Of a stretch of 64,000 nt of DNA, positions 1 to 64,000 are shown in pieces. The stretch covers positions 182,455 to 246,454 of the forward strand of contig CAMCRF010000002.1 of the NCBI GenBank assembly GCA_945877235.1. The letters run 5' to 3'. Source of the stretch: Bordetella parapertussis (GTDB lineage: Bacteria; Pseudomonadota; Gammaproteobacteria; Burkholderiales; Burkholderiaceae_A). Positions within the stretch are counted from its first letter, which is position 1. Every line of letters begins with the position of its first letter. Position numbers and translations under genes: made by a program. The notes beneath the pieces are model-generated. The model was not told the DNA's origin. It did no database searches and saw only the letters and a program-made list of their open reading frames with translations.

Positions 1-305
1 CCGGCCACGAAGTGATTGATCTGGCGAGAAAGTTCGAGGACGACGGCGTTGATGCTGTGCTCTACACCGATATTGGTCGAGACGGCATGCTCTCTGGCGT
101 CAATGTTGAGGCCACTCTTCGCCTCGCGCAGGCAGTCGCGATGCCGGTGATCGCCTCGGGCGGGATTGCCGGGCTCCAGGACATCCGGGCGCTGGCGCCG
201 CTGGTGTCTGAAGGCATTATGGGCGCTATTTTAGGCAGAGCCCTCTATGAAGGCCAGCTCGACTTGGCCCAGGCGCAGGCCCTCGTCGACGAGCTCTCCG
301 CCTAA
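1..305 (+). CDS. hisA: HisA, phosphoribosylformimino-AICAR isomerase (3' part)
   Basis: This is the C-terminal ~100 residues of a (beta/alpha)8 barrel isomerase that opens the ribose ring of ProFAR to PRFAR in histidine synthesis. The 5' part lies outside the window, and the reading frame is open from base 3. Visible family marks are YTDIGRDGM, which carries the second catalytic Asp of HisA (HisF would have TSMDRDG), and the phosphate-binding IASGGI loop. The stop is three bases before hisF, so the two genes are in one operon. The assignment over HisF is firm because a complete hisF follows. Confidence 0.95.
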
Positions 306-308
306 GCC

Positions 309-1073
309 GTGCTTGCCAAGCGCATCATTCCCTGCCTCGATGTCAATGCCGGTCGAGTGGTGAAGGGCACTAACTTTGTCGACTTGCGCGATGCAGGCGA
401 CCCTGTCGAGGTGGCCAAGCGCTACGACCTTCAAGGGGCCGATGAGCTCACATTTCTGGACATCACAGCCTCTTCCGATCAACGGGACCTCATCCTTCCC
501 ATGATCGAGGCCGTTGCGAATCAGGTCTTTATCCCGCTCACCGTCGGAGGCGGAGTGCGTCGGGTCGAAGATGTCTCCCGATTGCTCAACGCGGGCGCAG
601 ACAAGGCCAGCATGAACACCGCTGCCATCTCAGATCCCTCACTCATCTCTCAGGCCGCATCGAAGTTCGGTAGCCAGTGCATTGTGGTCGCCATTGATGC
701 CAAGCGTCGCACTCACGCTGACGGCTGGGAGGTGTTCACCCATGGCGGCAGAACCGCAACCGGCCGAGACGCGGTGGAGTGGGCCCGAGAGGTGGCAGAC
801 CGAGGTGCGGGAGAAATTTTGCTCACGAGCATGGATAGAGACGGAACAGGCCTGGGATTCGACCTCGAACTGACCGCAGCGATCTCTGATGCGGTGTCGG
901 TTCCGGTTATTGCTTCGGGCGGGGTGGGCAGCCTCGAGCATCTGCGAGAAGGCGTCGTCGAGGGCCACGCCGATGCGGTCTTGGCCGCGAGCATTTTCCA
1001 CTTCGGCCAGCACACCGTGGGCGAAGCGAAAGCCTACCTTCAGGCAAGGGGTGTCTGTGTCCGACTGGATTGA
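309..1073 (+). CDS. hisF: HisF, imidazole glycerol phosphate synthase cyclase subunit
   Basis: The 254-residue protein has the usual HisF length. It takes ammonia from HisH and converts PRFAR to imidazole glycerol phosphate and AICAR. The two catalytic aspartates are at the expected positions: Asp11 in IPCLDV and Asp130 in VVAIDAKRR. The phosphate-binding loops LTVGGGVR and VIASGGVGS are intact, and TSMDRDGTG is typical of HisF. The start is GTG, three bases after the hisA stop. The 3' end overlaps hisI by about 17 bases. hisH is not in the window and is expected upstream of hisA. Confidence 0.97.
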
Positions 1074-1443
1074 TCAGGTTCGATTCGATGCAAAAGGGCT
1101 TGTCACCGCCGTTGCACAGGATCACGCATCTGGCCGCGTGCTGATGGTGGCCTTCATGAATCGTGAAGCGTTGCAGGAGACTGTCTCAACCGGACGTGCA
1201 GTGTATTTCTCCCGTTCGCGAAATCAGTTGTGGCGTAAGGGAGAGTCCTCTGGACACGTTCAGACGGTGAATGAGATTCGACTCGACTGCGACGGCGACG
1301 TGGTCTTATTGCAAGTCGAACAGGGGGGCGGTATGGCTTGTCACACAGGTCGTGCATCATGCTTTTATTCCGTGTTGCAGCAAGGTCAGTGGGTTGCTGT
1401 CGACCCGGTGATCAAAGACCCTGAACTGATTTATGGAAAATAA
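1057..1443 (+). CDS. hisI: HisI, phosphoribosyl-AMP cyclohydrolase
   Basis: This is a stand-alone HisI domain of about 128 residues that opens the adenine ring of PR-AMP. Zinc and magnesium ligands are visible in the RLDCDGDVV segment (Cys78) and in [13 protein letters not shown] (Cys95 and Cys102). The substrate motif WRKGESSGH is intact. I chose the GTG at 1057 because an AAGGGG sequence lies just upstream and the protein then begins MSDWIDQ; GTG 1051 is the alternative. It overlaps the end of hisF. HisE is a separate following gene, not fused as in enteric bacteria. Confidence 0.95.
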
Positions 1444-1777
1444 CCCAGACCCCATCCTCGCGCGCCTTGCAGATGTCATTTCGGCACGTCGGGTAGCGGA
1501 CCCAGAGACGAGCTACGTAGCGCGACTCTTGGCTAAGGCACCCGATGCAGTGCTCAAGAAAATTGGCGAGGAGGCCACGGAATTGGTCATGGCCGCCAAA
1601 GATGGCACTCCCGATCGCGTGGTTTCGGAAATGGCCGACCTCTGGTTTCACTGTCTTGTCGCCCTTGAGCAATACGGCCTCAGGCCAGAGGCTGTGCTGA
1701 ACGAGCTGCAGAGACGAGAGGGGCTGTCTGGACTCGATGAAAAAGCGGCTCGACGCGCCAAGGAAAGGGGAGCATGA
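1433..1777 (+). CDS. hisE: HisE, phosphoribosyl-ATP pyrophosphatase
   Basis: This 114-residue all-alpha MazG-fold protein hydrolyses PR-ATP to PR-AMP. The metal-binding motif EExxE...ExxD is present as [14 protein letters not shown] and [10 protein letters not shown]. Its ATG lies eleven bases inside the end of hisI, in another frame, which points to translational coupling. The stop overlaps the next gene by four bases (ATGA). Confidence 0.95.
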
Positions 1778-2118
1778 ACTGTATTTTCTGCAAGATTGTT
1801 GCGGGAGAGGTACCCGCAAGCCGGGTCTATGAAGACGAAGAGATCATCGTCTTCAAGGACATCCACCCCAAGGCCCCACTGCATCTGCTCATGATCCCTC
1901 GTGAACACATCTCGTCCATGGCTGATCTTCAACCCGAGCATACGACGGTCATGGGCAGAATGATGGTCTTGGCCCAAACCTTGGCCAAGGAGCATGGTTC
2001 TCCGGAGGGTTTTCGGGTGGTCATTAACACCGGTCGGGTGGGTCGGCAGGAGGTGTATCATCTGCATGCTCATTTGTTGGGCGGCCCAGAGCCGCTCGGG
2101 TCAGCTGCGTCGTTCTAG
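1774..2118 (+). CDS. hinT: HIT-family purine nucleoside phosphoramidase (HinT-like)
   Basis: The 114-residue protein is a histidine triad hydrolase. The triad reads H96-L-H98-A-H100-LL, with the final HAH carrying the catalytic histidine, and the N-terminal NCIFCKIV and [12 protein letters not shown] segments are typical of bacterial HinT. Members hydrolyse AMP-lysine or AMP-NH2 phosphoramidates in the cytosol. It overlaps hisE by four bases and so ends the histidine operon, a position this gene has in many Burkholderiales. The physiological substrate cannot be told from the sequence. Confidence 0.93.
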
Positions 2119-2165
2119 CAGCGAGAGCCTCTCTTTCTCTTCACCCCTTTCAGCGGAGCATCGGC

Positions 2166-2411
2166 ATGGGTTCGTTCAGCATCTGGCACTGGTTGGTCGT
2201 TCTGGTCATCATTCTCTTGGTCTTCGGCACCAAGAAGCTCCGCAATCTTGGCTCCGACCTCGGCGGTGCAGTGAAGGGGTTCAAAGACGGCATGAAAGAA
2301 GCATCAGCCGACGATAAGGCTCCATCCGCTGACGCGACGCCCCCCAAAGTCGAGACCCAGACCATCGACGTACAGGCTCGGGACAAGACTCACCAAGACT
2401 CCAGCCGTTAG
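2166..2411 (+). CDS. tatA: TatA, Sec-independent translocase pore subunit
   Basis: The 81-residue protein has the TatA layout. A single N-terminal membrane helix (residues ~5-22, [15 protein letters not shown]) is followed by the FG hinge ([10 protein letters not shown]), an amphipathic helix and a charged, flexible tail. TatA oligomers form the passage for folded twin-arginine substrates. It is the first gene of tatABC, 47 bases after hinT, with SD-like GCGGAGC upstream. The Rieske protein encoded at 4914 is a likely client. Confidence 0.95.
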
Positions 2412-2450
2412 CACTGAGGCTGGCTTCGAGCCTAATCGGGGCATGTCCTG

Positions 2451-2906
2451 ATGCTAGATATTGGGTTCTCTGAACTGCTTGTCATTGCCGCCGTGGCCCT
2501 TGTGGTGGTCGGGCCGCAGCGGCTCCCCGTACTCACGCGTACCGTGGGCACCCTGCTTGGGCGCGCCCAACGATACGTCAGTGACGTAAAGTCTGACATC
2601 CAGCGTCAGATGGACCTTGAGGAACTCCGCAAAATGAAGCAGGGCGTGGAGGACCTCGGCCAGAACCTACAGGCTTCGATGGACGATGCCCAGCGCGAGG
2701 TGGACGGCATCACCGCTGAACTCGAACAGGGCATGTCTGGGGAGCGCAACGACGGTTCTGATGTGGGCCTCGGCCGTCGGTTTGGTCAATACATCCAGGC
2801 ACCGGAGCGGTCGTGGACCCAAGAGCGTGAGGATGAGCGCATTGTTGATAAAGTGCGAAGCCGCATGCGCAAGCGTTATTTGAGGAAAAAGCCTCGCTAT
2901 GAGTGA
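2451..2906 (+). CDS. tatB: TatB, Tat receptor subunit
   Basis: The protein has 151 residues, a short N-terminal hydrophobic helix beginning MLDIGFSELLVIAAVALVVV, the conserved GPQRLP turn and a long charged amphipathic helix. Glu8 in GFSELL and the GPxRLP motif separate TatB from TatA. With TatC it forms the receptor that binds the twin-arginine signal. The C-terminal part is very charged (KVRSRMRKRYLRKK). The stop overlaps tatC by eight bases. Confidence 0.93.
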   Translation: MLDIGFSELLVIAAVALVVVGPQRLPVLTRTVGTLLGRAQRYVSDVKSDIQRQMDLEELRKMKQGVEDLGQNLQASMDDAQREVDGITAELEQGMSGERNDGSDVGLGRRFGQYIQAPERSWTQEREDERIVDKVRSRMRKRYLRKKPRYE

Positions 2907-3672
2907 CACCAAACCCGAGAGCCAGGCCTCTGCTGAGGAGGGCTTCATGTCCCACCTGGTCGAACTTCGCGACCGCTTGGTGCGTGCGGTGGGTGCGGTC
3001 TTATTGGTTTTCGTTGTGTTGGTTTACTGGGCTCCAGACATCTATTCCATTTTTGCCGATCCGCTCATCAAGGCCCTTCCCAAGGGATCGAGCATGATTG
3101 CAACAGACGTAACGGCCCCTTTCTTCGTCCCGATGAAAATCACCATGCTTGTGGCGTTCGTAGTCGCGCTGCCCTATGTGCTGTATCAAGCGTGGGCTTT
3201 TGTGGCACCTGGGCTCTATCAGCATGAGAAGCGCTTGGCGTTCCCGATCGTCGCATCAAGTTTCGTGTTGTTTCTGGTTGGGATGGCGTTCGCCTATTTC
3301 TTTGTATTTCCAGCAGTCTTTGGTTTCGTTGCTGCATACACGCCCGAAGGCGTCCAGATGGCCACTGACATCGACAAGTACCTCAGCTTCGCGCTGAGCC
3401 TTTTCTTGGTGTTTGGCTTGTCATTTGAGACTCCCGTCGTTCAGATGGTCCTTGTTCGCTTTGGCGTGGTGTCGCTCCAGAAAATGAAGGATTTCCGATC
3501 GTATTTCATCGTGATTGCCTTCGTCATCGCAGCGATTGTGACCCCACCCGACGTGATTTCGCAGCTGATGCTCGCCATACCGCTGTGCTTGCTCTATCAG
3601 CTTGGTATTTATCTTGCGGGCTGGATTACTCCCGAGAGGCCGGCGGACGCGGCTGAGGCCGCTGCCGAATAG
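2899..3672 (+). CDS. tatC: TatC, Tat receptor core subunit
   Basis: This is a 257-residue inner-membrane protein with six predicted helices. The family signature is near the N-terminus: FMSHLVELRDRLVRAV, the cytoplasmic segment that binds the signal peptide. The periplasmic loop FFVPMKI and a conserved Glu in FGLSFETPVVQ are also present. It overlaps tatB at the start. At the 3' end it overlaps the converging protease gene by 47 bases. Confidence 0.96.
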   Translation: MSDTKPESQASAEEGFMSHLVELRDRLVRAVGAVLLVFVVLVYWAPDIYSIFADPLIKALPKGSSMIATDVTAPFFVPMKITMLVAFVVALPYVLYQAWAFVAPGLYQHEKRLAFPIVASSFVLFLVGMAFAYFFVFPAVFGFVAAYTPEGVQMATDIDKYLSFALSLFLVFGLSFETPVVQMVLVRFGVVSLQKMKDFRSYFIVIAFVIAAIVTPPDVISQLMLAIPLCLLYQLGIYLAGWITPERPADAAEAAAE

Positions 3673-4813
3673 ACAGACGTACCGTCTGCTGTTTTCCGTC
3701 TCGAAAGAATGTGAGGGTGGCTTCTCGCCCCGGCTCAAGTGCTGCGATTCGTTGGATGAGCTCGTTGGAATTACGAACGGGTTTGTCGTTCACCGCGGTG
3801 AGCACATCCCCAACCCGAATGCCCGCACGTTCGGCTGCTCCGCCTCGCTCAAGCCCGGCAACAATGCTCCCCTCCGCTTTCGGTAATTTGAGGCCTTCCG
3901 CAATGGCTGCATTGACATCCTGGGGCTCAACCCCAATAAAGCCCCGGGAAACACGACCGTCCTTCACGATGCCTTGCAGGACTTTGCGGGCAAGGTCTGC
4001 AGAGATGGCAAAGCCAATGCCCATGTTTCCCCCGTCTCTGGAGTAGATGGCCGTGTTGATTCCCACCAGGCGACCTTGCGTGTCGACCAAGGCCCCACCC
4101 GAGTTGCCCGGGTTAATGGCTGCATCTGTCTGAATGAAGTCCTCAAACAGGGTGAGGTTGAGTTGATCTCGACCAAGCGCGCTCACGATCCCTTGGGTAA
4201 CCGTAAGCCCCACACCAAAGGGGTTGCCAATCGCGAGCACCGCGTCTCCCACGCGAAGCGTCGATGGGGAGCCAAACTCGACTGCAGGAAGGCCGTCGAG
4301 TTTTACCCTCAGCACGGCCAGATCACTCTCGGGGTCTGTGCCAATGATGCGAGCGGAAGCGCGACGACCGTCCGCGAGGGCCACCTCAATTTGATCTGCT
4401 CCCTCAATGACGTGGTGATTGGTCAGGATCAGACCGTCGGCGCTCACGATCACGCCCGAGCCGAGGCCGGTCTGTTCGGGTCCCTGTCTCCGGGGAGGCA
4501 GGGCATCCCCGAAAAACCTTCGAAACAAGGGGTCATCTAGAAAGGGGTGCGCAGCACCTTTTCGAGTCTGTGCTGCAAAGATGTAGACCACGGAGGGCAT
4601 CGCTTTCGCAGCGGCGTCCCCGTAGCCAGGCGAATCTCGCCCAGAGTTGGCTTGTAGTATGCCCAAGGGGTCACTCGGCAGCGTCAGGCCACTGGATGCT
4701 GTTCGTCCGGAGAGTTCTTGAAGCCAATGCGGCTTGAGTGTGCTCAGCACAAACAAAACCGCCAACGCCACCGTTGTCGCTTGTGCAAACAAGAGCCAAA
4801 TTCGACGAATCAT
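3626..4813 (-). CDS. DegS/AlgW-like membrane-anchored serine protease with one PDZ domain
   Basis: The 395-residue protein has an N-terminal anchor (residues ~5-24), a trypsin-like domain and one PDZ domain (about 285-385). The catalytic triad is complete: His134 in LTNHHVIEG, Asp164 in DPESDLAVL and Ser238 in NPGNSGGA. A single PDZ and the uncleaved anchor fit DegS/AlgW, the site-1 proteases of envelope stress signalling, better than DegP/DegQ, which have two PDZ domains. A role in anti-sigma cleavage is inference; no rseA-like gene is nearby. The C-terminus (RQRPQPRPPASRE) is proline-rich and converges on tatC. Confidence 0.9.
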   Translation of the reverse strand: MIRRIWLLFAQATTVALAVLFVLSTLKPHWLQELSGRTASSGLTLPSDPLGILQANSGRDSPGYGDAAAKAMPSVVYIFAAQTRKGAAHPFLDDPLFRRFFGDALPPRRQGPEQTGLGSGVIVSADGLILTNHHVIEGADQIEVALADGRRASARIIGTDPESDLAVLRVKLDGLPAVEFGSPSTLRVGDAVLAIGNPFGVGLTVTQGIVSALGRDQLNLTLFEDFIQTDAAINPGNSGGALVDTQGRLVGINTAIYSRDGGNMGIGFAISADLARKVLQGIVKDGRVSRGFIGVEPQDVNAAIAEGLKLPKAEGSIVAGLERGGAAERAGIRVGDVLTAVNDKPVRNSNELIQRIAALEPGREATLTFFRDGKQQTVRLSIRQRPQPRPPASRE

Positions 4814-4840
4814 GGGGGGATTATCTCTGGAATGGGGCTT

Positions 4841-4870
4841 TTGAGTGGGCTACAATCCCGTAGTTATAGA
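4841..4870 (+). promoter_or_regulatory. Candidate sigma70 promoter of petABC
   Basis: TTGAGT at 4841-4846 and TATAGA at 4865-4870 are separated by 18 bases. They lie in the 100-base divergent gap between the protease gene and petA, about 43 bases before the petA start. This is a match by eye only. TACAAT at 4851 is an alternative -10 with a poor -35. Confidence 0.4.
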
Positions 4871-4913
4871 AAACAACATCTCCTACCGCAGAGCAACAAA
4901 GACGGAGTGCACT

Positions 4914-5585
4914 ATGTCTACCGTACAACCCAATGGTCCTTTGCTTGGGCTGAAGTCTGAAGTCACCGAGGGCGAGTCCTTTTCGATGCCAAAGGGTGCA
5001 GAGCCCTCTCGACGCACCTGGATGATCACCTGTGGTGCTGCCGGCGGGGTCGCCGCTGCAGCGGTGGCGGTTCCCTTTGCGGCCTCTATGGCCCCCTCTG
5101 AGAAGGCGCGCTCTGCTGGAGCCCCTGTCGAGGTCGAAATCGCTGATCTGGCCCCTGGTGGCGTAAAAATCGTGGAATGGCGCGGCAAACCCGTCTGGGT
5201 CGTCCGGCGGACACCTGAGATGCTCGAGAGCCTCAAAGGCGTCGAGTCACAGCTCGCAGACCCGGGCTCGGACCGCAAGGACGTGCCCGTTCCTGAATAT
5301 GCGAAGAACCAGCATCGCTCCATCAAGCCCGAGTTCTTGGTGACCGTGGGCATTTGCACTCACTTGGGCTGTTCGCCAGTCAGCAAGTTCGCGGCTGGCG
5401 GATCGGACGGCATGACCGCAGACTGGACGGGTGGCTTTTTCTGCCCTTGCCACGGATCCACATTCGATATGGCCGGGCGTGTTTTCGCAAACAAGCCAGC
5501 GCCTGACAATCTCGAGGTACCCCGTCACATGTACCTCTCCGATACGAAGCTTGTAATCGGCCGCGACGAGAAGGGCGAGGCTTAA
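4914..5585 (+). CDS. petA: PetA, Rieske iron-sulfur subunit of cytochrome bc1
   Basis: The 223-residue protein carries the [2Fe-2S] cluster that takes electrons from quinol to cytochrome c1. The ligand boxes are intact: C148-T-H150-L-G-C153 and C177-P-C179-H180-G-S. A twin-arginine signal anchor is visible (SRRTWMITC, then a hydrophobic run at ~40-58), so export depends on Tat, whose genes lie 1.2 kb upstream. I chose ATG 4914 because GGAG lies seven bases upstream. The frame is open further 5', but no upstream start has such a site. It is the first gene of petABC. Confidence 0.96.
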   Translation: MSTVQPNGPLLGLKSEVTEGESFSMPKGAEPSRRTWMITCGAAGGVAAAAVAVPFAASMAPSEKARSAGAPVEVEIADLAPGGVKIVEWRGKPVWVVRRTPEMLESLKGVESQLADPGSDRKDVPVPEYAKNQHRSIKPEFLVTVGICTHLGCSPVSKFAAGGSDGMTADWTGGFFCPCHGSTFDMAGRVFANKPAPDNLEVPRHMYLSDTKLVIGRDEKGEA

Positions 5586-5623
5586 GGCCTCCCCGCGAAC
5601 CCCGACATTCGAGGAGCATAAAC

Positions 5624-7024
5624 ATGGCAGCAGAGAAAGTCGTTCAAGCCTCAGGTCTTCTGGGCTGGGTTGACCGCAGATTCCCTCTCATCTCGCTTTA
5701 TAAGGGGCACCTCTCCGAGTACTACGCGCCAAAGAATTTCAACTTTTTTTACTTCTTTGGCAGTCTGGCCATGCTCGTATTGGTGCTCCAGATCGTCACC
5801 GGCATTTTTCTGGTCATGCATTACAAGCCAGACGCCTCGCTAAATGCTGCTGGCATTCCAGTCGCGTTCGCCAGTGTGGAATACATCATGCGGGAGGTCC
5901 CGTTCGGTTGGGTCATTCGCTACATGCACTCCACCGGTGCATCTGCGTTCTTTGTGGTGGTCTTCCTCCACATGTTCCGAGGGCTCATTTATGGCTCTTA
6001 CCGCGAGCCGCGCGAGCTGATCTGGATTTTCGGCTGCCTCATTTTTCTCTGCCTCATGGCTGAAGCGTTCTTCGGTTACCTCCTCCCTTGGGGACAAATG
6101 TCCTTCTGGGGCGCTCAGGTCATCGTGAACCTCTTCGCTGCGGTTCCGCTCATCGGGCCTGATCTCGCCGTGTGGATCCGTGGTGATTTTGTGGTGGGAG
6201 ACGCCACCCTCAATCGATTCTTCGCCTTCCACGTCATCGCCATTCCATTGGTTTTGCTGGGACTCGTCGCCGCTCACATCATTGCGCTTCACGAGGTTGG
6301 CTCAAACAACCCCGATGGTGTTGAGATCAAAGCGAAGAAGGACAACAACGGCATTCCGCTCGACGGCATTCCCTTTCACCCTTATTACACCGTCCACGAT
6401 GTCGTGGGGATTGCCGGTTTCGCACTCATCTTTTTTGCAGTGGTTTTCTTCATGCCCGAAGGCGGCGGCTACTTCCTGGAGTTCAATAACTTCATTCCGG
6501 CCGACCCGCTGGTGACGCCCTCTCACATTGCGCCGGTCTGGTACTTCACCCCGTATTACTCCATGCTGCGCGCAACAACCGACATCTTTACCTGGGTCAT
6601 GGTGGCCTCCGCTGCGATCGCTGCGGGGTACTTCTGGGTGAAGCAACAAGGGCTGCTGAAGGTCGGTGGAGCCGTTGCAATGATCGTGCTGGCCGTTGCT
6701 TTCCGGGTATTTGACGCAAAGTTCTGGGGGGTTGTGGTCATGGGCGGGGCCGTGATCATCATGTTCTTCCTGCCTTGGCTCGACAAATCGCCAGTCAAGT
6801 CCATTCGGCAGCGTCCGGGCTGGCAGAAATGGCTCTACGGTGTCTTCGTAGTGAATTTCTTCGTGTTGGGATACTTGGGTGTGATGCCTCCCACCACAGC
6901 CGGCACGATCGTGTCCCAAGTCGGAACGGTCTTCTATTTCGGGTTCTTCCTGCTAATGCCTGTCTGGACTCGCATGGGTGATTACAAGCCAGTGCCGGAG
7001 CGCGTGAGCTTTCAGGCGCACTGA
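5624..7024 (+). CDS. petB: PetB, cytochrome b subunit of the bc1 complex
   Basis: This is a 466-residue polytopic protein holding hemes bL and bH. The four heme histidines are in YMHSTGASAFFVVVFLHMF and FHVIAIPLVLLGLVAAHI. The Qo-site motif is PVWY (HIAPVWYFTPYY) rather than PEWY, a variant known from beta- and gammaproteobacteria. The protein is longer than mitochondrial cytochrome b because of extra C-terminal helices. It is preceded by a clear GAGGAGC site and lies 38 bases after petA. Confidence 0.97.
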   Translation: MAAEKVVQASGLLGWVDRRFPLISLYKGHLSEYYAPKNFNFFYFFGSLAMLVLVLQIVTGIFLVMHYKPDASLNAAGIPVAFASVEYIMREVPFGWVIRYMHSTGASAFFVVVFLHMFRGLIYGSYREPRELIWIFGCLIFLCLMAEAFFGYLLPWGQMSFWGAQVIVNLFAAVPLIGPDLAVWIRGDFVVGDATLNRFFAFHVIAIPLVLLGLVAAHIIALHEVGSNNPDGVEIKAKKDNNGIPLDGIPFHPYYTVHDVVGIAGFALIFFAVVFFMPEGGGYFLEFNNFIPADPLVTPSHIAPVWYFTPYYSMLRATTDIFTWVMVASAAIAAGYFWVKQQGLLKVGGAVAMIVLAVAFRVFDAKFWGVVVMGGAVIIMFFLPWLDKSPVKSIRQRPGWQKWLYGVFVVNFFVLGYLGVMPPTTAGTIVSQVGTVFYFGFFLLMPVWTRMGDYKPVPERVSFQAH

Positions 7025-7050
7025 CAACCCACATGAACAAGAGAGCATCT

Positions 7051-7854
7051 ATGAAATCCTCCATGTCCACACTTTCGATCGGGGCCATCATCCGCGGGGG
7101 TTCCCGTATGCTGGCGGCAGCGGGTTTTGCCTTGCTCGGATCTGTTGCGATCGCTGCCGGTGGGGCGGTAAAGCTCGACACCTTCCCCACCACAAAGCTC
7201 ACCGATCAAGCAGCCCTCCAAAATGGCGCAAAGCTTTTCATGAACTACTGCCTGGGCTGTCATGGCATTTCTCAGGTGCGCTACAACAAGCTGCGTGAGT
7301 TGGGGCTCAATGAGGAGCAGATCAAATCCAACCTCATCCTGACATCAGCGAAGTTTGGTGATCCGATCATGACGACGCTAAACCTCAAAGATGCTGCCGA
7401 ATGGTTTGGCAAGGCACCCCCAGACCTGTCGCTCACGGCCCGCTCGCGTTCGAGCCACTCCGGCACCGGTGCGGACTGGATTTACACCTATCTTCGCAGC
7501 TACTATCTCGATCCGTCACGGCCTACGGGTTGGAACAACCTCACGTACCCTGCGGTGGGCATGCCCCATGTCCTTTGGGAGCTTCAGGGACAGAACGAGG
7601 CGGTCTTTAAAACCGTGAAAGACCACGGCCAAGACGTTCAAGTCTTCGATAAGTTTGTGCAGACAAGCAAGGGCTCGCTCTCGACAGCCGATTACGACAA
7701 CACGATTGCCGACCTCACCGCGTTTCTGGCTTGGGTGGCTGAACCCTCTGCCATGGCCCGTAAGCAGGTGGGCGTGTGGGTTCTACTTTTCCTGGCGGTC
7801 TTCTTCTTATTCGCATGGCGCCTCAATGCGGCCTACTGGAAAGACATTAAGTAG
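7051..7854 (+). CDS. petC: PetC, cytochrome c1 subunit of the bc1 complex
   Basis: The protein of about 267 residues has a signal peptide, one CxxCH heme-attachment motif (NYCLGCHG), a likely axial Met in YPAVGMPHVLWELQ, and a C-terminal membrane anchor (WVLLFLAVFFLFAWRL). It passes electrons from the Rieske protein to soluble cytochrome c or an oxidase. The chosen ATG at 7051 has an AGAG site. An in-frame ATG at 7033 would add six residues but has no such site. It closes the pet operon and is followed by a terminator-like hairpin. Confidence 0.95.
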   Translation: MKSSMSTLSIGAIIRGGSRMLAAAGFALLGSVAIAAGGAVKLDTFPTTKLTDQAALQNGAKLFMNYCLGCHGISQVRYNKLRELGLNEEQIKSNLILTSAKFGDPIMTTLNLKDAAEWFGKAPPDLSLTARSRSSHSGTGADWIYTYLRSYYLDPSRPTGWNNLTYPAVGMPHVLWELQGQNEAVFKTVKDHGQDVQVFDKFVQTSKGSLSTADYDNTIADLTAFLAWVAEPSAMARKQVGVWVLLFLAVFFLFAWRLNAAYWKDIK

Positions 7855-7885
7855 CACAAGCCCTTCGTAGGTTTAGTCACACAGT

Positions 7886-7917
7886 GGGGCGGGCCTTGAG
7901 CCTGCCCCGCGCTTTTT
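7886..7917 (+). terminator. Rho-independent terminator after petABC
   Basis: The hairpin has arms 7886-7894 (GGGGCGGGC) and 7900-7908 (GCCTGCCCC) with one G-U pair and a CTTGA loop. It is followed by GCGC and five T bases at 7913-7917. It lies between petC and sspA in the right orientation to end petABC transcription. Confidence 0.7.
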
Positions 7918-7932
7918 GGGAGTTTGTCAGAC

Positions 7933-8532
7933 ATGATGGTCCTTTACTCGGGCACGACCTGCCCTTTCAGTCAGCGCTGCCGATTTGTGCTTTTCGAAAA
8001 GGGCATGGACTTCGAGATTCGAGACGTTGACCTCTTCAACAAGCCAGAGGACATCTCGGTCATGAACCCATATGGGCAGGTGCCCATTCTGGTTGAACGA
8101 GATCTGATTCTCTATGAATCCAACATCATCAACGAATACATCGATGAGCGGTTTCCGCATCCCCAGCTCATGCCCGCAGACCCAGTTCAGCGTGCACGTG
8201 CACGATTGCTGCTCCTGAACTTCGAGCGCGAAGTCTTCATTCATCTCGATGCAATCGAGAAGCAAGATGCCAAGCGAATGGATCGTGCGCGCGCCATCAT
8301 CCGTGATCGGCTCTCTCAACTCGCTCCTGTGGTCACCAAATCGAAATTCATGATGGGAGAAGAGTTCACCATGATCGACGTAGCGCTTGCACCGCTGCTC
8401 TGGCGCTTGGACCATTACGGAATTGAGCTACCCAAGACTGCTGCGCCAGTGCTGAAGTACGCCGAACGCATCTTCGCGAGGCCTGCTTTTTTCGAGGCCC
8501 TCACGCCCTCTGAAAAGGTCATGCGACGTTGA
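7933..8532 (+). CDS. sspA: SspA, stringent starvation protein A (GST fold)
   Basis: The ~199-residue protein has an N-terminal thioredoxin-like domain (MMVLYSGTTCPFSQRCRFVL) and a C-terminal helical GST domain. In SspA the fold binds RNA polymerase rather than glutathione; the CPFSQRCR and NPYGQVPILVERD segments are characteristic. ATG 7933 was chosen because GGGAG lies about 11 bases upstream and homologues start MMVLYS. A TTG at 7924 would be too close to that site. It is paired with sspB, overlapping it by four bases, next to petABC as in many Burkholderiales. Confidence 0.93.
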   Translation: MMVLYSGTTCPFSQRCRFVLFEKGMDFEIRDVDLFNKPEDISVMNPYGQVPILVERDLILYESNIINEYIDERFPHPQLMPADPVQRARARLLLLNFEREVFIHLDAIEKQDAKRMDRARAIIRDRLSQLAPVVTKSKFMMGEEFTMIDVALAPLLWRLDHYGIELPKTAAPVLKYAERIFARPAFFEALTPSEKVMRR

Positions 8533-8954
8533 CCGAGCCCGCCTCGACCAAGCCGTATCTGGTGCGCGCCATTTACGAATGGTGCACAGACAACGGTTAC
8601 ACGCCGTATGTTGCGGTCGTGGTCGATGAGCACACCCGGGTTCCCGTGGCCCACGTCAGGAGTGGTGAGATCGTGCTCAACATCAGTGCCCTCGCCACCC
8701 ATCGGCTTCAGATGACCAATTCTGAGCTGACGTTTACCGCACGCTTCTCTGGCGTAGCAGAGGATCTCTGGGTCCCGATGACCCAGATTGCCGCCATCTA
8801 CGCCAAGGAGACTGGGCACGGGATGGCCTTCGAGGTCCCCAAGCCGCTTGCGATTCAAGATGTTGCGGCAGAGCCGCCAGATGACGACCCACCGAGTCCT
8901 CTGGACCCGGGAGCGGCCCCAAAAGGTCGTCCCGCGCTGCGACGCGTGAAATAG
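8529..8954 (+). CDS. sspB: SspB, ClpXP specificity-enhancing factor
   Basis: The 141-residue protein has the SspB fold at its N-terminus (SSTKPYLVRAIYEWC-like segment, VAHVRSGEIVLNIS, FTARFSG). This part grips ssrA-tagged proteins for ClpXP. A proline- and acid-rich tail follows and should carry the ClpX-docking end (residues ~115-141). The start is TTG inside the sspA stop region, so translation is probably coupled to sspA. Confidence 0.92.
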   Translation: MTEPASTKPYLVRAIYEWCTDNGYTPYVAVVVDEHTRVPVAHVRSGEIVLNISALATHRLQMTNSELTFTARFSGVAEDLWVPMTQIAAIYAKETGHGMAFEVPKPLAIQDVAAEPPDDDPPSPLDPGAAPKGRPALRRVK

Positions 8955-8976
8955 GCGACAATATAAGCATGTGCAA

Positions 8977-9052
8977 GCCGACTTAGCTCAGTTGGTAGAG
9001 CAACCGCCTTGTAAGCGGTAGGTCATCTGTTCGAGTCAGATAGTCGGCACCA
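8977..9052 (+). tRNA. tRNA-Thr (anticodon TGT)
   Basis: This is a 76-base cloverleaf including an encoded CCA. The acceptor arms are GCCGACT (8977-8983) and AGTCGGC (9042-9048). The D arm carries AGCTCAGTTGGTAGAGC, the anticodon stem-loop is CCGCCTTGTAAGCGG with anticodon TGT, and the T arm contains TTCGAGT. It reads ACA codons. The next gene begins six bases after the CCA. Confidence 0.96.
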
Positions 9053-9058
9053 CTCTCC

Positions 9059-10171
9059 TTGCAACCCTCCCTCTCCCCTCGTCTACATCGCTCACTTGTT
9101 GCACTTGCAACGGGAGCATGGGCTGTCGCTGGGGGCATGCTCTTCTCGTGGATTGAGACCCCTCTGCCCTGGCTGCTGGGCAGCCTGGCCGCGGTCTCAC
9201 TGATGTCACTGAGTGGACGTGTGTCTCGATTGCCTGCTTGGGGGCTGACGATTGGCCAGATCTCGATTGGCGCCGCATTGGGCCTGTACTTCACCCCGGT
9301 CGTCATCATGGCACTCAGCAACTTGTTGGGTTGGATGGTCCTAACAGGCCTCGTGACCTGTTTGCTGAGCATGCTGGGGGCCGTCTACCTCCAACGTGTC
9401 ACGAGCCTCGATGGCCGCAGCTGCTTTTTTGCGGCAGCCATTGGCGCGGCGAGTGACATGGCGGTGCAGGCTGCACGCGATGGCGCGCGGGCGGATCTCG
9501 TCGCAATGTCGCATACGGTTCGGGTGGCTCTGGTGGTAACCATCGTCCCCCTCTTGGCCACACTCTTCGCCGCGCAAGGTTCGAGCAACAGCAGCATTCA
9601 GGTGGCTGGAGATCTGGTCAGGTTGTTGCCATGGAGAGACATGACGTGGGTCTGCGCGTGTGCGGCAGTGGCAGGCTACTTGGGGCAGAAGCTCAAGGTG
9701 CCAAACCCTTGGGTGATGGGCCCACTGACACTGACGATTGTCGTGGCGGCCTTGATTCCAGAGGCTCGGCTTCAGCCAAGCGTGGTCGCAGGGGCACAGG
9801 TCTTAATCGGGTGGGCGCTTGGACAAAGATTCAATCGAGAGATGTTTCGCGATTCACCGCGCTTCTTGATTGCTGCAGCAAGCCTTACCGTATTGCTCCT
9901 CCTGGCCGGGGCAGGTCTTGCCTGGTTGGTGCACTGGGGAGCCAATCTTTCATACGCGAGTGCCTTCATTGCAACCGCTCCCGGTGGTATTGCAGAGATG
10001 GCAATTACCGCAAAGGTGCTCGCGCTGGACCCCCCAACCGTGACAGCCTTTCAGGCTGTCCGGCTGGTTTTTATTGTGCTCGGGGTCAGGCTACTGCTTC
10101 GCCTCACGCTGCGTTTGGGCTGGATCCAAGAAGCTGCTGGAGTTCGCCTGACTCGTACATCTCCCCCATGA
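9059..10171 (+). CDS. AbrB-family integral membrane protein (PF05145-type)
   Basis: The 370-residue polytopic protein has about ten hydrophobic helices arranged as two related halves. Each half begins with a W/G-rich helix followed by a small-residue segment (PLPWLLGSLAAVS and NPWVMGPLTLTIV). This repeat, and GGIAEMA near the C-terminus, are typical of the AbrB family, often mislabelled as ammonia monooxygenase or transcription regulator. Its substrate is unknown. The start is uncertain: TTG 9059 lies only six bases after tRNA-Thr and has no ribosome site, whereas ATG 9137 would cut the first helix. The 3' end overlaps grxD by 68 bases on the other strand. Confidence 0.8.
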   Translation: MQPSLSPRLHRSLVALATGAWAVAGGMLFSWIETPLPWLLGSLAAVSLMSLSGRVSRLPAWGLTIGQISIGAALGLYFTPVVIMALSNLLGWMVLTGLVTCLLSMLGAVYLQRVTSLDGRSCFFAAAIGAASDMAVQAARDGARADLVAMSHTVRVALVVTIVPLLATLFAAQGSSNSSIQVAGDLVRLLPWRDMTWVCACAAVAGYLGQKLKVPNPWVMGPLTLTIVVAALIPEARLQPSVVAGAQVLIGWALGQRFNREMFRDSPRFLIAAASLTVLLLLAGAGLAWLVHWGANLSYASAFIATAPGGIAEMAITAKVLALDPPTVTAFQAVRLVFIVLGVRLLLRLTLRLGWIQEAAGVRLTRTSPP

Positions 10172-10427
10172 TGTCCGAGCCCCCAATGAACTCCCCATTG
10201 ATGTAGAGCTGCGGAATGGTGGGCCACTGGGAGAAGTCCTTGACCGCTTGGCGCACGCTCTCGTCCTCGAGGACATTCACGGTTGCAACCTGCTGCACGC
10301 CGCAGGCTTTGAGCAGTTGAATGGCTCGGCCTGAGAACCCGCACTGGGGGAATTGGGGCGAGCCCTTCATGAACAAAACAACGGGGTTGTCACTGACGGT
10401 TTGTTGAACAAACGCTTTTGCGTCCAT
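10104..10427 (-). CDS. grxD: Monothiol glutaredoxin GrxD (CGFS type)
   Basis: The 107-residue protein has the CGFS active site (PQCGFSGRA, Cys29) and the glutathione-binding WPTIPQLYINGEFIGGSDI segment. Such glutaredoxins bind a [2Fe-2S] cluster with glutathione and deliver it to apo-proteins. The start is the ATG with AGAGGA upstream, giving MDAKAFVQQ; the frame runs 11 codons further without support. It is the last gene of the leftward hemA-prfA-prmC-grxD cluster, and it overlaps the converging AbrB-like gene. Confidence 0.95.
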   Translation of the reverse strand: MDAKAFVQQTVSDNPVVLFMKGSPQFPQCGFSGRAIQLLKACGVQQVATVNVLEDESVRQAVKDFSQWPTIPQLYINGEFIGGSDIMGEMYESGELQQLLGSSPNAA

Positions 10428-10456
10428 GGTGTCCTCTTGAGATTTGAATGCCACGA

Positions 10457-11347
10457 TCATAAATGAGCCAGGATCGCTCGTGGACGCTCGGCCAGGTCCT
10501 TGAGCAGGCGCAGCTCGGTGTAACCAGCGCGACGCATCAGCTGAGCGACATCGCTCTGCTGGCTCGCACCGTGTTCGACCAGCAGGCCACCACCAGGTTC
10601 AAGCCATTCTTGGGCCTGGGGCACAAGCAACCGAAAGGCGGCGAGGCCACGGGCGTCTTGGTTCTGCCCCACCAAGGCAAGGGGAGGCTCGTAGCGCAGA
10701 CTGCGCTGGTGAAGGTGCGGATCTGTGGGTGCCAGGTAGGGCGGGTTGGAGAGAATGAGGTCAAAGGGCTCGCAGTCTGGCGGCAAGGCAGCAGTCCAGT
10801 CCCCCTTAAAAAAAGAAATGCGTGCGCCAAGCCAGAGGGCGTTGTTTCTGGCGAGCGCCAACGCCCTTGGGCTCAGGTCAGTCGCAACGACGTTCACCGT
10901 CATACCGAGCCGTTTGGCTTCAAGGGCAACCGTGATCGCAAGGCATCCCGTGCCGGTACCCAGATCCAACACACGAAGCGGTCCTGGACGAACCGAGGCT
11001 CTTGCCTCGAGGAATCCCCGTGCGGCGTCGATCATGCACTCCGAGTCAGATCGTGGAATCAGCACGGATGCATTCACCCAGAAGCGTCGTCCATAGAATG
11101 CTGTGTGCCCAACGATTTGAGCGATGGGCCGCTCGTCCAGGAATGCGCGGACCATGCGGGCGGCGAGTGCCGCCGCGCCCTCTCCCTCCTCTGAGCGGAT
11201 CTGCTCAAGGCTGCAGAGGTCTCTTGCTCTCAGCCAGGCCTGACTTCGGCCCGTCGCCGCAGCACAGATCTCCCAGCGCTCGGATCGCGCAATGGTACCC
11301 AGTAGCCATGGCTCTGAGCGCCTGAACCCCTCGTCAGCCATCCTCAC
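10457..11347 (-). CDS. prmC: PrmC, release-factor glutamine methyltransferase
   Basis: The 296-residue protein methylates the GGQ glutamine of RF1 and RF2. SAM motif I is [13 protein letters not shown] (about 126-138), and the catalytic NPPY at 201-204 holds the substrate amide. The N-terminal helical domain precedes [16 protein letters not shown]. It overlaps prfA, its substrate's gene, by 14 bases, the standard arrangement. Confidence 0.95.
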
Positions 11348-12416
11348 CGATCGCTGAGAGAAGCTCGGCCTGGTGCTCAGCCATCAATGATTGGGTCAGC
11401 TCATGCAGGTCTCCATCCATGATCTGATCGATCTTGTAGAGCGTGAGGTTGATGCGGTGGTCAGTGATGCGTCCCTGTGGAAAGTTGTATGTGCGGATAC
11501 GCTCTGATCGATCACCTGACCCGATCATCAGCTTGCGTGCGGACGCTTCCTTTTGTTGCTGAGCCATGACCTCGCGGTCGCGCACTCGGGCTGCAAGCAC
11601 CTTCAGCGCCTTGTCTTTGTTCTTGTGTTGACTGCGATCATCCTGACACTCGGCCACAATACCCGTTGGAAGGTGCGTGATGCGCACGGCGGATTCCGTC
11701 TTATTGACATGCTGCCCCCCGGCGCCAGAGGCACGGAAGACATCGATCCGGAGGTCCTCTGGGTTGAGCTGTACGTCACCGATTTCGTCTGCCTCAGGCA
11801 ATACAGCCACCGTGCAGGCCGAGGTGTGAATCCTGCCCTGGGCTTCTGTCGCGGGAACCCGTTGAACGCGATGCCCGCCGGATTCAAACTTCAGCCGTGA
11901 ATAGACCTGGTCACCCGCGAGTCGCACCACCACCTCGCGGTATCCGCCAAGGTCACTCTCGTGCGCAGAGAGCAGTTCCGATTGCCATCGGTTTCGCTCT
12001 GCATACCGAAGGTACATCCGCAGCAAGTCGCCCGCAAACAACGCAGACTCGTCACCGCCCGTCCCGGCCCGAATCTCAAGAATGACATTGCGCTCGTCCA
12101 TGGGATCTTTGGGGAGTAGCAAGACTTGAAGCGCGTCCTCCTGGGCTTCGAGCAGGGATTTGAGGCGTCCAATCTCTTCTTGGGCAAACTCTTTGAGGTC
12201 TGGATCCGAGAGCCACGATTCAGCAGACTCCAGGTCGCGTGTGGCGGCTTGGTGTTCGACGAATGCATCGACAACGGGGGTGAGGTCTGATCGCTCTTTG
12301 CTCAGCCGTCGAAAGTCGTCCATGCGCTGCGCGATTGTCGGGTCGGAGAGCTCAGATTCAACGGTCGCAAAACGCGCCTGAATCTGCTGCAACTTGGTCA
12401 GCAGGCTGGGCTTCAT
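11334..12416 (-). CDS. prfA: PrfA, peptide chain release factor 1
   Basis: The 360-residue protein recognises UAA and UAG. The RF1 tripeptide is PAT (188-190, in RVQRVPATE), which sets it apart from RF2 (SPF). The peptidyl-hydrolase motif GGQ is at 233-235 (GAGGQHVNK). Length and all four domains are normal. It lies ten bases after hemA. Confidence 0.97.
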
Positions 12417-12425
12417 AACGGCTTT

Positions 12426-13697
12426 CTAAAGGGAATCTTGGAGGCGAAACAGGCGGCGGGCAAGATCCGCCGTGTCGTCGCGGGTCTGCGCGTCAGGACT
12501 CGAGAGCCCCGCGTAGAGACCGTGGCTCATCTTCTGCGTGAGCCCGTGGGCCAGACCTCGGAGTACTTCTTCGACCGGTTCACCTCTGGCAAGTCGGCGT
12601 TGAGCCGCAAGGAGCTCTTGGCCCTGTAGCCCGCTGAGATGCTGATTCAAAGCCTGAATGAGCGGGACCTGTGCGCGAGCGGACTTCCAATTGAGGAAGG
12701 TCTTAACACCGTGGTCGATGATGGCCTCTGCATGCTCGAGGGCATCTTCTCGGGCCTTGACGCCCTCTTGCACCCGAGAGCCGAGGTCATCCACCGTGTA
12801 CAAAAAGGCATCGGAGAGGCCGCCTACTTCCGCCTCGATATCGCGTGGCACAGCCAAATCGACAAGAAAGATGGGCCTGTGGCGGCGCTTCTTGAGGGCG
12901 GTCTCGATCATCCCAAGGCCCAAGATGGGTAGGCTGCTCGCTGTGCAGCTCACCACCACATCGAATTGGTGCAGGTGCTCAGGAAGCTCGGACAGGGCGA
13001 GTGCCCGTCCTCCGTACTGGCTCGCCAGGGCCTCGCCTCGGGCGACCGTGCGATTGGCAATGGCGAGGGCTTCGGGCTGACGCGCTGCGAAATGCGCCAG
13101 ACAGAGCTGAATCATTTCGCCGGCTCCAATGAACAGCATCTTCGTCTGGCTGAGATCTCCGAAGATTCGCTCAGCGAGCTTAACAGCAGCGGCCGCCATA
13201 GAGACCGAGTGGGCACCGATCTCCGTGCTGGTTCGGACCTCTTTTGCAACCGAGAACGCACGTTGGAAGAGATGGTGAAGGTGTGTGCCGAGGCTACCAG
13301 CCTCTTGGGCTTGGCGGGCAGCCTGCTTGAGTTGGCCAAGGATTTGCGGCTCTCCTAACACCATGGAGTCAAGCCCGCTCGCGACCCGGAAGACGTGGCG
13401 CACGGTGTCTGCCTCTTGGTGCAGGTAAAGGTGGGGCCGCAATGTGTCTGTTGGCACCCGTGAGCGTTCTGCAAGCCAATGCAGTGCATGATGATTCGCT
13501 GACTCTGGCTCCGGGCTGGCCAAGTAGAGCTCGGTTCGATTGCAGGTTGAGAGCAGCGCCTGCTCGGGGGCAAGCCCCGAGAGGTTTGTCCGAAGGTCCA
13601 CTAGGCTCGAATGCAGCTGATCGCCGGGAAAGGCGAGCTTCTCCCGCACGGCGAGTGGTGCAGATTGGTGATTGAGGCCAAGGGCGAAAAGCTGCAT
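12426..13697 (-). CDS. hemA: HemA, glutamyl-tRNA reductase
   Basis: The 423-residue enzyme reduces glutamyl-tRNA to glutamate-1-semialdehyde, the first step of tetrapyrrole synthesis. The catalytic Cys52 is in LLSTCNRTELY, the Rossmann motif is FIGAGEMIQL, and the C-terminal helical dimerisation domain is complete. The N-terminus MQLFALGLNHQSAPL is typical. It heads the hemA-prfA-prmC-grxD cluster. A palindrome that resembles one before the upstream response regulator gene lies about 28 bases before the start. Confidence 0.96.
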   Translation of the reverse strand: MQLFALGLNHQSAPLAVREKLAFPGDQLHSSLVDLRTNLSGLAPEQALLSTCNRTELYLASPEPESANHHALHWLAERSRVPTDTLRPHLYLHQEADTVRHVFRVASGLDSMVLGEPQILGQLKQAARQAQEAGSLGTHLHHLFQRAFSVAKEVRTSTEIGAHSVSMAAAAVKLAERIFGDLSQTKMLFIGAGEMIQLCLAHFAARQPEALAIANRTVARGEALASQYGGRALALSELPEHLHQFDVVVSCTASSLPILGLGMIETALKKRRHRPIFLVDLAVPRDIEAEVGGLSDAFLYTVDDLGSRVQEGVKAREDALEHAEAIIDHGVKTFLNWKSARAQVPLIQALNQHLSGLQGQELLAAQRRLARGEPVEEVLRGLAHGLTQKMSHGLYAGLSSPDAQTRDDTADLARRLFRLQDSL

Positions 13698-13724
13698 AAG
13701 AGCTTGATTCTACGAGAAGCCTCG

Positions 13725-13741
13725 ACTCTCGGGGGAGTCAA
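13725..13741. promoter_or_regulatory. Candidate operator palindrome upstream of hemA
   Basis: On the minus strand this site reads TTGACTCCCCCGAGAGT, with inverted ends ACTC/GAGT and a six-base centre. It spans the stop codon of the response regulator gene and lies about 28 bases before the hemA start. The first ten bases equal those of the site at 14418-14435 in front of the response regulator itself. An operator role is inference. Confidence 0.3.
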
Positions 13742-14394
13742 GGGTTGGCCTCAAGCCGATAGCCCTGGCCATAGACGGAGACAAGCCGGTAAGGACCTTC
13801 GCCATGAAGGCCCAGTTTTTGTCGGATGCGTGACACATAAGTGTCAACTCTACGTGACGTAATTCTCTCGTCAAGATGCCAGACGGCCCACAAGAGCTGC
13901 GCTCGGCTAACAATTTGGTTGCAGTGTGCAAAGAGCGTAAGCGCACACTGCCGTTCCTTTTCGGTCAGCTGGGCATGGGCCAGCTCTTGGGGAATGTCAG
14001 AGGATTGTTTTGAAGTGTGCGTACACTCTCTTTGGAAAATCCTACTTAAGCGGCATTTGAGCTCTAGCAGACGGCAGGGCTTTAATAAGAAGTCCGCCAG
14101 ACCCGCATCGAAACTGGCCTCCACAATGCTGTCATCCATGCGCCCGGTCAGTGCGATGGTCTTGTTGCGGACCTCTGGCGACAATTTTTGTATGAGCTCG
14201 ACCGTGTGCACGTCAGGCAAGTGAAGGTCGAGAACGATCGCATCAAAAATGATGCTTCGACTCGCAGCAAAAAAGGCATTTGCGCGCGTGTAAGCCCGTG
14301 TTCTCCAGCCCAGGTGTTGGAGGAGAGCGCAGAGGTGCTCCGAGAGGCGAGTGTCATCTTCGACGACAGCGATGAGGGGGGCAGTCAGTGTCAT
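13738..14394 (-). CDS. Orphan OmpR/PhoB-type response regulator
   Basis: The 218-residue protein has a receiver domain (about 6-118) with the acidic pair in VVEDD, the phosphoacceptor Asp56 in IVLDLHLP, Thr83 and Lys105 (LLKP). A winged-helix DNA-binding domain follows (about 140-216; RRVDTYVSRIRQKLG and YGQGYRL). No histidine kinase gene is adjacent. It sits between ilvA and hemA on the same strand, 64 bases after ilvA. Its targets are unknown; matching palindromes before itself and before hemA are candidates. Confidence 0.88.
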   Translation of the reverse strand: MTLTAPLIAVVEDDTRLSEHLCALLQHLGWRTRAYTRANAFFAASRSIIFDAIVLDLHLPDVHTVELIQKLSPEVRNKTIALTGRMDDSIVEASFDAGLADFLLKPCRLLELKCRLSRIFQRECTHTSKQSSDIPQELAHAQLTEKERQCALTLFAHCNQIVSRAQLLWAVWHLDERITSRRVDTYVSRIRQKLGLHGEGPYRLVSVYGQGYRLEANP

Positions 14395-14417
14395 GTCGCC
14401 TAGGCTAGCGAGGGGAC

Positions 14418-14435
14418 ACTCCCCCGGGGAGTCAA
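14418..14435. promoter_or_regulatory. Candidate operator palindrome upstream of the response regulator gene
   Basis: The minus strand reads TTGACTCCCCGGGGGAGT, a near-perfect dyad (ACTCCC/GGGAGT) about 24 bases before the regulator's start, in the ilvA-regulator gap. It shares TTGACTCCCC and the ACTC...GAGT dyad with the site before hemA. No T-run follows on the minus strand, so it is not a standard terminator. Confidence 0.35.
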
Positions 14436-14458
14436 AAAAGTCGACGCTCGTCAGGGCC

Positions 14459-15985
14459 CTAGTTCAGGAATAGCTGATAGGCCGGGTGGTGGGTCTCTTC
14501 CCAGTGCGGATAACCCAGACCCACGAGAAAGCCGTTGAAAGACGCCGCATCCTCGGGTGGCACCTGCAACCCAACCAGAATATTGCCGGTATCGGATCCA
14601 TGGTTTCGATAATGAAAGAGGGAAATATTCCAGCTCGGGTTCATGGCTGAAAGAAACCGGAGGAGTGCTCCTGGGCGCTCGGGAAACTCAAAGCGAAACA
14701 GGCGCTCATCCCGAGCCAGGGGGGATCGGCCGCCCACCATGTGCCGGATATGATTTTTGGCAGTCTCATCCGCGGACAGATCGAGCGTGGCAAAGCCCTC
14801 GCCGACCAGGCGAGTTGCAATGGACTGAGCCTCGGCGCGGTCTTTGACCTGAAGCCCAAGAAAGAGGTGCGCCTGATGTGCATCTGCAATCCTGTAGTTG
14901 AACTCCGTCACGCTATGGCTTCCAAGCAGACCGCAGAACCGCTTAAAGCTGCCGCGTTCCTCGGGAATGGTTACTGCGAAGATCGCCTCACGCTGCTCTC
15001 CAATTTCGCTGCGCTCGCTCACAAATCGCAGGCGGTCAAAGTTCATGTTGGCACCACAGGCAATGGCCACCAGCGTCTTGGGCGTGCCGTCCGCGCGGAC
15101 AGCCCCATGGGTCTCAACGTAGGCCTTCAGGCCCGCGAGGGCCAGGGCCCCTGCGGGCTCTTCTATGGCACGCGTGTCCTGATAAATATCTTTAATGGCC
15201 GCACAGACCGCATCGGTATCCACTCGGATCATCCGATCCACCACCCTCTGAGCGATTCGGAAGGTTTCCTCGCCGACCTGCTTGACGGCTGTGCCGTCTG
15301 AGAACAAGCCAACATCCTGGAGTGCAACACGCTGACCCTGCTCAAGCGATTGGGCCATGGCGTCAGAGTCCTCGGTCTGTACGCCAATAATCTGGGTCTC
15401 TGGTCGCAGCTCTTTGACCAGGGCTCCAACCCCAGCAATCAGGCCACCCCCGCCCACGGCAATGAAGATCGCATCGATGGGTCCGGCATGCTGGCGCAGG
15501 ATTTCCATGCCAATGGTGCCCTGGCCCGCAATCACGTCGGGGTCATCGAAGGGGTGCACGAAGGTCAGCCCTTGGGCTGTCTGCAGTGAGAGGGCATGGG
15601 CGTAGGCGTCGGAGTAAGAATCTCCAGACAACACAACCTCTGCGCCTCGGGTCCGCACGGCGTCGATCTTCACGGACGGTGTGGTCACAGGCATCACAAT
15701 CACGGCTCGGCATCCAAGCGCCTTGGCTGACAGGGCTACGCCCTGGGCATGATTTCCTGCAGAGGCTGCGATCACCCCCTTTCGAAGCTGCTCGGGGGGC
15801 AGGTGGGCCATTTTGTTGTATGCCCCGCGCACCTTAAAGGAAAAGACGGGCTGGGTATCTTCGCGCTTGAGCAGGACCTCGCAGCCAAGGCGTTGGCTGA
15901 GTCCGGGCGCTCTCTCCAGGGGCGTCTCATGCGCCACCTCGTAAACCCTTGCACCGAGAATGCGTCGCAGGTAGTCGGTCGTCAT
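14459..15985 (-). CDS. ilvA: IlvA, threonine ammonia-lyase (biosynthetic)
   Basis: The ~508-residue PLP enzyme deaminates threonine to 2-oxobutyrate for isoleucine synthesis. The PLP lysine is in PVFSFKVRGAYNK, and the glycine-rich phosphate loop is GGGGLIAG. The C-terminal ~180 residues form two ACT-like domains for isoleucine/valine feedback, so this is the biosynthetic form, not the short catabolic TdcB. I chose the ATG giving MTTDYLRRIL as in homologues. An upstream GTG at 16027 would add 14 residues, and neither start has a clear ribosome site. The gene is divergent from the flavoprotein gene at 16088. Confidence 0.95.
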   Translation of the reverse strand: MTTDYLRRILGARVYEVAHETPLERAPGLSQRLGCEVLLKREDTQPVFSFKVRGAYNKMAHLPPEQLRKGVIAASAGNHAQGVALSAKALGCRAVIVMPVTTPSVKIDAVRTRGAEVVLSGDSYSDAYAHALSLQTAQGLTFVHPFDDPDVIAGQGTIGMEILRQHAGPIDAIFIAVGGGGLIAGVGALVKELRPETQIIGVQTEDSDAMAQSLEQGQRVALQDVGLFSDGTAVKQVGEETFRIAQRVVDRMIRVDTDAVCAAIKDIYQDTRAIEEPAGALALAGLKAYVETHGAVRADGTPKTLVAIACGANMNFDRLRFVSERSEIGEQREAIFAVTIPEERGSFKRFCGLLGSHSVTEFNYRIADAHQAHLFLGLQVKDRAEAQSIATRLVGEGFATLDLSADETAKNHIRHMVGGRSPLARDERLFRFEFPERPGALLRFLSAMNPSWNISLFHYRNHGSDTGNILVGLQVPPEDAASFNGFLVGLGYPHWEETHHPAYQLFLN

Positions 15986-16087
15986 GGAATGCGAGTGTAC
16001 TGGGGAAGAGGCTTGTAGGGGCTTCACCGGTCATGGAGCGTTAAAATCGGGTGCCAAACCTCTTCTGGTCATAACGGCTACTCAACC

Positions 16088-19000
16088 ATGAATGCTCCTC
16101 TGACGCCCGCCCTTGCCGTGCAGCTTCAAGCAGCGCCGGAACCTCGCGCAGAGCGTCTGCGAGAGATCCCCTACAACTACACCTCATTTTCGGACCAAGA
16201 AATCATTCGTCGCGTTCTTGGCCAAGAGGGTTGGGATCTAGTCGATGAGCTGCGCCGCGAGCGAAAGACCGGCCGATCCGCCAAGATGCTTTACGAGGTT
16301 TTGGGCGACATCTGGGCTGTGCAGCGCAACCCATACCTACAAGACGATCTGCTCTCCAGTCCCAAGCGTCGGCGCGCGCTCATTGATGCGCTCCATCACC
16401 GACTCCAGGACATCGACCGACGCAGAGAGCGAACATCTGATAACCGAACGGCAGCGCAGCGTGACGAGAAAGTGCAGGCACTTTTGGGCCTTGCAAAAAC
16501 CGCCGTCATGCGATTTGGTGCGGCCTTCGAAGAAATGCAGGCGCTGCGGCGCCAGATTCGAAAACGACTCGCCCGGCTCACCGACCCCGACAACATTAAA
16601 TTCGATGGGCTCTCGCGCGTGTCGCATGTTACGGACGCCACAGACTGGCGGGTTGAGCTTCCGCTTGTGGTGTTGACCCCAGACTCTGAGGTCGAGATTG
16701 CGGGACTGGTCAAGGCCTGCATCGAACTTGACCTCACCATCATCCCCCGCGGAGGCGGCACAGGCTATACCGGCGGTGCAGTCCCGCTTACCGCGAAATC
16801 GGTGGTCATCAACACCGAGAAGCTGGACCACTTGGGTAGTGTTCAACGGCGAGCACTGCCCGGTCGAGAGGCGCCGGTTGCAACGGTCTATGCAGGTGCA
16901 GGTGTGGTCACCCGCAGGGTCTCCGACGCGGCCGATCGAAGTGGCCTCGTCTTTGCCGTCGACCCCACCTCCGCAGATGCATCATGCGTCGGCGGCAACA
17001 TCGCCATGAACGCTGGCGGTAAAAAAGCCGTGCTCTGGGGAACAGCGATCGACAACCTGGCGTCATGGCGCATGGTCGACCCACAAGGCGACTGGCTTGA
17101 GGTCACCCGCATTGCCCACAACATGGGCAAGATCCACGATCTCGAGTGGGTCGAGTTTGAGGTGACTCGCTATGCGGCTCATCAGCTCGTCGAGGAGGGA
17201 CACGAAGCCCATTTCAGGGGCGATCCGCTCGAGCGCAGACACCTGCGTCTAGAGGGCAGGCAATTCCGCCGTCTCGGGCTCGGAAAAGACGTCACGGACA
17301 AGGTGCTGGGCGGCCTTCCTGGCATTCAAAAAGAGGGCTGCGATGGGCTCATCACGAGCTGCCATTGGGTATTGCACCGAATGCCGCAGTTCGTTCGCAC
17401 CGTCTGTCTGGAGTTTTTTGGAAACGCCCAGGAGGCGGTTCCATCCATTGTCGAAATCAAGGACTACCTCGATACCCAGCCTGGCGGCACTCTGCTTGCA
17501 GGGCTAGAGCATCTCGATGAGCGGTATCTTCGCGCGGTGGGTTATTCCACCAAGAGCAAACGGGGTGTCATGCCCAAGATGGTGCTCATTGGAGATCTCG
17601 TGGGCGATGACGACACTGCGGTGGCGCGGGCTTCCTCAGAGGTGATTCGCCTAGCCAATGGCCGATCGGGTGAAGGCTTTATTGCTGTCTCGCCTGAGGC
17701 CCGCAAGGCCTTCTGGGCCGATCGTGCTCGCACTGCTGCCATTGCCAGACACACCAATGCGTTCAAGATCAATGAGGATGTTGTTATTCCATTGCCCCGC
17801 ATGGGCGAGTACACCAATGCCATTGAGCGCATCAACATCGAGCTGTCTATATCGAACAAGCTCAAGCTTACGCGCGCACTTCGACAGACGCTCAATGACA
17901 TTGCATTCCCCGACGATGAAGATGCAACCGAAGATCGGCAGGCAGAACTCTCTCGGCGGGTCGGTGAGGCCGCCGCGCTCCTCAAGCAGGTAGAGTCCCG
18001 ATGGGCCTATTTACTGGCGCACCTCGATCGCACGCTCACCGATGCGCTTGGCGACTTGGTTGCCCTGGGTGTAGAGGGGGTTCCCTCAGAGGGCCGCCTC
18101 CAAGACACCTTAGGCTCACTGCTTCAGGACCATACGATTCGAGTCAGTTGGAAGCGCGAGCTGCTATCGGGCTTTCAGCAGATCTTTCCAGGACAGACCT
18201 ACGCATCCATTGTCGATCGCTTGCGCGCCACCCATCAGAAGGTATTGCGCTCTCGCGTGTTTGTGGCACTTCACATGCACGCAGGCGATGGAAACGTGCA
18301 CACCAATCTGCCCGTAAATTCTGACGACTACGAGATGCTCACAGAGGCGCATCAGGCGGTCGCCCGCATCATGCAGATCGCCAAGGATCTCGATGGTGTG
18401 ATCTCAGGTGAGCATGGCATTGGCATTACCAAGCTCGAGTTTCTCTCCCCCGAGGAGCGCAAAGCCTTCGCAGACTACAAGCAGCAGGTTGATCCGGAGG
18501 GTCGCTTCAATGCGGGCAAGCTGCTTGAAGGCGGGGACCTTCGCAATGCATACACCCCCTCCTTTGGGCTGATGGGGGCAGAGAGCCTCATTCTCCAGCA
18601 GAGCGACATTCGGTCTATTGCCGACTCTTTTGCAAATTGCCTGCGATGCGGAAAGTGCAAGCCGGTCTGTGCCACCCATTCGCCGCGTGCCAATCTGCTG
18701 TATTCCCCGCGCAATAAAATTCTGGCCACCTCGCTGCTGATTGAGGCCTTCCTCTATGAAGAGCAGACCCGTCGGGGTGTCAGCATTGCGCACTGGGAGG
18801 AGTTCTCGGACGTGGCAGACCACTGCACCGTCTGCCACAAATGCGCCAGCCCCTGTCCTGTCGACATTGACTTTGGCGAAGTCTCCATGAACATGCGAGA
18901 CCTCCTGCGTCGTATGGGGAAGAAGCGATTCAACCCCGGCACCGCAGCGTCTATGTTCTTTCTCAATGCGACTCAGCCTGAGACGATTGCTTTTGCTCGT

Positions 19001-20050
19001 AAGGTCATGATCGAGTGGGGATACAAAGCCCAGCGGTTAGCCCACGGTCTCTTCAAATCGTTCGCTAAAAAGCAGACCCGCAAGCCTCCGGCTACCCTCG
19101 GGCGGCCACCCATCCAGGCTCAAGTCGTTCACTTCGTCAATAAGCGCATGCCGGGAAACCTCCCGAAGAAGACTGCAAGGGCGTTGCTCGACATCGAAGA
19201 TGCGCGCTATGTGCCAATCATTCGGAATCCTCAGGCCACCTCCGCCGACGCAGAGGCCGTGTTTTATTTCCCCGGGTGTGGGTCCGAGCGCCTCTTCTCC
19301 CAGGTGGGGCTCGCCACCCAGGCCATGCTCTGGCAGGCCAATGTGCAAACAGTGTTGCCTCCGGGGTATTTGTGCTGCGGCTATCCACAGCGCGGGTCGG
19401 GTCAGTTCGACAAGGCTGACAAGATCATCACGGACAACCGAGTGCTCTTTCATCGCGTGGCCAATACCCTCAACTACCTCGACATCAAGACGGTCGTGGT
19501 CTCGTGCGGAACCTGCTACGACCAGCTCGCAGGGTATGAGTTTGAAAAGATCTTTCCTGGGTGTCGCATCCTAGACATTCACGAATTTCTACTCGAGAAG
19601 GGGCTTCGCCTAGAGGGCGTAACGGGCGTGCGCTACATGTATCACGACCCTTGCCACAGCCCTATGAAGCAGCACAACCCCATGAAGGTTGTGAACGCCC
19701 TTGTGAACAGTGACCTCAACGGCGCCGTCGAAAAGAACGATCGGTGCTGTGGTGAATCGGGTACGTTGGCCATTGCGAGACCAGACATCTCCACACAGGT
19801 GCGGTTTCGAAAGGAATCTGAAATGCGCAAAGGGGCCGACGCTGCACGAGGCGAGAATCCGAATCAGGAGGTCAAAATCCTGACGTCTTGCCCAAGCTGC
19901 TTGCAGGGGTTAAGCCGCTACAGCGACGATACGGGTGTTGACGCCGATTACATTGTGGTTGAGATGGCTCGTCATCTCCTCGGGCCGAGCTGGATGGAGG
20001 ACTATGTCGCTAAAGCAAACCAAGGAGGCATTGAGCGCGTCTTAGTCTAG
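16088..20050 (+). CDS. Giant FAD/4Fe-4S oxidoreductase (GlcD-GlcF type fusion, DUF3683)
   Basis: The 1320-residue protein joins several units. An N-terminal helical region (about 25-190, DUF3683 type) comes first. An FAD-binding PCMH domain ([13 protein letters not shown]) and an FAD-oxidase C domain ([12 protein letters not shown] and [10 protein letters not shown]) follow. Next is a ferredoxin domain with [12 protein letters not shown] near 850 and [11 protein letters not shown] near 914. Last are two cysteine-rich CCG modules ([10 protein letters not shown] near 1061; DPCH near 1187; RCCGESG). This is the make-up of membrane-associated 2-hydroxyacid (glycolate or D-lactate) dehydrogenases that feed the quinone pool, here in one chain. 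The substrate cannot be fixed from the sequence. It stands alone between ilvA and phoR. Confidence 0.85.
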
Positions 20051-20063
20051 TGGACGAGCGGGC

Positions 20064-21377
20064 CTAGCTCGAAGGGGGTTCGCGCAGCAGTCTTTGCGTA
20101 GGAAATACCAAGGCGAATCGGCTGCCTTGGCCGAGTGCGCTTTCAATACGCAAATGGGCGTTGTGGCGTGATGCGATGTGTTTGACAATTGCAAGTCCAA
20201 GGCCGGTCCCTCCGGTTGATCGCGACCGTCCCTTATCGACCCGATAGAAGCGCTCGGTGAGCCGTCCAATATGTTCTGGCTCAATGCCTGGACCAGTATC
20301 GCGCACTTCGAAAACACCCTGTCCCTCTTCGTTGCGCCGCCAGCTCAGCGTAATCGTGCCGTGCGCCGGTGTGTATCGAATGGCGTTGCTCACGAGGTTG
20401 CCAAATGCGCTGGCCAATTCTTGTTCATCACCAATGAGCAGGTCGGGGCTCATGGGCTGGCCAAGCGCAACCTGATGCTTCCCTCGGCTAAGGTGATCTG
20501 CGTCCTGTGCAAGCTGCTGGAGGGTCTTGCGCATATCAAGATGGTCCTCCGCGGGTGGCGTCTTGTCCGACTCAATCCGCGATAAGACCAGCAGATCTTC
20601 AATGAGCCGCTGCATGCGCTGGGCCTGAGTGCGAATGGTCTCGAGGATATCGGCGCGCTGATGCTTGTCCAGTGGAAGTTCTTGGAGGGTCTCAACGAAT
20701 CCTGAGATCACCGTGAGCGGTGTCTTGAGCTCATGAGAGACATTTGCGACAAAGTCTCTGCGAGTTGTCTCAAGCTTGAGCACCTCCGTGACATCGCGGG
20801 TAAGCAAGAGTTGCTCTCGCTCACCGTAGGGTATGAGCTGAACCTGGAGGGTGCGACCGTCTCCTGGCACACCGGTGAGTGTGACTGGTTCGGACCACTG
20901 ATTTTGCTCTAGGTATTCGCTGAAATCAGGGTGGCGCAGCAGATTCAAAATATTGCGACCGTAGTCATCTGGAACGCGAAGATTCAGGTGCAGCGCCGCG
21001 CGTCTGGACGCATAGGTGATCTGATGATGGTCGTCCAGCGAGACCACGCCATCGGGCATGGCCTCGGTCGCGCTGCGAAAAGAGCTCAGCATCAGCTTGA
21101 GCTGTGCTTGCTGGCGCTCATACGAGCGAGCCAACCGGAACACGGCAGAGAAAAGCACATCCCAGGTGCCCAGCCCGGTGGGTGTTTTGTTGAGCTTGAA
21201 ATCCTCAAGCCATTGGGTCATTTTCCGCAAATGCCAGAGCTGAAAGAAGATCCAGATGACGAGCGAGCTAAAGGCGACGGTAAAGGCAGCACGCCCACCC
21301 GCGACGAGATCCGCCAGCAGCGAGGCTAGCAGGATCAGAAATACGGTAACTAGGACACGTATCCAGAGACCGGTCAT
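20064..21377 (-). CDS. phoR: PhoR, phosphate-regulon sensor histidine kinase
   Basis: The 437-residue protein has two N-terminal membrane helices (about 5-25 and 30-50), a PAS domain (about 95-200), a HisKA domain with phospho-His215 (FVANVSHELKTPL) and a HATPase with N, G1 and G2 boxes (FGNLVSNAIRYTP, VRDTGPGIEP, GGTGLGLAIV). The two short helices with almost no periplasmic domain and the PAS domain are typical of PhoR, which senses phosphate through PstSCAB/PhoU. It follows phoB at 33 bases; no pst or phoU genes are in the window. Confidence 0.94.
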   Translation of the reverse strand: MTGLWIRVLVTVFLILLASLLADLVAGGRAAFTVAFSSLVIWIFFQLWHLRKMTQWLEDFKLNKTPTGLGTWDVLFSAVFRLARSYERQQAQLKLMLSSFRSATEAMPDGVVSLDDHHQITYASRRAALHLNLRVPDDYGRNILNLLRHPDFSEYLEQNQWSEPVTLTGVPGDGRTLQVQLIPYGEREQLLLTRDVTEVLKLETTRRDFVANVSHELKTPLTVISGFVETLQELPLDKHQRADILETIRTQAQRMQRLIEDLLVLSRIESDKTPPAEDHLDMRKTLQQLAQDADHLSRGKHQVALGQPMSPDLLIGDEQELASAFGNLVSNAIRYTPAHGTITLSWRRNEEGQGVFEVRDTGPGIEPEHIGRLTERFYRVDKGRSRSTGGTGLGLAIVKHIASRHNAHLRIESALGQGSRFALVFPTQRLLREPPSS

Positions 21378-21410
21378 GCCGGCATTATCTTCGGAAAAGT
21401 CTGAATGTCG

Positions 21411-22115
21411 TTAGGCGGCAGCAGCAGCGGGGCTTGCAGTAAATCGATACCCACTGCCGCGCACTGTTTCGACATGGCGCTCGTGCCCTGTGGGCGTAAG
21501 CGCTTGGCGGAGGCGGCGAATATGCACATCAACCGTCCGCTCCTCCACGAACACATGATCTCCCCAGACATGGTCAAGGAGCTGGCTTCGGCTATGAACC
21601 CGCTCTGGATGCGTCATGAAAAAGTGCAGAAGGCGGAACTCGGTTGGCCCCAAGTCCAGGGGCATACCCCCCCCAGACACGCGGTGGGTCAGGGGGTCGA
21701 GCTTAAGGCCACAGATATCCACTGCGTCGTCCGTCAGTTGAGGCGCCCGACGGCGCATGACGGCCTTGATTCTCGCAAGCAGCTCTTTGGGTGAGAAGGG
21801 CTTGGTCATGTAGTCATCGGCCCCGCTGTCGAGACCCTCTACCTTGTCGCCCTCTTCAGACCGCGCTGTCAGCATGATGATGGGAACGTCTCGCGTGCGC
21901 TCGTCTGCGCGGAGCTTTTTGGCGTATTGAACGCCACTCGCCCCGGGCAGCATCCAGTCCAATAGAATGAGGTCTGGGAGTTCTGCGCGAATCAGCGTGT
22001 CGGCCTGAATAGAATCTGCGGCTCGAAGGACCTTATGCCCAGCAAAGCTGAGGTTGACGGCAACCAACTCGGCGATTGCGGGTTCGTCTTCGACGACAAG
22101 GATAGTGCTCGACAT
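21411..22115 (-). CDS. phoB: PhoB, phosphate-regulon response regulator
   Basis: The 234-residue protein has a receiver domain with acidic residues VVEDEP, Asp53 in [10 protein letters not shown], Thr in MLTAR and Lys in [10 protein letters not shown] winged-helix domain follows, ending [11 protein letters not shown]. The segment [24 protein letters not shown] is characteristic of PhoB. It is first in the leftward phoBR operon and divergent from ubiE across a 92-base gap that holds one good Pho half-site. Confidence 0.95.
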
Positions 22116-22145
22116 GATGGCGAATTTATTCCCGAAATATTGCGC

Positions 22146-22156
22146 CTATATGACAG
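22146..22156 (-). promoter_or_regulatory. Candidate Pho half-site before phoB
   Basis: The minus strand reads CTGTCATATAG, close to the CTGTCATAAAT half-repeat of a Pho box. It lies about 30 bases before the phoB start. The neighbouring 11-base units match poorly, so only one half is convincing. Confidence 0.3.
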
Positions 22157-22207
22157 TTAATGGGAAAAAAGCTGTCTAGACTCGAACCCAATAGGAACCA
22201 GTTGCCC

Positions 22208-22954
22208 ATGAACACGACTCATTTCGGATTTAAGACGGTTCTCGAGCAGGATAAGGCGCGAGAGGTTCGACGGGTATTCGATCGCGTTGCAGCCCGCTAT
22301 GACCTCATGAACGACCTCATGTCTGCGGGGCTTCATCGAGCCTGGAAGGCCTGGACGGTGGCTCAAGCCCAGGTGCAACCTGGGGACTGGGTCCTCGATG
22401 TTGCCAGCGGGACAGGCGATCTGGCCTTGGCCTTTTCGAAGCGGGTCGGTCCTGAGGGTCGCGTGGTCATGGCGGACATCAACGCGCAAATGCTCGAGCG
22501 CGGCAGAGACCGGCTCATGAACCTCGGTCGCTCAATAGAGGCTGTGGTTTGTGACTGCGAAGCGCTCCCCTTCTTGGACAATCAGTTCGATCGTATTACC
22601 CTGGCTTTTGGTCTGCGAAACATGACCCACAAGGATCAAGCCTTGCGCGAACTGCACCGGGTGCTTAAGCCCAATGGCAAGCTCTTGGTTTTGGAGTTCT
22701 CAAAAGTAGCAAAGCCGCTCGAGCCGCTTTATGACGCCTATTCTTTCAAAATATTGCCCTGGCTCGGTGAGCGCGTGACTGGCGATGCCGACAGCTACCG
22801 ATATCTCGCGGAGTCGATCCGTATGCATCCCGACCCTGAAACGCTTGCAACGCTCATGCGCGATAGCGGCTTTGGGGTGGTTCGCTATTCCACCCACACA
22901 GCGGGTGTGGTTGCTCTGCACCAAGCAGTGAAACTTGGGTCCAATCCCAAATAA
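22208..22954 (+). CDS. ubiE: UbiE, demethylbenzoquinol/demethylmenaquinol C-methyltransferase
   Basis: The 248-residue class I SAM methyltransferase has [15 protein letters not shown] (motif I), the family segment [21 protein letters not shown] and the conserved [18 protein letters not shown]. It adds the C-methyl group in ubiquinone synthesis. ATG 22208 gives [11 protein letters not shown] as in homologues; the 16 codons upstream look untranslated. It starts a rightward cluster with a Tim44-domain gene and ubiJ. ubiB, often next in relatives, is absent. Confidence 0.95.
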
Positions 22955-22978
22955 CAAGCCTTTTACAGGAGTCACTCC

Positions 22979-23968
22979 ATGTCCACGTTTTCTCGCCGCC
23001 TCACTGTTTCAATGCAATGGGCCGCTGTTGGCACCATGAGCATCGTTCTGAGCTTCTTCGCGCTCGTTCCGATCGACGCAGAGGCCAAGCGCATGGGGGG
23101 CGGCTCGTCATTCGGCCGACAAGCACCCGCGCAGCGGCAAGCGCCGCCCACCAAACCTGCGCAGCAACCGTCACAACAGCCTGCCCAACAGCCTGGGCAG
23201 CAACCTGCGGCCGCTCCAGCAGGTGCTCCCGCCGCTGCGCAGACTGCAGCACCGGCTCGAAACACCTGGATGGGTCCTGTTGCTGGCCTGGCGGCTGGTC
23301 TGGGTCTTGCGGCCCTGGCCTCCTATCTTGGCTTTGGTGAGGAGCTCATGAGCATGCTCCTGATTGTTGCCGGCGTCCTTTTGGCGGTCTTTTTGCTCAG
23401 GCTCGTGATGTCTAGAGGGCGTCAGGCACAGCCCGCTGCTGCGGGTGCCACTGCGGGTGCCTCTGGGGCACCCATGCCCCGCGCCTCGCTGGAGGACGCC
23501 CAGCTCAGGGACTCGATGGCGCAGCCTGCGTCCAATTCCGTAGGTCAGGCTGAGCAGCCGCTCGCCCTTCAAACCTCTGAGGTGGAAGTCGAGCGCTTCT
23601 TGACGGTCGCCCGAGAGCAGTTCCTTCACCTGCAAAAGGTGTGGGACGAAGGCCGCCTAGACGACATTCGCGGCTTTACAACAGAGAGCATGGCCGAAGG
23701 ACTTCGCCAGCAGCTCTTTCAGCGCGGACCCTCGGCCAATGTCACAACGGTTGATGAGCTTCATGTCGAATGGTTCGGTCAGTCCCGTGACTCGGGCGAA
23801 GATGGCCAACCGGTCGACGCCGTCTTTATTCGCTTCCACGGTCTGATTCGTGAGGCTGTCGATGCACTGCCCACGCATTTCGACGAGACCTGGACGCTGC
23901 ATAAGACGATTGGCGATCCGAATGCCGGGTGGCTGTTGGCTGGCATCACCCAGAACGCGCAGACCTAA
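22979..23968 (+). CDS. Tim44-domain membrane protein
   Basis: The 329-residue protein has an N-terminal signal or anchor (about 18-35), a proline/glutamine/alanine-rich low-complexity stretch with repeated QQP units (about 48-90), two membrane helices (about 95-115 and 120-140), a second low-complexity linker, and a C-terminal Tim44-like domain (about 195-327; VERFLTVAREQFLHLQKVWDEGRLD, then FHGLIREA). Bacterial Tim44-domain proteins are poorly understood. Placement between ubiE and ubiJ is conserved in Burkholderiales and suggests a link to quinone synthesis, which is inference. ACAGGAG precedes the ATG. Confidence 0.85.
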   Translation: MSTFSRRLTVSMQWAAVGTMSIVLSFFALVPIDAEAKRMGGGSSFGRQAPAQRQAPPTKPAQQPSQQPAQQPGQQPAAAPAGAPAAAQTAAPARNTWMGPVAGLAAGLGLAALASYLGFGEELMSMLLIVAGVLLAVFLLRLVMSRGRQAQPAAAGATAGASGAPMPRASLEDAQLRDSMAQPASNSVGQAEQPLALQTSEVEVERFLTVAREQFLHLQKVWDEGRLDDIRGFTTESMAEGLRQQLFQRGPSANVTTVDELHVEWFGQSRDSGEDGQPVDAVFIRFHGLIREAVDALPTHFDETWTLHKTIGDPNAGWLLAGITQNAQT

Positions 23969-23977
23969 CCACTCTTC

Positions 23978-24529
23978 ATGCTCGCAGCCCTGAACTTCGC
24001 CATAGAGCGGGATCGTGCCTTGCACGATCAGCTTCGCTCATTGGCGGGCTGCCACATTGCGATCGGGTTTGAGGGCTTCTCGCCGCTAACCATCCCTGCG
24101 CTGTCTGCTCGGTTTGCCCCAGATGGTCTGTTAGAGGCGGTATCAACAGAGTCCTCTGTACCCATCGATGTGCGCCTCACACTTACGCCTGCGTTCTTTG
24201 TTGCGAGTTTGGAGCAAGTCTTCTCACAACCCTCGGCTGGTCCTTCTATGAGGGGCTTACGCATTGAGGGTGATGTTGAGATTGCCCAGAGGCTCACGCC
24301 ACTCATTGCATTGATGCGCGCCCGAATTTCGCCGCTGGGACAGGCGCTCCAAAGGTCATGGCCTGCTCAGGCTGCGCAAAAAGCTGCGCATTACGCAATC
24401 TTCGAGACCAACGTGCTGGTGAGTCGAGGGCAAATGGACTCGCATCAACAAGACCTTCATGCGCTGCGTGACCGTATCGCTCGCCTCGAGAAAAGACTTC
24501 AGTCGGTTGAGGCCACCAGCGCGCGGTAA
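23978..24529 (+). CDS. ubiJ: UbiJ-like ubiquinone accessory protein (SCP2 domain)
   Basis: The 183-residue protein has an N-terminal SCP2-like lipid-binding domain and a C-terminal helix with heptad character (about 148-182, DLHALRDRIARLEKRLQSVE). UbiJ with UbiK binds ubiquinone intermediates and organises the Ubi enzymes in the cytosol. It is nine bases after the Tim44-domain gene. The 3' end overlaps the converging DUF2189 gene by 31 bases. Recognition rests on architecture and position, so confidence is moderate. Confidence 0.78.
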   Translation: MLAALNFAIERDRALHDQLRSLAGCHIAIGFEGFSPLTIPALSARFAPDGLLEAVSTESSVPIDVRLTLTPAFFVASLEQVFSQPSAGPSMRGLRIEGDVEIAQRLTPLIALMRARISPLGQALQRSWPAQAAQKAAHYAIFETNVLVSRGQMDSHQQDLHALRDRIARLEKRLQSVEATSAR

Positions 24530-25242
24530 GCCCGCCACGTTGCATGTCCCACCCAAGGCGCGGTGACGATCAACAAGGGCATAAACAAAAGCAGGCTCGC
24601 GCCAATAAGCCCAACAATCAGCAGGCCCCAGACCAGGCAGGTCCCCGGATTGTTCCAGAGTGCTCGAGCACTGGCGAACACAGCCTCTAAGGTGTCGGTG
24701 CCCCGGTCAAGCAGCAATGGCACACTGACCACCGAGATCGCAAACACGAGGCTTGCGAAGACAAATCCAACGAAGAGCCAGACCAAAATAAATTCCAGGT
24801 TCTCCATGCTGAGGATCTGTTGAAGCATGCTCTGCACCGAGGGGTAATCATGCGAAGCAAAGAGCGCAAAGATCACCACTGAAACCCGTGCCCATACGAT
24901 CATGAAGAAAGTCAGCATGGCGGCAAAAAACCCAATCGATTTCCAGTTTCTGAGCCAAGCCCACCAGCTCTTCACCAAGTTATAGCCCTCACCTTGCTCT
25001 CGCTGGCGAGAGAGCTCGTAGATTCCCGTGCAAATGAAAGGGCCCATCAAAAAAAAGCCCGCGGTCAGTCCCATCGTGGCCTGCCATAAAGAGCCGTACA
25101 CGTAAGAGATCAAATAGCCCATGATGGCAAAACATGCCCCGTACCATGCGCCTCTGAGTCCTGCGCAAAGCATGTCATGCCAACCTGCCCGAAGCCATTG
25201 GATGGGGGCGGTCAGCGGTAGGCCTTGTCGAATTTCGGTCAT
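24499..25242 (-). CDS. DUF2189-type integral membrane protein
   Basis: The ~247-residue protein has six or more hydrophobic helices. The motif after the second helix, MGPFICTGIYELSRQREQGE, followed by a conserved Trp-rich loop (KSWWAWLRNWKSIG), is typical of DUF2189 proteins, whose function is unknown. The chosen ATG has GAGGAG upstream and gives MTEIRQGLPL; a longer frame to 25281 lacks a site. It converges on ubiJ with a 31-base overlap. Confidence 0.75.
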   Translation of the reverse strand: MTEIRQGLPLTAPIQWLRAGWHDMLCAGLRGAWYGACFAIMGYLISYVYGSLWQATMGLTAGFFLMGPFICTGIYELSRQREQGEGYNLVKSWWAWLRNWKSIGFFAAMLTFFMIVWARVSVVIFALFASHDYPSVQSMLQQILSMENLEFILVWLFVGFVFASLVFAISVVSVPLLLDRGTDTLEAVFASARALWNNPGTCLVWGLLIVGLIGASLLLFMPLLIVTAPWVGHATWRAYRALVASTD

Positions 25243-25314
25243 GTTTGTCTCCTCATCCTTTCCGCGATTGTGTTCTTCCATGCGGACATATGCATCTTGC
25301 GCTGCAGTACAACG

Positions 25315-25785
25315 CTAGGCACGGTGGTAGGGGTGACCTGAAAGAATAGACCATGCGCGGTATAGCTGCTCGGCGAGCATGACGCGCGCCATGCCATGGG
25401 GAAGGGTGAAATCTGACAGGCGAAGGGATAGCGCAGACGCTGACTTTAGCGCCGGGTCGAGGCCGTCAGGACCACCAATCACGAAGCTCACCGCGTGCTG
25501 ATTCATGCGCCAGCGGTCGAGTTGTTGAGCGAGTGCCACACTGGTCAGTGTTCGTCCGCGCTCATCTAAGGTTACAAGGAGAGACCCGGGGGGCAGTGCT
25601 TGCCGAACCCTGGACGCCTCTGCCTGCATCATGGCCTCTACGGTCTTACCCAGGGTGCGAGGCTCCGCTTTGATCTCTTTCAAGGTGAGCGGGAATTCCC
25701 CAGGAAATCGATCCGCGTACTCCCGGTAAGCTTCGTCCACCCAGTGAGGCTGCTTCGTTCCCACTGCCAATATATGCAACTGCAT
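25315..25785 (-). CDS. rlmH: RlmH, 23S rRNA pseudouridine-1915 N3-methyltransferase
   Basis: The 156-residue SPOUT methyltransferase has the family length. The SAM knot is visible in FVIGGPDGLDP and LSDFTLPHGMARVMLAEQLYRAW, and the protein ends with the invariant HPYHR-type tail (GHPYHRA). It modifies a pseudouridine in helix 69 of 23S rRNA. rsfS, often upstream in relatives, is not here; a divergent dehydrogenase gene lies 38 bases away. Confidence 0.95.
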   Translation of the reverse strand: MQLHILAVGTKQPHWVDEAYREYADRFPGEFPLTLKEIKAEPRTLGKTVEAMMQAEASRVRQALPPGSLLVTLDERGRTLTSVALAQQLDRWRMNQHAVSFVIGGPDGLDPALKSASALSLRLSDFTLPHGMARVMLAEQLYRAWSILSGHPYHRA

Positions 25786-25823
25786 ACACGATCTCCTCGA
25801 TCACACCCGAAAGGACGCATCAC

Positions 25824-26786
25824 ATGAAACCTGTCGTGCTTTTTCTTGACGACTTCGAGCATGCATTCTCTAACACCCCGAGGATTCGGGCTCTCGATCG
25901 CATTGCAACCCTCGAGCTCAATACCTCCCCTTTGCGAGGTGCTGCGCTTGAGTCTGCCTTGGCACGGGCCAGCGGCGTTGTCTTGATGCGGGATCGCACG
26001 CCATTCGGCGCGCGCGAGCTGAGTCTCGCACCCCACCTCAAGTTCGTGGTTTACACCGGCACGCGAAACAACCTGCTCGATGAAGCCGCGTGTCAGGCAC
26101 GTGAAATTCCCGTGTTCAACACACAATTTGGCCCCTCTAAAGCGAGTACGTGCGAGCTCACCTGGGCGCTCATTCTCGCGAGCCTCAAGCGTGTTGAGGC
26201 TGGTATTAAGGTACTCCGAGAGCCGCATGCGGACTGGCGACAGGGCCTACACTTCCCTCAACTTGCCGACATTCTAGAGGGAGAGACCCTTGGCCTAATT
26301 GGCCTTGGCAATATTGGAGCACGCGTTGCGCGCGTCGGACAGGCCTTCGGCATGCGCGTGCTTGCATGGAGCCCCAACTTGACGCCCGAGCGGGCTCAGG
26401 CGGGAGGGGCGGAGTGGGCGTCACTCGACGAGCTCCTACGACACAGTAAGGCTGTGAGCCTGCACATGGTGTTGGCTGACACCACACGTGGCCTCATCAA
26501 TGCCGAACGCCTCGCCTCCATGCGCCCGGACAGTGTGTTGGTAAATACATCCCGGGCTGGGCTGGTTGTGGAACAGGATCTTCTTAATGCACTCAAGGAG
26601 GGTCGCCCATCGATGGCCGCGCTGGATGTGTTCGAGCAAGAGCCATTGCCTGCTGATCACCCTTTTCGCACCATGAGCCAGGTCACGCTCTCTCCTCACT
26701 TGGGCTTTGTGGCTAATCCGGTCTATGCCACCTTCACCGAGACCGTGGCGGATCACCTGGAGCGGCTGTTACCCACAATTCAGTGA
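25824..26786 (+). CDS. D-2-hydroxyacid dehydrogenase family protein
   Basis: The 320-residue NAD(P)-dependent dehydrogenase has the Rossmann motif LGLIGLGNIGARVARV (about 153-168). The catalytic residues are Arg in NTSRAGLV, Glu in FEQEPLP and His in LSPHLGF. The family reduces 2-keto acids or oxidises hydroxyacids; the substrate is open (phosphoglycerate, hydroxypyruvate or another). There is no ACT domain, so it is not a long SerA. It lies alone, divergent from rlmH, and overlaps the converging P450 gene by 53 bases. Confidence 0.88.
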   Translation: MKPVVLFLDDFEHAFSNTPRIRALDRIATLELNTSPLRGAALESALARASGVVLMRDRTPFGARELSLAPHLKFVVYTGTRNNLLDEAACQAREIPVFNTQFGPSKASTCELTWALILASLKRVEAGIKVLREPHADWRQGLHFPQLADILEGETLGLIGLGNIGARVARVGQAFGMRVLAWSPNLTPERAQAGGAEWASLDELLRHSKAVSLHMVLADTTRGLINAERLASMRPDSVLVNTSRAGLVVEQDLLNALKEGRPSMAALDVFEQEPLPADHPFRTMSQVTLSPHLGFVANPVYATFTETVADHLERLLPTIQ

Positions 26787-27765
26787 GGCCGTTATACAGC
26801 GGTCCGCCCAGCCATGCCTGAGGCTCGGGCTCCCTTAGGAGCTTGAGCTCGGGTCGGGCGTGAGCGAGGGCTTGCAATGCAGTCATGGCCTCTGTTCGAG
26901 TGAGGGCGGCCCCCAGGCAGACATGCGCGCCGCTGCCGAATGGGAGACCGGCCGACTGCAGATCGGCAATGACGAGCTCTCCGCGGCGCAGGGTCTGACC
27001 GAAGGCGTCCAGGCCTTTTTTGACGCGACGGCCTGTGATGCGAATGGGCGGATACGCTCGCAACACCTGATGCACGACGGTTTGGGCGACAGATTCTTGC
27101 GGGAGTGTTTGCCAAGTGTGGGTGTCCCTCAGGCTCATGAGCAGCCCAACCGAGAGCAGGTGCCGGGTAGTCTCGAGCCCGGCGAAGAACAACATGAGCT
27201 TCTGCACCTGGGCTTGCGAGAGGGGGGACTCTAGGCCCATAGATGTCGTCAGCAGCCGAGCCGCTGCCTCCGCCTGGTGAGCGACATCGCGGTTTAGGCT
27301 GGGCTGCTCGAGGAATATGGCTAAAGCCTGAGAGGCTGCCCACAGCGCGGGATTATCTAGGACCTTCAACCCCATCCAGTGGCACATCACCTTGAGCGGC
27401 ACTTTGCGGGCGTAGTGTTCCACCAAATCAATTGGACGCCCACGGGGTAGAGAGGCTGCTACCTCATCTGCCCATTCGCGTAGCAAATCTTTTTTGAGCA
27501 AGACCTCGCGCGCTGAGAAGGCCTCGGATACAGCGGAGCGGGCAGTCTGGTGCTCTGGACCATCTTGAAAGATCAAGGCACGTGAGAGGAGCTTACGAAA
27601 ATCAAGTTGCTCTCCACGTGCGGCTCCAGCTTTGCGAATCCAGCCAGCGGTCCGGTCAGCCGAGAGGCAGTCAGAGCTCAATGCCCACTGGACGGCTGTT
27701 CTACCCGTCGCCACCCATGCGCCCTCATAGAGCGAGGGGTCCCAGCGAAGCTGGGTTTGTGTCAT
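26734..27765 (-). CDS. Short, atypical cytochrome P450 in the biotin operon
   Basis: The 343-residue protein is recognisable as a P450 by the helix-C segment [16 protein letters not shown] (68-83), the I-helix oxygen-activation motif AGLETT (195-200) and the heme loop [10 protein letters not shown] (276-285, Cys283 as thiolate ligand). Two oddities stand out. The K-helix ExxR reads QVLR (233-236), losing the glutamate. The stretch between the K' strands and the heme loop is about 20-25 residues shorter than in common bacterial P450s and lacks the usual NRDP and DPxxFD motifs. It overlaps bioB by four bases (ATGA). By position it may act like BioI, the Bacillus P450 that cleaves acyl-ACP to pimeloyl-ACP; that is inference. 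Confidence 0.85.
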
Positions 27766-28763
27766 GTGGGCTGAATCTGAAGTCGCTCTAGGAGCGCTCG
27801 ATCGTGTTCAGCCTGGGGATTTGAAGTGGTGAGCAGCCGGTCGCCATAGAAAATTGAGTTTGCCCCAGCCATAAAGCAGAGTGTCTGCAGCTCGTCTGAC
27901 ATACCCTCTCGGCCGGCAGACAGGCGAACACGCGCATGGGGCATGAGCACTCTTGCGACTGCGATGGTTCGAACGAACTCAAGCGGGTCGAGCGCTGGTG
28001 TGCCGTGGAGCGGGGTGCCGGGCACTGGAACCAATTGGTTGATCGGCACGGACTCTGGCGCTGGTGAGAGGTTCGCTAAGGTCGCCAACAGGCCCGCTCG
28101 CTGACGCCGCGTCTCCCCCATGCCAACAATGCCGCCGCAACAGACATGAATACCAGCATCCCGAACACGATCGAGTGTCTCCAGGCGATCCTCAAACTGT
28201 CGCGTCGAAATGATTTGTCCGTAGAAGTCCGCAGAGGTGTCTAGATTGTGGTTGTAGTAGTCCAGCCCTGCATCTGCAAGCGACTGAGCCTGAGATTCGG
28301 TAAGCATGCCCAGCGTCATACAGGCCTCAAGGCCCAGGCCTCTGACGCCTCTGACCATGTTGGTGAGGACGTCCATGTCCTTGTCCTTGGGGCTGCGCCA
28401 GGCAGCACCCATACAGAAACGACTGGCACCCTGCGCCTTGGCCTGCGCCGCAGCTTCAAGGACCTCGCTCACATCCATGAGTTTCTCGGCCTTGACGCTG
28501 CCCTCGTGGTGAGCAGACTGGGGGCAGTAGCCACAGTCCTCAGCACACCCACCGGTTTTGATGGACAGCAGCGTAGAGAGCTGAACCTCGTTGTGCGGCT
28601 GGTGGGCACGATGAACCTGCTGCGCCTGGAACACCAGATCCAGAAAGGGCCGATCAAAGAGATCGACCACGACCTGGGTGGTCCAGCGTTTGGGCTGGGT
28701 GTCTTCAGGTCGGGACAAAGTAGCGGCGGAGGCCGTCGGTGTGGAGAGCGTCGAGAGGGTCAT
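27762..28763 (-). CDS. bioB: BioB, biotin synthase
   Basis: The 333-residue radical SAM enzyme inserts sulfur into dethiobiotin. The [4Fe-4S] motif is C73-AED-C77-GY-C80, and the segments [18 protein letters not shown] and [12 protein letters not shown] are diagnostic. The N-terminal ~25 residues have no counterpart in E. coli BioB and overlap bioD by 59 bases; a TTG near codon 16 is a plausible later start. The last four bases overlap the P450 start. Confidence 0.96.
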
Positions 28764-29412
28764 AACGGTCTTGGTCTAGTCTGGGAATTCTGCCTAAGCA
28801 TGGAGCGCCAAAGCGATGCTCAATAACATCTCGTAATGCAAAGAAGGTCTGCTCGGAAAATAACATGTCCGGATCCACGGTGTTCGCAATCCAGCCAGCG
28901 ATCGGGAGGCCCTCCGATTGGATGGCCCTGAGGGTGAGTAGCGCATGATTCATACACCCCAGTCGCATCCCCACCACCAAAACAACGGGCAAGCCGAGTA
29001 AGCGTGCCAGGTCTGCAGTGGAGCAGTCATGACTTAGGGGCACGTCGAAACCTCCGACGCCTTCGACAATCACACAGTCAACGCTTTGCTCGAGCTGCTT
29101 AAGCGCGGGCCAGATCGGTTCAAGCGAGAGGCTTAGGTGCTCCTGATCAGCCGCCACGGAGGGCGCGCTTGGGGCAAGGAGCTGAATCGGTCCCACAGTC
29201 AGAGGCCCGATCTCGGCAAGACCGGTGGCGTGGTGAAGGGCAGTGACGTCCTCGTTCACTCCACCGACGGCCCGTCCAGCGGAGATTGGCTTAAACCCCG
29301 CCGTTCGAACCCCAAGCGCTTGCCCTAGACGCACCAGTGTGCAAGACACCAGCGTCTTTCCAATCTCCGTGTCCGTTCCGGCAACAAAAAGGCCGCGCCG
29401 TGGACTCACCAA
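28705..29412 (-). CDS. bioD: BioD, dethiobiotin synthetase
   Basis: The 235-residue ATP-dependent carboxylase closes the ureido ring of dethiobiotin. The P-loop is GTDTEIGKT (12-20), the substrate lysine lies in GFKPISAG, and [14 protein letters not shown] carries the second conserved loop. The start lies seven bases inside the end of the ammonium transporter gene, and the 3' end overlaps bioB by 59 bases, so it is clearly co-transcribed with both. Confidence 0.95.
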
Positions 29413-30611
29413 CTTGTCTCGCGTTCCGGCGTCGAGGAGACCTTATGGATACTGAGGTCGGCGCCTTCGAACTCCGCTTCGCGGTCGAGTCGTAGGCCGA
29501 GTGTGTATCGCAGTCCACCGTAAATCACGGTGGCGCCAATGACGGAGATCAGCACTGCCGTAATCGCGCCAACGATCTGGCTCCCCAATGCTACGCCGCC
29601 CAGACCTCCGAGTGCTGGCAGGCCAAAAAATCCGACGGCAATGGTGCCCATCACGCCGCAGAGCCCATGTAAGGGCCATACGCCAAGCACATCATCGATC
29701 TTGAGACGGCTCTGCGTGAAGTTGAACATCTTCACAAAAAGCAGTCCGGCGAGCAATCCAACGACCAAGGAGCCGAGGGGATGCATGACATCACTTCCGG
29801 CACAGACTGCGACCAGTCCCGCGAGAGGCCCGTTGTAAACGAAACCGGGATCGTTTCTACCCAAGGCAAGAGCAGCAAGGGTTCCGCCGATCATGGCCAT
29901 CAGGCTATTGAGCGCGACCAACCCCGAGATGGCCTCAATCTTTTGTGCACTCATGACATTGAATCCGAACCAGCCTACGATCAGAATCCAGCTGCCCAAG
30001 GCGAGAAATGGAATGCTGCTTGGCGGGTGCGCCGCGACTGCCCCGCCGGTTCGGTATCGGCCCGTGCGCGGCCCCAAGAACAGCACGGCAATGAGTGCTG
30101 CCCAGCCGCCCACCGCGTGCACCACAGCTGATCCCGCGAAGTCATGAAAGGTCGCTCCGAACCATGACTGCATGGTGTCTTGAAACCCAAACAAGTTGTT
30201 CCAGGCCATTCCCTCAAAAAGTGAGTAAACCAATCCAACCATCAGCGCGGTAGCAATCAGCTGCGGACCGAATCGAGCGCGCTCTGCAATGCCGCCTGAA
30301 ATGATGGCGGGAATCGCAGCAGCAAACGTGAACAGAAAAAAGAACTTGGTGAGCCCAAAGCCGTGGTCTTGCGTCAGTGTCTCGGCGCTGACGAAAAAGT
30401 GGATCCCGTAGGCGTGGTAGTACCCAATAAAGAAGTATGCAAGGCCGCTGACCGAGAGATCGGCAACGATCTTGACCAGCGCATTTACTTGATTCTTGTG
30501 CCTGACGGTACCGACTTCTAGAAAGGCAAATCCCGCATGCATGGCCAGAACCATGATGGCGCCAAGGAGAATGAAAAGCGTGTCAACGCTGGTTGCAGCG
30601 GCTGCGTTCAT
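29406..30611 (-). CDS. amt: Amt-family ammonium transporter inside the biotin operon
   Basis: The 401-residue protein has about eleven membrane helices. The twin pore histidines are in HDFAGSAVVHAVGG and WPLHGLCGVMG, and the N-terminal AGFAFLEVGTVRHKNQVN is typical of Amt. It conducts ammonium or ammonia across the inner membrane. Amt genes usually sit beside glnK; none is here. Instead the gene is 46 bases after bioF and overlaps bioD by seven bases. An imperfect hairpin (30624-30643) lies just before the start. Confidence 0.95.
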   Translation of the reverse strand: MNAAAATSVDTLFILLGAIMVLAMHAGFAFLEVGTVRHKNQVNALVKIVADLSVSGLAYFFIGYYHAYGIHFFVSAETLTQDHGFGLTKFFFLFTFAAAIPAIISGGIAERARFGPQLIATALMVGLVYSLFEGMAWNNLFGFQDTMQSWFGATFHDFAGSAVVHAVGGWAALIAVLFLGPRTGRYRTGGAVAAHPPSSIPFLALGSWILIVGWFGFNVMSAQKIEAISGLVALNSLMAMIGGTLAALALGRNDPGFVYNGPLAGLVAVCAGSDVMHPLGSLVVGLLAGLLFVKMFNFTQSRLKIDDVLGVWPLHGLCGVMGTIAVGFFGLPALGGLGGVALGSQIVGAITAVLISVIGATVIYGGLRYTLGLRLDREAEFEGADLSIHKVSSTPERETSW

Positions 30612-30623
30612 AGGGTAGTGGGC

Positions 30624-30643
30624 CTAAAAATCCTCGATTTTAG
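30624..30643 (-). promoter_or_regulatory. Imperfect hairpin in the bioF-amt gap
   Basis: On the minus strand CTAAAATC and GATTTTTAG pair around a GAG loop with one bulged base. It fills the 46-base gap between bioF and amt, about 13 bases before the amt start. It could modulate entry to amt or be a weak terminator; nothing more can be said. Confidence 0.25.
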
Positions 30644-30657
30644 TCCTGCGGCGTCCA

Positions 30658-31839
30658 TCAGTCTCGTGCTGCGGTGAGCTCCGAGCACAGGGCAGTCAAA
30701 TCGTCCATGGTGTGAGCAGCCGAGAGCGACACCCGAAGTCTGGCCGTGCCCTCGGGCACCGTAGGGGGCCGAATCGCTGGAACCCACAGGCCCGCCCGCG
30801 CGAGCGCCTGGGAGTGCTCTATCGTCATACCGTTGTCTCCGATCAGCACGGGCTGAATGGCCGTGTCCGAGCCCAGCAGTTTGAGCCCCACCGCATGCAG
30901 CGAAGCACGTTGCGATTGCATGTGTTCAATCAGGTGTGCAAGGTGCCTGCGACGACGCGATCCTTCATCGCCGCGAATGATCTCGAGGCTCTGGAGCAGG
31001 GCATGACTGATTGCGGGTGGGGGGGCCGTGGTGTACACGAAGCTGCGGGCTGTCTGTTGCATCCATTCGATTACCAGCGGGTGCGCCGCTACGAATGCGC
31101 CCGAGACGCCGGCGGCCTTTCCCAGCGTGCCCATCAGGACAAACCGCTCACTGCAGATTTGTGAGAGCGCCATGGTGCCTCGGCCCTCCTCGCCCAAGAC
31201 GCCCACGGCGTGGGCATCATCAACAACCACGGTTGCATCAAATCGTTCTGCAAGGCTGAGCATGGCCGCCAGTGGAGCGAGGTCTCCGTCCATACTAAAC
31301 ACACCATCAGTTACGATCAGTTTGAGTCGGGCTTGGCTGCTCGAGAGGAGTCGTTCGAGGGCGTCCATATCCCGATGGGGAAACCGACGATGATCTGCCT
31401 CGCTCAAGCGCATGCCGTCAATCAGCGACGCATGGTTGAGCTTGTCGCAAAAAAGGGCGTCGCCCCGTTCCGTGAGCGCCGTGAGCAGGGCCAGATTCGC
31501 GAGGTATCCCGTCGAAAACAGCAGGCACCGGCACTCGGGAAACAAGGGTGCAACCCAGTCTTGCAATGCGCATTCAAGTTGTTCGTGTGCCAGGCTGTGG
31601 CCACTCACCATTGCAGAGGCGCCGGCTCCAGCCCCGTATAAATCGAGTCCTTCATGAAAGGCCTCCAGCACGCCTGGATGATTGGCCAGTCCTAGGTAGT
31701 CATTGCTTGCGAAGTTAATTAGAGATTCGGCCTCTCGACGCGCTATTCGACCGTTTGGGCCGCGTCCCGTGACACGCTGCCGCAATAAGTCAGCGGCCTT
31801 GCGTTCACGCAAGCGTTGGTGGAGTCTGTCCAGCAGCAT
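30658..31839 (-). CDS. bioF: BioF, 8-amino-7-oxononanoate synthase
   Basis: The 393-residue PLP enzyme condenses pimeloyl-ACP (or -CoA) with alanine. The PLP lysine is in MGTLGKAAGVSGA, preceded by VVDDAHAVGVLG. ASNDYLGLANHP near residue 45 and HASLIDG are typical of alpha-oxoamine synthases. KBL and ALAS are alternatives by fold, but the neighbours bioA, bioD and bioB fix the role. It overlaps bioA by 35 bases. Confidence 0.95.
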   Translation of the reverse strand: MLLDRLHQRLRERKAADLLRQRVTGRGPNGRIARREAESLINFASNDYLGLANHPGVLEAFHEGLDLYGAGAGASAMVSGHSLAHEQLECALQDWVAPLFPECRCLLFSTGYLANLALLTALTERGDALFCDKLNHASLIDGMRLSEADHRRFPHRDMDALERLLSSSQARLKLIVTDGVFSMDGDLAPLAAMLSLAERFDATVVVDDAHAVGVLGEEGRGTMALSQICSERFVLMGTLGKAAGVSGAFVAAHPLVIEWMQQTARSFVYTTAPPPAISHALLQSLEIIRGDEGSRRRRHLAHLIEHMQSQRASLHAVGLKLLGSDTAIQPVLIGDNGMTIEHSQALARAGLWVPAIRPPTVPEGTARLRVSLSAAHTMDDLTALCSELTAARD

Positions 31840-33193
31840 GATGTGTCAAGTTTTCGAGAATGCTCTGAGCAAAAACCGCGGCGAGCCACTCGACGTGGCC
31901 CTCATGAAGAACCAAAGGGGGCATCAGATACACCGACGGACCAATGGGTCTGATCAGCAGACCCTTGATGCGAGCAGTCTCTCGAATCTGGCGGATGCGA
32001 TTCGCATCGAAATAAGCTGGGCTGATATCAACGGCCCAGATACTCCCAAGGTTTCGAAAATGCTGAACGGCGCCCAGTTCGATCGCAGGTCTAAGCGCCT
32101 CATAAAGGGCATTGGTCAGCTCACGCGCAGCGATAGCGGTCTTCTGAAGAAGCTCCTCCTCTCGAAGCACCTCAAGCACGGTGAGGGCAGCTCTGCATGC
32201 GAGGGGGTTTCCCGAGTAGGAGTGAGAGTGCAAAAATCCGCGCCGAACATCAGGGTGGTAGAAAGCCTGAAACACTCTGGTTTGAGTGAGCACCAGGGAG
32301 AGTGGTAAGAACCCACCTGAGATGCCTTTTGAGAGGCAGATAAAGTCTGGCCAGTCCTGCGCTTGAGACGCACCAGAGAGCGCCTGTTCCCAGGCAAAGA
32401 ACGTGCCCGTTCGCCCACAGCCCACCGCGATCTCATCGGCAATCAGATGAATGCCGCGTGCGCGGGTGAGGGCGCGCGCTCTCTTGAGGTAAGCCGGGGG
32501 ATACATCGCCATGCCTGCTGCACCCTGAACCAGAGGCTCCAAAATCAGCGCACAGATGGATGCGCCGTGGCTGTCGAGCGCGCGCTCTAAAGCTCGCGCA
32601 GCCTGTTCTGCCCAGACTGCATCCGAGACCCCTGCAGGCGCAAGGCGTGGATCTGGAGATGGCACCAAGATCGGCTCTCGAATCAGCGGCGCGTATGCTT
32701 CGCGAAAGATGGGCACATCGGTTACTGACAAGGCGCCGAGCGTCTCGCCGTGATAGCTCTGGGATAGACAGACAAACCGATTCCGCCCCGTTTGGCCATT
32801 CGCATGCATGCTGTGGGCGCTCATTTTGAGGGCGATCTCGACAGCTGAGGCGCCATCACTCGCAAAAAAGCAATGCCCAAGATGGCCTTGCGTCAGAGCG
32901 CTCAGGGCCTCTGCCAGCTCAACTGCCGGCCGGTGTGTGCACCCTGCAAGCATGACATGGCTCAGGGTGTCGAGCTGCTCCTTGATCGCCGCAACCACTC
33001 TGGGATGTCCGTGTCCGAGTAAATTGACCCACCACGAGCTGATTCCGTCGAAAAGCCGCTGACCGTCCTCCAGTTCAAGCCAGGGGCCATGGGCTCGCGC
33101 CACAGCCAATGGGGGGTCCCGGTGCGCTTGCCACATCTGGGTGCATGGGTGCCAGATGGCTCTGAGACTTCTCTGGGCTAGGGATTCAACCAT
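31805..33193 (-). CDS. bioA: BioA, adenosylmethionine-8-amino-7-oxononanoate aminotransferase
   Basis: The 462-residue class III aminotransferase converts KAPA to DAPA with SAM as amino donor. Key segments are the N-terminal IWHPCTQM, FDGISSWWVNLLGHGHP, YHGETLGALSVTD, the Asp in LIADEIAVGCGRTG and the PLP lysine in CLSKGISGGFLP. IWHPxTQM with SSWW separates BioA from other omega-aminotransferases. It is first in the leftward bioA-bioF-amt-bioD-bioB-P450 operon. Only about 35 bases separate it from the divergent methyltransferase gene. Confidence 0.96.
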   Translation of the reverse strand: MVESLAQRSLRAIWHPCTQMWQAHRDPPLAVARAHGPWLELEDGQRLFDGISSWWVNLLGHGHPRVVAAIKEQLDTLSHVMLAGCTHRPAVELAEALSALTQGHLGHCFFASDGASAVEIALKMSAHSMHANGQTGRNRFVCLSQSYHGETLGALSVTDVPIFREAYAPLIREPILVPSPDPRLAPAGVSDAVWAEQAARALERALDSHGASICALILEPLVQGAAGMAMYPPAYLKRARALTRARGIHLIADEIAVGCGRTGTFFAWEQALSGASQAQDWPDFICLSKGISGGFLPLSLVLTQTRVFQAFYHPDVRRGFLHSHSYSGNPLACRAALTVLEVLREEELLQKTAIAARELTNALYEALRPAIELGAVQHFRNLGSIWAVDISPAYFDANRIRQIRETARIKGLLIRPIGPSVYLMPPLVLHEGHVEWLAAVFAQSILENLTHHAAGQTPPTLA

Positions 33194-33228
33194 GGCGCAG
33201 AGTGTATGCTCGACGCATCATCTACGCT

Positions 33229-34218
33229 ATGAAACACAACGCTCTCGCCACAGATTGGACGGCCTATTGGGCTTCGGGCGCCCTGCACTCTTGCGTCGGG
33301 TCTTTCCAGGGCAATTACGAGGGAGCGATCGCATCATTCTGGAGGTCTGCCTGGATTGACCGCATCAAGCCGCAGGATCGCGTACTTGACCTTGGGTGCG
33401 GGAATGGTCCTCTCGCCCTGCTGCTTGTGAACGCCTCGGTGCCCTGGGGTGATTATGTGGGTGTTGACCTCGCAGCCGTCTCGCCTCAGTGGCGCTTGCA
33501 GCTCCCACCCAATCAACGTGATCGCATTGCGTTTCTCGGCCGCACCTCCATGACGCAGACGGCGTTGCCTGACGGTGCTTTCAACTGGGTGGTCTCACAG
33601 TTTGGGGTTGAATATGCCGATCTCAACGCATGGGTCTCCGAGGTTGATCGATTGTCGACAGAGGCTCCAAATTTCGCACTCTTCATGCACCACAACCAGA
33701 GTCGATTGACGCTTGCTGCTCGAGAGGAGGTGGATCATGCAGATTGGCTGTTTTCGGAGTCAGGATTGTTCACCTGCGCTGCCGAGATGATTGAGCCCAT
33801 GGCGCTCTCGCGCACTCTGATGGGACGAAAGCAACTCGAACGGAGCCCGCAGGCGAAAGGCGCTCGAGATCGGTTCAACCATGCGCAGGACGAACTCAAC
33901 CAGCGCGCAGCGCAGTCATCGGTTCCGGACTTGCTGTTTCAGGCCCGTGAGGCCTGCGCTCAGATATTGACGATTGCCCAGACACAGGGTGGTGCCCCTG
34001 CCAGACAGGCATGGGAGGCTTGGCGCAGATCGAGCTCTGAGGCTAGAGCCCGTCAGGCCGAACTCGTTGCCGCAGCCCAGAGCGCTGAGGCCATCTCCGA
34101 CCTAGAGGGTCGGCTTAAATCGCTGCGTCCTGGCTTGCATTCCCACCTAGCAGCCATCTCTGAGGGACGGTATCTTCTTGGATGGGGCCTCTCTCTCTAC
34201 CCACAAAGGAGTTCATGA
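33229..34218 (+). CDS. Class I SAM-dependent methyltransferase divergent from bioA
   Basis: The ~329-residue protein has SAM motif [16 protein letters not shown] near residue 54 and an acidic loop VGVDLA. The N-terminus is tryptophan- and tyrosine-rich ([15 protein letters not shown]). The C-terminal ~110 residues look helical and alanine/arginine-rich. It is longer than typical BioC (about 250), and I do not recognise it as BioC, although it faces bioA head to head. ATG 33229 is used; a GTG at 33202 would add nine residues. No strong ribosome site is seen for either. It overlaps the following VOC gene region by four bases if that gene starts at 34215. Confidence 0.7.
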
Positions 34219-34220
34219 GT

Positions 34221-34646
34221 ATGTCCACCGTCTCACATCCATTTCACCTCGCTTTTCCAGTCGACGATCTTCAGCAGGCTCGCGCATTTTATGGAGGGCT
34301 GCTCGGATGCTCTGAGGGGCGCAGTTCTGATGAGTGGATCGACTTCAATTTCTATGGCCATCAGATCGTGGCTCATCTGGCTCATGGCGAAGCATCTAAC
34401 GACATCTGCTCGGATGTCGATGGCAAAAAGGTACCGGTCAGGCATTTCGGTATGGTGCTCTCCATGCCAGAGTGGCAACAAATGGCAGATCGGCTAAAGG
34501 CGGCAGGGGTTCAATTTGTCATCGAACCGTACATTCGATTTAAGGGGGAAGTGGGAGAGCAGGCGACCATGTTTTTCCTCGACCCATCAGGCAACGCCAT
34601 CGAGTTCAAGGCGATGGCCGACCCCTCGAGGCTGTTCGCAAAGTAG
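34221..34646 (+). CDS. VOC-family (glyoxalase-fold) protein
   Basis: The ~141-residue protein has two beta-alpha-beta-beta-beta modules: [21 protein letters not shown] at the start and [22 protein letters not shown] in the middle, ending [16 protein letters not shown]. Metal-ligand candidates are the first His (FHLAF), the His of RHFGM and the final Glu (NAIEFK), which fits a dioxygenase- or glyoxalase-like enzyme. The substrate is unknown. AAGGAG lies nine bases before ATG 34221; ATG 34215 is too close to it. It probably forms an operon with the preceding methyltransferase gene. Confidence 0.82.
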
Positions 34647-34667
34647 CCTTCAAGCAGCGGCGCCCAG

Positions 34668-35762
34668 ATGCCCGATCGACTGCCAACGAATGCCCCAATT
34701 GCACAGCGCATAGAGCGGCTCTTTGACCTGGCGCGGCGCCATGGGGAGACGTTTGCCGGTCCAGAGGCTAGCCTCGCCCGGGAGCGCTACTTGGCTCAGC
34801 ATCCAACGGCGGTTTTGGTCCTCAAATGTATGGACGGCCGCATCAATCTCTCCGTCGCTACTCAGACTCCGGCTGGCATCCTCATGCCTTTTCGGAATCT
34901 TGGGGGCATGTTTGATCTGGGCTGGCCCCACCTTGGCGAGGTGCTTCACCACCAAGTCATGCGTATGGTGCATCAAGGGCGTCGCGTCCTATTGCTGATT
35001 ACATATCACTTCTCGCGTGGGGAGCCACTCAGAGGCTGCGCCGGCTTTCACTATGACCGCGCTGCAAGCATGCGTCATACCTGGCAGGTTCGACATCAGG
35101 TGGAGCGCATTTTCGGCACCGATCACCAGACCGTATACCCCGTTGTGTGCGGATTTGAGACTGATGAAGATGCACTTTTGATTCATGGTGAATCGGACGA
35201 TGCGGTGCTCGATGTCTCCGCGCTTTCAGACGGGAATTCCACCGAGCTGCGCCACCGGATTTCCGCGCTGTTTCCGGATATGCCTCTGGCGATGCAAAGT
35301 GACATGCTGCCATTACTCGCGGGGAACTTTCACCATGTCGCGCAGATCCGTGCACTCAATGCTCGCCAAGCGCGCACGCTCGACATTGAGCATCGCGAGT
35401 GGGTGATTTGCCTGGGCCGTGGCTTTGACTGGCTGCACACGCCCAACCTCGCCTTGATCATCGGCCCATACAGCCCAGATCTAGCCCACCCAATCCGCAC
35501 CGCGGCAGGCATTATCGAATCGAACATGTCGGCTGGACGTATTCCGGACGATGGATTTCTCTTGCTTGCGTCCGTCCCTTTTGAAGACGCTGGAGCCGAT
35601 CGCGCACGGGCTGAGGTGAAGGCACAGTTCCTCTCCTCCTTCGCTGCGCAGACCATTGAGCAGACCAATCCTGAGCTTGCAAAGAAAATGTCTGTCTGCA
35701 CGGCGGTATTGGATTGGAGAGTCCGAAGGCTTGAGCGTCTCTCCATTCAAGCCGCTCTCTAG
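34668..35762 (+). CDS. CsoSCA-like (carboxysomal-type) beta-carbonic anhydrase homologue
   Basis: The 364-residue protein has a beta-carbonic anhydrase zinc signature: Cys54-x-Asp56-x-Arg58 (LKCMDGRIN) and His114 followed ten residues later by Cys124 (YHFSRGEPLRGCAGF). Ordinary beta-enzymes have HxxC; the long His-to-Cys gap and the length, with a second degenerate-looking half, resemble CsoSCA of alpha-carboxysomes. No RuBisCO or shell protein gene is present. Function as a carbonic anhydrase is inference; the residues needed are there. It lies 21 bases after the VOC gene and seven before the antiporter gene. Confidence 0.55.
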   Translation: MPDRLPTNAPIAQRIERLFDLARRHGETFAGPEASLARERYLAQHPTAVLVLKCMDGRINLSVATQTPAGILMPFRNLGGMFDLGWPHLGEVLHHQVMRMVHQGRRVLLLITYHFSRGEPLRGCAGFHYDRAASMRHTWQVRHQVERIFGTDHQTVYPVVCGFETDEDALLIHGESDDAVLDVSALSDGNSTELRHRISALFPDMPLAMQSDMLPLLAGNFHHVAQIRALNARQARTLDIEHREWVICLGRGFDWLHTPNLALIIGPYSPDLAHPIRTAAGIIESNMSAGRIPDDGFLLLASVPFEDAGADRARAEVKAQFLSSFAAQTIEQTNPELAKKMSVCTAVLDWRVRRLERLSIQAAL

Positions 35763-35768
35763 ACCCAT

Positions 35769-37262
35769 ATGCAAGAGACCTTAGACCTGCTTGGCGGCTC
35801 GATTCTCATCGGGGCGCTGCTGGTTCTGGTGAGCATCTTGCTTGGTCAATTCACCGCTCGAACCGGTTTTCCCATGCTGCTGATCTTTTTGGTGATCGGC
35901 ATGCTCGCCGGAGAGGATGGCCCTGGCGGCGTGGCGTTTGACGACTACGCGCTGAGTTTTTGGCTCGGCAACATTGCGCTGGCAGTGATTCTGCTCGATG
36001 GGGGTTTGAGAACGCAGGTCTCAATGTTCCGAGTCGCACTCAAACCCGCTGCGATGCTCGCGACGGTCGGTGTATTGCTGACTTGCGCAATGCTGACACT
36101 GGCGGGTCATCTCCTGGTAGGTCTCAGTTGGACGAGTGCCTTTCTATTTGGGGCGATCGTCTCTTCGACAGATGCAGCAGCCGTTTTCGCTTTGCTCAAT
36201 GGCAGTGGTCTGCGTTTGAATGAGCGGGTCTTGACCACCCTAGAGGTAGAGTCTGGCCTGAACGATCCGATGGCTGTGTTCCTGACACTCGTAGCCATTT
36301 TGTTTGCATCGGTCTCGGCATCGCCATCGGCGAATGTGGCTGCGGCCCAGTTCGATGTGTTGGGACTCGCACTCATGGCCACCCAGCAGATTGGTGTCGG
36401 TCTGATTGTTCCTGTGATCACCGCCTATGGATTTCGAGCCTTGGTTCGGATCTTGAAAATTGAGGCCTCGCACAATCATGGACTGAATGCCCTGCTTTTG
36501 ATTGCCGCGGGCTTGACCGTGTTCGGGCTCTCTACGGTTTTCGGCGGGTCAGGATTTCTCTCAATCTATGTCTTTGGTGTTTTACTCGCAGACTTAAAAG
36601 GTCGCTTTGTTAGAACTGTGATCCCTGCAATGGATGGTCTTGCCTGGCTTTTCCAGGCCTCTATGTTTCTATTGCTGGGTCTGCTTGTGATGCCATCAGA
36701 GGTCCTCAAGATGGCAGGTCCGGGTCTGGTGCTCGCCTTCGCGCTTATGTTTGTGATTCGGCCACTTGCGGTATGGGTGTGCTTGATCCCATTCAAGTTC
36801 ACGGTACGTGAGATCGGCTTTGTTGCCTGGGTCGGTCTTCGGGGCGCTGTGCCAATCATTTTGGCCTTGTTCCCCATCATGGCTGGGGTTGATCCTCGGC
36901 ATGACATGCTTAGTCTTGCGCTTATGGCGGTCCTGCTGTCGCTCTTGGTCCAAGGCGTCTCACTCTCTCATGTGGCGCGGGCACTCGGCATGGTCCTTCC
37001 AGATGCAGATGACCGAAAAGCCAGCAGAAAGGTATTTGGCGACTTCATGCTGGATGGAGCCGCTCCGGCACAGGACGTTGCAGATTTCTATGGCTTACAG
37101 CTCGCGGCAATGCCCGGACAGACCATGGCGGACTGGTTGACTCAGGCCCTGGATAAGCCACCTGTTGTAGGGGATGAGTTCGATATTTCGGGTCACGCCC
37201 TGATGGTGAGCGAAATGGAGGGCGGGCGCGTTACTAAAGTCGGTGTAAGGCCGATCAACTGA
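35769..37262 (+). CDS. Cation/proton antiporter, NhaP2/CvrA type
   Basis: The 497-residue protein is a CPA1 antiporter with twelve or so helices (residues 1-395) carrying GxxAGEDGPGG, LLDGGLRT, the ion-binding SSTDAAAVFALL and VESGLNDPMAVFL. A cytosolic C-terminal domain (about 410-497) resembles the TrkA-C/CorC-type module of NhaP2, which exports K+ in exchange for H+. The cation cannot be set from the sequence. Confidence 0.9.
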   Translation: MQETLDLLGGSILIGALLVLVSILLGQFTARTGFPMLLIFLVIGMLAGEDGPGGVAFDDYALSFWLGNIALAVILLDGGLRTQVSMFRVALKPAAMLATVGVLLTCAMLTLAGHLLVGLSWTSAFLFGAIVSSTDAAAVFALLNGSGLRLNERVLTTLEVESGLNDPMAVFLTLVAILFASVSASPSANVAAAQFDVLGLALMATQQIGVGLIVPVITAYGFRALVRILKIEASHNHGLNALLLIAAGLTVFGLSTVFGGSGFLSIYVFGVLLADLKGRFVRTVIPAMDGLAWLFQASMFLLLGLLVMPSEVLKMAGPGLVLAFALMFVIRPLAVWVCLIPFKFTVREIGFVAWVGLRGAVPIILALFPIMAGVDPRHDMLSLALMAVLLSLLVQGVSLSHVARALGMVLPDADDRKASRKVFGDFMLDGAAPAQDVADFYGLQLAAMPGQTMADWLTQALDKPPVVGDEFDISGHALMVSEMEGGRVTKVGVRPIN

Positions 37263-37317
37263 GTGAATCCGCATGGGGACTTTCCCCGACGGGTGAACCA
37301 GTGGTAAAACATCGGCT

Positions 37318-37698
37318 ATGGCAGAGACGGAAGCAAGTGCTGACAATCTTTTCGACAAGTATGGTGGCGTAAAAGGCCTCACACAGGTCGTGCAGGTGTT
37401 CTATCAAAGGGTCATGAGCCGCCCGAACTTATCTCGATATTTCACCGATGTCGATATGGATGCCCTCATTGGACACCAGATCAAGTACTTTGCTTGGGCT
37501 TTGGGAAAGCCAGCTGCGGTCTACGAGGGGGCCGATATGCGTGAGGCACATGCAAAGTCCGGTATTACGAAGACCTCGTTTGAGGAGGTGGCCAATATCC
37601 TGGCCGATACCCTTCGCGACCATGAGGTCATTGAAGAGGATGTGCAGACCATCCTCACGCGAATTGGCATGATGGAGTCCGATATCGTCTCCCGCTAG
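37318..37698 (+). CDS. Truncated haemoglobin, group 1 (trHbN-like)
   Basis: The 126-residue globin has the proximal His78 (REAHAKSGI), the B10 Tyr29 in VFYQRV, and the group 1 signatures LFDKYGGVKGL and FAWALGKPAAVYEG. Such proteins bind O2 and NO and may detoxify NO. It is the first of three closely spaced rightward genes (globin, DUF1289 protein, peptidase). Confidence 0.9.
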   Translation: MAETEASADNLFDKYGGVKGLTQVVQVFYQRVMSRPNLSRYFTDVDMDALIGHQIKYFAWALGKPAAVYEGADMREAHAKSGITKTSFEEVANILADTLRDHEVIEEDVQTILTRIGMMESDIVSR

Positions 37699-37705
37699 CA
37701 CAATC

Positions 37706-37912
37706 ATGCCCAGACCAGACTCTCCTTGTATTGCAATATGTTCAACAGCCCAGGGCGACGACATTTGTCAAGGCTGTGGCCGAACCTTCCAAGAAATCAG
37801 TCAGTGGATCTTCATGACTCAGGGGGAGAAGGACAGGGTCTGGGACCGAATCGAGTTAGAGCGCACCGCGCTGCGCTACACCACCTATAAAGAACGTGCC
37901 CTTGAGCGTTAG
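37706..37912 (+). CDS. DUF1289 small cysteine protein
   Basis: This 68-residue protein has four cysteines arranged C8-x3-C12...C21-x2-C24 (SPCIAIC and DICQGCGRT), followed by a Trp and a basic C-terminal helix. This is the DUF1289 pattern, possibly metal-binding. Its function is unknown. It lies seven bases after the globin gene, and its end overlaps the putative GTG start of the peptidase gene by 17 bases. Confidence 0.85.
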   Translation: MPRPDSPCIAICSTAQGDDICQGCGRTFQEISQWIFMTQGEKDRVWDRIELERTALRYTTYKERALER

Positions 37913-39311
37913 GGCTGCGCCCTGCCTTCTGGCCATGCTTGCGGTTTGGCTTTCAGTTGCGACTGCCCAGGCTGTCACGGTGCAAGCTGTCATTGCCCCC
38001 ATATCTGCAAACTCCATCGAGCGAAGAGTAAAGGCGCTTTCGGCCTTTGGTACCCGTCACACGGCCTCTGAGACGCAGTCTGAAACGCGGGGAATCGGTG
38101 CGGCCCGACGCTGGATTGAGCGCGAGTTGAGGGAGTGCTCAAGCAAATCGGGTGGTCGCCTGGAGGTCAGTACTCAACGCTGGCAAGAGCCGCCAGGCCG
38201 AGGGCTGCCGCATGGGGCAGAGTTGGTTAATGTCCTTGCGACACTACCTGCAGCATCTCAGCGCGGGCCCTCTAGAGTTTTGGTGGTGAGTGGCCACTAT
38301 GATTCTCGAAACAGCAACAATGATGATGCTCTTGGTGACGCCCCTGGCGCGAATGATGACGCATCGGGCACTGCGGTCGTCATGGAGCTGGCGTGTGCAT
38401 TCGCTCCTCACACCTTTGACGCGACCATTATTTTTCTGGCCGTCTCGGGCGAAGAGCAAGGTCTGCTTGGGGCCACACACTTCGCTCGTCTTGCGACATC
38501 GTCGTCGCTCCCCATTGAGGCCATGATTACGAATGACATCGTGGGCAGTGCCACCGGTGACCAGGGGCAGAGAGATCCGAATCGCATTCGACTCTTTGCA
38601 GGGGGTGTTGACCCCCTGCTGCAAGCTTGGCTTCAAATGATGGGCAGAAGGCCGGTAGACCCTTCAGAGCAGGCTTTTATGGAGGGCGTGCAGAAGAGGG
38701 TCCAATCGATCGCACTTGCGGGTGGTGCTGAGGACTTGCCAGCATTTCAATTGGCTCGTTATATCAAGCGGGTCGCCGAGCACAATGTTCCGGACCTGCA
38801 GGTCCAGCTTATCAAGCGAAGGGATCGGTATTTAAGAGGTGGAGATCACCTACCTTTTCTGGAGCGAGGCTATGCAGCGGTGCGGATGACAGAACCGTTT
38901 GAGAACTTTAGGCACCAACACCAGGACGTTCGCATGCAAGACGGTAAGTCGTATGGTGACTTGCCTGAGTTTGTTGAGCCTGAATATGTTGCGACTGTTG
39001 CCAAGGCGAATGGCGCAGCGCTCGCCTCATTAGCCTGGGCTCCACCCCCACCATCGGGTGTTTTAATGGATGTCTCCGTGCTCACCAACAACACCACATT
39101 GAGCTGGAATAAGGATCCCTCAGGGCTCGCAACAGCCTACCGAGTGCATTGGCGTCAGACAGACGCTGTTACGTGGGAGGGTTCCCAGCAAGTAGATACA
39201 GACACAACGGTCACGCTCCCGCTATCCAAGGATTCATATATTTTCGGCGTCTCCTCAATCTCGGAGCGAGGCTTTGAGAGTCTCGCCGTGTACCCAATGC
39301 CTCGACGTTAG
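37896..39311 (+). CDS. Secreted M28-family zinc peptidase with C-terminal Fn3-like domain
   Basis: The 471-residue protein has a signal peptide (hydrophobic to about residue 26, ending TAQA) and an M28 aminopeptidase domain with ligands in VVSGHYDSR, PGANDDASGT, VSGEEQGLLG, TNDIVGS and RGGDHLPFLERGY. A C-terminal beta-rich module (about 375-471; SWNKDPSGLATAYRVHWR) is like Fn3. It is probably periplasmic or exported. The start could be GTG 37896, TTG 37902 or ATG 37935; all keep the signal peptide hydrophobic core. A leader with two hairpins separates it from the Tad operon. Confidence 0.88.
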   Translation: MPLSVRAAPCLLAMLAVWLSVATAQAVTVQAVIAPISANSIERRVKALSAFGTRHTASETQSETRGIGAARRWIERELRECSSKSGGRLEVSTQRWQEPPGRGLPHGAELVNVLATLPAASQRGPSRVLVVSGHYDSRNSNNDDALGDAPGANDDASGTAVVMELACAFAPHTFDATIIFLAVSGEEQGLLGATHFARLATSSSLPIEAMITNDIVGSATGDQGQRDPNRIRLFAGGVDPLLQAWLQMMGRRPVDPSEQAFMEGVQKRVQSIALAGGAEDLPAFQLARYIKRVAEHNVPDLQVQLIKRRDRYLRGGDHLPFLERGYAAVRMTEPFENFRHQHQDVRMQDGKSYGDLPEFVEPEYVATVAKANGAALASLAWAPPPPSGVLMDVSVLTNNTTLSWNKDPSGLATAYRVHWRQTDAVTWEGSQQVDTDTTVTLPLSKDSYIFGVSSISERGFESLAVYPMPRR

Positions 39312-39335
39312 CTTTTCTCAAATGGCCTAAGACGA

Positions 39336-39359
39336 GAGCCCACTGCTCGCCGTGGGTTC
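39336..39359 (+). promoter_or_regulatory. First hairpin in the Tad operon leader
   Basis: The arms GAGCCCAC (39336-39343) and GTGGGTTC (39352-39359) form eight pairs with one G-U around an eight-base loop. It lies 24 bases after the peptidase stop. There is no T-run, so it is a weak terminator at best. It sits ten bases before a second, stronger hairpin. Confidence 0.4.
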
Positions 39360-39368
39360 ACCCAGCCA

Positions 39369-39399
39369 GACTCCTGTTTCTTTCCCTAAAACAGGAGTC
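39369..39399 (+). promoter_or_regulatory. Hairpin covering the Flp pilin ribosome-binding site
   Basis: GACTCCTGTTT (39369-39379) and AAACAGGAGTC (39389-39399) pair perfectly over 11 bases with a nine-base pyrimidine-rich loop. The 3' arm contains AGGAG, the only Shine-Dalgarno sequence for the pilin ATG at 39404. If folded, it would block pilin translation. This is direct in the sequence; a regulatory use is inference. Confidence 0.65.
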
Positions 39400-39403
39400 A
39401 ATC

Positions 39404-39667
39404 ATGAAACGTTTCTCGATGCGCCGTCCCTCTGGGCAGGGTATGACGGAATACATCGTTGTGGTTGCTGTCGTCGCCGTTGCGGCAATCGGTGTTTACA
39501 GCTTATTAGGGCAGACGATTCGCAATCAGACCGCAGGTATCGCGCAAGAGATCGCGGGAAATGATGGCGGAGCCGCTCTGAGCGCTGCGAGCACCAGCGC
39601 CAATTCTGCGCGACTCCAAGCCAACAATCGAAAAGACCTCTCGAACTACAACGACGATAACCACTGA
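39404..39667 (+). CDS. Flp-type pilin (major Tad pilus subunit)
   Basis: This is an 87-residue prepilin. After a short basic leader the class III cleavage site reads SG/QGMTEY, with Glu at +5 and Tyr at +6 as in Flp. A hydrophobic helix follows (IVVVAVVAVAAIGVYSLLG). The hydrophilic C-terminal half (SAASTSANSARLQANNRKD) is longer than in small Flp1 pilins. It is the first gene of the Tad operon and its ribosome site lies in a hairpin. The stop overlaps the next start (TGATG). Confidence 0.9.
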   Translation: MKRFSMRRPSGQGMTEYIVVVAVVAVAAIGVYSLLGQTIRNQTAGIAQEIAGNDGGAALSAASTSANSARLQANNRKDLSNYNDDNH

Positions 39668-40986
39668 TGCGTCGTGAACCCAAGGGCTCTGTGCTCGTAA
39701 CAGGTCTTGGTCTGGCCTTTCTCGTGGCACTTGCTTTGATGGCTTATTTGAGTATGTCAGGTGTGCTGCACGACCGACAGCGGGGCCAGCATCTTGCGGA
39801 CATGGCCGCTCTGTCGGTTGCCTCTTGGCAAGCGCAGACACTGAACTATCAGGCGTACGCGAATCGAGCCATTATCGCCAATGAGCTGATGATTGCTCAG
39901 ACCCTCAGCATGCTGAGTTATGTGCAGCACGTAGAGAGTCTTACTGACCAGACTGCAACCCTGGCGTCTCTCTGGCCAGGGTTTCGAGAGGTCTCGCAGA
40001 CATTGCACGCCACAGCAAAGGCCACCCGGCAGGTGGCACATTTTGCAGCGCAGGCGGAGATCCCCTTTCGCAGTGCATACACCCATGCCTTAATGGCCTC
40101 GCAGGTCGCAATGCATCGTGCACTGACACCCTTTGCCGCCCAGGCACTGGTGAATGAGGTCGTATGGTCTGCTGACAAGCGCTACTTTGGTCAAACGGTG
40201 CCAGTGCCGACCAATGCGTCGTTTTACTGGTCCATCGAAACCTCTAATCCCCAACAGATGAGCCGAAACGCGGACTTCTTGCAGGCGTCATTAGAGCAAT
40301 ACAGCCAGGACCGTAGTTTCGATCAGGCCGCTTGGTTTTTCCCGAATCTCGGATGTGTTCCGCGACAGGCAACTCACCTATTGGGCAGGCTCATCCGTGA
40401 GGGCACGACGACGTTGAGTCCAGATTACAGTGCATGGGTATCTCAAGACGTGCTGTCTTTGCACCGTTGGCGAGCGAGTGGTTGGTTTGGACTCTGTCGG
40501 GGCACCCGGGAGCTCTGGCCACTCTCTTGGGGTCGGGCTGAGGCTGATGGTGGGCATGACCTGACACGCGCTGTCAGCGCCACGCGCAATCCGCATGCGA
40601 CCCGCCTTGCAGTTGAGTCATCTGAGCAGATTCAGGGTTATCTCGGGCTCGCCCGCTTACACCATCTCATCCCGAGCGCAAGCGCCGTCTCACAGACCTT
40701 CCGAGTTCCTGTGGCCGTGCGTCTTCACGAAGAGAAATCCCGAGCGCTGCAGCGCTTGAGAAACGTCTCAGAGATCGCAAACGCGTCGAGGGGCATTCCG
40801 ACCGTGCTCTGGGCCCTGTCTGTTGGATTGACAGAGTTTCGAGCGCCACGGGGGGAGCAGCAAAGCTTGGCGGTTGCAAATGGGACAACCCATCTCTACC
40901 CCTTTTGGCATGCACGACTGGACCATCCAACTCAATCTGAGTTACTCGCGACCCAAGTGCTACAGGGTGTAGGAGACTCGCTGTGA
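39667..40986 (+). CDS. TadG-like pilus assembly protein
   Basis: The 439-residue protein has one N-terminal membrane helix (VLVTGLGLAFLVALALMAYLS) preceded by a KGS leader, then an alanine-rich region typical of TadG (QHLADMAALSVASWQAQTLNYQAYANRAIIANE), and a long extracytoplasmic part. The leader lacks the +5 Glu of pseudopilins, as is common for TadG. It probably acts as a minor component or anchor of the pilus. It overlaps the neighbours by one and four bases. Confidence 0.75.
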   Translation: MRREPKGSVLVTGLGLAFLVALALMAYLSMSGVLHDRQRGQHLADMAALSVASWQAQTLNYQAYANRAIIANELMIAQTLSMLSYVQHVESLTDQTATLASLWPGFREVSQTLHATAKATRQVAHFAAQAEIPFRSAYTHALMASQVAMHRALTPFAAQALVNEVVWSADKRYFGQTVPVPTNASFYWSIETSNPQQMSRNADFLQASLEQYSQDRSFDQAAWFFPNLGCVPRQATHLLGRLIREGTTTLSPDYSAWVSQDVLSLHRWRASGWFGLCRGTRELWPLSWGRAEADGGHDLTRAVSATRNPHATRLAVESSEQIQGYLGLARLHHLIPSASAVSQTFRVPVAVRLHEEKSRALQRLRNVSEIANASRGIPTVLWALSVGLTEFRAPRGEQQSLAVANGTTHLYPFWHARLDHPTQSELLATQVLQGVGDSL

Positions 40987-41657
40987 GCAATCTGAAATCT
41001 CCGCCATACGGTCAGGCGATGGTAGAAGTTTTGTTGGCTGCTTCCCTCTTGATTGGGTGTTTGGTTTTACTCGCATCCAGCCAGGACTGGGCAGAGCAGA
41101 GAGCACAGAGCGCAGAGGCTCTTCGCCTACATGCTGAATGGTGTCGGCAATCAGCGCAGCAGTGTCGCTCGGAAGAGCTTCAGTCGTTGTTGCCTGCGGG
41201 GAAAAAGCTCATGGGGCACACATTACAGCAGCAACACGCCAATGCCACGACGTTAAAGGATTGGGCGGCTTCGCTTCGAGGCTATGCTGCTTTGGGAGGA
41301 CAAAAGATCTTCGGGTTGCCCGACGGAAACCCCCTATCAGTCGTTGAGGCTCAGGTCCACCTGCCCTCGGTGAGCCCATTCGGTCAGACCCTGGCCGAAC
41401 CCCTCCGACTGGCCATGATTCCCCATGACTGGAGGTCCGTGAGTGCATCCGAGGGTGCAAGTCGAGTGAGATATGGGTCTGAGCCCTCAGAGGCATTGAC
41501 CGGTGCTGTGAGCGCGGCTCACGCCCCATCTCTGCTCGTCTTGATGCCCCTTACGGATACTTTGGGGCTCGACACCCACACACACTCGATTCGGCAGGGC
41601 TTCCATCAGCTTGATCCATTGAGGCCTGCCCAATCACTTGGGGAGGCTCATCCATGA
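40983..41657 (+). CDS. TadE-like pseudopilin, 224 residues
   Basis: The N-terminus PPYG/QAMVEVLLAASLLIG has the class III prepilin form with Glu at +5 and a following hydrophobic helix. The rest is soluble and has no domain I recognise. It starts with GTG overlapping the preceding stop by four bases and ends overlapping the next gene by four. It probably has a TadE-like minor pilin role; this is inferred from the N-terminus and operon. Confidence 0.65.
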   Translation: MSNLKSPPYGQAMVEVLLAASLLIGCLVLLASSQDWAEQRAQSAEALRLHAEWCRQSAQQCRSEELQSLLPAGKKLMGHTLQQQHANATTLKDWAASLRGYAALGGQKIFGLPDGNPLSVVEAQVHLPSVSPFGQTLAEPLRLAMIPHDWRSVSASEGASRVRYGSEPSEALTGAVSAAHAPSLLVLMPLTDTLGLDTHTHSIRQGFHQLDPLRPAQSLGEAHP

Positions 41658-42022
41658 GCGCCATCGCGGTCATCGCTCAGTTCACAGTGCTGGTCAATGG
41701 AGTCTCCATGCAGGTCGAGGCCGTAACAGTTGGGGCGGGACTCTGCCCGCGGCCGTCGGCCTCTGCGGTCAGTCTGATGCCTTCTGTCGAGACGCATTCT
41801 GTATGTAGGGGAATGGTCTACGAGACTGGGCATGTTCGCTATTGGGCGCTCTCGAGGCGGCATTCGGGCTCCGATTCGGCTCGGCTTTTGGGTTGGCAAA
41901 CACGGGTCTCCGCAAAGGACTTTCCAAAGCTCTTGGCTGGAAGAGGGCTCACCGTTGCGTTCCCGGAGACTGCTCTCTCCTTTGAGCTCAACCCAACGGG
42001 TCAGAGGGGGCCCGTTCCATGA
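41654..42022 (+). CDS. Hypothetical protein in the Tad operon, 122 residues
   Basis: I do not recognise this protein. It has a mildly hydrophobic N-terminus (MSAIAVIAQFTVLVNGVSM), two cysteines (Cys31 and Cys51, in GLCPRP and SVCRGM), and no clear membrane helix or prepilin motif. Start and stop both overlap neighbouring genes by four bases (ATGA), which supports translation. It could be a pilotin-like or assembly factor, but nothing in the sequence says so. Confidence 0.6.
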   Translation: MSAIAVIAQFTVLVNGVSMQVEAVTVGAGLCPRPSASAVSLMPSVETHSVCRGMVYETGHVRYWALSRRHSGSDSARLLGWQTRVSAKDFPKLLAGRGLTVAFPETALSFELNPTGQRGPVP

Positions 42023-42165
42023 GGCCTCGTGGCTCCGCAGCCGTTGAGGCCTTGATGCTTCTCGCGCTGGCAGTACTGCTGTTTCGTTGGCTCCTCGAGT
42101 CGGCACCGAGGCTTTTTGCCGAATACCTCATCGCCCAGCTCATCTCGCTCCTTTTCATTCGTTAA
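42019..42165 (+). CDS. 48-residue mini-pseudopilin-like membrane protein
   Basis: This small gene is tucked between the 122-residue gene and cpaB. It starts at an ATGA overlap and ends 13 bases before the cpaB ATG. The product begins MRPRG/SAAVEALMLL: a basic leader, Gly, and Glu at +5, then a hydrophobic helix of about 12-14 residues, then a second helical stretch (LFAEYLIAQLISLLFIR). This is the class III prepilin pattern in a very short protein. It is easy to miss by length cut-offs. Confidence 0.6.
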   Translation: MRPRGSAAVEALMLLALAVLLFRWLLESAPRLFAEYLIAQLISLLFIR

Positions 42166-42178
42166 CTTGGAGGACACC

Positions 42179-43006
42179 ATGTTGTCGATTCAAAATCTGA
42201 GGTATCGACCTCGGCTCATCGCTCTACTCTTCGCGTGCGCAACGGCTGCTGCTGCAGTGTGGCTGGCGCATAACTGGTCGGAGCAGCAGCAAGCGTATTG
42301 GCAGGAGCGCTCAACACCCAAAGGCGGCAGTGTCGAAGTCCTGGTTTTTGCCAAGGCTCTCGATCTTGGCACCGTCCTCACGGAGCAGACGCTCGCAGTT
42401 CGCCAAGTTCAGAAGAACCTATTGCCCGAGGGAGCTTTCACACCTGAGCAGTTTGCACAGGTTTCGGGCCGTCGACTCTCTGCGTCTGTTCGAAAGGGAG
42501 AGTTACTGCTCCCACAGAACCTCGCTGCAATTCAACATCAGGACTCTGTCGCAATGGCTCGCCCTGGCTTTCGACTGATCGCCGTGGATCGATCCTCGGG
42601 TCAGATGACATGGTCTGCAATGACTCCGCGTGACCGAATTGATGTCTGGGCGATTGGGGTGAATCCCGATGAGATCCAACCCCCTCGAAATGAGCAGGGA
42701 GGGTTTCAACGCGAGATGGCGACCAGTCCTCTCACCACGGCTCGCCCGATTGCCACTGGGATTCGTGTACTCAGCTCGGGAGACTCGAGTTCAGAGGGCA
42801 CCTCGGCTCCTGGACAGCTGGCCGCCAAGGCAGTGACCTATTTTCTGGAAATGCCGGAGCCAGCAGTCTCTGCATACCTCAGCGCTGCATCAAGCAGTCA
42901 GGTGCGCTACGTGCTCAATGTGAATGGCATCGCGAATACCAGTAAACCGCTCGCGAAGCCCAAACCAATCGAGATCCTGATGCATGAGGAGGGTGTGAAC
43001 GGATGA
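42179..43006 (+). CDS. cpaB: CpaB/RcpC-type pilus assembly protein (SAF domain)
   Basis: The 275-residue protein has an N-terminal membrane helix (about 13-30), an SAF/CpaB domain (VEVLVFAKALDLGTVLTEQTLAVRQV) and a C-terminal RcpC-like part. It is a periplasmic partner of the Tad secretin. ATG 42179 follows GGAGGACACC, a strong ribosome site; the upstream frame to 42116 overlaps the mini-pilin gene and is unlikely to be translated. It ends in a four-base overlap with cpaC. Confidence 0.88.
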   Translation: MLSIQNLRYRPRLIALLFACATAAAAVWLAHNWSEQQQAYWQERSTPKGGSVEVLVFAKALDLGTVLTEQTLAVRQVQKNLLPEGAFTPEQFAQVSGRRLSASVRKGELLLPQNLAAIQHQDSVAMARPGFRLIAVDRSSGQMTWSAMTPRDRIDVWAIGVNPDEIQPPRNEQGGFQREMATSPLTTARPIATGIRVLSSGDSSSEGTSAPGQLAAKAVTYFLEMPEPAVSAYLSAASSSQVRYVLNVNGIANTSKPLAKPKPIEILMHEEGVNG

Positions 43007-44391
43007 AGCCACTTCTCGCAGTCCTCTACCTAATTGCACTCATGATGGCTGGCTTCACCGAGGCAGCCCCTCAGGACCCCGAAACGCACACCAGCTCCGA
43101 CCAAGCGCTTGAGCTTCAATCGGGAGAGTCAATGGTGCTTCAAACTCCCGGGGTCAAGCGTGTGGTTTTCTCACGCAGTAAGGTCGTCTCGGCAAGGAGC
43201 CTTGACGCGCACCAGCTGTTGCTCGTTGGAAGGCAGGTTGGGGATACCGAGCTCTTGCTTTGGGATCAAGCTGGAAACATGACCAAGCGTCGCATCCGCG
43301 TCATCGACAACGCGTGGATTGCCATCGAGCGTCAGGTACAACTGCTCATCAAGGCGCCCTCTCAGGTGGTGACCCGGCGAGAGGGGGCCCGAATTCTCGT
43401 CAGCGGGACCGTTCGAACCGAAGAGGAACTTGATGCGCTTCGCGCGTATGCGAAGCGTGAACCAATCATTGAATTGGCGGTGCAGCGATCTGATGACGAG
43501 AGCATGATTGCTATGGAGGTTCGCTTCCTAGAGGTCAAGAAGAACGCCATGGAGAGTCTTGGCTTTAACTGGCAGAAGTCGCTGATGGGCCCTGTGGTGG
43601 CCATCGTCGGAGATGTCGCTACAAACCCGAGCTATCGGCCCCAGGTCAACCCGATCTCTGAAAACGCAAGCGGGTCTGTACAGCTCAACTTCCCGGGTTC
43701 AGCAAAGGAGTCGGGTGGCCCGCCCTCGGGGCGAATTGCGCCAGTCAGTACCTACCTTGGACTTCAAACCAGTCTCTTGTCCATCATCAACCTTATGGAG
43801 CAGTCTGGTGCAGCGATCGTTCTGGCCGAGCCGACGCTGACATGCAGAAGTGGCGGGCAGGCACGGTTTCTCGCCGGCGGAGAGATTCCATTGCCGACCA
43901 CCAATGCCCTGGGTAGCAGCGCAGTTCAGTTCAAGCCTTATGGAATTCGGTTTGAGGTCTCTCCCGTCTCACGTCCAGGCGGGCTCATCGAGGCAAAGAT
44001 CACGACAGAGCTATCGACTGTCGATCCGGCTATTAAGGTGGGAGAGCTTCCCGGATTCCTCTCCCGAATGACACAGTCGGAAGTGGCGCTGCGAGAGGGC
44101 CAGACGCTTGTGCTCTCGGGCCTGATCTCAGAGGAGGGAAGTTTTAGCCGGGACAAGTTGGCAGGATTAGCCGACCTACCGGGCCTCGGGGCTCTCTTTA
44201 GATCACGAGACTTTCTTGAGCGTCGGAGCGAGATGGTGGTGTTACTCACACCGCGAAGAGTCACTGCTGCCTCTCAGAGCAATCTCGAACGAATCGAGGC
44301 GTCGAGCGCTTCACTCTCAGAGGTGCGCAGACACTTGAGTGGCACCCAAGACTCCCCAAGCGCAGATGGAAAGGGCCAGCGTCATGATTGA
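43003..44391 (+). CDS. cpaC: CpaC/RcpA-type secretin of the Tad pilus
   Basis: The 462-residue protein has a signal peptide, a pilus-assembly N-terminal domain (ELQSGESMVLQTPGVKRVVFS), a BON-like segment (about 105-150) and a secretin domain with GAAIVLAEPTLTCRSGGQARFLAGGEIP and EGQTLVLSGLISEE. It forms the outer-membrane channel. Overlaps with cpaB (4 bases) and the ATPase gene (8 bases) show co-translation. Confidence 0.93.
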   Translation: MKPLLAVLYLIALMMAGFTEAAPQDPETHTSSDQALELQSGESMVLQTPGVKRVVFSRSKVVSARSLDAHQLLLVGRQVGDTELLLWDQAGNMTKRRIRVIDNAWIAIERQVQLLIKAPSQVVTRREGARILVSGTVRTEEELDALRAYAKREPIIELAVQRSDDESMIAMEVRFLEVKKNAMESLGFNWQKSLMGPVVAIVGDVATNPSYRPQVNPISENASGSVQLNFPGSAKESGGPPSGRIAPVSTYLGLQTSLLSIINLMEQSGAAIVLAEPTLTCRSGGQARFLAGGEIPLPTTNALGSSAVQFKPYGIRFEVSPVSRPGGLIEAKITTELSTVDPAIKVGELPGFLSRMTQSEVALREGQTLVLSGLISEEGSFSRDKLAGLADLPGLGALFRSRDFLERRSEMVVLLTPRRVTAASQSNLERIEASSASLSEVRRHLSGTQDSPSADGKGQRHD

Positions 44392-45949
44392 ACTTCAGGT
44401 GAGCAAAGGTCTACAGGTCGAGGGGAGATTCTGTTTCCCGGATTCTGGCGACAGCATCCGTCTGGGCAGAGCAGATGATTCCGACATCATGTTGGGCGGC
44501 CTTTCCGTCGCAAAGCGCCACTGTGAACTGCGTCGGGGGCGCAGTGGTTGGATTCTGATGGATGCAGGGTCGCTATCCGGGACGCGAGTAAATCAGCAGT
44601 TGGTCCAAGAATATGGTCCCCTCAAGATTGGAGACCAAATTGAGATCGGGTCATGGCGATTGGCCGTGATGGGCACTCAGGTGGCTGAGCCTCCCGTGCA
44701 TATTCCTCTCGATCGCGTTGCGCTCCCTCATGTGCAATCGAGCCCCGGCATTCGGGCGCCACTGAAGCAGGAGGGGCACCCGCAGCCATGGATGCCATCT
44801 CAGCTGCGTCAGGCGCTCTTGAAGCTTCGCGTTGCCCTGGAGCGACGCAGAAGGGAATGGTCCAGCATGTCTGATGAGGCGCTTCGGCTTGAAACTGCAG
44901 AGCTTGCAGAGGCTGTGGCATCTGAAATCACTGATCTGGAACCTTCGGTTCGCGCGGCATTCGTAAAGAGATTGGTTGCAGAGTCAGTCGGGTATGGTCC
45001 GCTTGAGCCCCTGCTCTCTGACCCTGAGGTCACGGAGATCATGGTGAATGGACCCTCTGCGATTTTTGTTGAGCGTGGGGGAAGATGTGAGCAGGCGAAT
45101 GACGCCTTCTCTGATGCCCAATCTCTCCGGCTTGTTCTTGAGCGAATGTTCTCACCACTCGGCCGGCGACTTGATGAGAGCCACCCGATGGCTGACGGCC
45201 GACTTCCCTGTGGGTCACGCATCAATGCTGTTCTGTCGCCACCGGCTGTGGGAGGTCATAGCCTCACCATTCGGCGATTCCCTGAGCAGCCTCTCAAGTT
45301 TGAGGAATTGATGTCCGCTGTCGGAATGCCCGAAGCGATGTCGAGCTACCTACGCTCTGCAGTTAAGGCGCGTAAGAATCTGATTGTGAGCGGAGGCACT
45401 GGCTCTGGTAAGACCACGCTCTTGCGTGCGCTAGCCGCTCAAATTTCAGCGCATGAGCGCGTGGTCACGATCGAAGATTCGGCTGAGTTGGCATTGGCTT
45501 TGCCGAACCTTGTTGCACTTGAGTGCAGAGATGCAAATCATGAGGGGCAAGGGGCCATTCGCATCAGAGATCTTGTGCGCAATGCGCTTCGTATGCGACC
45601 CGATCGCATTATTGTGGGCGAGTGTCGGGGCGGGGAGGCACTGGACATGCTGCAAGCGATGAACACGGGTCACGAGGGATCGATGACGACCGCGCACGCC
45701 AATAATCCAAGAGAGCTGTTGGGTCGGTTGGAGGTCATGGTCCTCATGGCGGGGTTCGACCTCCCCGTTCAGGCGATTCGGGAACAGATTGCGGGCGCGC
45801 TTGACCTCATCATTCAGCAACGCCGCTTCTCCGACGGCACGCGGCGTATTGAGAGTATTACGGAGGTCTGTGGCATGGAGTCGGGCAAGGTACAGCTCCA
45901 AACTCTTATGGAGTGGTCTGCAAGCGCACAGGAGTACCGCCTGCTATGA
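44384..45949 (+). CDS. cpaF: FHA-domain-fused CpaF/TadA pilus ATPase
   Basis: The ~521-residue protein starts with an FHA domain (about 5-98; [29 protein letters not shown]) followed by a linker and a full TadA/CpaF secretion ATPase. Walker A is GGTGSGKT (337-344), Walker B is [16 protein letters not shown], and the His box is [11 protein letters not shown]. The ATPase drives Flp pilus assembly. FHA domains bind phosphothreonine, so activity may respond to a Ser/Thr kinase; that is inference. ATG 44384 begins the FHA strand; an ATG at 44366 is an alternative. It overlaps tadB by four bases. Confidence 0.92.
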
Positions 45950-46776
45950 GCCCCAATACCAGTGCCGTATTTTTTGCTTTGCTATCCGGTGTTGCTGCGC
46001 TCTCCATGTCGATTGCACTTGCAGGACTTTCTTTTGATTGGACGCGACGCTTGTTAAGCGTTCCGTGGGTGGTGAGTCTGGGGCGCTTTCCGGCTTTGAG
46101 ACTGTTTGGTGCATGTGCTTTGGGTCTGATCATAGGAGCGCTTTTGTCATCCCCGCTTTGGGGCCTCACTGCAGCCATATCGACGATTTTTGCCTTTCGC
46201 ATGCACGCTCAGATTCGCATGCGCAACCGGCTGCGAGAGGTGGAGCGCCAGATCCCTGAGTTCTGCGATGCGGTCTCTGGCGCCCTGAGAGCGGGTGCGA
46301 CGCTCAGATCCTCAATCTCTCAGGCCAAGGATCAAATGACCTTACCGATTCGCCAAGAGATCGAGCGTTTGCAAAACCTGCTTCGGCTCGGCCTTTCACA
46401 GGAGGAGGCCCTCGAGCGTTGGGCCGAGAGCAGCGGATTGTCCGCAGTTAGAGACCTTGCATTCTGCGCGGGCGTTTCGAGTAGATCCGGGGGGAGCTTG
46501 GCCCCACTCGTGGAGACAATTGGCCAAAACCTTGCCGCAGAGCTTGCACTTCAGGCCAAGGCCGATGCACTAACTTCTCAGGGCAGATTGCAGGCCATTG
46601 TCATGATCGGCATTCCACCCGCCCTTCTCCTTATGACAGGGGTTATGGATGGCGGCGTCTGGGGTTTTTTCTTTGAGACGACACTCGGTACGAGTCTGTT
46701 GTGGGGGGTCTTCGCACTGGAGGTCATTGGATTGCTTTGGATTCGCAAGATCACCCGTGTGAGGAGGTCGCAATGA
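45946..46776 (+). CDS. tadB: TadB, inner-membrane platform protein
   Basis: The 276-residue protein has two N-terminal and two C-terminal membrane helices around a cytosolic T2SSF domain (LREVERQIPEFCDAVSGALRAGATLRSSI). It forms the membrane platform with TadC that couples the ATPase to pilin polymerisation. It starts at an ATGA overlap with the ATPase gene and ends in another with tadC. Confidence 0.92.
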   Translation: MSPNTSAVFFALLSGVAALSMSIALAGLSFDWTRRLLSVPWVVSLGRFPALRLFGACALGLIIGALLSSPLWGLTAAISTIFAFRMHAQIRMRNRLREVERQIPEFCDAVSGALRAGATLRSSISQAKDQMTLPIRQEIERLQNLLRLGLSQEEALERWAESSGLSAVRDLAFCAGVSSRSGGSLAPLVETIGQNLAAELALQAKADALTSQGRLQAIVMIGIPPALLLMTGVMDGGVWGFFFETTLGTSLLWGVFALEVIGLLWIRKITRVRRSQ

Positions 46777-47681
46777 TACTGACAGGACTCTTCGTGCTCA
46801 TTGGTTTCTCAGCATCTGCCTTTGGCTATCTTTTGGTGAGGGCACTAGAACGTATTCGGTCACTCATGTCAGAGTGGCCTGCCTGGAGACGAACACATCG
46901 CACTGCATCGAGTCGATTGCCCTACCCAGCAATTTCTTTGTTTTTCGCCTCTCACATACGCACGGTCTGCTCTAGGTGGACTCGACCAGACGTTGCGCTT
47001 CGAGACCGTGCTGAGCTTCAGGGGTGGCTCTTTTGGGATGAGGCTTTTCAGCGGGCGTTGCAGGTTTTAATAGGAGGGGGCGCTGCCCTCCTTGCTTGGA
47101 GCTTGTCTCTTGCGCTCTCTTTGGATTTGGCGCTGTCAGTCTTTTTTGTGTTTTGCAGTGCCATCGCGGGCTGGTTCGACCCACCGTCTCGACTAAAGGC
47201 AAGACATCGTTTGACCACCGAACACTGCGTCGACGGTCTGCCCGGGCTTTTGGATGGCATGGTCATTGCGCTTGAGGCGGGTCAAAGCCTCAGTCGCTCC
47301 CTGGATGTCAGCCTCTCGCGGGGGTTTAAGGTAAGTGATGCAGCTTGGATATCTGCCATGCGGCAGACGCTCGAAGATATGAAACGTGGTCTTGGGGCAG
47401 AGCAGGCGTTTGCACGATTGCGTAGGTTGCTCCCAATCCCCGTTATTCATCGATTTTCTTCGACGTGTGTGCTCGGGGAAACGCAAGGACAGAGTATCTC
47501 CGGGGTACTCAGGCGTCAGGCACAGCAATGCCGCAGAGAGGCCCAGATGGCCATTGAGAAGCGAGCGCTGGAGGCGCCAGTTAAGCTCATGGCCCCACTC
47601 ATGATCTGCATATTCCCCTGTACTTTCATCGTCCTTTTGGCTCCTTTGAGCCGCGCGTTGCTCTCAGTGGGAGGTGCCTGA
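46773..47681 (+). CDS. tadC: TadC, inner-membrane platform protein
   Basis: The 302-residue T2SSF-domain protein is the partner of TadB. The segment VDGLPGLLDGMVIALEAGQSLSRSLD and the GETQGQSISGVLRRQAQQCR motif are typical, and the C-terminus ends in a long hydrophobic helix (LMAPLMICIFPCTFIVLLAPL). ATG 46773 overlaps the tadB stop by four bases; the stop overlaps the next ATG by one. Confidence 0.92.
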   Translation: MILTGLFVLIGFSASAFGYLLVRALERIRSLMSEWPAWRRTHRTASSRLPYPAISLFFASHIRTVCSRWTRPDVALRDRAELQGWLFWDEAFQRALQVLIGGGAALLAWSLSLALSLDLALSVFFVFCSAIAGWFDPPSRLKARHRLTTEHCVDGLPGLLDGMVIALEAGQSLSRSLDVSLSRGFKVSDAAWISAMRQTLEDMKRGLGAEQAFARLRRLLPIPVIHRFSSTCVLGETQGQSISGVLRRQAQQCRREAQMAIEKRALEAPVKLMAPLMICIFPCTFIVLLAPLSRALLSVGGA

Positions 47682-47932
47682 TGACAATCCAGAGGTATTT
47701 CGTCTGCGATGATTTCTGGCGGCGGTTCTTGGGCTCCGCACGGGTGGGTCTTCACTCCGGTGACGTGTTGTTCTTCCCGAACACCAGTGCGGTCCACACG
47801 CTGTTTGGGCGTTTGCCCATCCGTATCCTGTTTCTGTCCCGATCTGGTGAGGTGCTCCGGGCGATTGAGAGACCGAGACGCTTTCGCATTTTCAGATGTG
47901 CGCACGCCGACTCCGTTCAGGAGGAACTATGA
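47681..47932 (+). CDS. DUF192-like protein in the Tad operon
   Basis: The 83-residue protein carries a DUF192-like core: SAVHTLFGRLPIRILFLSRSGEVLRAI, matching the 'HT..M..PiDvvFLd..G.V' pattern of that family, and an acidic C-terminal end. Canonical members are about 110-150 residues, so this is a minimal version without signal peptide. The function of DUF192 is unknown. It starts one base inside the tadC stop and overlaps the TadE-like gene by four bases. Confidence 0.65.
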   Translation: MTIQRYFVCDDFWRRFLGSARVGLHSGDVLFFPNTSAVHTLFGRLPIRILFLSRSGEVLRAIERPRRFRIFRCAHADSVQEEL

Positions 47933-48630
47933 GAACGGCCAAGGCCGCCCCCCGCGGTCTAGGGCTGGTCGAATGGGTAGTCTCTTTTCCTGCTTTCCTG
48001 ACCCTCGCACTTGGGGTCATTCAAATCGTGGTCATTGCGTTCCATGGGCTCATGCTGACTTACTCTACTCAGGAGCTTGCGAGGCTCATTTCGCTACAGG
48101 GCATTGCAGCACTCGACCAAGAGCGTGCTGCCTCACACGCGTTGAGTTGGGTTTGGGCCAGCGAGAGCGCCACGGGTGCATCGGCAGGGGGTTCGGTAGC
48201 AGGGTTTGTTCACCCATCTGCCGCGTACTTGCAGGCACGAGGGCTGAGAACCATTCAGATCACTCGGATCAGCCCCTCCAGAGAGGATCTCGCGAGCTGG
48301 ACTTCTTCACATGATCATCGGTTCCTGCCAATGTCTCCCGGCGAGCATATCGCTGCCAGCGTTTCACATGGACAAAAGTCGCTCAATGAGGTGAGCACTG
48401 TGGTGATTGAGGTGGTCTCAGTGATCCATCTCTCCGTTCCTTTTGTGGGCCGGCTGATGGGGGAAGTCATTGCGGCATCCCAGGGTTGCAAGACGTCGCT
48501 TGCATTCAGTGAAGATTGTCTCTTCCTAAAGGGAAGACACCCCCTACACCCAGGAAAGTCTATGCTTCCAATGAAGCGACTGGGACGATCCTTACTCCAG
48601 CCCGCAATCGATATGGCAAAGCTTCCCTAG
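47929..48630 (+). CDS. TadE-like pseudopilin
   Basis: The 233-residue protein begins MRTAKAAPRG/LGLVEWVVSF: a basic leader, Gly, and Glu at +5, then a hydrophobic helix and the TadE-like segment LMLTYSTQELARLISLQG. The rest is soluble. GGAGGAAC precedes the ATG. It is the last gene of the Tad operon, and its stop overlaps the converging acetyltransferase gene by four bases. Confidence 0.75.
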   Translation: MRTAKAAPRGLGLVEWVVSFPAFLTLALGVIQIVVIAFHGLMLTYSTQELARLISLQGIAALDQERAASHALSWVWASESATGASAGGSVAGFVHPSAAYLQARGLRTIQITRISPSREDLASWTSSHDHRFLPMSPGEHIAASVSHGQKSLNEVSTVVIEVVSVIHLSVPFVGRLMGEVIAASQGCKTSLAFSEDCLFLKGRHPLHPGKSMLPMKRLGRSLLQPAIDMAKLP

Positions 48631-49193
48631 AGCGGAATTTTGAACCGAATCCCCCGCTCTCCTCCGAGCTCGGGGGGGGACGTAAACCGCGCAATCTCGA
48701 CGCCCCCATTTTTCTGTATGACGCGTTGGGAGGCCCAAAAATCCTCTCGGGTGCACAGCGTGACAAACGGCATGCGCAAGGCTCTCGCTTCAACCAGCAT
48801 AAGGCCCAGAGCCTGCGTTGCGACCCCCTTATTTCGACTCCACGGCACCACGGCGTAGCCAATGTGGCCCAGGCAAGTCGGCGGAAGCTCCGTGCTGCCA
48901 GGCGCCCAGCGAAACCCAATGGTGCCAAGAAATCCCTCCGACCAAATCCATCTCAGAATCGAGGGGAGACGCGGGACAGTGGACCCATCCGGGCACAGTA
49001 TGGGAGGCCCCAAGGCCTCTGGGTCATGCGCTTGTCTCAGGTACTCTTCTGGCTGATATTGGGCAAGCGCGAGCGCAAGCTGAAGGCCTTTTTCACCGAG
49101 CATGGGGTTGGGGTTGAAACCACGTCGGAGTGCCTCGACGTATTCGGGCATTCCCGCCACATGGGGTCTCATGAGTTGAAGGTTATGCAGCAA
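48627..49193 (-). CDS. GNAT-family N-acetyltransferase
   Basis: The 188-residue protein has the GNAT core: IGYAVVPWSRNKGVATQALGLMLVEA holds strand beta4 and the acetyl-CoA pyrophosphate loop (a variant of RxxGxA), followed by FVTLCTREDFWASQRVIQKNGGV. The N-terminus resembles RimJ/RimL-like small-molecule acetyltransferases. The substrate is unknown. It overlaps the end of the upstream cysteine-cluster gene by 11 bases. Confidence 0.85.
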   Translation of the reverse strand: MLHNLQLMRPHVAGMPEYVEALRRGFNPNPMLGEKGLQLALALAQYQPEEYLRQAHDPEALGPPILCPDGSTVPRLPSILRWIWSEGFLGTIGFRWAPGSTELPPTCLGHIGYAVVPWSRNKGVATQALGLMLVEARALRMPFVTLCTREDFWASQRVIQKNGGVEIARFTSPPELGGERGIRFKIPL

Positions 49194-49530
49194 ACGCTCC
49201 GCTCCTTAAGCGCAAAGCTTTGCATGCTGCGTTCTCGGTGCCATCCTCGTTCAAGATATTGAATTCACGACAGGGGCTTGGACGGTTCTCGTAAATTGAG
49301 CATCGGTAGCCATGCTCATCAGAATGCCTCAGCGCGATGCAGGGCCTCCCTCCAGACTCCGTTCCCTTCATGCAGGCGAGGTGGGGAGTTAGTTGCGTTG
49401 TAAGCTCGGACGGCACACCGGCGCTGCGCGTTGACGCGATCTCCCCGTGGTAGAAGCTAACCCGAAAATGCTGGCAGCACTGACCGCATCGGAAACAAGG
49501 GTTGCTGAGGTCGTTTTCCATCAGTGCCAT
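49183..49530 (-). CDS. YkgJ-family cysteine-cluster protein
   Basis: The ~115-residue protein shows the CxxCGxCC-type cluster FRCGQCCQHFRVSF near the N-terminus and a second set (RPCIALR, YRCSIYENRPSPCREF), which is the YkgJ (UPF0153) pattern presumed to bind metal. Function is unknown. The start is the ATG giving MALMENDLSN; a longer frame to 49572 enters the tRNA-flanking region. It forms a two-gene unit with the acetyltransferase gene. Confidence 0.85.
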   Translation of the reverse strand: MALMENDLSNPCFRCGQCCQHFRVSFYHGEIASTRSAGVPSELTTQLTPHLACMKGTESGGRPCIALRHSDEHGYRCSIYENRPSPCREFNILNEDGTENAACKALRLRSGAFAA

Positions 49531-49576
49531 TGGGCGTCTGCTGCTTGAGGCCGTCGCTTGAATAGCGCACAAAAAG

Positions 49577-49652
<76 letters not shown>

Positions 49653-49767
49653 AAGGGGACGAAGTATAGCAAAGCTCGCCTCGCGTCGGGAGGGATGACG
49701 TGCGTGGTGGAAAATCGGTGTGATTTCGGGTGTGATTGCGCTGAAACTCTCTCTACGGAGCCCTGGA

Positions 49768-51126
49768 ATGATCTTTTCTTTTCTCGACCGGTCTGTGCAC
49801 TCTCGCCTTGCAGCCCTTGGGCTCGCGGCCATGCTGGTTTTGCCTTTACCCGCATACGCGGCCAATTTTCTTCGTGCGGGTCCCATGGTAGGCGATGCCG
49901 ACATGCACAACGTCAGCATCTGGCTGCAGACCGAGCGGCCTGGACCTGTAAGCCTGTCGTATTGGCCGACTGAGACCCCGGACCAGAGGCGCGAGATGAC
50001 CCTGACCACGCAGGATGAAGGCATTGCCACTGCGACGCTGCGGGTACGAGGCCTCAAGCCAGGGCAGACGTATGCCTACCAGGTCAGTGTTGATGGCAAG
50101 CCCAGCGCTGTCTTGCAGTTCAAGACCCAGCCGCGATGGCAGTATCGAAATGGCGTTCAGCCTCCAAACTTTCGCTTGGCGATGGGGTCTTGCACCTACA
50201 TCAACGAGCCCGACAAGGACCGTGATGGCCGGCCGTATGGAGGCGACTATCAGATCTTTGATCGCATGGCAGACGCCAAGCCAGACCTCACGCTTTGGCT
50301 CGGTGACAACGTCTATTTTCGCGAGAACGATTACACCAGCGCCGAGGGCATGGCCCACCGGTATCGCCACGACCGCGCGCTCCCTCAACTTCAGCGCCTG
50401 CTGCAAACGGGTCGTCACCACGCCATTTGGGACGATCATGACTACGGCCCCAACAACGCTAACCAAAGCTTCACCCTCAAGGCAGATGCACTGAGCCTGT
50501 TTCAGCGTTATTGGGCCAATCGCAGCCATGGGCTGCCCGGACATCCCGGCGTCTATGGGAACTTTATGGAGGGTGATGTCGAATTCTTTCTGATGGACAA
50601 CCGAAGCTTCAGAGACTCCGACGAAGACCTCCGTAACCCGAGCAAAGCCCAGTTTGGCACGGAGCAGATGCGTTGGCTCAAGAACGCGCTTTTGGCCTCC
50701 ACAGCAACCTTCAAAGTGATCGCTGCAGGCGGACAATTCCTCAATGACTACAACCGATTTGAGGGCTGGACACACTTCAAGGCTGAGCGTGCAGACTTCA
50801 TGGAATGGCTCGCAGCCAATCGGGTTCGGGGCGTGGTCTTTCTGAGCGGTGACCGCCACCACACGGAGCTCATCCGATTGCCAAGGCATGGGCATTACCC
50901 GCTCTACGAGCTCACCTGCTCGCCACTGACTGCAGGCCCCTCCAAGGGGATGGGCGATGAAGACAAAAAGTCCTTCCTGGTGCCTGGCACGCTCGTGCAA
51001 CAGCGCAACTTCTGCACCATTGATTTCTCAGGCGATCGTAAGGCCCGCAAGATGGTGTTGAAGTCCCATAACAGCGATGGCACGCCGCTCTGGACGCACG
51101 AAATCAACGAGTCTGAGTTGAGGTGA
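49768..51126 (+). CDS. PhoD-like alkaline phosphatase/phosphodiesterase
   Basis: The ~452-residue protein has a signal peptide (hydrophobic to about residue 32, ending AYAA), an N-terminal Fn3-like PhoD domain (about 35-125) and a metallophosphatase domain with LAMGSCTY, LWLGDNVYF, IWDDHDYGPN and FLSGDRHHTEL. These are the PhoD metal-binding blocks. The signal lacks a clear twin-arginine motif (an SRLAALGL segment is seen). ATG 49768 follows GGAG; the frame is open to 49720. It may belong to the PhoBR regulon, which is inference. It overlaps tcdA by 23 bases. Confidence 0.88.
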   Translation: MIFSFLDRSVHSRLAALGLAAMLVLPLPAYAANFLRAGPMVGDADMHNVSIWLQTERPGPVSLSYWPTETPDQRREMTLTTQDEGIATATLRVRGLKPGQTYAYQVSVDGKPSAVLQFKTQPRWQYRNGVQPPNFRLAMGSCTYINEPDKDRDGRPYGGDYQIFDRMADAKPDLTLWLGDNVYFRENDYTSAEGMAHRYRHDRALPQLQRLLQTGRHHAIWDDHDYGPNNANQSFTLKADALSLFQRYWANRSHGLPGHPGVYGNFMEGDVEFFLMDNRSFRDSDEDLRNPSKAQFGTEQMRWLKNALLASTATFKVIAAGGQFLNDYNRFEGWTHFKAERADFMEWLAANRVRGVVFLSGDRHHTELIRLPRHGHYPLYELTCSPLTAGPSKGMGDEDKKSFLVPGTLVQQRNFCTIDFSGDRKARKMVLKSHNSDGTPLWTHEINESELR

Positions 51127-51874
51127 TGCGACTCATGGCCTGAGCTGCCGCCGCAAAACCAATCCCGGCCGTAACCGTAACCAGCGACCCATAGCCAGCG
51201 CAGGCCAGGCGTGCGGCTGGGTTGCAGTCGGGCGTGGATACAGAAGGCTGCTCGCAGTAGACCACGGGGACGCGCATGCGCCCCTCTCGTGCAAACCCAT
51301 AGGACTTTCGCAGCTGATAGCGCAGTTTTGAGAGCAGCGGGTCTTGCTCTGAGGCCGACAAGTCGGCGGTGCGAATGCGGGTGGGGTCTGTCTTGCCCCC
51401 TGCACCACCGCAGACGATGAGCCGTGAGGCGCGTTGGGCGTTGGAAAAATGAAGCACCATGGCGCGCTTTGCAGCAAGGTCATCGCATGCATCGATCCAG
51501 AAATCGGCCTGCTCCATGAGCGAGCCAGCATTCTCTGGGCTCAGAAAGGTATCGAGCACCTGCACGTCACAGTCAGGGTTGAAGTCGGCGATACGGGTCC
51601 TGAGGGCCTCGCCTTTGTGCTGTCCCAGGCTTGAGCATGTGGCCTGAACCTGGCGATTCAGGTTCGATTCGGCGACATGATCAAGGTCAACCAGCACAAG
51701 CCCTCCAGCCCCGCTTCGGGCAAGGGCTTCAGCGCTCCAGGAGCCCACGCCGCCGATGCCCACAATGCCAATACGGGCAGATCGGAGCCGCGCAAAGCCC
51801 TCTTGGGAGAAGAGCCTCGCGCTGCTTGCGAGGCGACGCGGAACATTGGCATCACCTGATCCACCCGTATGCAT
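51104..51874 (-). CDS. tcdA: TcdA, tRNA threonylcarbamoyladenosine dehydratase
   Basis: The 256-residue E1-like enzyme closes t6A to cyclic ct6A in tRNA. The adenylation loop is IGIVGIGGVGSWSAEAL, followed by LVDLDHVAESNLNRQ, FWIDACDDL and the TcdA-typical VVCGGAGGK-like segment (IVCGGAGGKTDPTRIRTADLS). CEQP near the C-terminus also fits. MoeB and ThiF lack that last pattern. It converges on the phosphatase gene with a 23-base overlap. Confidence 0.92.
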   Translation of the reverse strand: MHTGGSGDANVPRRLASSARLFSQEGFARLRSARIGIVGIGGVGSWSAEALARSGAGGLVLVDLDHVAESNLNRQVQATCSSLGQHKGEALRTRIADFNPDCDVQVLDTFLSPENAGSLMEQADFWIDACDDLAAKRAMVLHFSNAQRASRLIVCGGAGGKTDPTRIRTADLSASEQDPLLSKLRYQLRKSYGFAREGRMRVPVVYCEQPSVSTPDCNPAARLACAGYGSLVTVTAGIGFAAAAQAMSRITSTQTR

Positions 51875-51894
51875 CGGCTATGGCAACAGATCAG

Positions 51895-52866
51895 CTATGG
51901 CAACAGAATGGTCGAACCCGTCGTTTTGCGGGCTTCAAGGTCTCTGTGCGCTTGTGCCACGTCTGCCAACGCGTAGGTCTGATCAATCTTGATTTTGACC
52001 TTACCTGAGCTGACCATCTTGACCAATTCGCCTGCAGTCTGTTCGAGCTCGGGGCGTGTGGCCGTGTAGGGCATGAGCGATGGGCGCGTAATGAAGAGAT
52101 GGCCTTGCAAGACCGCGAGGTCGAGGGGCGGCACCTTGCCCGATGCATTGCCAAAGCTCACCATGAGGCCGTACTTACGAAGGCACTGCAGGCTCTTCTC
52201 GAAAGTGCTCTTCCCAACGGAATCGTAGACCACATCCACGCCACGACCATTGGTGATCGCCTTCACCTGTTCGACGAAGTCCTCGGTGCTGTAGTTGATG
52301 ACATGGTCTGCGCCGTGGGCCTTCGCGAGCGCACATTTTTCATCTGAGCCCGCTGTGCCGATCACGGTGACACCCATATGCTTGGCCCACTGCATTGCGA
52401 TTAGTCCGACACCGCCCGCAGCAGCATGGAACAGAATGGTGTGGCCCTTTTGCAGGTTCGCTGTTCGGCGAAAGAGGTATTGCGCTGTCATGCCTTTGAG
52501 CATCATGGCTGCGCCGGTTTCAAAGCTGATGGACTTGGGAAGCTTGATGAGCAGCCCAGCTGGCATGACACGCGCGTCGCAGTAGGCGCCCATGGGCCGC
52601 CCCGAGTAGGCGACTCGGTCGCCGACTTTGACGTGACTCACGCCCTCGCCAACGGCTTCTACAACGCCCGCGGCTTCCATGCCCAGCGTGCACGGATAGG
52701 ACTCCGCGGGGTAGGTTCCCGTGCGGAAGTAGACATCAATGTAGTTGAGGCCAATGGCGTGATGACGCACCAGCGCTTGGCCTGGGCCTGGTTTGCCCAA
52801 AGAAACATCAACAATTTTCATGGCCTCCGGACCGCCCGGCGCCTGGATTTGTACGGCTCTGGTCAT
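51895..52866 (-). CDS. NADPH:quinone oxidoreductase (Qor-like, zinc-independent MDR)
   Basis: The ~323-residue medium-chain reductase has the quinone oxidoreductase N-terminal pattern (NYIDVYFRTGTYP, LGMEAAGVVEAVG) and the nucleotide loop HAAAGGVGLIAMQWAK. The zinc-ligand cysteines of alcohol dehydrogenases are absent. The start is the ATG giving MTRAVQIQAPGG; a longer frame to 52914 has no support. It lies 20 bases after the tcdA start region on the same strand and is divergent from yebC. Confidence 0.9.
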   Translation of the reverse strand: MTRAVQIQAPGGPEAMKIVDVSLGKPGPGQALVRHHAIGLNYIDVYFRTGTYPAESYPCTLGMEAAGVVEAVGEGVSHVKVGDRVAYSGRPMGAYCDARVMPAGLLIKLPKSISFETGAAMMLKGMTAQYLFRRTANLQKGHTILFHAAAGGVGLIAMQWAKHMGVTVIGTAGSDEKCALAKAHGADHVINYSTEDFVEQVKAITNGRGVDVVYDSVGKSTFEKSLQCLRKYGLMVSFGNASGKVPPLDLAVLQGHLFITRPSLMPYTATRPELEQTAGELVKMVSSGKVKIKIDQTYALADVAQAHRDLEARKTTGSTILLP

Positions 52867-52958
52867 GGAATGCTCCGTGTGAGAAGGGGTCACAAACTGT
52901 AGACCAGCCCGCACCCCGCGTAAAATAAGGGCTTAAACCTAAAGGGGCAGCTCTCACC

Positions 52959-53684
52959 ATGGCAGGACATTCCAAATGGGCCAATATTCAGCACCGCAAG
53001 GGCCGACAGGACGAAAAGCGTGGCCGAATCTTTACCCGAATCATTAAAGAGGTCACGGTAGCCGCCAAATTGGGTGGTGGAGATCCTGCCACCAATCCTC
53101 GGCTTCGCATGGCTATGGACAAGGCAGGAGACGCCAACATGCCCAAGGACAAGGTGCTCGACGCCATCAAGCGCGGAACCGGCCAGCTCGATGGCGTGAA
53201 CTATGAAGAAATCCGTTACGAGGGCTACGGCATTGGTGGTGCAGCCGTGATTGTCGACTGCCTGACGGACAACCGAACCCGCACAGTAGCCGAAGTCCGC
53301 CACGCCTTTTCCAAACATGGCGGAAATCTGGGCACCGATGGCTCGGTGGCCTTCATGTTCAAGCACTGTGGGCAAATGTTGTTTGCGCCCGGAACCTCCG
53401 AGGACGCAGTGATGGAGGTGGCGCTCGAGGCTGGCGCCGAAGATGTCATCGTGGACGAAGAGGGCACCATCGAGGTGCTGACAGGCCCCGCTGAGCTCGC
53501 ATCGGTTCGCGCAGCCCTCGAGGCTAAAGGCCTCAAGCCCGAGCTTGCCGAGGTCACCATGCGGCCCGATAACCAGTCTGAGCTAGGCGGCGATGAGGGG
53601 GTCCGTATGCAGAAATTGCTCGATGCCTTGGAGAACCTGGATGACGTGCAGGACGTGTACTCCAATGCAGTCATCTCGGAATAG
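52959..53684 (+). CDS. YebC/PmpR-family protein
   Basis: The 241-residue protein begins [21 protein letters not shown], the YebC signature, and has the three-domain layout with [17 protein letters not shown] and FMFKHCGQ. The family is described as transcriptional regulators and, more recently, as ribosome-acting translation factors. AAAGGGGC precedes the start. It is followed at nine bases by purD. Confidence 0.95.
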
Positions 53685-53693
53685 GCAAGCAGT

Positions 53694-54980
53694 ATGAAGA
53701 TTCTGGTTTTAGGAAGTGGCGGGCGTGAGCACGCAATGGCCTGGCGCTTGGCACGGTCCGAGCGCGTGCAGCGAGTGGTCCTGGCCACCGGCAACGGTGG
53801 CACACGGCGTGATCCGCAGTTCTTGCACATTGCGCTCGACCCCGTCAAGGACCACGCAGCGCTGGCTGAATACGTTCAGAGCGAGGGCATCGCCATGACG
53901 CTGGTTGGACCGGAGGCCCCATTGGCGGCTGGCGTGGTCGATTATTTTCGCGCCAAGGGCCTCAAAATCTTTGGTCCTACGCGGGCCGCTGCGCAGCTCG
54001 AGTCGAGCAAGGATTTTGCAAAGCAGTTCATGAAGCGTCACGGCATTCCGACGGCGCAGTTTGAAACCTTCAGCGATGCCGCCGCGGCTCACGACTACGT
54101 GGAAGCACGTGGCGCACCGATCGTGATCAAGGCAGATGGGCTTGCAGCCGGCAAAGGGGTGGTCGTTGCGATGAGCCTCCCAGAGGCACACGCAGCAATC
54201 GACACCATGCTGCTCGACAACAAGTTCGGCGATGCCGGCGCGAGGGTCGTCATTGAGGATTTTCTCGAGGGAGAAGAGGCCAGCTTTATTGTGATGTGCG
54301 ATGGGGAACATGCCTTTGCCTTGGCGACGAGCCAAGACCACAAACGCGTGTTCGATGGTGACGCGGGGCCCAATACGGGCGGCATGGGTGCCTACTCGCC
54401 TGCGCCAGTGGTCACCCCTCAGGTCCACGCGCGCGTCATGCGGGAGATCATTCGACCGGTTCTCAAGGGCATGAAGGCCGAGGGCACTCCATACACGGGT
54501 TTTCTTTACGCGGGTCTCATGATCAATGCTGCGGGGGAACCGCGCGTTGTCGAGTTCAACTGTCGCATGGGAGATCCAGAGACACAGCCTATTTTCCTGC
54601 GCATGAAGGGCGATTTTTCGGTTCTGCTGGAGTACGCCATTGCCGGTCGGCTCGATGCCGCGGAGTCCTTGGCAGAGACCCTCTGGGATCATCGGCCTGC
54701 GGTTGGAGTGGTCATGGCCGCGGCCCACTATCCAGATACCCCGCGCACGGGAGACCCGATTTCCGGCCTACCAGCGGATACGGAGGATGCAGTCGTCTTT
54801 CACGCAGGCACCAGGCTCGAGGGCGATCAGCTGCTTACGAGCGGCGGTCGCGTGCTCTGTGCCACGGCGATGGGTTCGAATCTAAAAGATGCCCAGCAAA
54901 GAGCCTACCGAATGGTGGATCAGATCCACTTCGAGGGTATGCACGCTCGGCGTGATATTGGCTGGAGGGCAATCAAATGA
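53694..54980 (+). CDS. purD: PurD, phosphoribosylamine-glycine ligase
   Basis: The 428-residue ATP-grasp enzyme makes GAR in purine synthesis. It begins MKILVLGSGGREHAMAWRL, with the ATP-grasp segments VIKADGLAAGKGVVVA and FLEGEEASF, then GPNTGGMGAYSPAP and VEFNCRMGDPETQ. Length and order are normal. It overlaps the next gene by four bases. Confidence 0.97.
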   Translation: MKILVLGSGGREHAMAWRLARSERVQRVVLATGNGGTRRDPQFLHIALDPVKDHAALAEYVQSEGIAMTLVGPEAPLAAGVVDYFRAKGLKIFGPTRAAAQLESSKDFAKQFMKRHGIPTAQFETFSDAAAAHDYVEARGAPIVIKADGLAAGKGVVVAMSLPEAHAAIDTMLLDNKFGDAGARVVIEDFLEGEEASFIVMCDGEHAFALATSQDHKRVFDGDAGPNTGGMGAYSPAPVVTPQVHARVMREIIRPVLKGMKAEGTPYTGFLYAGLMINAAGEPRVVEFNCRMGDPETQPIFLRMKGDFSVLLEYAIAGRLDAAESLAETLWDHRPAVGVVMAAAHYPDTPRTGDPISGLPADTEDAVVFHAGTRLEGDQLLTSGGRVLCATAMGSNLKDAQQRAYRMVDQIHFEGMHARRDIGWRAIK

Positions 54981-56152
54981 GGGCGCTTGGGCATGCTCGC
55001 GCGGCCGTTGTGGGTGGCGGTATTACCGGCGCATTGAGCTGCCTAGTCCTGGCCCACGAGGGGGTGCAGGTCGATTGGTATGCACCGCACGAACCCGAGA
55101 TCCGAGAGGACGGAGCGCAGGCGAGAGCCTATGCCCTCGCGCCGAGCGCGCGCGAGCTGCTGGAATCCTTGGGGGTTTGGCAGAAGATTGCTTCCCATCA
55201 GCCGGTGACCTCGATGGAAGTGAGTCAGTCGGCACCGCGCGGCATGGTGCACCTAAGAGCCGATGAGGCCCAGGTTGCCCAGTTGGCCAATATGGTCTCG
55301 CATGCCGATCTGCTCGCCGCAGCAGAGGCGGCCGTGTTGCAACTGGGAGACCGTGTGAGGCGTTTGCCTGGTTTTGAGACCGGGCGCGTAGGACCCCAGA
55401 TTGTGGAGGACTGCTTTCCAGGGGTAGACCTGGTGGTTGGCGCGGATGGCGCGAACAGCCGTCTTCGACGCGCTGCTGGTGTGCTCTGGTCGCGTCGGGA
55501 CTATGACCAGACTGCACTGGTCATGCGATTTCGCACGGAGCGCGCGCACGATGGGGTGGCCAGCCAGTGGTTCGGCACGGAATCTGCGCCCAAAGGCATT
55601 CTGGCTTTGCTGCCGCTCTCAGACCCGCACATGGTGTCGATGGTCTACTCCCTGCCCTCCGTGCAGGCCCTCGCGGTCAAGAGCGCGACGCCTAACGAAC
55701 TCGCAGAGCGCATTACCCAAGACAGCCTTCACCGCTATGGTGTCCTCGAGGCGCACGATGAGAAACCCGTTGCGTCAACCCTCGCCATGACCAGGGCCGA
55801 GCGCGTAACACTCTCAAAGCTCGTGCTTCTTGGAGATGCAGCCCACACGGTCCATCCGCTTGCGGGCTATGGGCTCAACCTTGGGCTGCAAGACCTTCGA
55901 GTCTTGCGTGATGTCCTCGCGCATCGCCGGGAGGGGCAATCCATTGGCGATACAGGTCTCTTAAAGGCGTATGCTGCTCAACGCGGGCCTGTAGTTGCAC
56001 AGGTTCAGTGGGGTCTCGATGCCATCTTTCGGCTCATGCAGTCGGAAACCCCGGGCGTGGCGCTGAGTCGAAGCTGGGGCATGCGCCTGCTCGAACAGTG
56101 GGCGAGTCCCCGCCAATGGCTTACGCGACGAGCGCTTGCTGGTCGACTCTAA
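54977..56152 (+). CDS. UbiH/UbiF-family FAD-dependent hydroxylase
   Basis: The 391-residue flavoprotein monooxygenase has the FAD loop AVVGGGITGALSCL, the DG motif VVGADGANSRLRR and LLGDAAHTVHPLAGYGLNLGLQD, the pattern of ubiquinone ring hydroxylases. Which ring position it acts on (UbiH, UbiF or UbiI role) cannot be told. It overlaps purD by four bases and is followed by dsbC at 15 bases, an order seen in Burkholderiales. Confidence 0.88.
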   Translation: MRALGHARAAVVGGGITGALSCLVLAHEGVQVDWYAPHEPEIREDGAQARAYALAPSARELLESLGVWQKIASHQPVTSMEVSQSAPRGMVHLRADEAQVAQLANMVSHADLLAAAEAAVLQLGDRVRRLPGFETGRVGPQIVEDCFPGVDLVVGADGANSRLRRAAGVLWSRRDYDQTALVMRFRTERAHDGVASQWFGTESAPKGILALLPLSDPHMVSMVYSLPSVQALAVKSATPNELAERITQDSLHRYGVLEAHDEKPVASTLAMTRAERVTLSKLVLLGDAAHTVHPLAGYGLNLGLQDLRVLRDVLAHRREGQSIGDTGLLKAYAAQRGPVVAQVQWGLDAIFRLMQSETPGVALSRSWGMRLLEQWASPRQWLTRRALAGRL

Positions 56153-56167
56153 AAGAAAGGTCTCATC

Positions 56168-56929
56168 ATGGTGCTTTCCCGCGTTGTTGCCGCCTTGCTA
56201 TTCGTTGCGGCGCTTACGGTGCCTCACGCAGTTGGGGCTCAGGCCAAGCCCGAGGTCCAGCCGGCCAGCCCTGCCGTGACCGCAGCTGTGAAGAAGTCCG
56301 TCGAGGCCTGGCTCAAGGGGCGGTTCAAAGTCGATTCGGTCAACAAGACCGCCATGCCTGGTGTTGTAGAGGTGCTGATTGGCACAGACCTGATTTACGC
56401 CGATGAGAAGGGCGGTTTTGCCTTCATTGAGGGCCAAATGATTAACCTCAAGACCGGCCAAAACCTGACGGCGGTCCGCCAAGATGCACTTCAGGCCATC
56501 GACTTTAAGGCGCTGCCCCTCGACCTCGCCATGAAGACGGTGCGCGGCAAGGGGGGTGACGGCCAGCGCACCTTCGTGGTATTCGAAGACCCTTACTGCA
56601 GCTTCTGTAAGCGTTTTCGGGCGGTGCTCATGGGCATGGACAACGTAACCATCTACACCTATTTCTATCCCATCCTGAGGGCAGAATCGACCACGGTCTC
56701 TCGTAACGCATGGTGCGCCAAAGATCGCGAAGCGGCCTGGGACGACTGGATGCTCAATGGCAAAGAGCCGCCAGCAGCGCCCGCGGGCTGTGAGTTTCCC
56801 AAAGACAAAATCCTGGCGCTTGGCCAGCGACTGAATGTGCAGGCCACCCCCACCACCTTCGTACCCAGTGGTAAACGGCTGCAGGGCGCTCTAACGGCGG
56901 CCGCCCTTGAAGAGGCGCTCAAGCGTTGA
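56168..56929 (+). CDS. dsbC: DsbC-like thiol:disulfide interchange protein
   Basis: The 253-residue periplasmic protein has a signal peptide (ending near AVGA), an N-terminal dimerisation domain and a thioredoxin domain with CSFC (144-147, EDPYCSFCKRF) and the cis-Pro loop ATPTTFVPSGKR. The family's usual CxxC is CGYC, and CSFC is a modest change. It isomerises wrong disulfides. AAAGAAAGG precedes the ATG. The 3' end overlaps mltA by 39 bases. Confidence 0.9.
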   Translation: MVLSRVVAALLFVAALTVPHAVGAQAKPEVQPASPAVTAAVKKSVEAWLKGRFKVDSVNKTAMPGVVEVLIGTDLIYADEKGGFAFIEGQMINLKTGQNLTAVRQDALQAIDFKALPLDLAMKTVRGKGGDGQRTFVVFEDPYCSFCKRFRAVLMGMDNVTIYTYFYPILRAESTTVSRNAWCAKDREAAWDDWMLNGKEPPAAPAGCEFPKDKILALGQRLNVQATPTTFVPSGKRLQGALTAAALEEALKR

Positions 56930-58084
56930 TGCGTCCAGAGCCTGGGGTAGCAATACGATGAGCTGCCCCTGGCTCTTCATTCGGCCGGCAAGCTCACCCG
57001 CAGCTGCCCCACTTCCAAAAAAGAAGTCCGCTCGGTGAGGGCCTTGAATTGCCGAGCCCGTGTCTTGTGCCATGACCAAGCGCTGCGCGGCACCGTCTGC
57101 GAATGCCGTGTTCAGGATGACGGGCAGGCCCAGCGGAATGAACCTGGGGTCGACGGCGATTGATCGACCTGCAGTCAGCGGCACACCGAATGAGCCCAGG
57201 GGGCCCTCGGTTGGGTCTCCTGCGTCAGGAAGTTCGCGAAAGAAAACGAGGCTTGGATTCTGATGCAAGAGTTCATCCTGGCGCCCCGGGTTCCTCGCAA
57301 GCCACGCCTTGATGCCCTGCATGCTGGCCTGGCTGAGGCTCAGCTCACCCTTGTCCACCAGCCACTTCCCAATCGATTGATACGGGTGGCCATTCTGGTT
57401 GGCATAGCCCAGGCGCATGCTGCTGCCGTCCGGCAGCTGCACCCGTCCTGAGCCTTGTACCTGCATGAAAAATGCGTCGATGGGGTCGTCTAGCCAGATG
57501 ATCTCCTGACCTTTAAGTAAACTTTGCCGCTCAATCTCCCCGCGTGTGGGGTAGGGGACAAGCTGCCCACCCTGAAGGCGGCCACGGAGGCGCAAGGGCC
57601 GTAGCTCTGGATAAACGGTCTCGAGCTGAACGTTGATCAGGTCAGGCGGCACGCGATAGAGCGGGTAGCGGTAAGGCCCCTCCTTGCTCCGTGCTCCTCG
57701 CACCAGAGGCTCGTAATAGCCCGTAATGGTGTTGGTCTCGCGCTCTGGCGCCCGCGGGTCAAAGACCAGATAGGGCTGAAAGTGCGTCTCAAAGTAGGTG
57801 CGCACAGCCAAGCGGTCTGGAATTCCCCCGGGCGCATCTGTCCCGAGTGCTTGAGCCTGGGCGCAGAGCGCCTCAAAAGGGGATCCGCGTTTGCTCAGGG
57901 CCTTACAGCTGCGGAGCCAGGCGGGCCAGGCCTCCTCGAGCGCATCGAACTGCCAGCCTGAAAGGCGGTCGAACCCAATGGGCTTGATCTGGCTGAACGC
58001 TGGCGTGAGCTCGGATGCCGATGCGGCGTGTAGGCTTAGCGCCACCCCAAGGAGGGACACCAATGAGAGGAGAGGGATTCGCAT
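56891..58084 (-). CDS. mltA: MltA, membrane-bound lytic murein transglycosylase A
   Basis: The 397-residue protein has a signal peptide (hydrophobic 4-20, ending SASA), the MltA barrel (TGYYEPLVRGARS, YPTRGEIERQ, FFMQVQGSGRVQLPDG) and the C-terminal 3D domain (DPRFIPLGLPV, AQDTGSAIQGPHRADFFFGSG). It cleaves peptidoglycan to 1,6-anhydro muropeptides. No lipobox cysteine is seen, so it may be soluble in the periplasm. Its ATG (58084-58082) shares bases with the divergent start of the 27-residue gene. Confidence 0.94.
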   Translation of the reverse strand: MRIPLLSLVSLLGVALSLHAASASELTPAFSQIKPIGFDRLSGWQFDALEEAWPAWLRSCKALSKRGSPFEALCAQAQALGTDAPGGIPDRLAVRTYFETHFQPYLVFDPRAPERETNTITGYYEPLVRGARSKEGPYRYPLYRVPPDLINVQLETVYPELRPLRLRGRLQGGQLVPYPTRGEIERQSLLKGQEIIWLDDPIDAFFMQVQGSGRVQLPDGSSMRLGYANQNGHPYQSIGKWLVDKGELSLSQASMQGIKAWLARNPGRQDELLHQNPSLVFFRELPDAGDPTEGPLGSFGVPLTAGRSIAVDPRFIPLGLPVILNTAFADGAAQRLVMAQDTGSAIQGPHRADFFFGSGAAAGELAGRMKSQGQLIVLLPQALDASTLERLFKGGRR

Positions 58085-58166
58085 GTGGCTTATTTTGCTC
58101 GAGGCGGGGGTTGCACTGGCGCTGCTGATCTTCCTGGTCTATTGGACCATGCGTGGTAAAAAGTAG
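58083..58166 (+). CDS. 27-residue single-helix membrane peptide
   Basis: The frame encodes MWLILLEAGVALALLIFLVY followed by WTMRGKK: one long hydrophobic helix with a positively charged cytosolic end. A very strong ribosome site (AGAGGAGAGGG, 58067-58077) lies six bases before the ATG, although this lies antisense to the mltA start. It ends 18 bases before rpe. Similar tiny membrane proteins occur in Burkholderiales, as far as I recall. Function is unknown. Confidence 0.55.
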   Translation: MWLILLEAGVALALLIFLVYWTMRGKK

Positions 58167-58184
58167 GCTGGAGGAGATCACAAC

Positions 58185-58880
58185 ATGAGCACACTGCCTA
58201 AACTCATTGCCCCAAGCATTCTGTCCGCCGACTTCGCTCGCCTTGGTGAGGAGGTGCGCGCGGTTGAGTCTGCCGGAGCGGGCTTGATTCATTTCGACGT
58301 CATGGACAACCATTACGTGCCTAACCTAACCGTTGGCCCGTTGGTCTGTAAGGCCATCCGACCACACGTTTCTATTCCTATTGATGTGCACCTCATGGTT
58401 GCGCCGGTCGATGCGCTCATTGTTGATTTCGCCAAGGCAGGTGCCGACTACATCACCTTTCACCCAGAGGCCTCCCAGCATATTGATCGCAGCCTTCAGC
58501 TTGCGAAAGACAACGGATGCAAGACGGGACTCGTGTTCAACCCCGCCACTTCTTTGGACGCGCTGGACTGGGTCATGGACAAGATCGATATGATCCTTCT
58601 CATGAGCGTGAACCCAGGGTTTGGCGGTCAGGCTTTTATTCCAAGCACGCTGGGCAAGGTCAAGGCGGCCCGTGCCCGCATTGATGCACACCTCGCCGCT
58701 GGTGGACAGCCCATCCGGTTAGAGGTGGACGGTGGCATTAAGGTGGAAAACATTGCTGCTGTCGCCGCAGCCGGCGCAGACACCTTTGTGGCTGGCTCCG
58801 CAGTTTTCGGCGCACCAGACGCGGGTGGCAAGGGCTACACGGGTATCTTCAACCAGTTCAAGGCAGCACTCGCGAGCTAA
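58185..58880 (+). CDS. rpe: Rpe, ribulose-phosphate 3-epimerase
   Basis: The 231-residue TIM-barrel epimerase interconverts ribulose-5-P and xylulose-5-P. Metal ligands are in [12 protein letters not shown] and DVHLM, the second catalytic Asp is in LEVDGGIK, and the phosphate loop is FVAGSAVFG. Length is normal. It is two bases before trpE; the gph gene that often lies between them in relatives is absent. Confidence 0.96.
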
Positions 58881-58882
58881 GC

Positions 58883-60406
58883 ATGTCTTTTGACGCCTTT
58901 GCGGCCTTGGCACGCCAGGGCTACAACCGCATTCCGCTCAGTCGTAGCCTGAATGCAGACCTCGACACACCGCTTTCTGCCTACCTCAAGCTGGCGAATC
59001 AGCCCAACAGCTTTCTGCTGGAGTCGGTGGTGGGCGGGGAACGATTCGGCCGCTATTCCTTTATTGGCCTTCCTGCCCTGACGCGCATTGAGGCACGGGA
59101 CCATGCCATACGTGTTCTTCACCAGGGGCAGTTGGTGGAATCAGCCGAGGGCAACCCGCTGGACTTCGTGCAGCAATACCTCGAGCGGTTTCGGGCGGCC
59201 CCTGTTCCGGGCTTGCCGCGATTTGCGGGTGGGCTTGCAGGGTATTTTGGCTATGACGCCATCCGCTACATGGAGCCCAGGCTCGACACAGCGCAGGCGA
59301 AGTCTCGGCCCGACCCGCAGGGGCTGCCCGATGTCCTGATGCTCCTCACCGAATCCCTCGCGGTATTCGACAACCTGGCTGGACGGCTCTCGCTCTGGGT
59401 CTATGCCTGCGTTGAAGACACCACGGAGCCTGCCTTGCGCAAGGCCTACGACGCGGCTCAGAGTGCGCTCGAGCGGCATGTGGCTGCGTTGCGTGCCCCT
59501 CTGGCCGCACCCCATGTAGAGGCCCTCTCTCAACATGCTGTGCGTCGTGGCTTTGCGCCCGAAGACTACAAGGCTGCCGTGCTTCGGGCGAAAGACTACG
59601 TGGCCGCAGGCGATGCCATGCAGATTGTGTTGGCTCAGCAGATTGAGCGCCCTTATGCGGGCTCGCCCCTCTCGCTCTATCGTGCCCTTCGCGCGCTCAA
59701 CCCATCGCCCTACATGTATTACTACGACATGGGCGACTTCCAGATTGTGGGGGCCTCTCCAGAGATCCTGGTTCGACAGGACCAGATCGCTTCATCTGAT
59801 CCGCAGCAGCCCGTGCGGACCAAGGTCACGGTGCGGCCGATTGCAGGCACGCGCCCGCGTGGCAAGACCCCGCAGGAGGACCAGCAGCTTGAGCTGGAGC
59901 TGCGTGCAGACCCTAAGGAGTGTGCCGAGCACGTCATGCTCATCGACCTCGCAAGAAACGATGTGGGCCGAATCGCCGAGATCGGCTCGGTGAAAGTGAA
60001 CGAGCAGATGGTGGTGGAGCGTTATTCACATGTTATGCACCTGGTGAGTGACGTCGAGGGTGTTCGCAAGCAAGGCCTAAGTGCGATGGATGTACTCAAA
60101 GCCAGCTTCCCTGCCGGAACGCTCAGCGGCGCCCCCAAGATTCGAGCCATGGAAATCATCGACGCGCTCGAACCGGTGAAGCGGGGTCTATACGGCGGCG
60201 CCTGTGGCTACCTTTCCTTCAGTGGCGAGATGGATCTGGCCATTGCTATTCGCACGGGTGTGTTGAAAGACGGCACCCTCTATGTCGGCGCGGGCGCGGG
60301 CGTGGTGGCTGACTCTGTGCCCGAGAGCGAGTGGCAAGAGACCGAAAATAAGGCACGCGCGGTGCTGCGTGCAGCCGAGATTGCAGAGCGGGGGCTTGAA
60401 CCATGA
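58883..60406 (+). CDS. trpE: TrpE, anthranilate synthase component I
   Basis: The 507-residue chorismate-using subunit has the tryptophan-feedback motif LLES ([17 protein letters not shown]), the conserved [17 protein letters not shown] C-terminal segment, [18 protein letters not shown] and [15 protein letters not shown]. It makes anthranilate with ammonia from TrpG. The stop overlaps trpG by four bases. No trp leader peptide was seen upstream. Confidence 0.97.
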
Positions 60407-60990
60407 GGCCGCGCATCTTCATGCTCGACAACTACGACTCATTTACCTACAACCTGGTCCAGTATCTGGGCGAGCTCGGCGCAGAGGTCACCACCCTGCG
60501 CAACGATGAGGTGAGCGTCGAGGACATTCTGCAGACGTATCGGCCCGATGGGATTGTGGTCTCTCCAGGGCCCTGTACGCCGAGCGAGGCTGGTATCTCG
60601 GTCGCCCTGATCCAGGCGGTTGCAGGCCAGGCAAAGCCCACTCCGCTGCTGGGTGTCTGCCTGGGTCATCAGTCGATTGGCCAGGCCTTTGGGGCCAAGA
60701 TCATTCGTGCCAAAACCCTCATGCATGGCAAAACGTCCCCCGTGCGGCATGAGGGCCAGAGCGTCTTCAAAGGCCTAAACAACCCCCTCACGGTCACCCG
60801 GTATCACTCACTCGCCGTCGATCGATCAACCTTGCCCGCAGAGATGCTGGTGACCGCAGAGACGGACGATGGGGAGGTGATGGGCATCGCGCATCGCACA
60901 CTGCCCATCCACGGGGTTCAGTTCCATCCCGAGGCCATCCTCACCGAGCAGGGCCATGCACTCTTGCAGAACTTTCTGGAGACCATCTGA
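60403..60990 (+). CDS. trpG: TrpG, anthranilate synthase glutamine amidotransferase
   Basis: The 195-residue class I amidotransferase has the nucleophile Cys86 in [12 protein letters not shown] and the His-Glu pair in [10 protein letters not shown]. It begins with [16 protein letters not shown], standard for TrpG/PabA. It may also serve p-aminobenzoate synthesis. Both ends overlap neighbouring genes. Confidence 0.96.
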
Positions 60991-62048
60991 TGCCCGCCGC
61001 ATCTGAACTCACCCTCCCACAGGCCTTGAATCAATTGGTCGCGCGCCAGGATCTCAGCCGAGAACAGATGCTCTCGGTCATGCGGCGCATCATGGGTGGA
61101 GAGGTGCCTGCAACCCAGGTCGCCGCCTTTCTGCTGGCGTTAAGGGTCAAGAAGGAGTCTGTCGCTGAGATTGCAGCGGCCGCTGAGGCCATGCGCGAGT
61201 TCGCCACACCGGTGCGGGTGGATCTGCGCGATATCGAGGGTCTGGTCGATCTCTGTGGCACGGGAGGCGACGGGCAACACAGCTTTAACATCTCCACCAC
61301 GGCGATGTTTGTTGCTGCCGCCGCGGGCGCCAAAGTCGCCAAACACGGTGGCCGAGCGGTTTCCTCCAGCACGGGCAGTGCCGACGTACTGGAGGCCTTG
61401 GGCGTCAATATTCACCTACCTCCCGAACGGGTGAGCCAGTGCGTGCGCGAAGTGGGCGTGGGTTTTATGTTTGCGCCCAATCACCACAGCGCCATGAAAC
61501 ATGTTGCGCCGATTCGCAAAGAGCTCGGTGTGCGCACGGTGTTCAACATCCTCGGTCCGCTCACCAACCCTGCCAGTGCAAGGCATCAGCTGATGGGGGT
61601 CTTCAATGTCGAACTGGTAAGAACCCAGGCTGAGGTGCTGCGCAGCTTGGGCTCCAAGCATGTGGTGGTGGTCCATGCACGCAATGGCCTCGATGAGATT
61701 GCCATCGATGGCGAGACTTTTATGGCGGAGCTCACCCCCGAGGGCGACATTCACGAGAAGCTGATCTTTGCTCAACAGTATGGGGTTCCGGCGTACAGCG
61801 CCGATGAGCTCACCAAGGGCCTCGGAGCGCGCACGCTCGACGATGCCAAGGCGCGCCTGATATCAGCTCTCGAGAACGAGCCTGGGCCCGCGCGAGATAT
61901 TGTGGTGATGAATGCGGGCGCAGCCCTCTGGGCGGCCGATGTGGCCAGCAGCCTCGCCGATGGCATCCGCCAAGCTCGCGCAGCCCTTGAGAGCGGGGCA
62001 GCAAGGGCCAAACTCCAAGCCTTTATCGAATTCACTCAAGCGGGCTAA
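60990..62048 (+). CDS. trpD: TrpD, anthranilate phosphoribosyltransferase
   Basis: The 352-residue enzyme joins PRPP to anthranilate. Motifs seen are VDLCGTGGDGQHSFNIST, AKHGGRAVSSSTGSADVLEALG and FNILGPLTNPA. The ATG overlaps the trpG stop by one base (TGATG). Length is normal. Confidence 0.97.
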   Translation: MPAASELTLPQALNQLVARQDLSREQMLSVMRRIMGGEVPATQVAAFLLALRVKKESVAEIAAAAEAMREFATPVRVDLRDIEGLVDLCGTGGDGQHSFNISTTAMFVAAAAGAKVAKHGGRAVSSSTGSADVLEALGVNIHLPPERVSQCVREVGVGFMFAPNHHSAMKHVAPIRKELGVRTVFNILGPLTNPASARHQLMGVFNVELVRTQAEVLRSLGSKHVVVVHARNGLDEIAIDGETFMAELTPEGDIHEKLIFAQQYGVPAYSADELTKGLGARTLDDAKARLISALENEPGPARDIVVMNAGAALWAADVASSLADGIRQARAALESGAARAKLQAFIEFTQAG

Positions 62049-62051
62049 GCC

Positions 62052-62855
62052 ATGAGCAGCGACATCCTGAAGACCATCCTCGAGACCAAGGCGCAGGAGG
62101 TCTCAGCCGCTCGCGGCCGGACCTCTGAGGCGCAACTCCTGGCAGACATTCGGTCCGCCGAGCCGCCGCGTGGGTTTCTGGCCGGACTTCGGGCCAAGCG
62201 AGACCAGGGCCATGCAGCAGTCATCGCTGAGATCAAAAAGGCCTCGCCCTCAAAAGGCGTCATTCGTGAAGATTTTCAGCCGGCCCTGCACGCCCAGCAG
62301 TACGCCCGCGGTGGTGCGGCTTGCCTTTCTGTGCTGACCGATGCCCAGTACTTCCAGGGGGCGCCTCAATACCTCAAGGACGCGCGCGCTGCCTGCAGCC
62401 TGCCTGTGCTTCGCAAGGACTTTATGGTCGACCCCTACCAGGTCCTCGAGGCCCGAGCCTGGGAGGCGGACTGCATCCTCCTCATTGTGGCCGCGCTGGG
62501 CGATAGCCAGCTTGCCGAGCTTGAGGCTGCCGCCGTGGAGCTTGGCATGGATGTGCTGGTGGAAGTCCACGACAGGGCGGAGCTCGATCGCGCCCTGCGG
62601 CTGCGCAGCCCCTTGTTGGGCATCAACAATCGCAGCCTGAGAAGCTTTGAGACTCGGCTGGATACAACCCTTGGGCTGCTCTCGAGCGTGCCCACAGACC
62701 GCCTCCTCGTAACCGAGAGCGGCATTCACACCCGCGAGGATGTCACACACATGCGCGAGCATGGTGTGCATGCTTTTCTGGTGGGCGAGGCCTTCATGCG
62801 CCAGCCCGACCCTGGCCAGGCCCTGGCCGAGCTCTTTCAAGGAGATACGCAATGA
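62052..62855 (+). CDS. trpC: TrpC, indole-3-glycerol phosphate synthase
   Basis: The 267-residue monofunctional barrel enzyme has [50 protein letters not shown] and [12 protein letters not shown] with the catalytic Lys and Glu residues. It lies three bases after trpD and overlaps the enoyl-CoA hydratase gene by four bases. trpF is not fused and not present. Confidence 0.97.
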
Positions 62856-63631
62856 ATGACGAAGCCCTGGTCCTGACCGAGACCCACGACAAGGTGGGCC
62901 TGATTCGACTGAATCGCCCCAAGCAGCTCAACGCCCTGAACGATGCCCTCATGGATGCCCTGGGCGAGGCCTTGCGAGCCTTGGATAGCCATGAGGACAT
63001 CTCCGTCATTGTGATCACAGGCAATGAGAAGGCCTTCGCAGCAGGCGCGGACATCACCCGCATGAAGGACCTCACCTACAGCGAGGCCTTCGGGGGCAAC
63101 TTCATTAGCCGCAACTGGGAGGACATTCTTCGCATCCGCAAGCCGGTGATTGCGGCCGTGAGCGGGTATGCCTTGGGCGGTGGCTGCGAACTGGCCATGA
63201 TGTGCGACACCATCATCTGCGGCGAGACGGCCAAGTTTGGTCAGCCCGAGGTGAAGCTGGGCATACCCCCGGGGGCGGGGGGCTCGCAGCGCACCCCGAG
63301 GGCCATGGGTAAGGCCAAGGCCATGGACCTCTGCCTCACCGGCCGCATGATGGATGCCGCAGAGGCCGAGCGCAGTGGCCTGGTGGCGCGAGTCGTGCCC
63401 GCTGACCGCGTGCTCGAGGAGGCGCTCGCCATGGCTGCCGAGATGGCAAAGAACTCCCTGCTCGCCCTGATGCAAGTGAAGGAACTCATCAACCAGGCCT
63501 ATGAGACGCCCCTATCGGCTGGGCTGCTCTTGGAGCGGCGGGGCTTTCATGCTGCATTTGCAACACAGGACCAGAAAGAGGGCATGTCCGCCTTCGTTGA
63601 AAAGCGCACGCCAACCTTCCGCAACCGTTGA
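62852..63631 (+). CDS. Enoyl-CoA hydratase/isomerase family protein
   Basis: The 259-residue crotonase-fold protein has the oxyanion-hole segments AFAAGADI and [13 protein letters not shown], and both catalytic glutamates of the hydratase type (Glu in GGGCELA and Glu in [14 protein letters not shown]). It should hydrate short-chain enoyl-CoA; the pathway is not set. It overlaps trpC by four bases and so rides on the trp operon, an uncommon link. An inverted repeat follows the stop. Confidence 0.93.
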
Positions 63632-63641
63632 TGTTCCAAGG

Positions 63642-63672
63642 GAGCGAAAACGCTAAGTCATTGTTTTCGCTC
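63642..63672. repeat. Perfect 10-base inverted repeat after the enoyl-CoA hydratase gene
   Basis: GAGCGAAAAC (63642-63651) and GTTTTCGCTC (63663-63672) pair perfectly around an 11-base loop. It lies ten bases after the stop and 40 before the rRNA promoter. Without a following T-run it may be a factor-dependent end of the trp operon, or a protein site upstream of the rRNA promoter. Confidence 0.5.
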
Positions 63673-63711
63673 AGTCTCATCCATGTGATGGCTTGTTTTC
63701 CCCCCAGGCGT

Positions 63712-63740
63712 TTGACATCGGATTTTTGCCCCGTTATAGT
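63712..63740 (+). promoter_or_regulatory. rRNA operon promoter
   Basis: A consensus -35 TTGACA (63712-63717) and a -10 TATAGT (63735-63740) are separated by exactly 17 bases, followed by GTCTCGCTTC where transcription should begin. It is by far the best sigma70 match in the window and lies about 210 bases before 16S rRNA. Confidence 0.88.
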
Positions 63741-63950
63741 CTCGCTTCTTCGCTGCTGACGCGTTCACGCGAATGCAACAAAGCAGTGAAAAAAGTAGTC
63801 CCGCTCTTTAAAAACTAACAGCCGATAAGTGTGGGCATTTGGGTTGAGATGCAAGTCTCAAAACACAAGTGCTCATCACTGACAGAAAGTAGTAAAGGTT
63901 TTTCTTAGGAAAAATCTCGTCAGCGTTGAGTTTTAAATATTGCAGAGATT
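63741..63950 (+). promoter_or_regulatory. rRNA leader with boxA antiterminator
   Basis: This transcribed leader carries GCTCTTTAAAAA (63803-63814), a boxA-like site for the NusB-S10 antitermination complex, and a small perfect hairpin TTGAGA/TCTCAA (63844-63861). The segment AGCCGATAAGTGTGGGCATT is typical of betaproteobacterial rRNA leaders. The region from 63632 to 63950 holds no protein gene. Confidence 0.75.
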
Positions 63951-64000
63951 GAACTGAAGAGTTTGATCCTGGCTCAGATTGAACGCTAGCGGCATGCCTT
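63951..64000 (+). rRNA. rrs: 16S ribosomal RNA (5' end only)
   Basis: The first 50 bases of 16S rRNA are present, with the universal AGAGTTTGATCCTGGCTCAG at 63958-63977 and ATTGAACGCTAGCGGCATGC after it, a betaproteobacterial form. The gene continues beyond the window. The exact 5' end is set by analogy with E. coli. Confidence 0.95.

Follow-up and report, generated by a model that had tools for sequence, protein, structure and literature searches.

A cytochrome P450 encoded within a biotin operon is known from Bacillus subtilis, where it is called BioI (CYP107H1). A BioI-BioW pathway is described in Bacillus (PMC8024396); BioI was called an enigma in 2020, its product not being used by the BioF of B. 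subtilis (PMC7645780), and was called unique to B. subtilis, and redundant there, in 2025 (PMC12915131). Judged by titles and the openings of abstracts, with subscription journals mostly out of reach, no paper on a betaproteobacterial biotin-operon P450 was found. The second described system, the route through BioC and a partner of BioH or BioG type, leads to the same product, pimeloyl-ACP, and needs no O2.

In the window, by which we mean the whole 64,000-nucleotide stretch of DNA analysed, six genes follow one another on the minus strand from 33193 down to 26734, namely bioA, bioF, an amt-family gene, bioD, bioB and a P450 gene. Their positions and best family matches are as follows.

31805 to 33193, minus strand: bioA, DAPA aminotransferase (TIGR00508, 467 bits)
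30658 to 31839, minus strand: bioF, 8-amino-7-oxononanoate synthase (TIGR00858, 431 bits)
29406 to 30611, minus strand: amt, ammonium transporter family, inside the operon (PF00909, 288.6 bits)
28705 to 29412, minus strand: bioD, dethiobiotin synthase (TIGR00347, 150 bits)
27762 to 28763, minus strand: bioB, biotin synthase (TIGR00433, 408.5 bits)
27762 to 27765, minus strand: four bases, ATGA, shared by bioB (stop) and the P450 gene (start), read in the sequence
26734 to 27765, minus strand: mini cytochrome P450 of 343 amino acids, last gene of the operon (PF00067, 26 bits against a cut-off of 22.8)

The bioA, bioF and bioD products exceed their NCBIfam cut-offs, while the amt product exceeds its Pfam cut-off but falls below that of TIGR00836. 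Open reading frames and family models thus bear out the first-pass annotation of this DNA in placing the P450 in line with bioA-bioF-amt-bioD-bioB; the ATGA overlap with bioB that it also described is present and is repeated in locus L001. This latter belongs to genome G001, a 2.2-Mb MAG, in which the gene order from methyltransferase to dehydrogenase matches that of the window and the P450 is 70% identical. The operon contains no redox-partner gene, and a scan of it for promoters and terminators gave a number of sites not above that in shuffled sequence. The amt gene lies between bioF and bioD in L001 also, with 93% identity; some members of the wider amt family are said to pass CO2, and BioD uses CO2. 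Elsewhere in the window, the protein encoded at 34668-35762 of the plus strand weakly matches PF20686, the model for the catalytic domain of carboxysome shell carbonic anhydrase (23.4 bits against a threshold of 21.5).

Both BioI and the window protein are thus P450s of a biotin operon with a Cys thiolate motif. However, BioI comes from Bacillus and possesses helix A, helix H, the meander and ExxR, whereas the mini form is betaproteobacterial and lacks these (in the case of ExxR, the Glu, and that in most members). B. subtilis, moreover, has bioW as well as BioI, while BioW was found in none of the 12 genomes searched here, G001 and the related G008 included. In structure comparison, the predicted fold of a full-length relative (P0007) has the BioI-ACP structures 3EJB, 3EJD and 3EJE as nearest neighbours, BioI ranking first, and for the predicted model of the mini form BioI is tied in structure comparison and second by Foldseek. 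By sequence, other PDB chains come before BioI: TamI and many more outscore 3EJB with the mini form as query, and 8YHN, TamI and others do so with the full-length L004.

The reading we prefer, at a probability of roughly 0.55, is that the mini P450 has a catalytic, BioI-like role in pimelate supply and belongs, in reduced form, to a Burkholderiales family of P450s from biotin operons. It probably makes the C7 block of biotin from fatty acids with oxygen. A ferredoxin or flavodoxin would reduce the haem-thiolate enzyme, which would bind a long-chain acyl-ACP and cleave its C7-C8 bond with O2; the product would be pimeloyl-ACP, for conversion into KAPA by the BioF of the same operon, and in the lineage of the window the P450 would replace BioC and its esterase partner. 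Behind this reading stand the operon position, the linkage in relatives, the predicted P450 fold, the haem ligand residue, purifying selection and the failure to find BioC or BioW in G001; the substrate, the reaction and the electron donor, along with haem binding and activity of the reduced form, are what we infer.

The reduction of the protein was assessed in an alignment of eight mini rows (the window, P0001-P0006 and L001, of which P0001 is near-identical to the window and P0003 to L001) with 35 full-length rows; L070, whose translation contains a stop, L057 and L078 were dropped from the fold alignment, A5. The key positions in the window are these.

27166 to 27183, minus strand: I-helix motif AGLETT, residues 195-200 (AGxET in 43 of 43 rows, its final position being T in 42 and S in one)
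27058 to 27069, minus strand: degenerate ExxR, here QVLR, residues 233-236, with Glu lost and Arg kept according to the alignment
26947 to 26949, minus strand: point of the meander deletion, Gly273
26911 to 26940, minus strand: haem-thiolate motif with Cys283 (FGxGxHxCxG in all 8 mini and all 35 full-length rows)

Along with the thiolate and AGxET motifs, H72xxxR76, R246-R247 and the Arg of ExxR do not vary across the 43 rows. The Glu of ExxR is present in every full-length row but in only one of the eight mini rows, and between the K-helix sheet and the Cys pocket a single residue (8/8) takes the place of the 22 found in full-length proteins (35/35). Shortening extends to other parts of the chain, the arginine of HxxxR being 122 residues from the I-helix glutamate in the mini form against 144-158 in full-length rows, and the N-terminus before an invariant Trp comprising 16-23 residues where P0007-P0014, eight proteins of full length, have 30-68. 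AlphaFold models bear out the alignment, helices 18-34 and 222-231 of P0007 having no counterpart in the mini model. Set against the usual characters of the cytochrome P450 superfamily, the protein has the PF00067 score and the Cys motif and departs from them in ExxR and the meander.

A search of 5.8 billion proteins yielded six protein clusters of matching length, five with 343 residues and one with 351, which are 57-99% identical to the window protein; the latter groups with P0001 at 99%, and the database name of P0002 is already 'Biotin biosynthesis cytochrome P450-like enzyme'. Of seven aligned sequences including the window, six are 343 residues long and the seventh 351, and all start with MT. 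A profile search with these seven mini sequences found no further mini forms among the best 7998 candidates; in both protein searches the candidates scored were the 7998 sharing most words. The next relatives (P0007-P0014) have 408-480 residues and 31-33% identity to the window protein.

ExxR and the meander have been tied to haem binding and core stability (PMC3224734). The activity of the mini P450 is uncertain because the meander is absent from it and the Glu of ExxR from seven of the eight rows, losses on which the first-pass annotation is silent and which matter directly for its capacity for BioI chemistry. Such losses are also the starting point of the first alternative, namely that the protein is a pseudo-enzyme devoid of monooxygenase activity which folds, perhaps binds haem or acyl-ACP, and serves as a partner or carrier in the manner of the P450-derived glycosyltransferase activators. 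The long branch (2.11) to the mini clade is consistent with this, and the activators share with the window protein a P450 fold with a degenerate catalytic framework; its score against the corresponding model (TIGR04515) is, at 54.4 bits, nonetheless far below the cut-off of 343. To our knowledge the known activators have lost the haem Cys, which the window P450 keeps. All eight mini rows, moreover, retain the haem Cys, the acid/Thr pair of the I-helix, HxxxR and the RR residues, and the P450 gene is under purifying selection: between the window and L001 its dN/dS is 0.092 over 343 codons, compared with 0.050 for BioB, 0.122 for BioD, 0.062 for BioF and 0.056 for BioA, values that are rough because dS is near saturation (1.5-3.6). 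The retained residues on the propionate side together with the thiolate suggest that the mini P450 binds haem, and we regard the pseudo-enzyme explanation as rather unlikely.

The first-pass annotation had asked about conservation of the bioB-P450 linkage, and linkage to biotin genes indeed extends well beyond the window. In a contig scan with one genome per species, from which the best 80 of 186 loci were kept, 53 of those 80 carry one or more of bioA, bioB, bioD and bioF no further than 7 kb from the P450, while the other 27 carry none. Most of the linked loci are from Burkholderiales; they include Limnohabitans, Rhodoferax, Polaromonas, Variovorax, Thiomonas, Thauera and some Burkholderia/Paraburkholderia, as well as one alphaproteobacterium, Devosia. 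Linkage may be undercounted because several of the 'unlinked' loci end close to the P450. Five of the 27 (L008, L032, L057, L063 and L080), whose neighbours were read by eye from crude gene calls, show no recurring biotin gene.

Two even draws of 250 genomes, both with a threshold of E <= 1e-100 that is blind to mini forms, give an idea of frequency. In the family of the Limnohabitans genome G028 the P450 is present in 27 genomes with 29 hits, 14 of them less than 4 kb from bioB, nine with bioF, bioD or bioA, and six (one of these at a contig end) with no bio gene in the stretch read. Across the whole order it is present in only five, the centre genome included, and its distribution is therefore patchy. 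The partner genes vary: in Thiomonas (G059), Brachymonas (G038 and G061) and others the P450 is found with bioF and/or bioD, bioB being distant or on another contig, and in Sphaerotilus it adjoins bioF, the stretch read containing no bioB. A cluster of P450, bioF, bioA and bioD is kept in a genome of 1.2 Mb (L297, G264).

The biotin-operon relatives from Burkholderiales and Devosia lie in the same kind of operon as the mini P450s and on the same side of the tree against other P450s. Where starts are clear they are mostly of some 400-420 residues, carry ExxR and the 22-residue meander and show 31-37% identity to the window protein. All mini rows fall into a single group (support 100), to which the full-length P0010 attaches (98), and a branch with support 100 separates this side from 25 other Burkholderiales P450s. 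The branch of the G008 P450 is, at 4.3, very long, and the junction of P0010 with the mini clade is flagged as a meeting of long branches, so that the placement of the mini form, P0010 and G008 is unsure. The tree leaves out P0001 (99% identical to the window), P0015-P0021, L152 and outgroup matches shorter than 300 residues.

The first-pass annotation had seen no bioC/bioH pair in the window, and this holds for the tblastn queries employed (five BioC or BioC-like and two hydrolase sequences, E <= 1e-2), family models having been run on part of the open reading frames. The sole match, the open reading frame 22160-22954, is of the UbiE family, scoring 250 bits with TIGR01934 (cut-off 158) and 44 bits with the BioC model. 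A further methyltransferase gene, at 33202-34218 on the plus strand and divergent from bioA, has an intact motif I, occupies the same place in L001 (69% identical) and matches no specific NCBIfam family above cut-off; no homologue was found in the G008 cluster. It was considered as a hidden BioC and rejected, as it does not match the BioC model and its resemblance to true BioC is limited to the region of the SAM motif (E 0.005).

Among 26 genomes of the G001 family, bioB is present in seven (E <= 1e-40) and in none of the other 19. In G001 and G008 the P450 lies directly 3' of bioB, that of G008 being divergent (29% identical) and retaining the meander and ExxR. The best matches of these two genomes to the BioC model (TIGR02072), whose cut-off is 185 bits, score 43 and 45 and look by eye like UbiE proteins, the homologue in the window being of the UbiE family by its model score; no match to bioC or a hydrolase was obtained in their bio clusters. 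A decayed BioC homologue does exist in G001 (L083, 37 bits, C-terminal half only). In contrast, the clusters of G021, G022, G023, G025 and G026 hold a bioC homologue and a hydrolase, genes of the BioC route, and no P450. The bioC homologue of G021 scores 115.5 bits and its hydrolase is an alpha/beta hydrolase whose best named model is BioH (51.7 bits, below the cut-off of 207); the bioC match of G022 is cut by a contig end. This clean alternation of P450 and bioC is confined to the G001 family and involves few lineages, amounting to one or two lineage splits rather than seven independent cases. A bioC-bioH pair with an unlinked P450, named beforehand as the outcome that would tell against the idea, was not found in the nearest relative, G001.

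Outside that family the picture is less tidy. BioC-like loci were read in 30 of 50 P450-bearing genomes searched, those with a best match given as a locus. Motif I is kept in 12, reads GCAWG in two of Thiomonas type and is missing in 15, while the fetched match of the thirtieth (G068) looks like another methyltransferase. Seven of the 12 keeping motif I have a bio-linked P450, and two of the seven are Thauera (motif judged by eye), with bioC (236 bits, above cut-off), a BioH-like hydrolase (112 bits, below cut-off) and the P450 in a single operon in Thauera L027. A suggestion that BioC decays as a consequence of P450 gain was tried and rejected: in 80 BioC sequences read in the G028 family (77 from the best-scoring of 245 matching genomes, three from the search of P450-bearing genomes) motif I is degenerate in 18 of 18 with the P450, 47 of 47 with bioB and no P450, and 15 of 15 without bioB, three of the 18 being only partly so (VLDAGCAWG). 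Intact copies may be under-sampled because the search model was built mostly from degenerate rows.

In the Comamonadaceae-type BioC homologue (L123-L137 and L170-L249) the SAM-binding motif is lost (e.g. WAHWxPxRGG for VLDAGCGxG), its C-terminal part is strongly conserved, also in genomes lacking bioB, and it adjoins, by eye, a comF-like gene; for L127 the sole NCBIfam match is the BioC model, at 90 bits. By its sequence this homologue is a retained pseudo-methyltransferase.

Twenty P450-less bioB genomes, of about 140, were picked down the list and read. In 15 (L254 and L256-L269) bioB occurs without bioA, bioF or bioD in the stretch, mostly around 8 kb on each side (the L256 stretch stops 0.8 kb past bioB), a pattern that would be compatible with reliance on a precursor from outside. 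The other five (L250-L253 and L255) have a complete bioAFDB, no P450 and no recognisable bioC or bioH nearby, and in four of these genomes (G496, G485, G371 and G390) the BioC homologue is degenerate. Since these operons are complete, another pimelate route exists; BioE, reported in Burkholderiaceae (PMC12915131), could be that route.

Coexistence with BioC and complete P450-less operons together mean that, across the order, other routes neither require the P450 nor are shut out by it. The proposal that it provides an alternative source of pimelate accordingly stands in part: linkage is conserved and neither BioC (at most 43 bits) nor BioW was found in G001, but several genomes of the order pair the P450 with an intact BioC. 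The same facts underlie a second alternative, in which the P450 is an aerobic accessory and pimeloyl-ACP comes mainly from a BioC-type enzyme, BioE or uptake. The reported dispensability of BioI in B. subtilis (PMC7645780 and PMC12915131) is in keeping with such a role, as are the 12 of 30 genomes with BioC intact and the complete operons lacking the P450. Nevertheless, searches of G001 and G008 gave no BioW and no better match to the BioC model than their UbiE-like proteins, and we consider this alternative unlikely. That the P450 instead oxidises another compound of biotin metabolism, for instance KAPA, dethiobiotin or a derivative of biotin, is very improbable: the P450 does overlap bioB, not bioF, in the lineage of the window and L001, but elsewhere it stays with bioF and/or bioD, or adjoins bioF, as in the Thiomonas, Brachymonas and Sphaerotilus loci above, and the predicted model of the full-length form has an acyl-ACP P450 as its nearest structural neighbour.

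If the BioI-like role in pimelate supply is correct, a stronger version of it may be put forward tentatively. A minimal P450 of 343 residues, working without the meander, without helices A and H and in most members without the Glu of ExxR, could be the sole O2-dependent source of pimeloyl-ACP of a small-genome lineage, and the BioI-type pathway could be real and widespread in Burkholderiales; we hold this to be possible rather than probable. Burkholderiales with biotin-operon P450s, where a search of 12 genomes gave no bioW and BioC was not found in G001 or G008, are organisms in which the BioI enigma may be tested directly. A conserved P450 devoid of the meander and of the ExxR Glu would, if active, break a textbook rule, and it asks how much of its scaffold a P450 needs.
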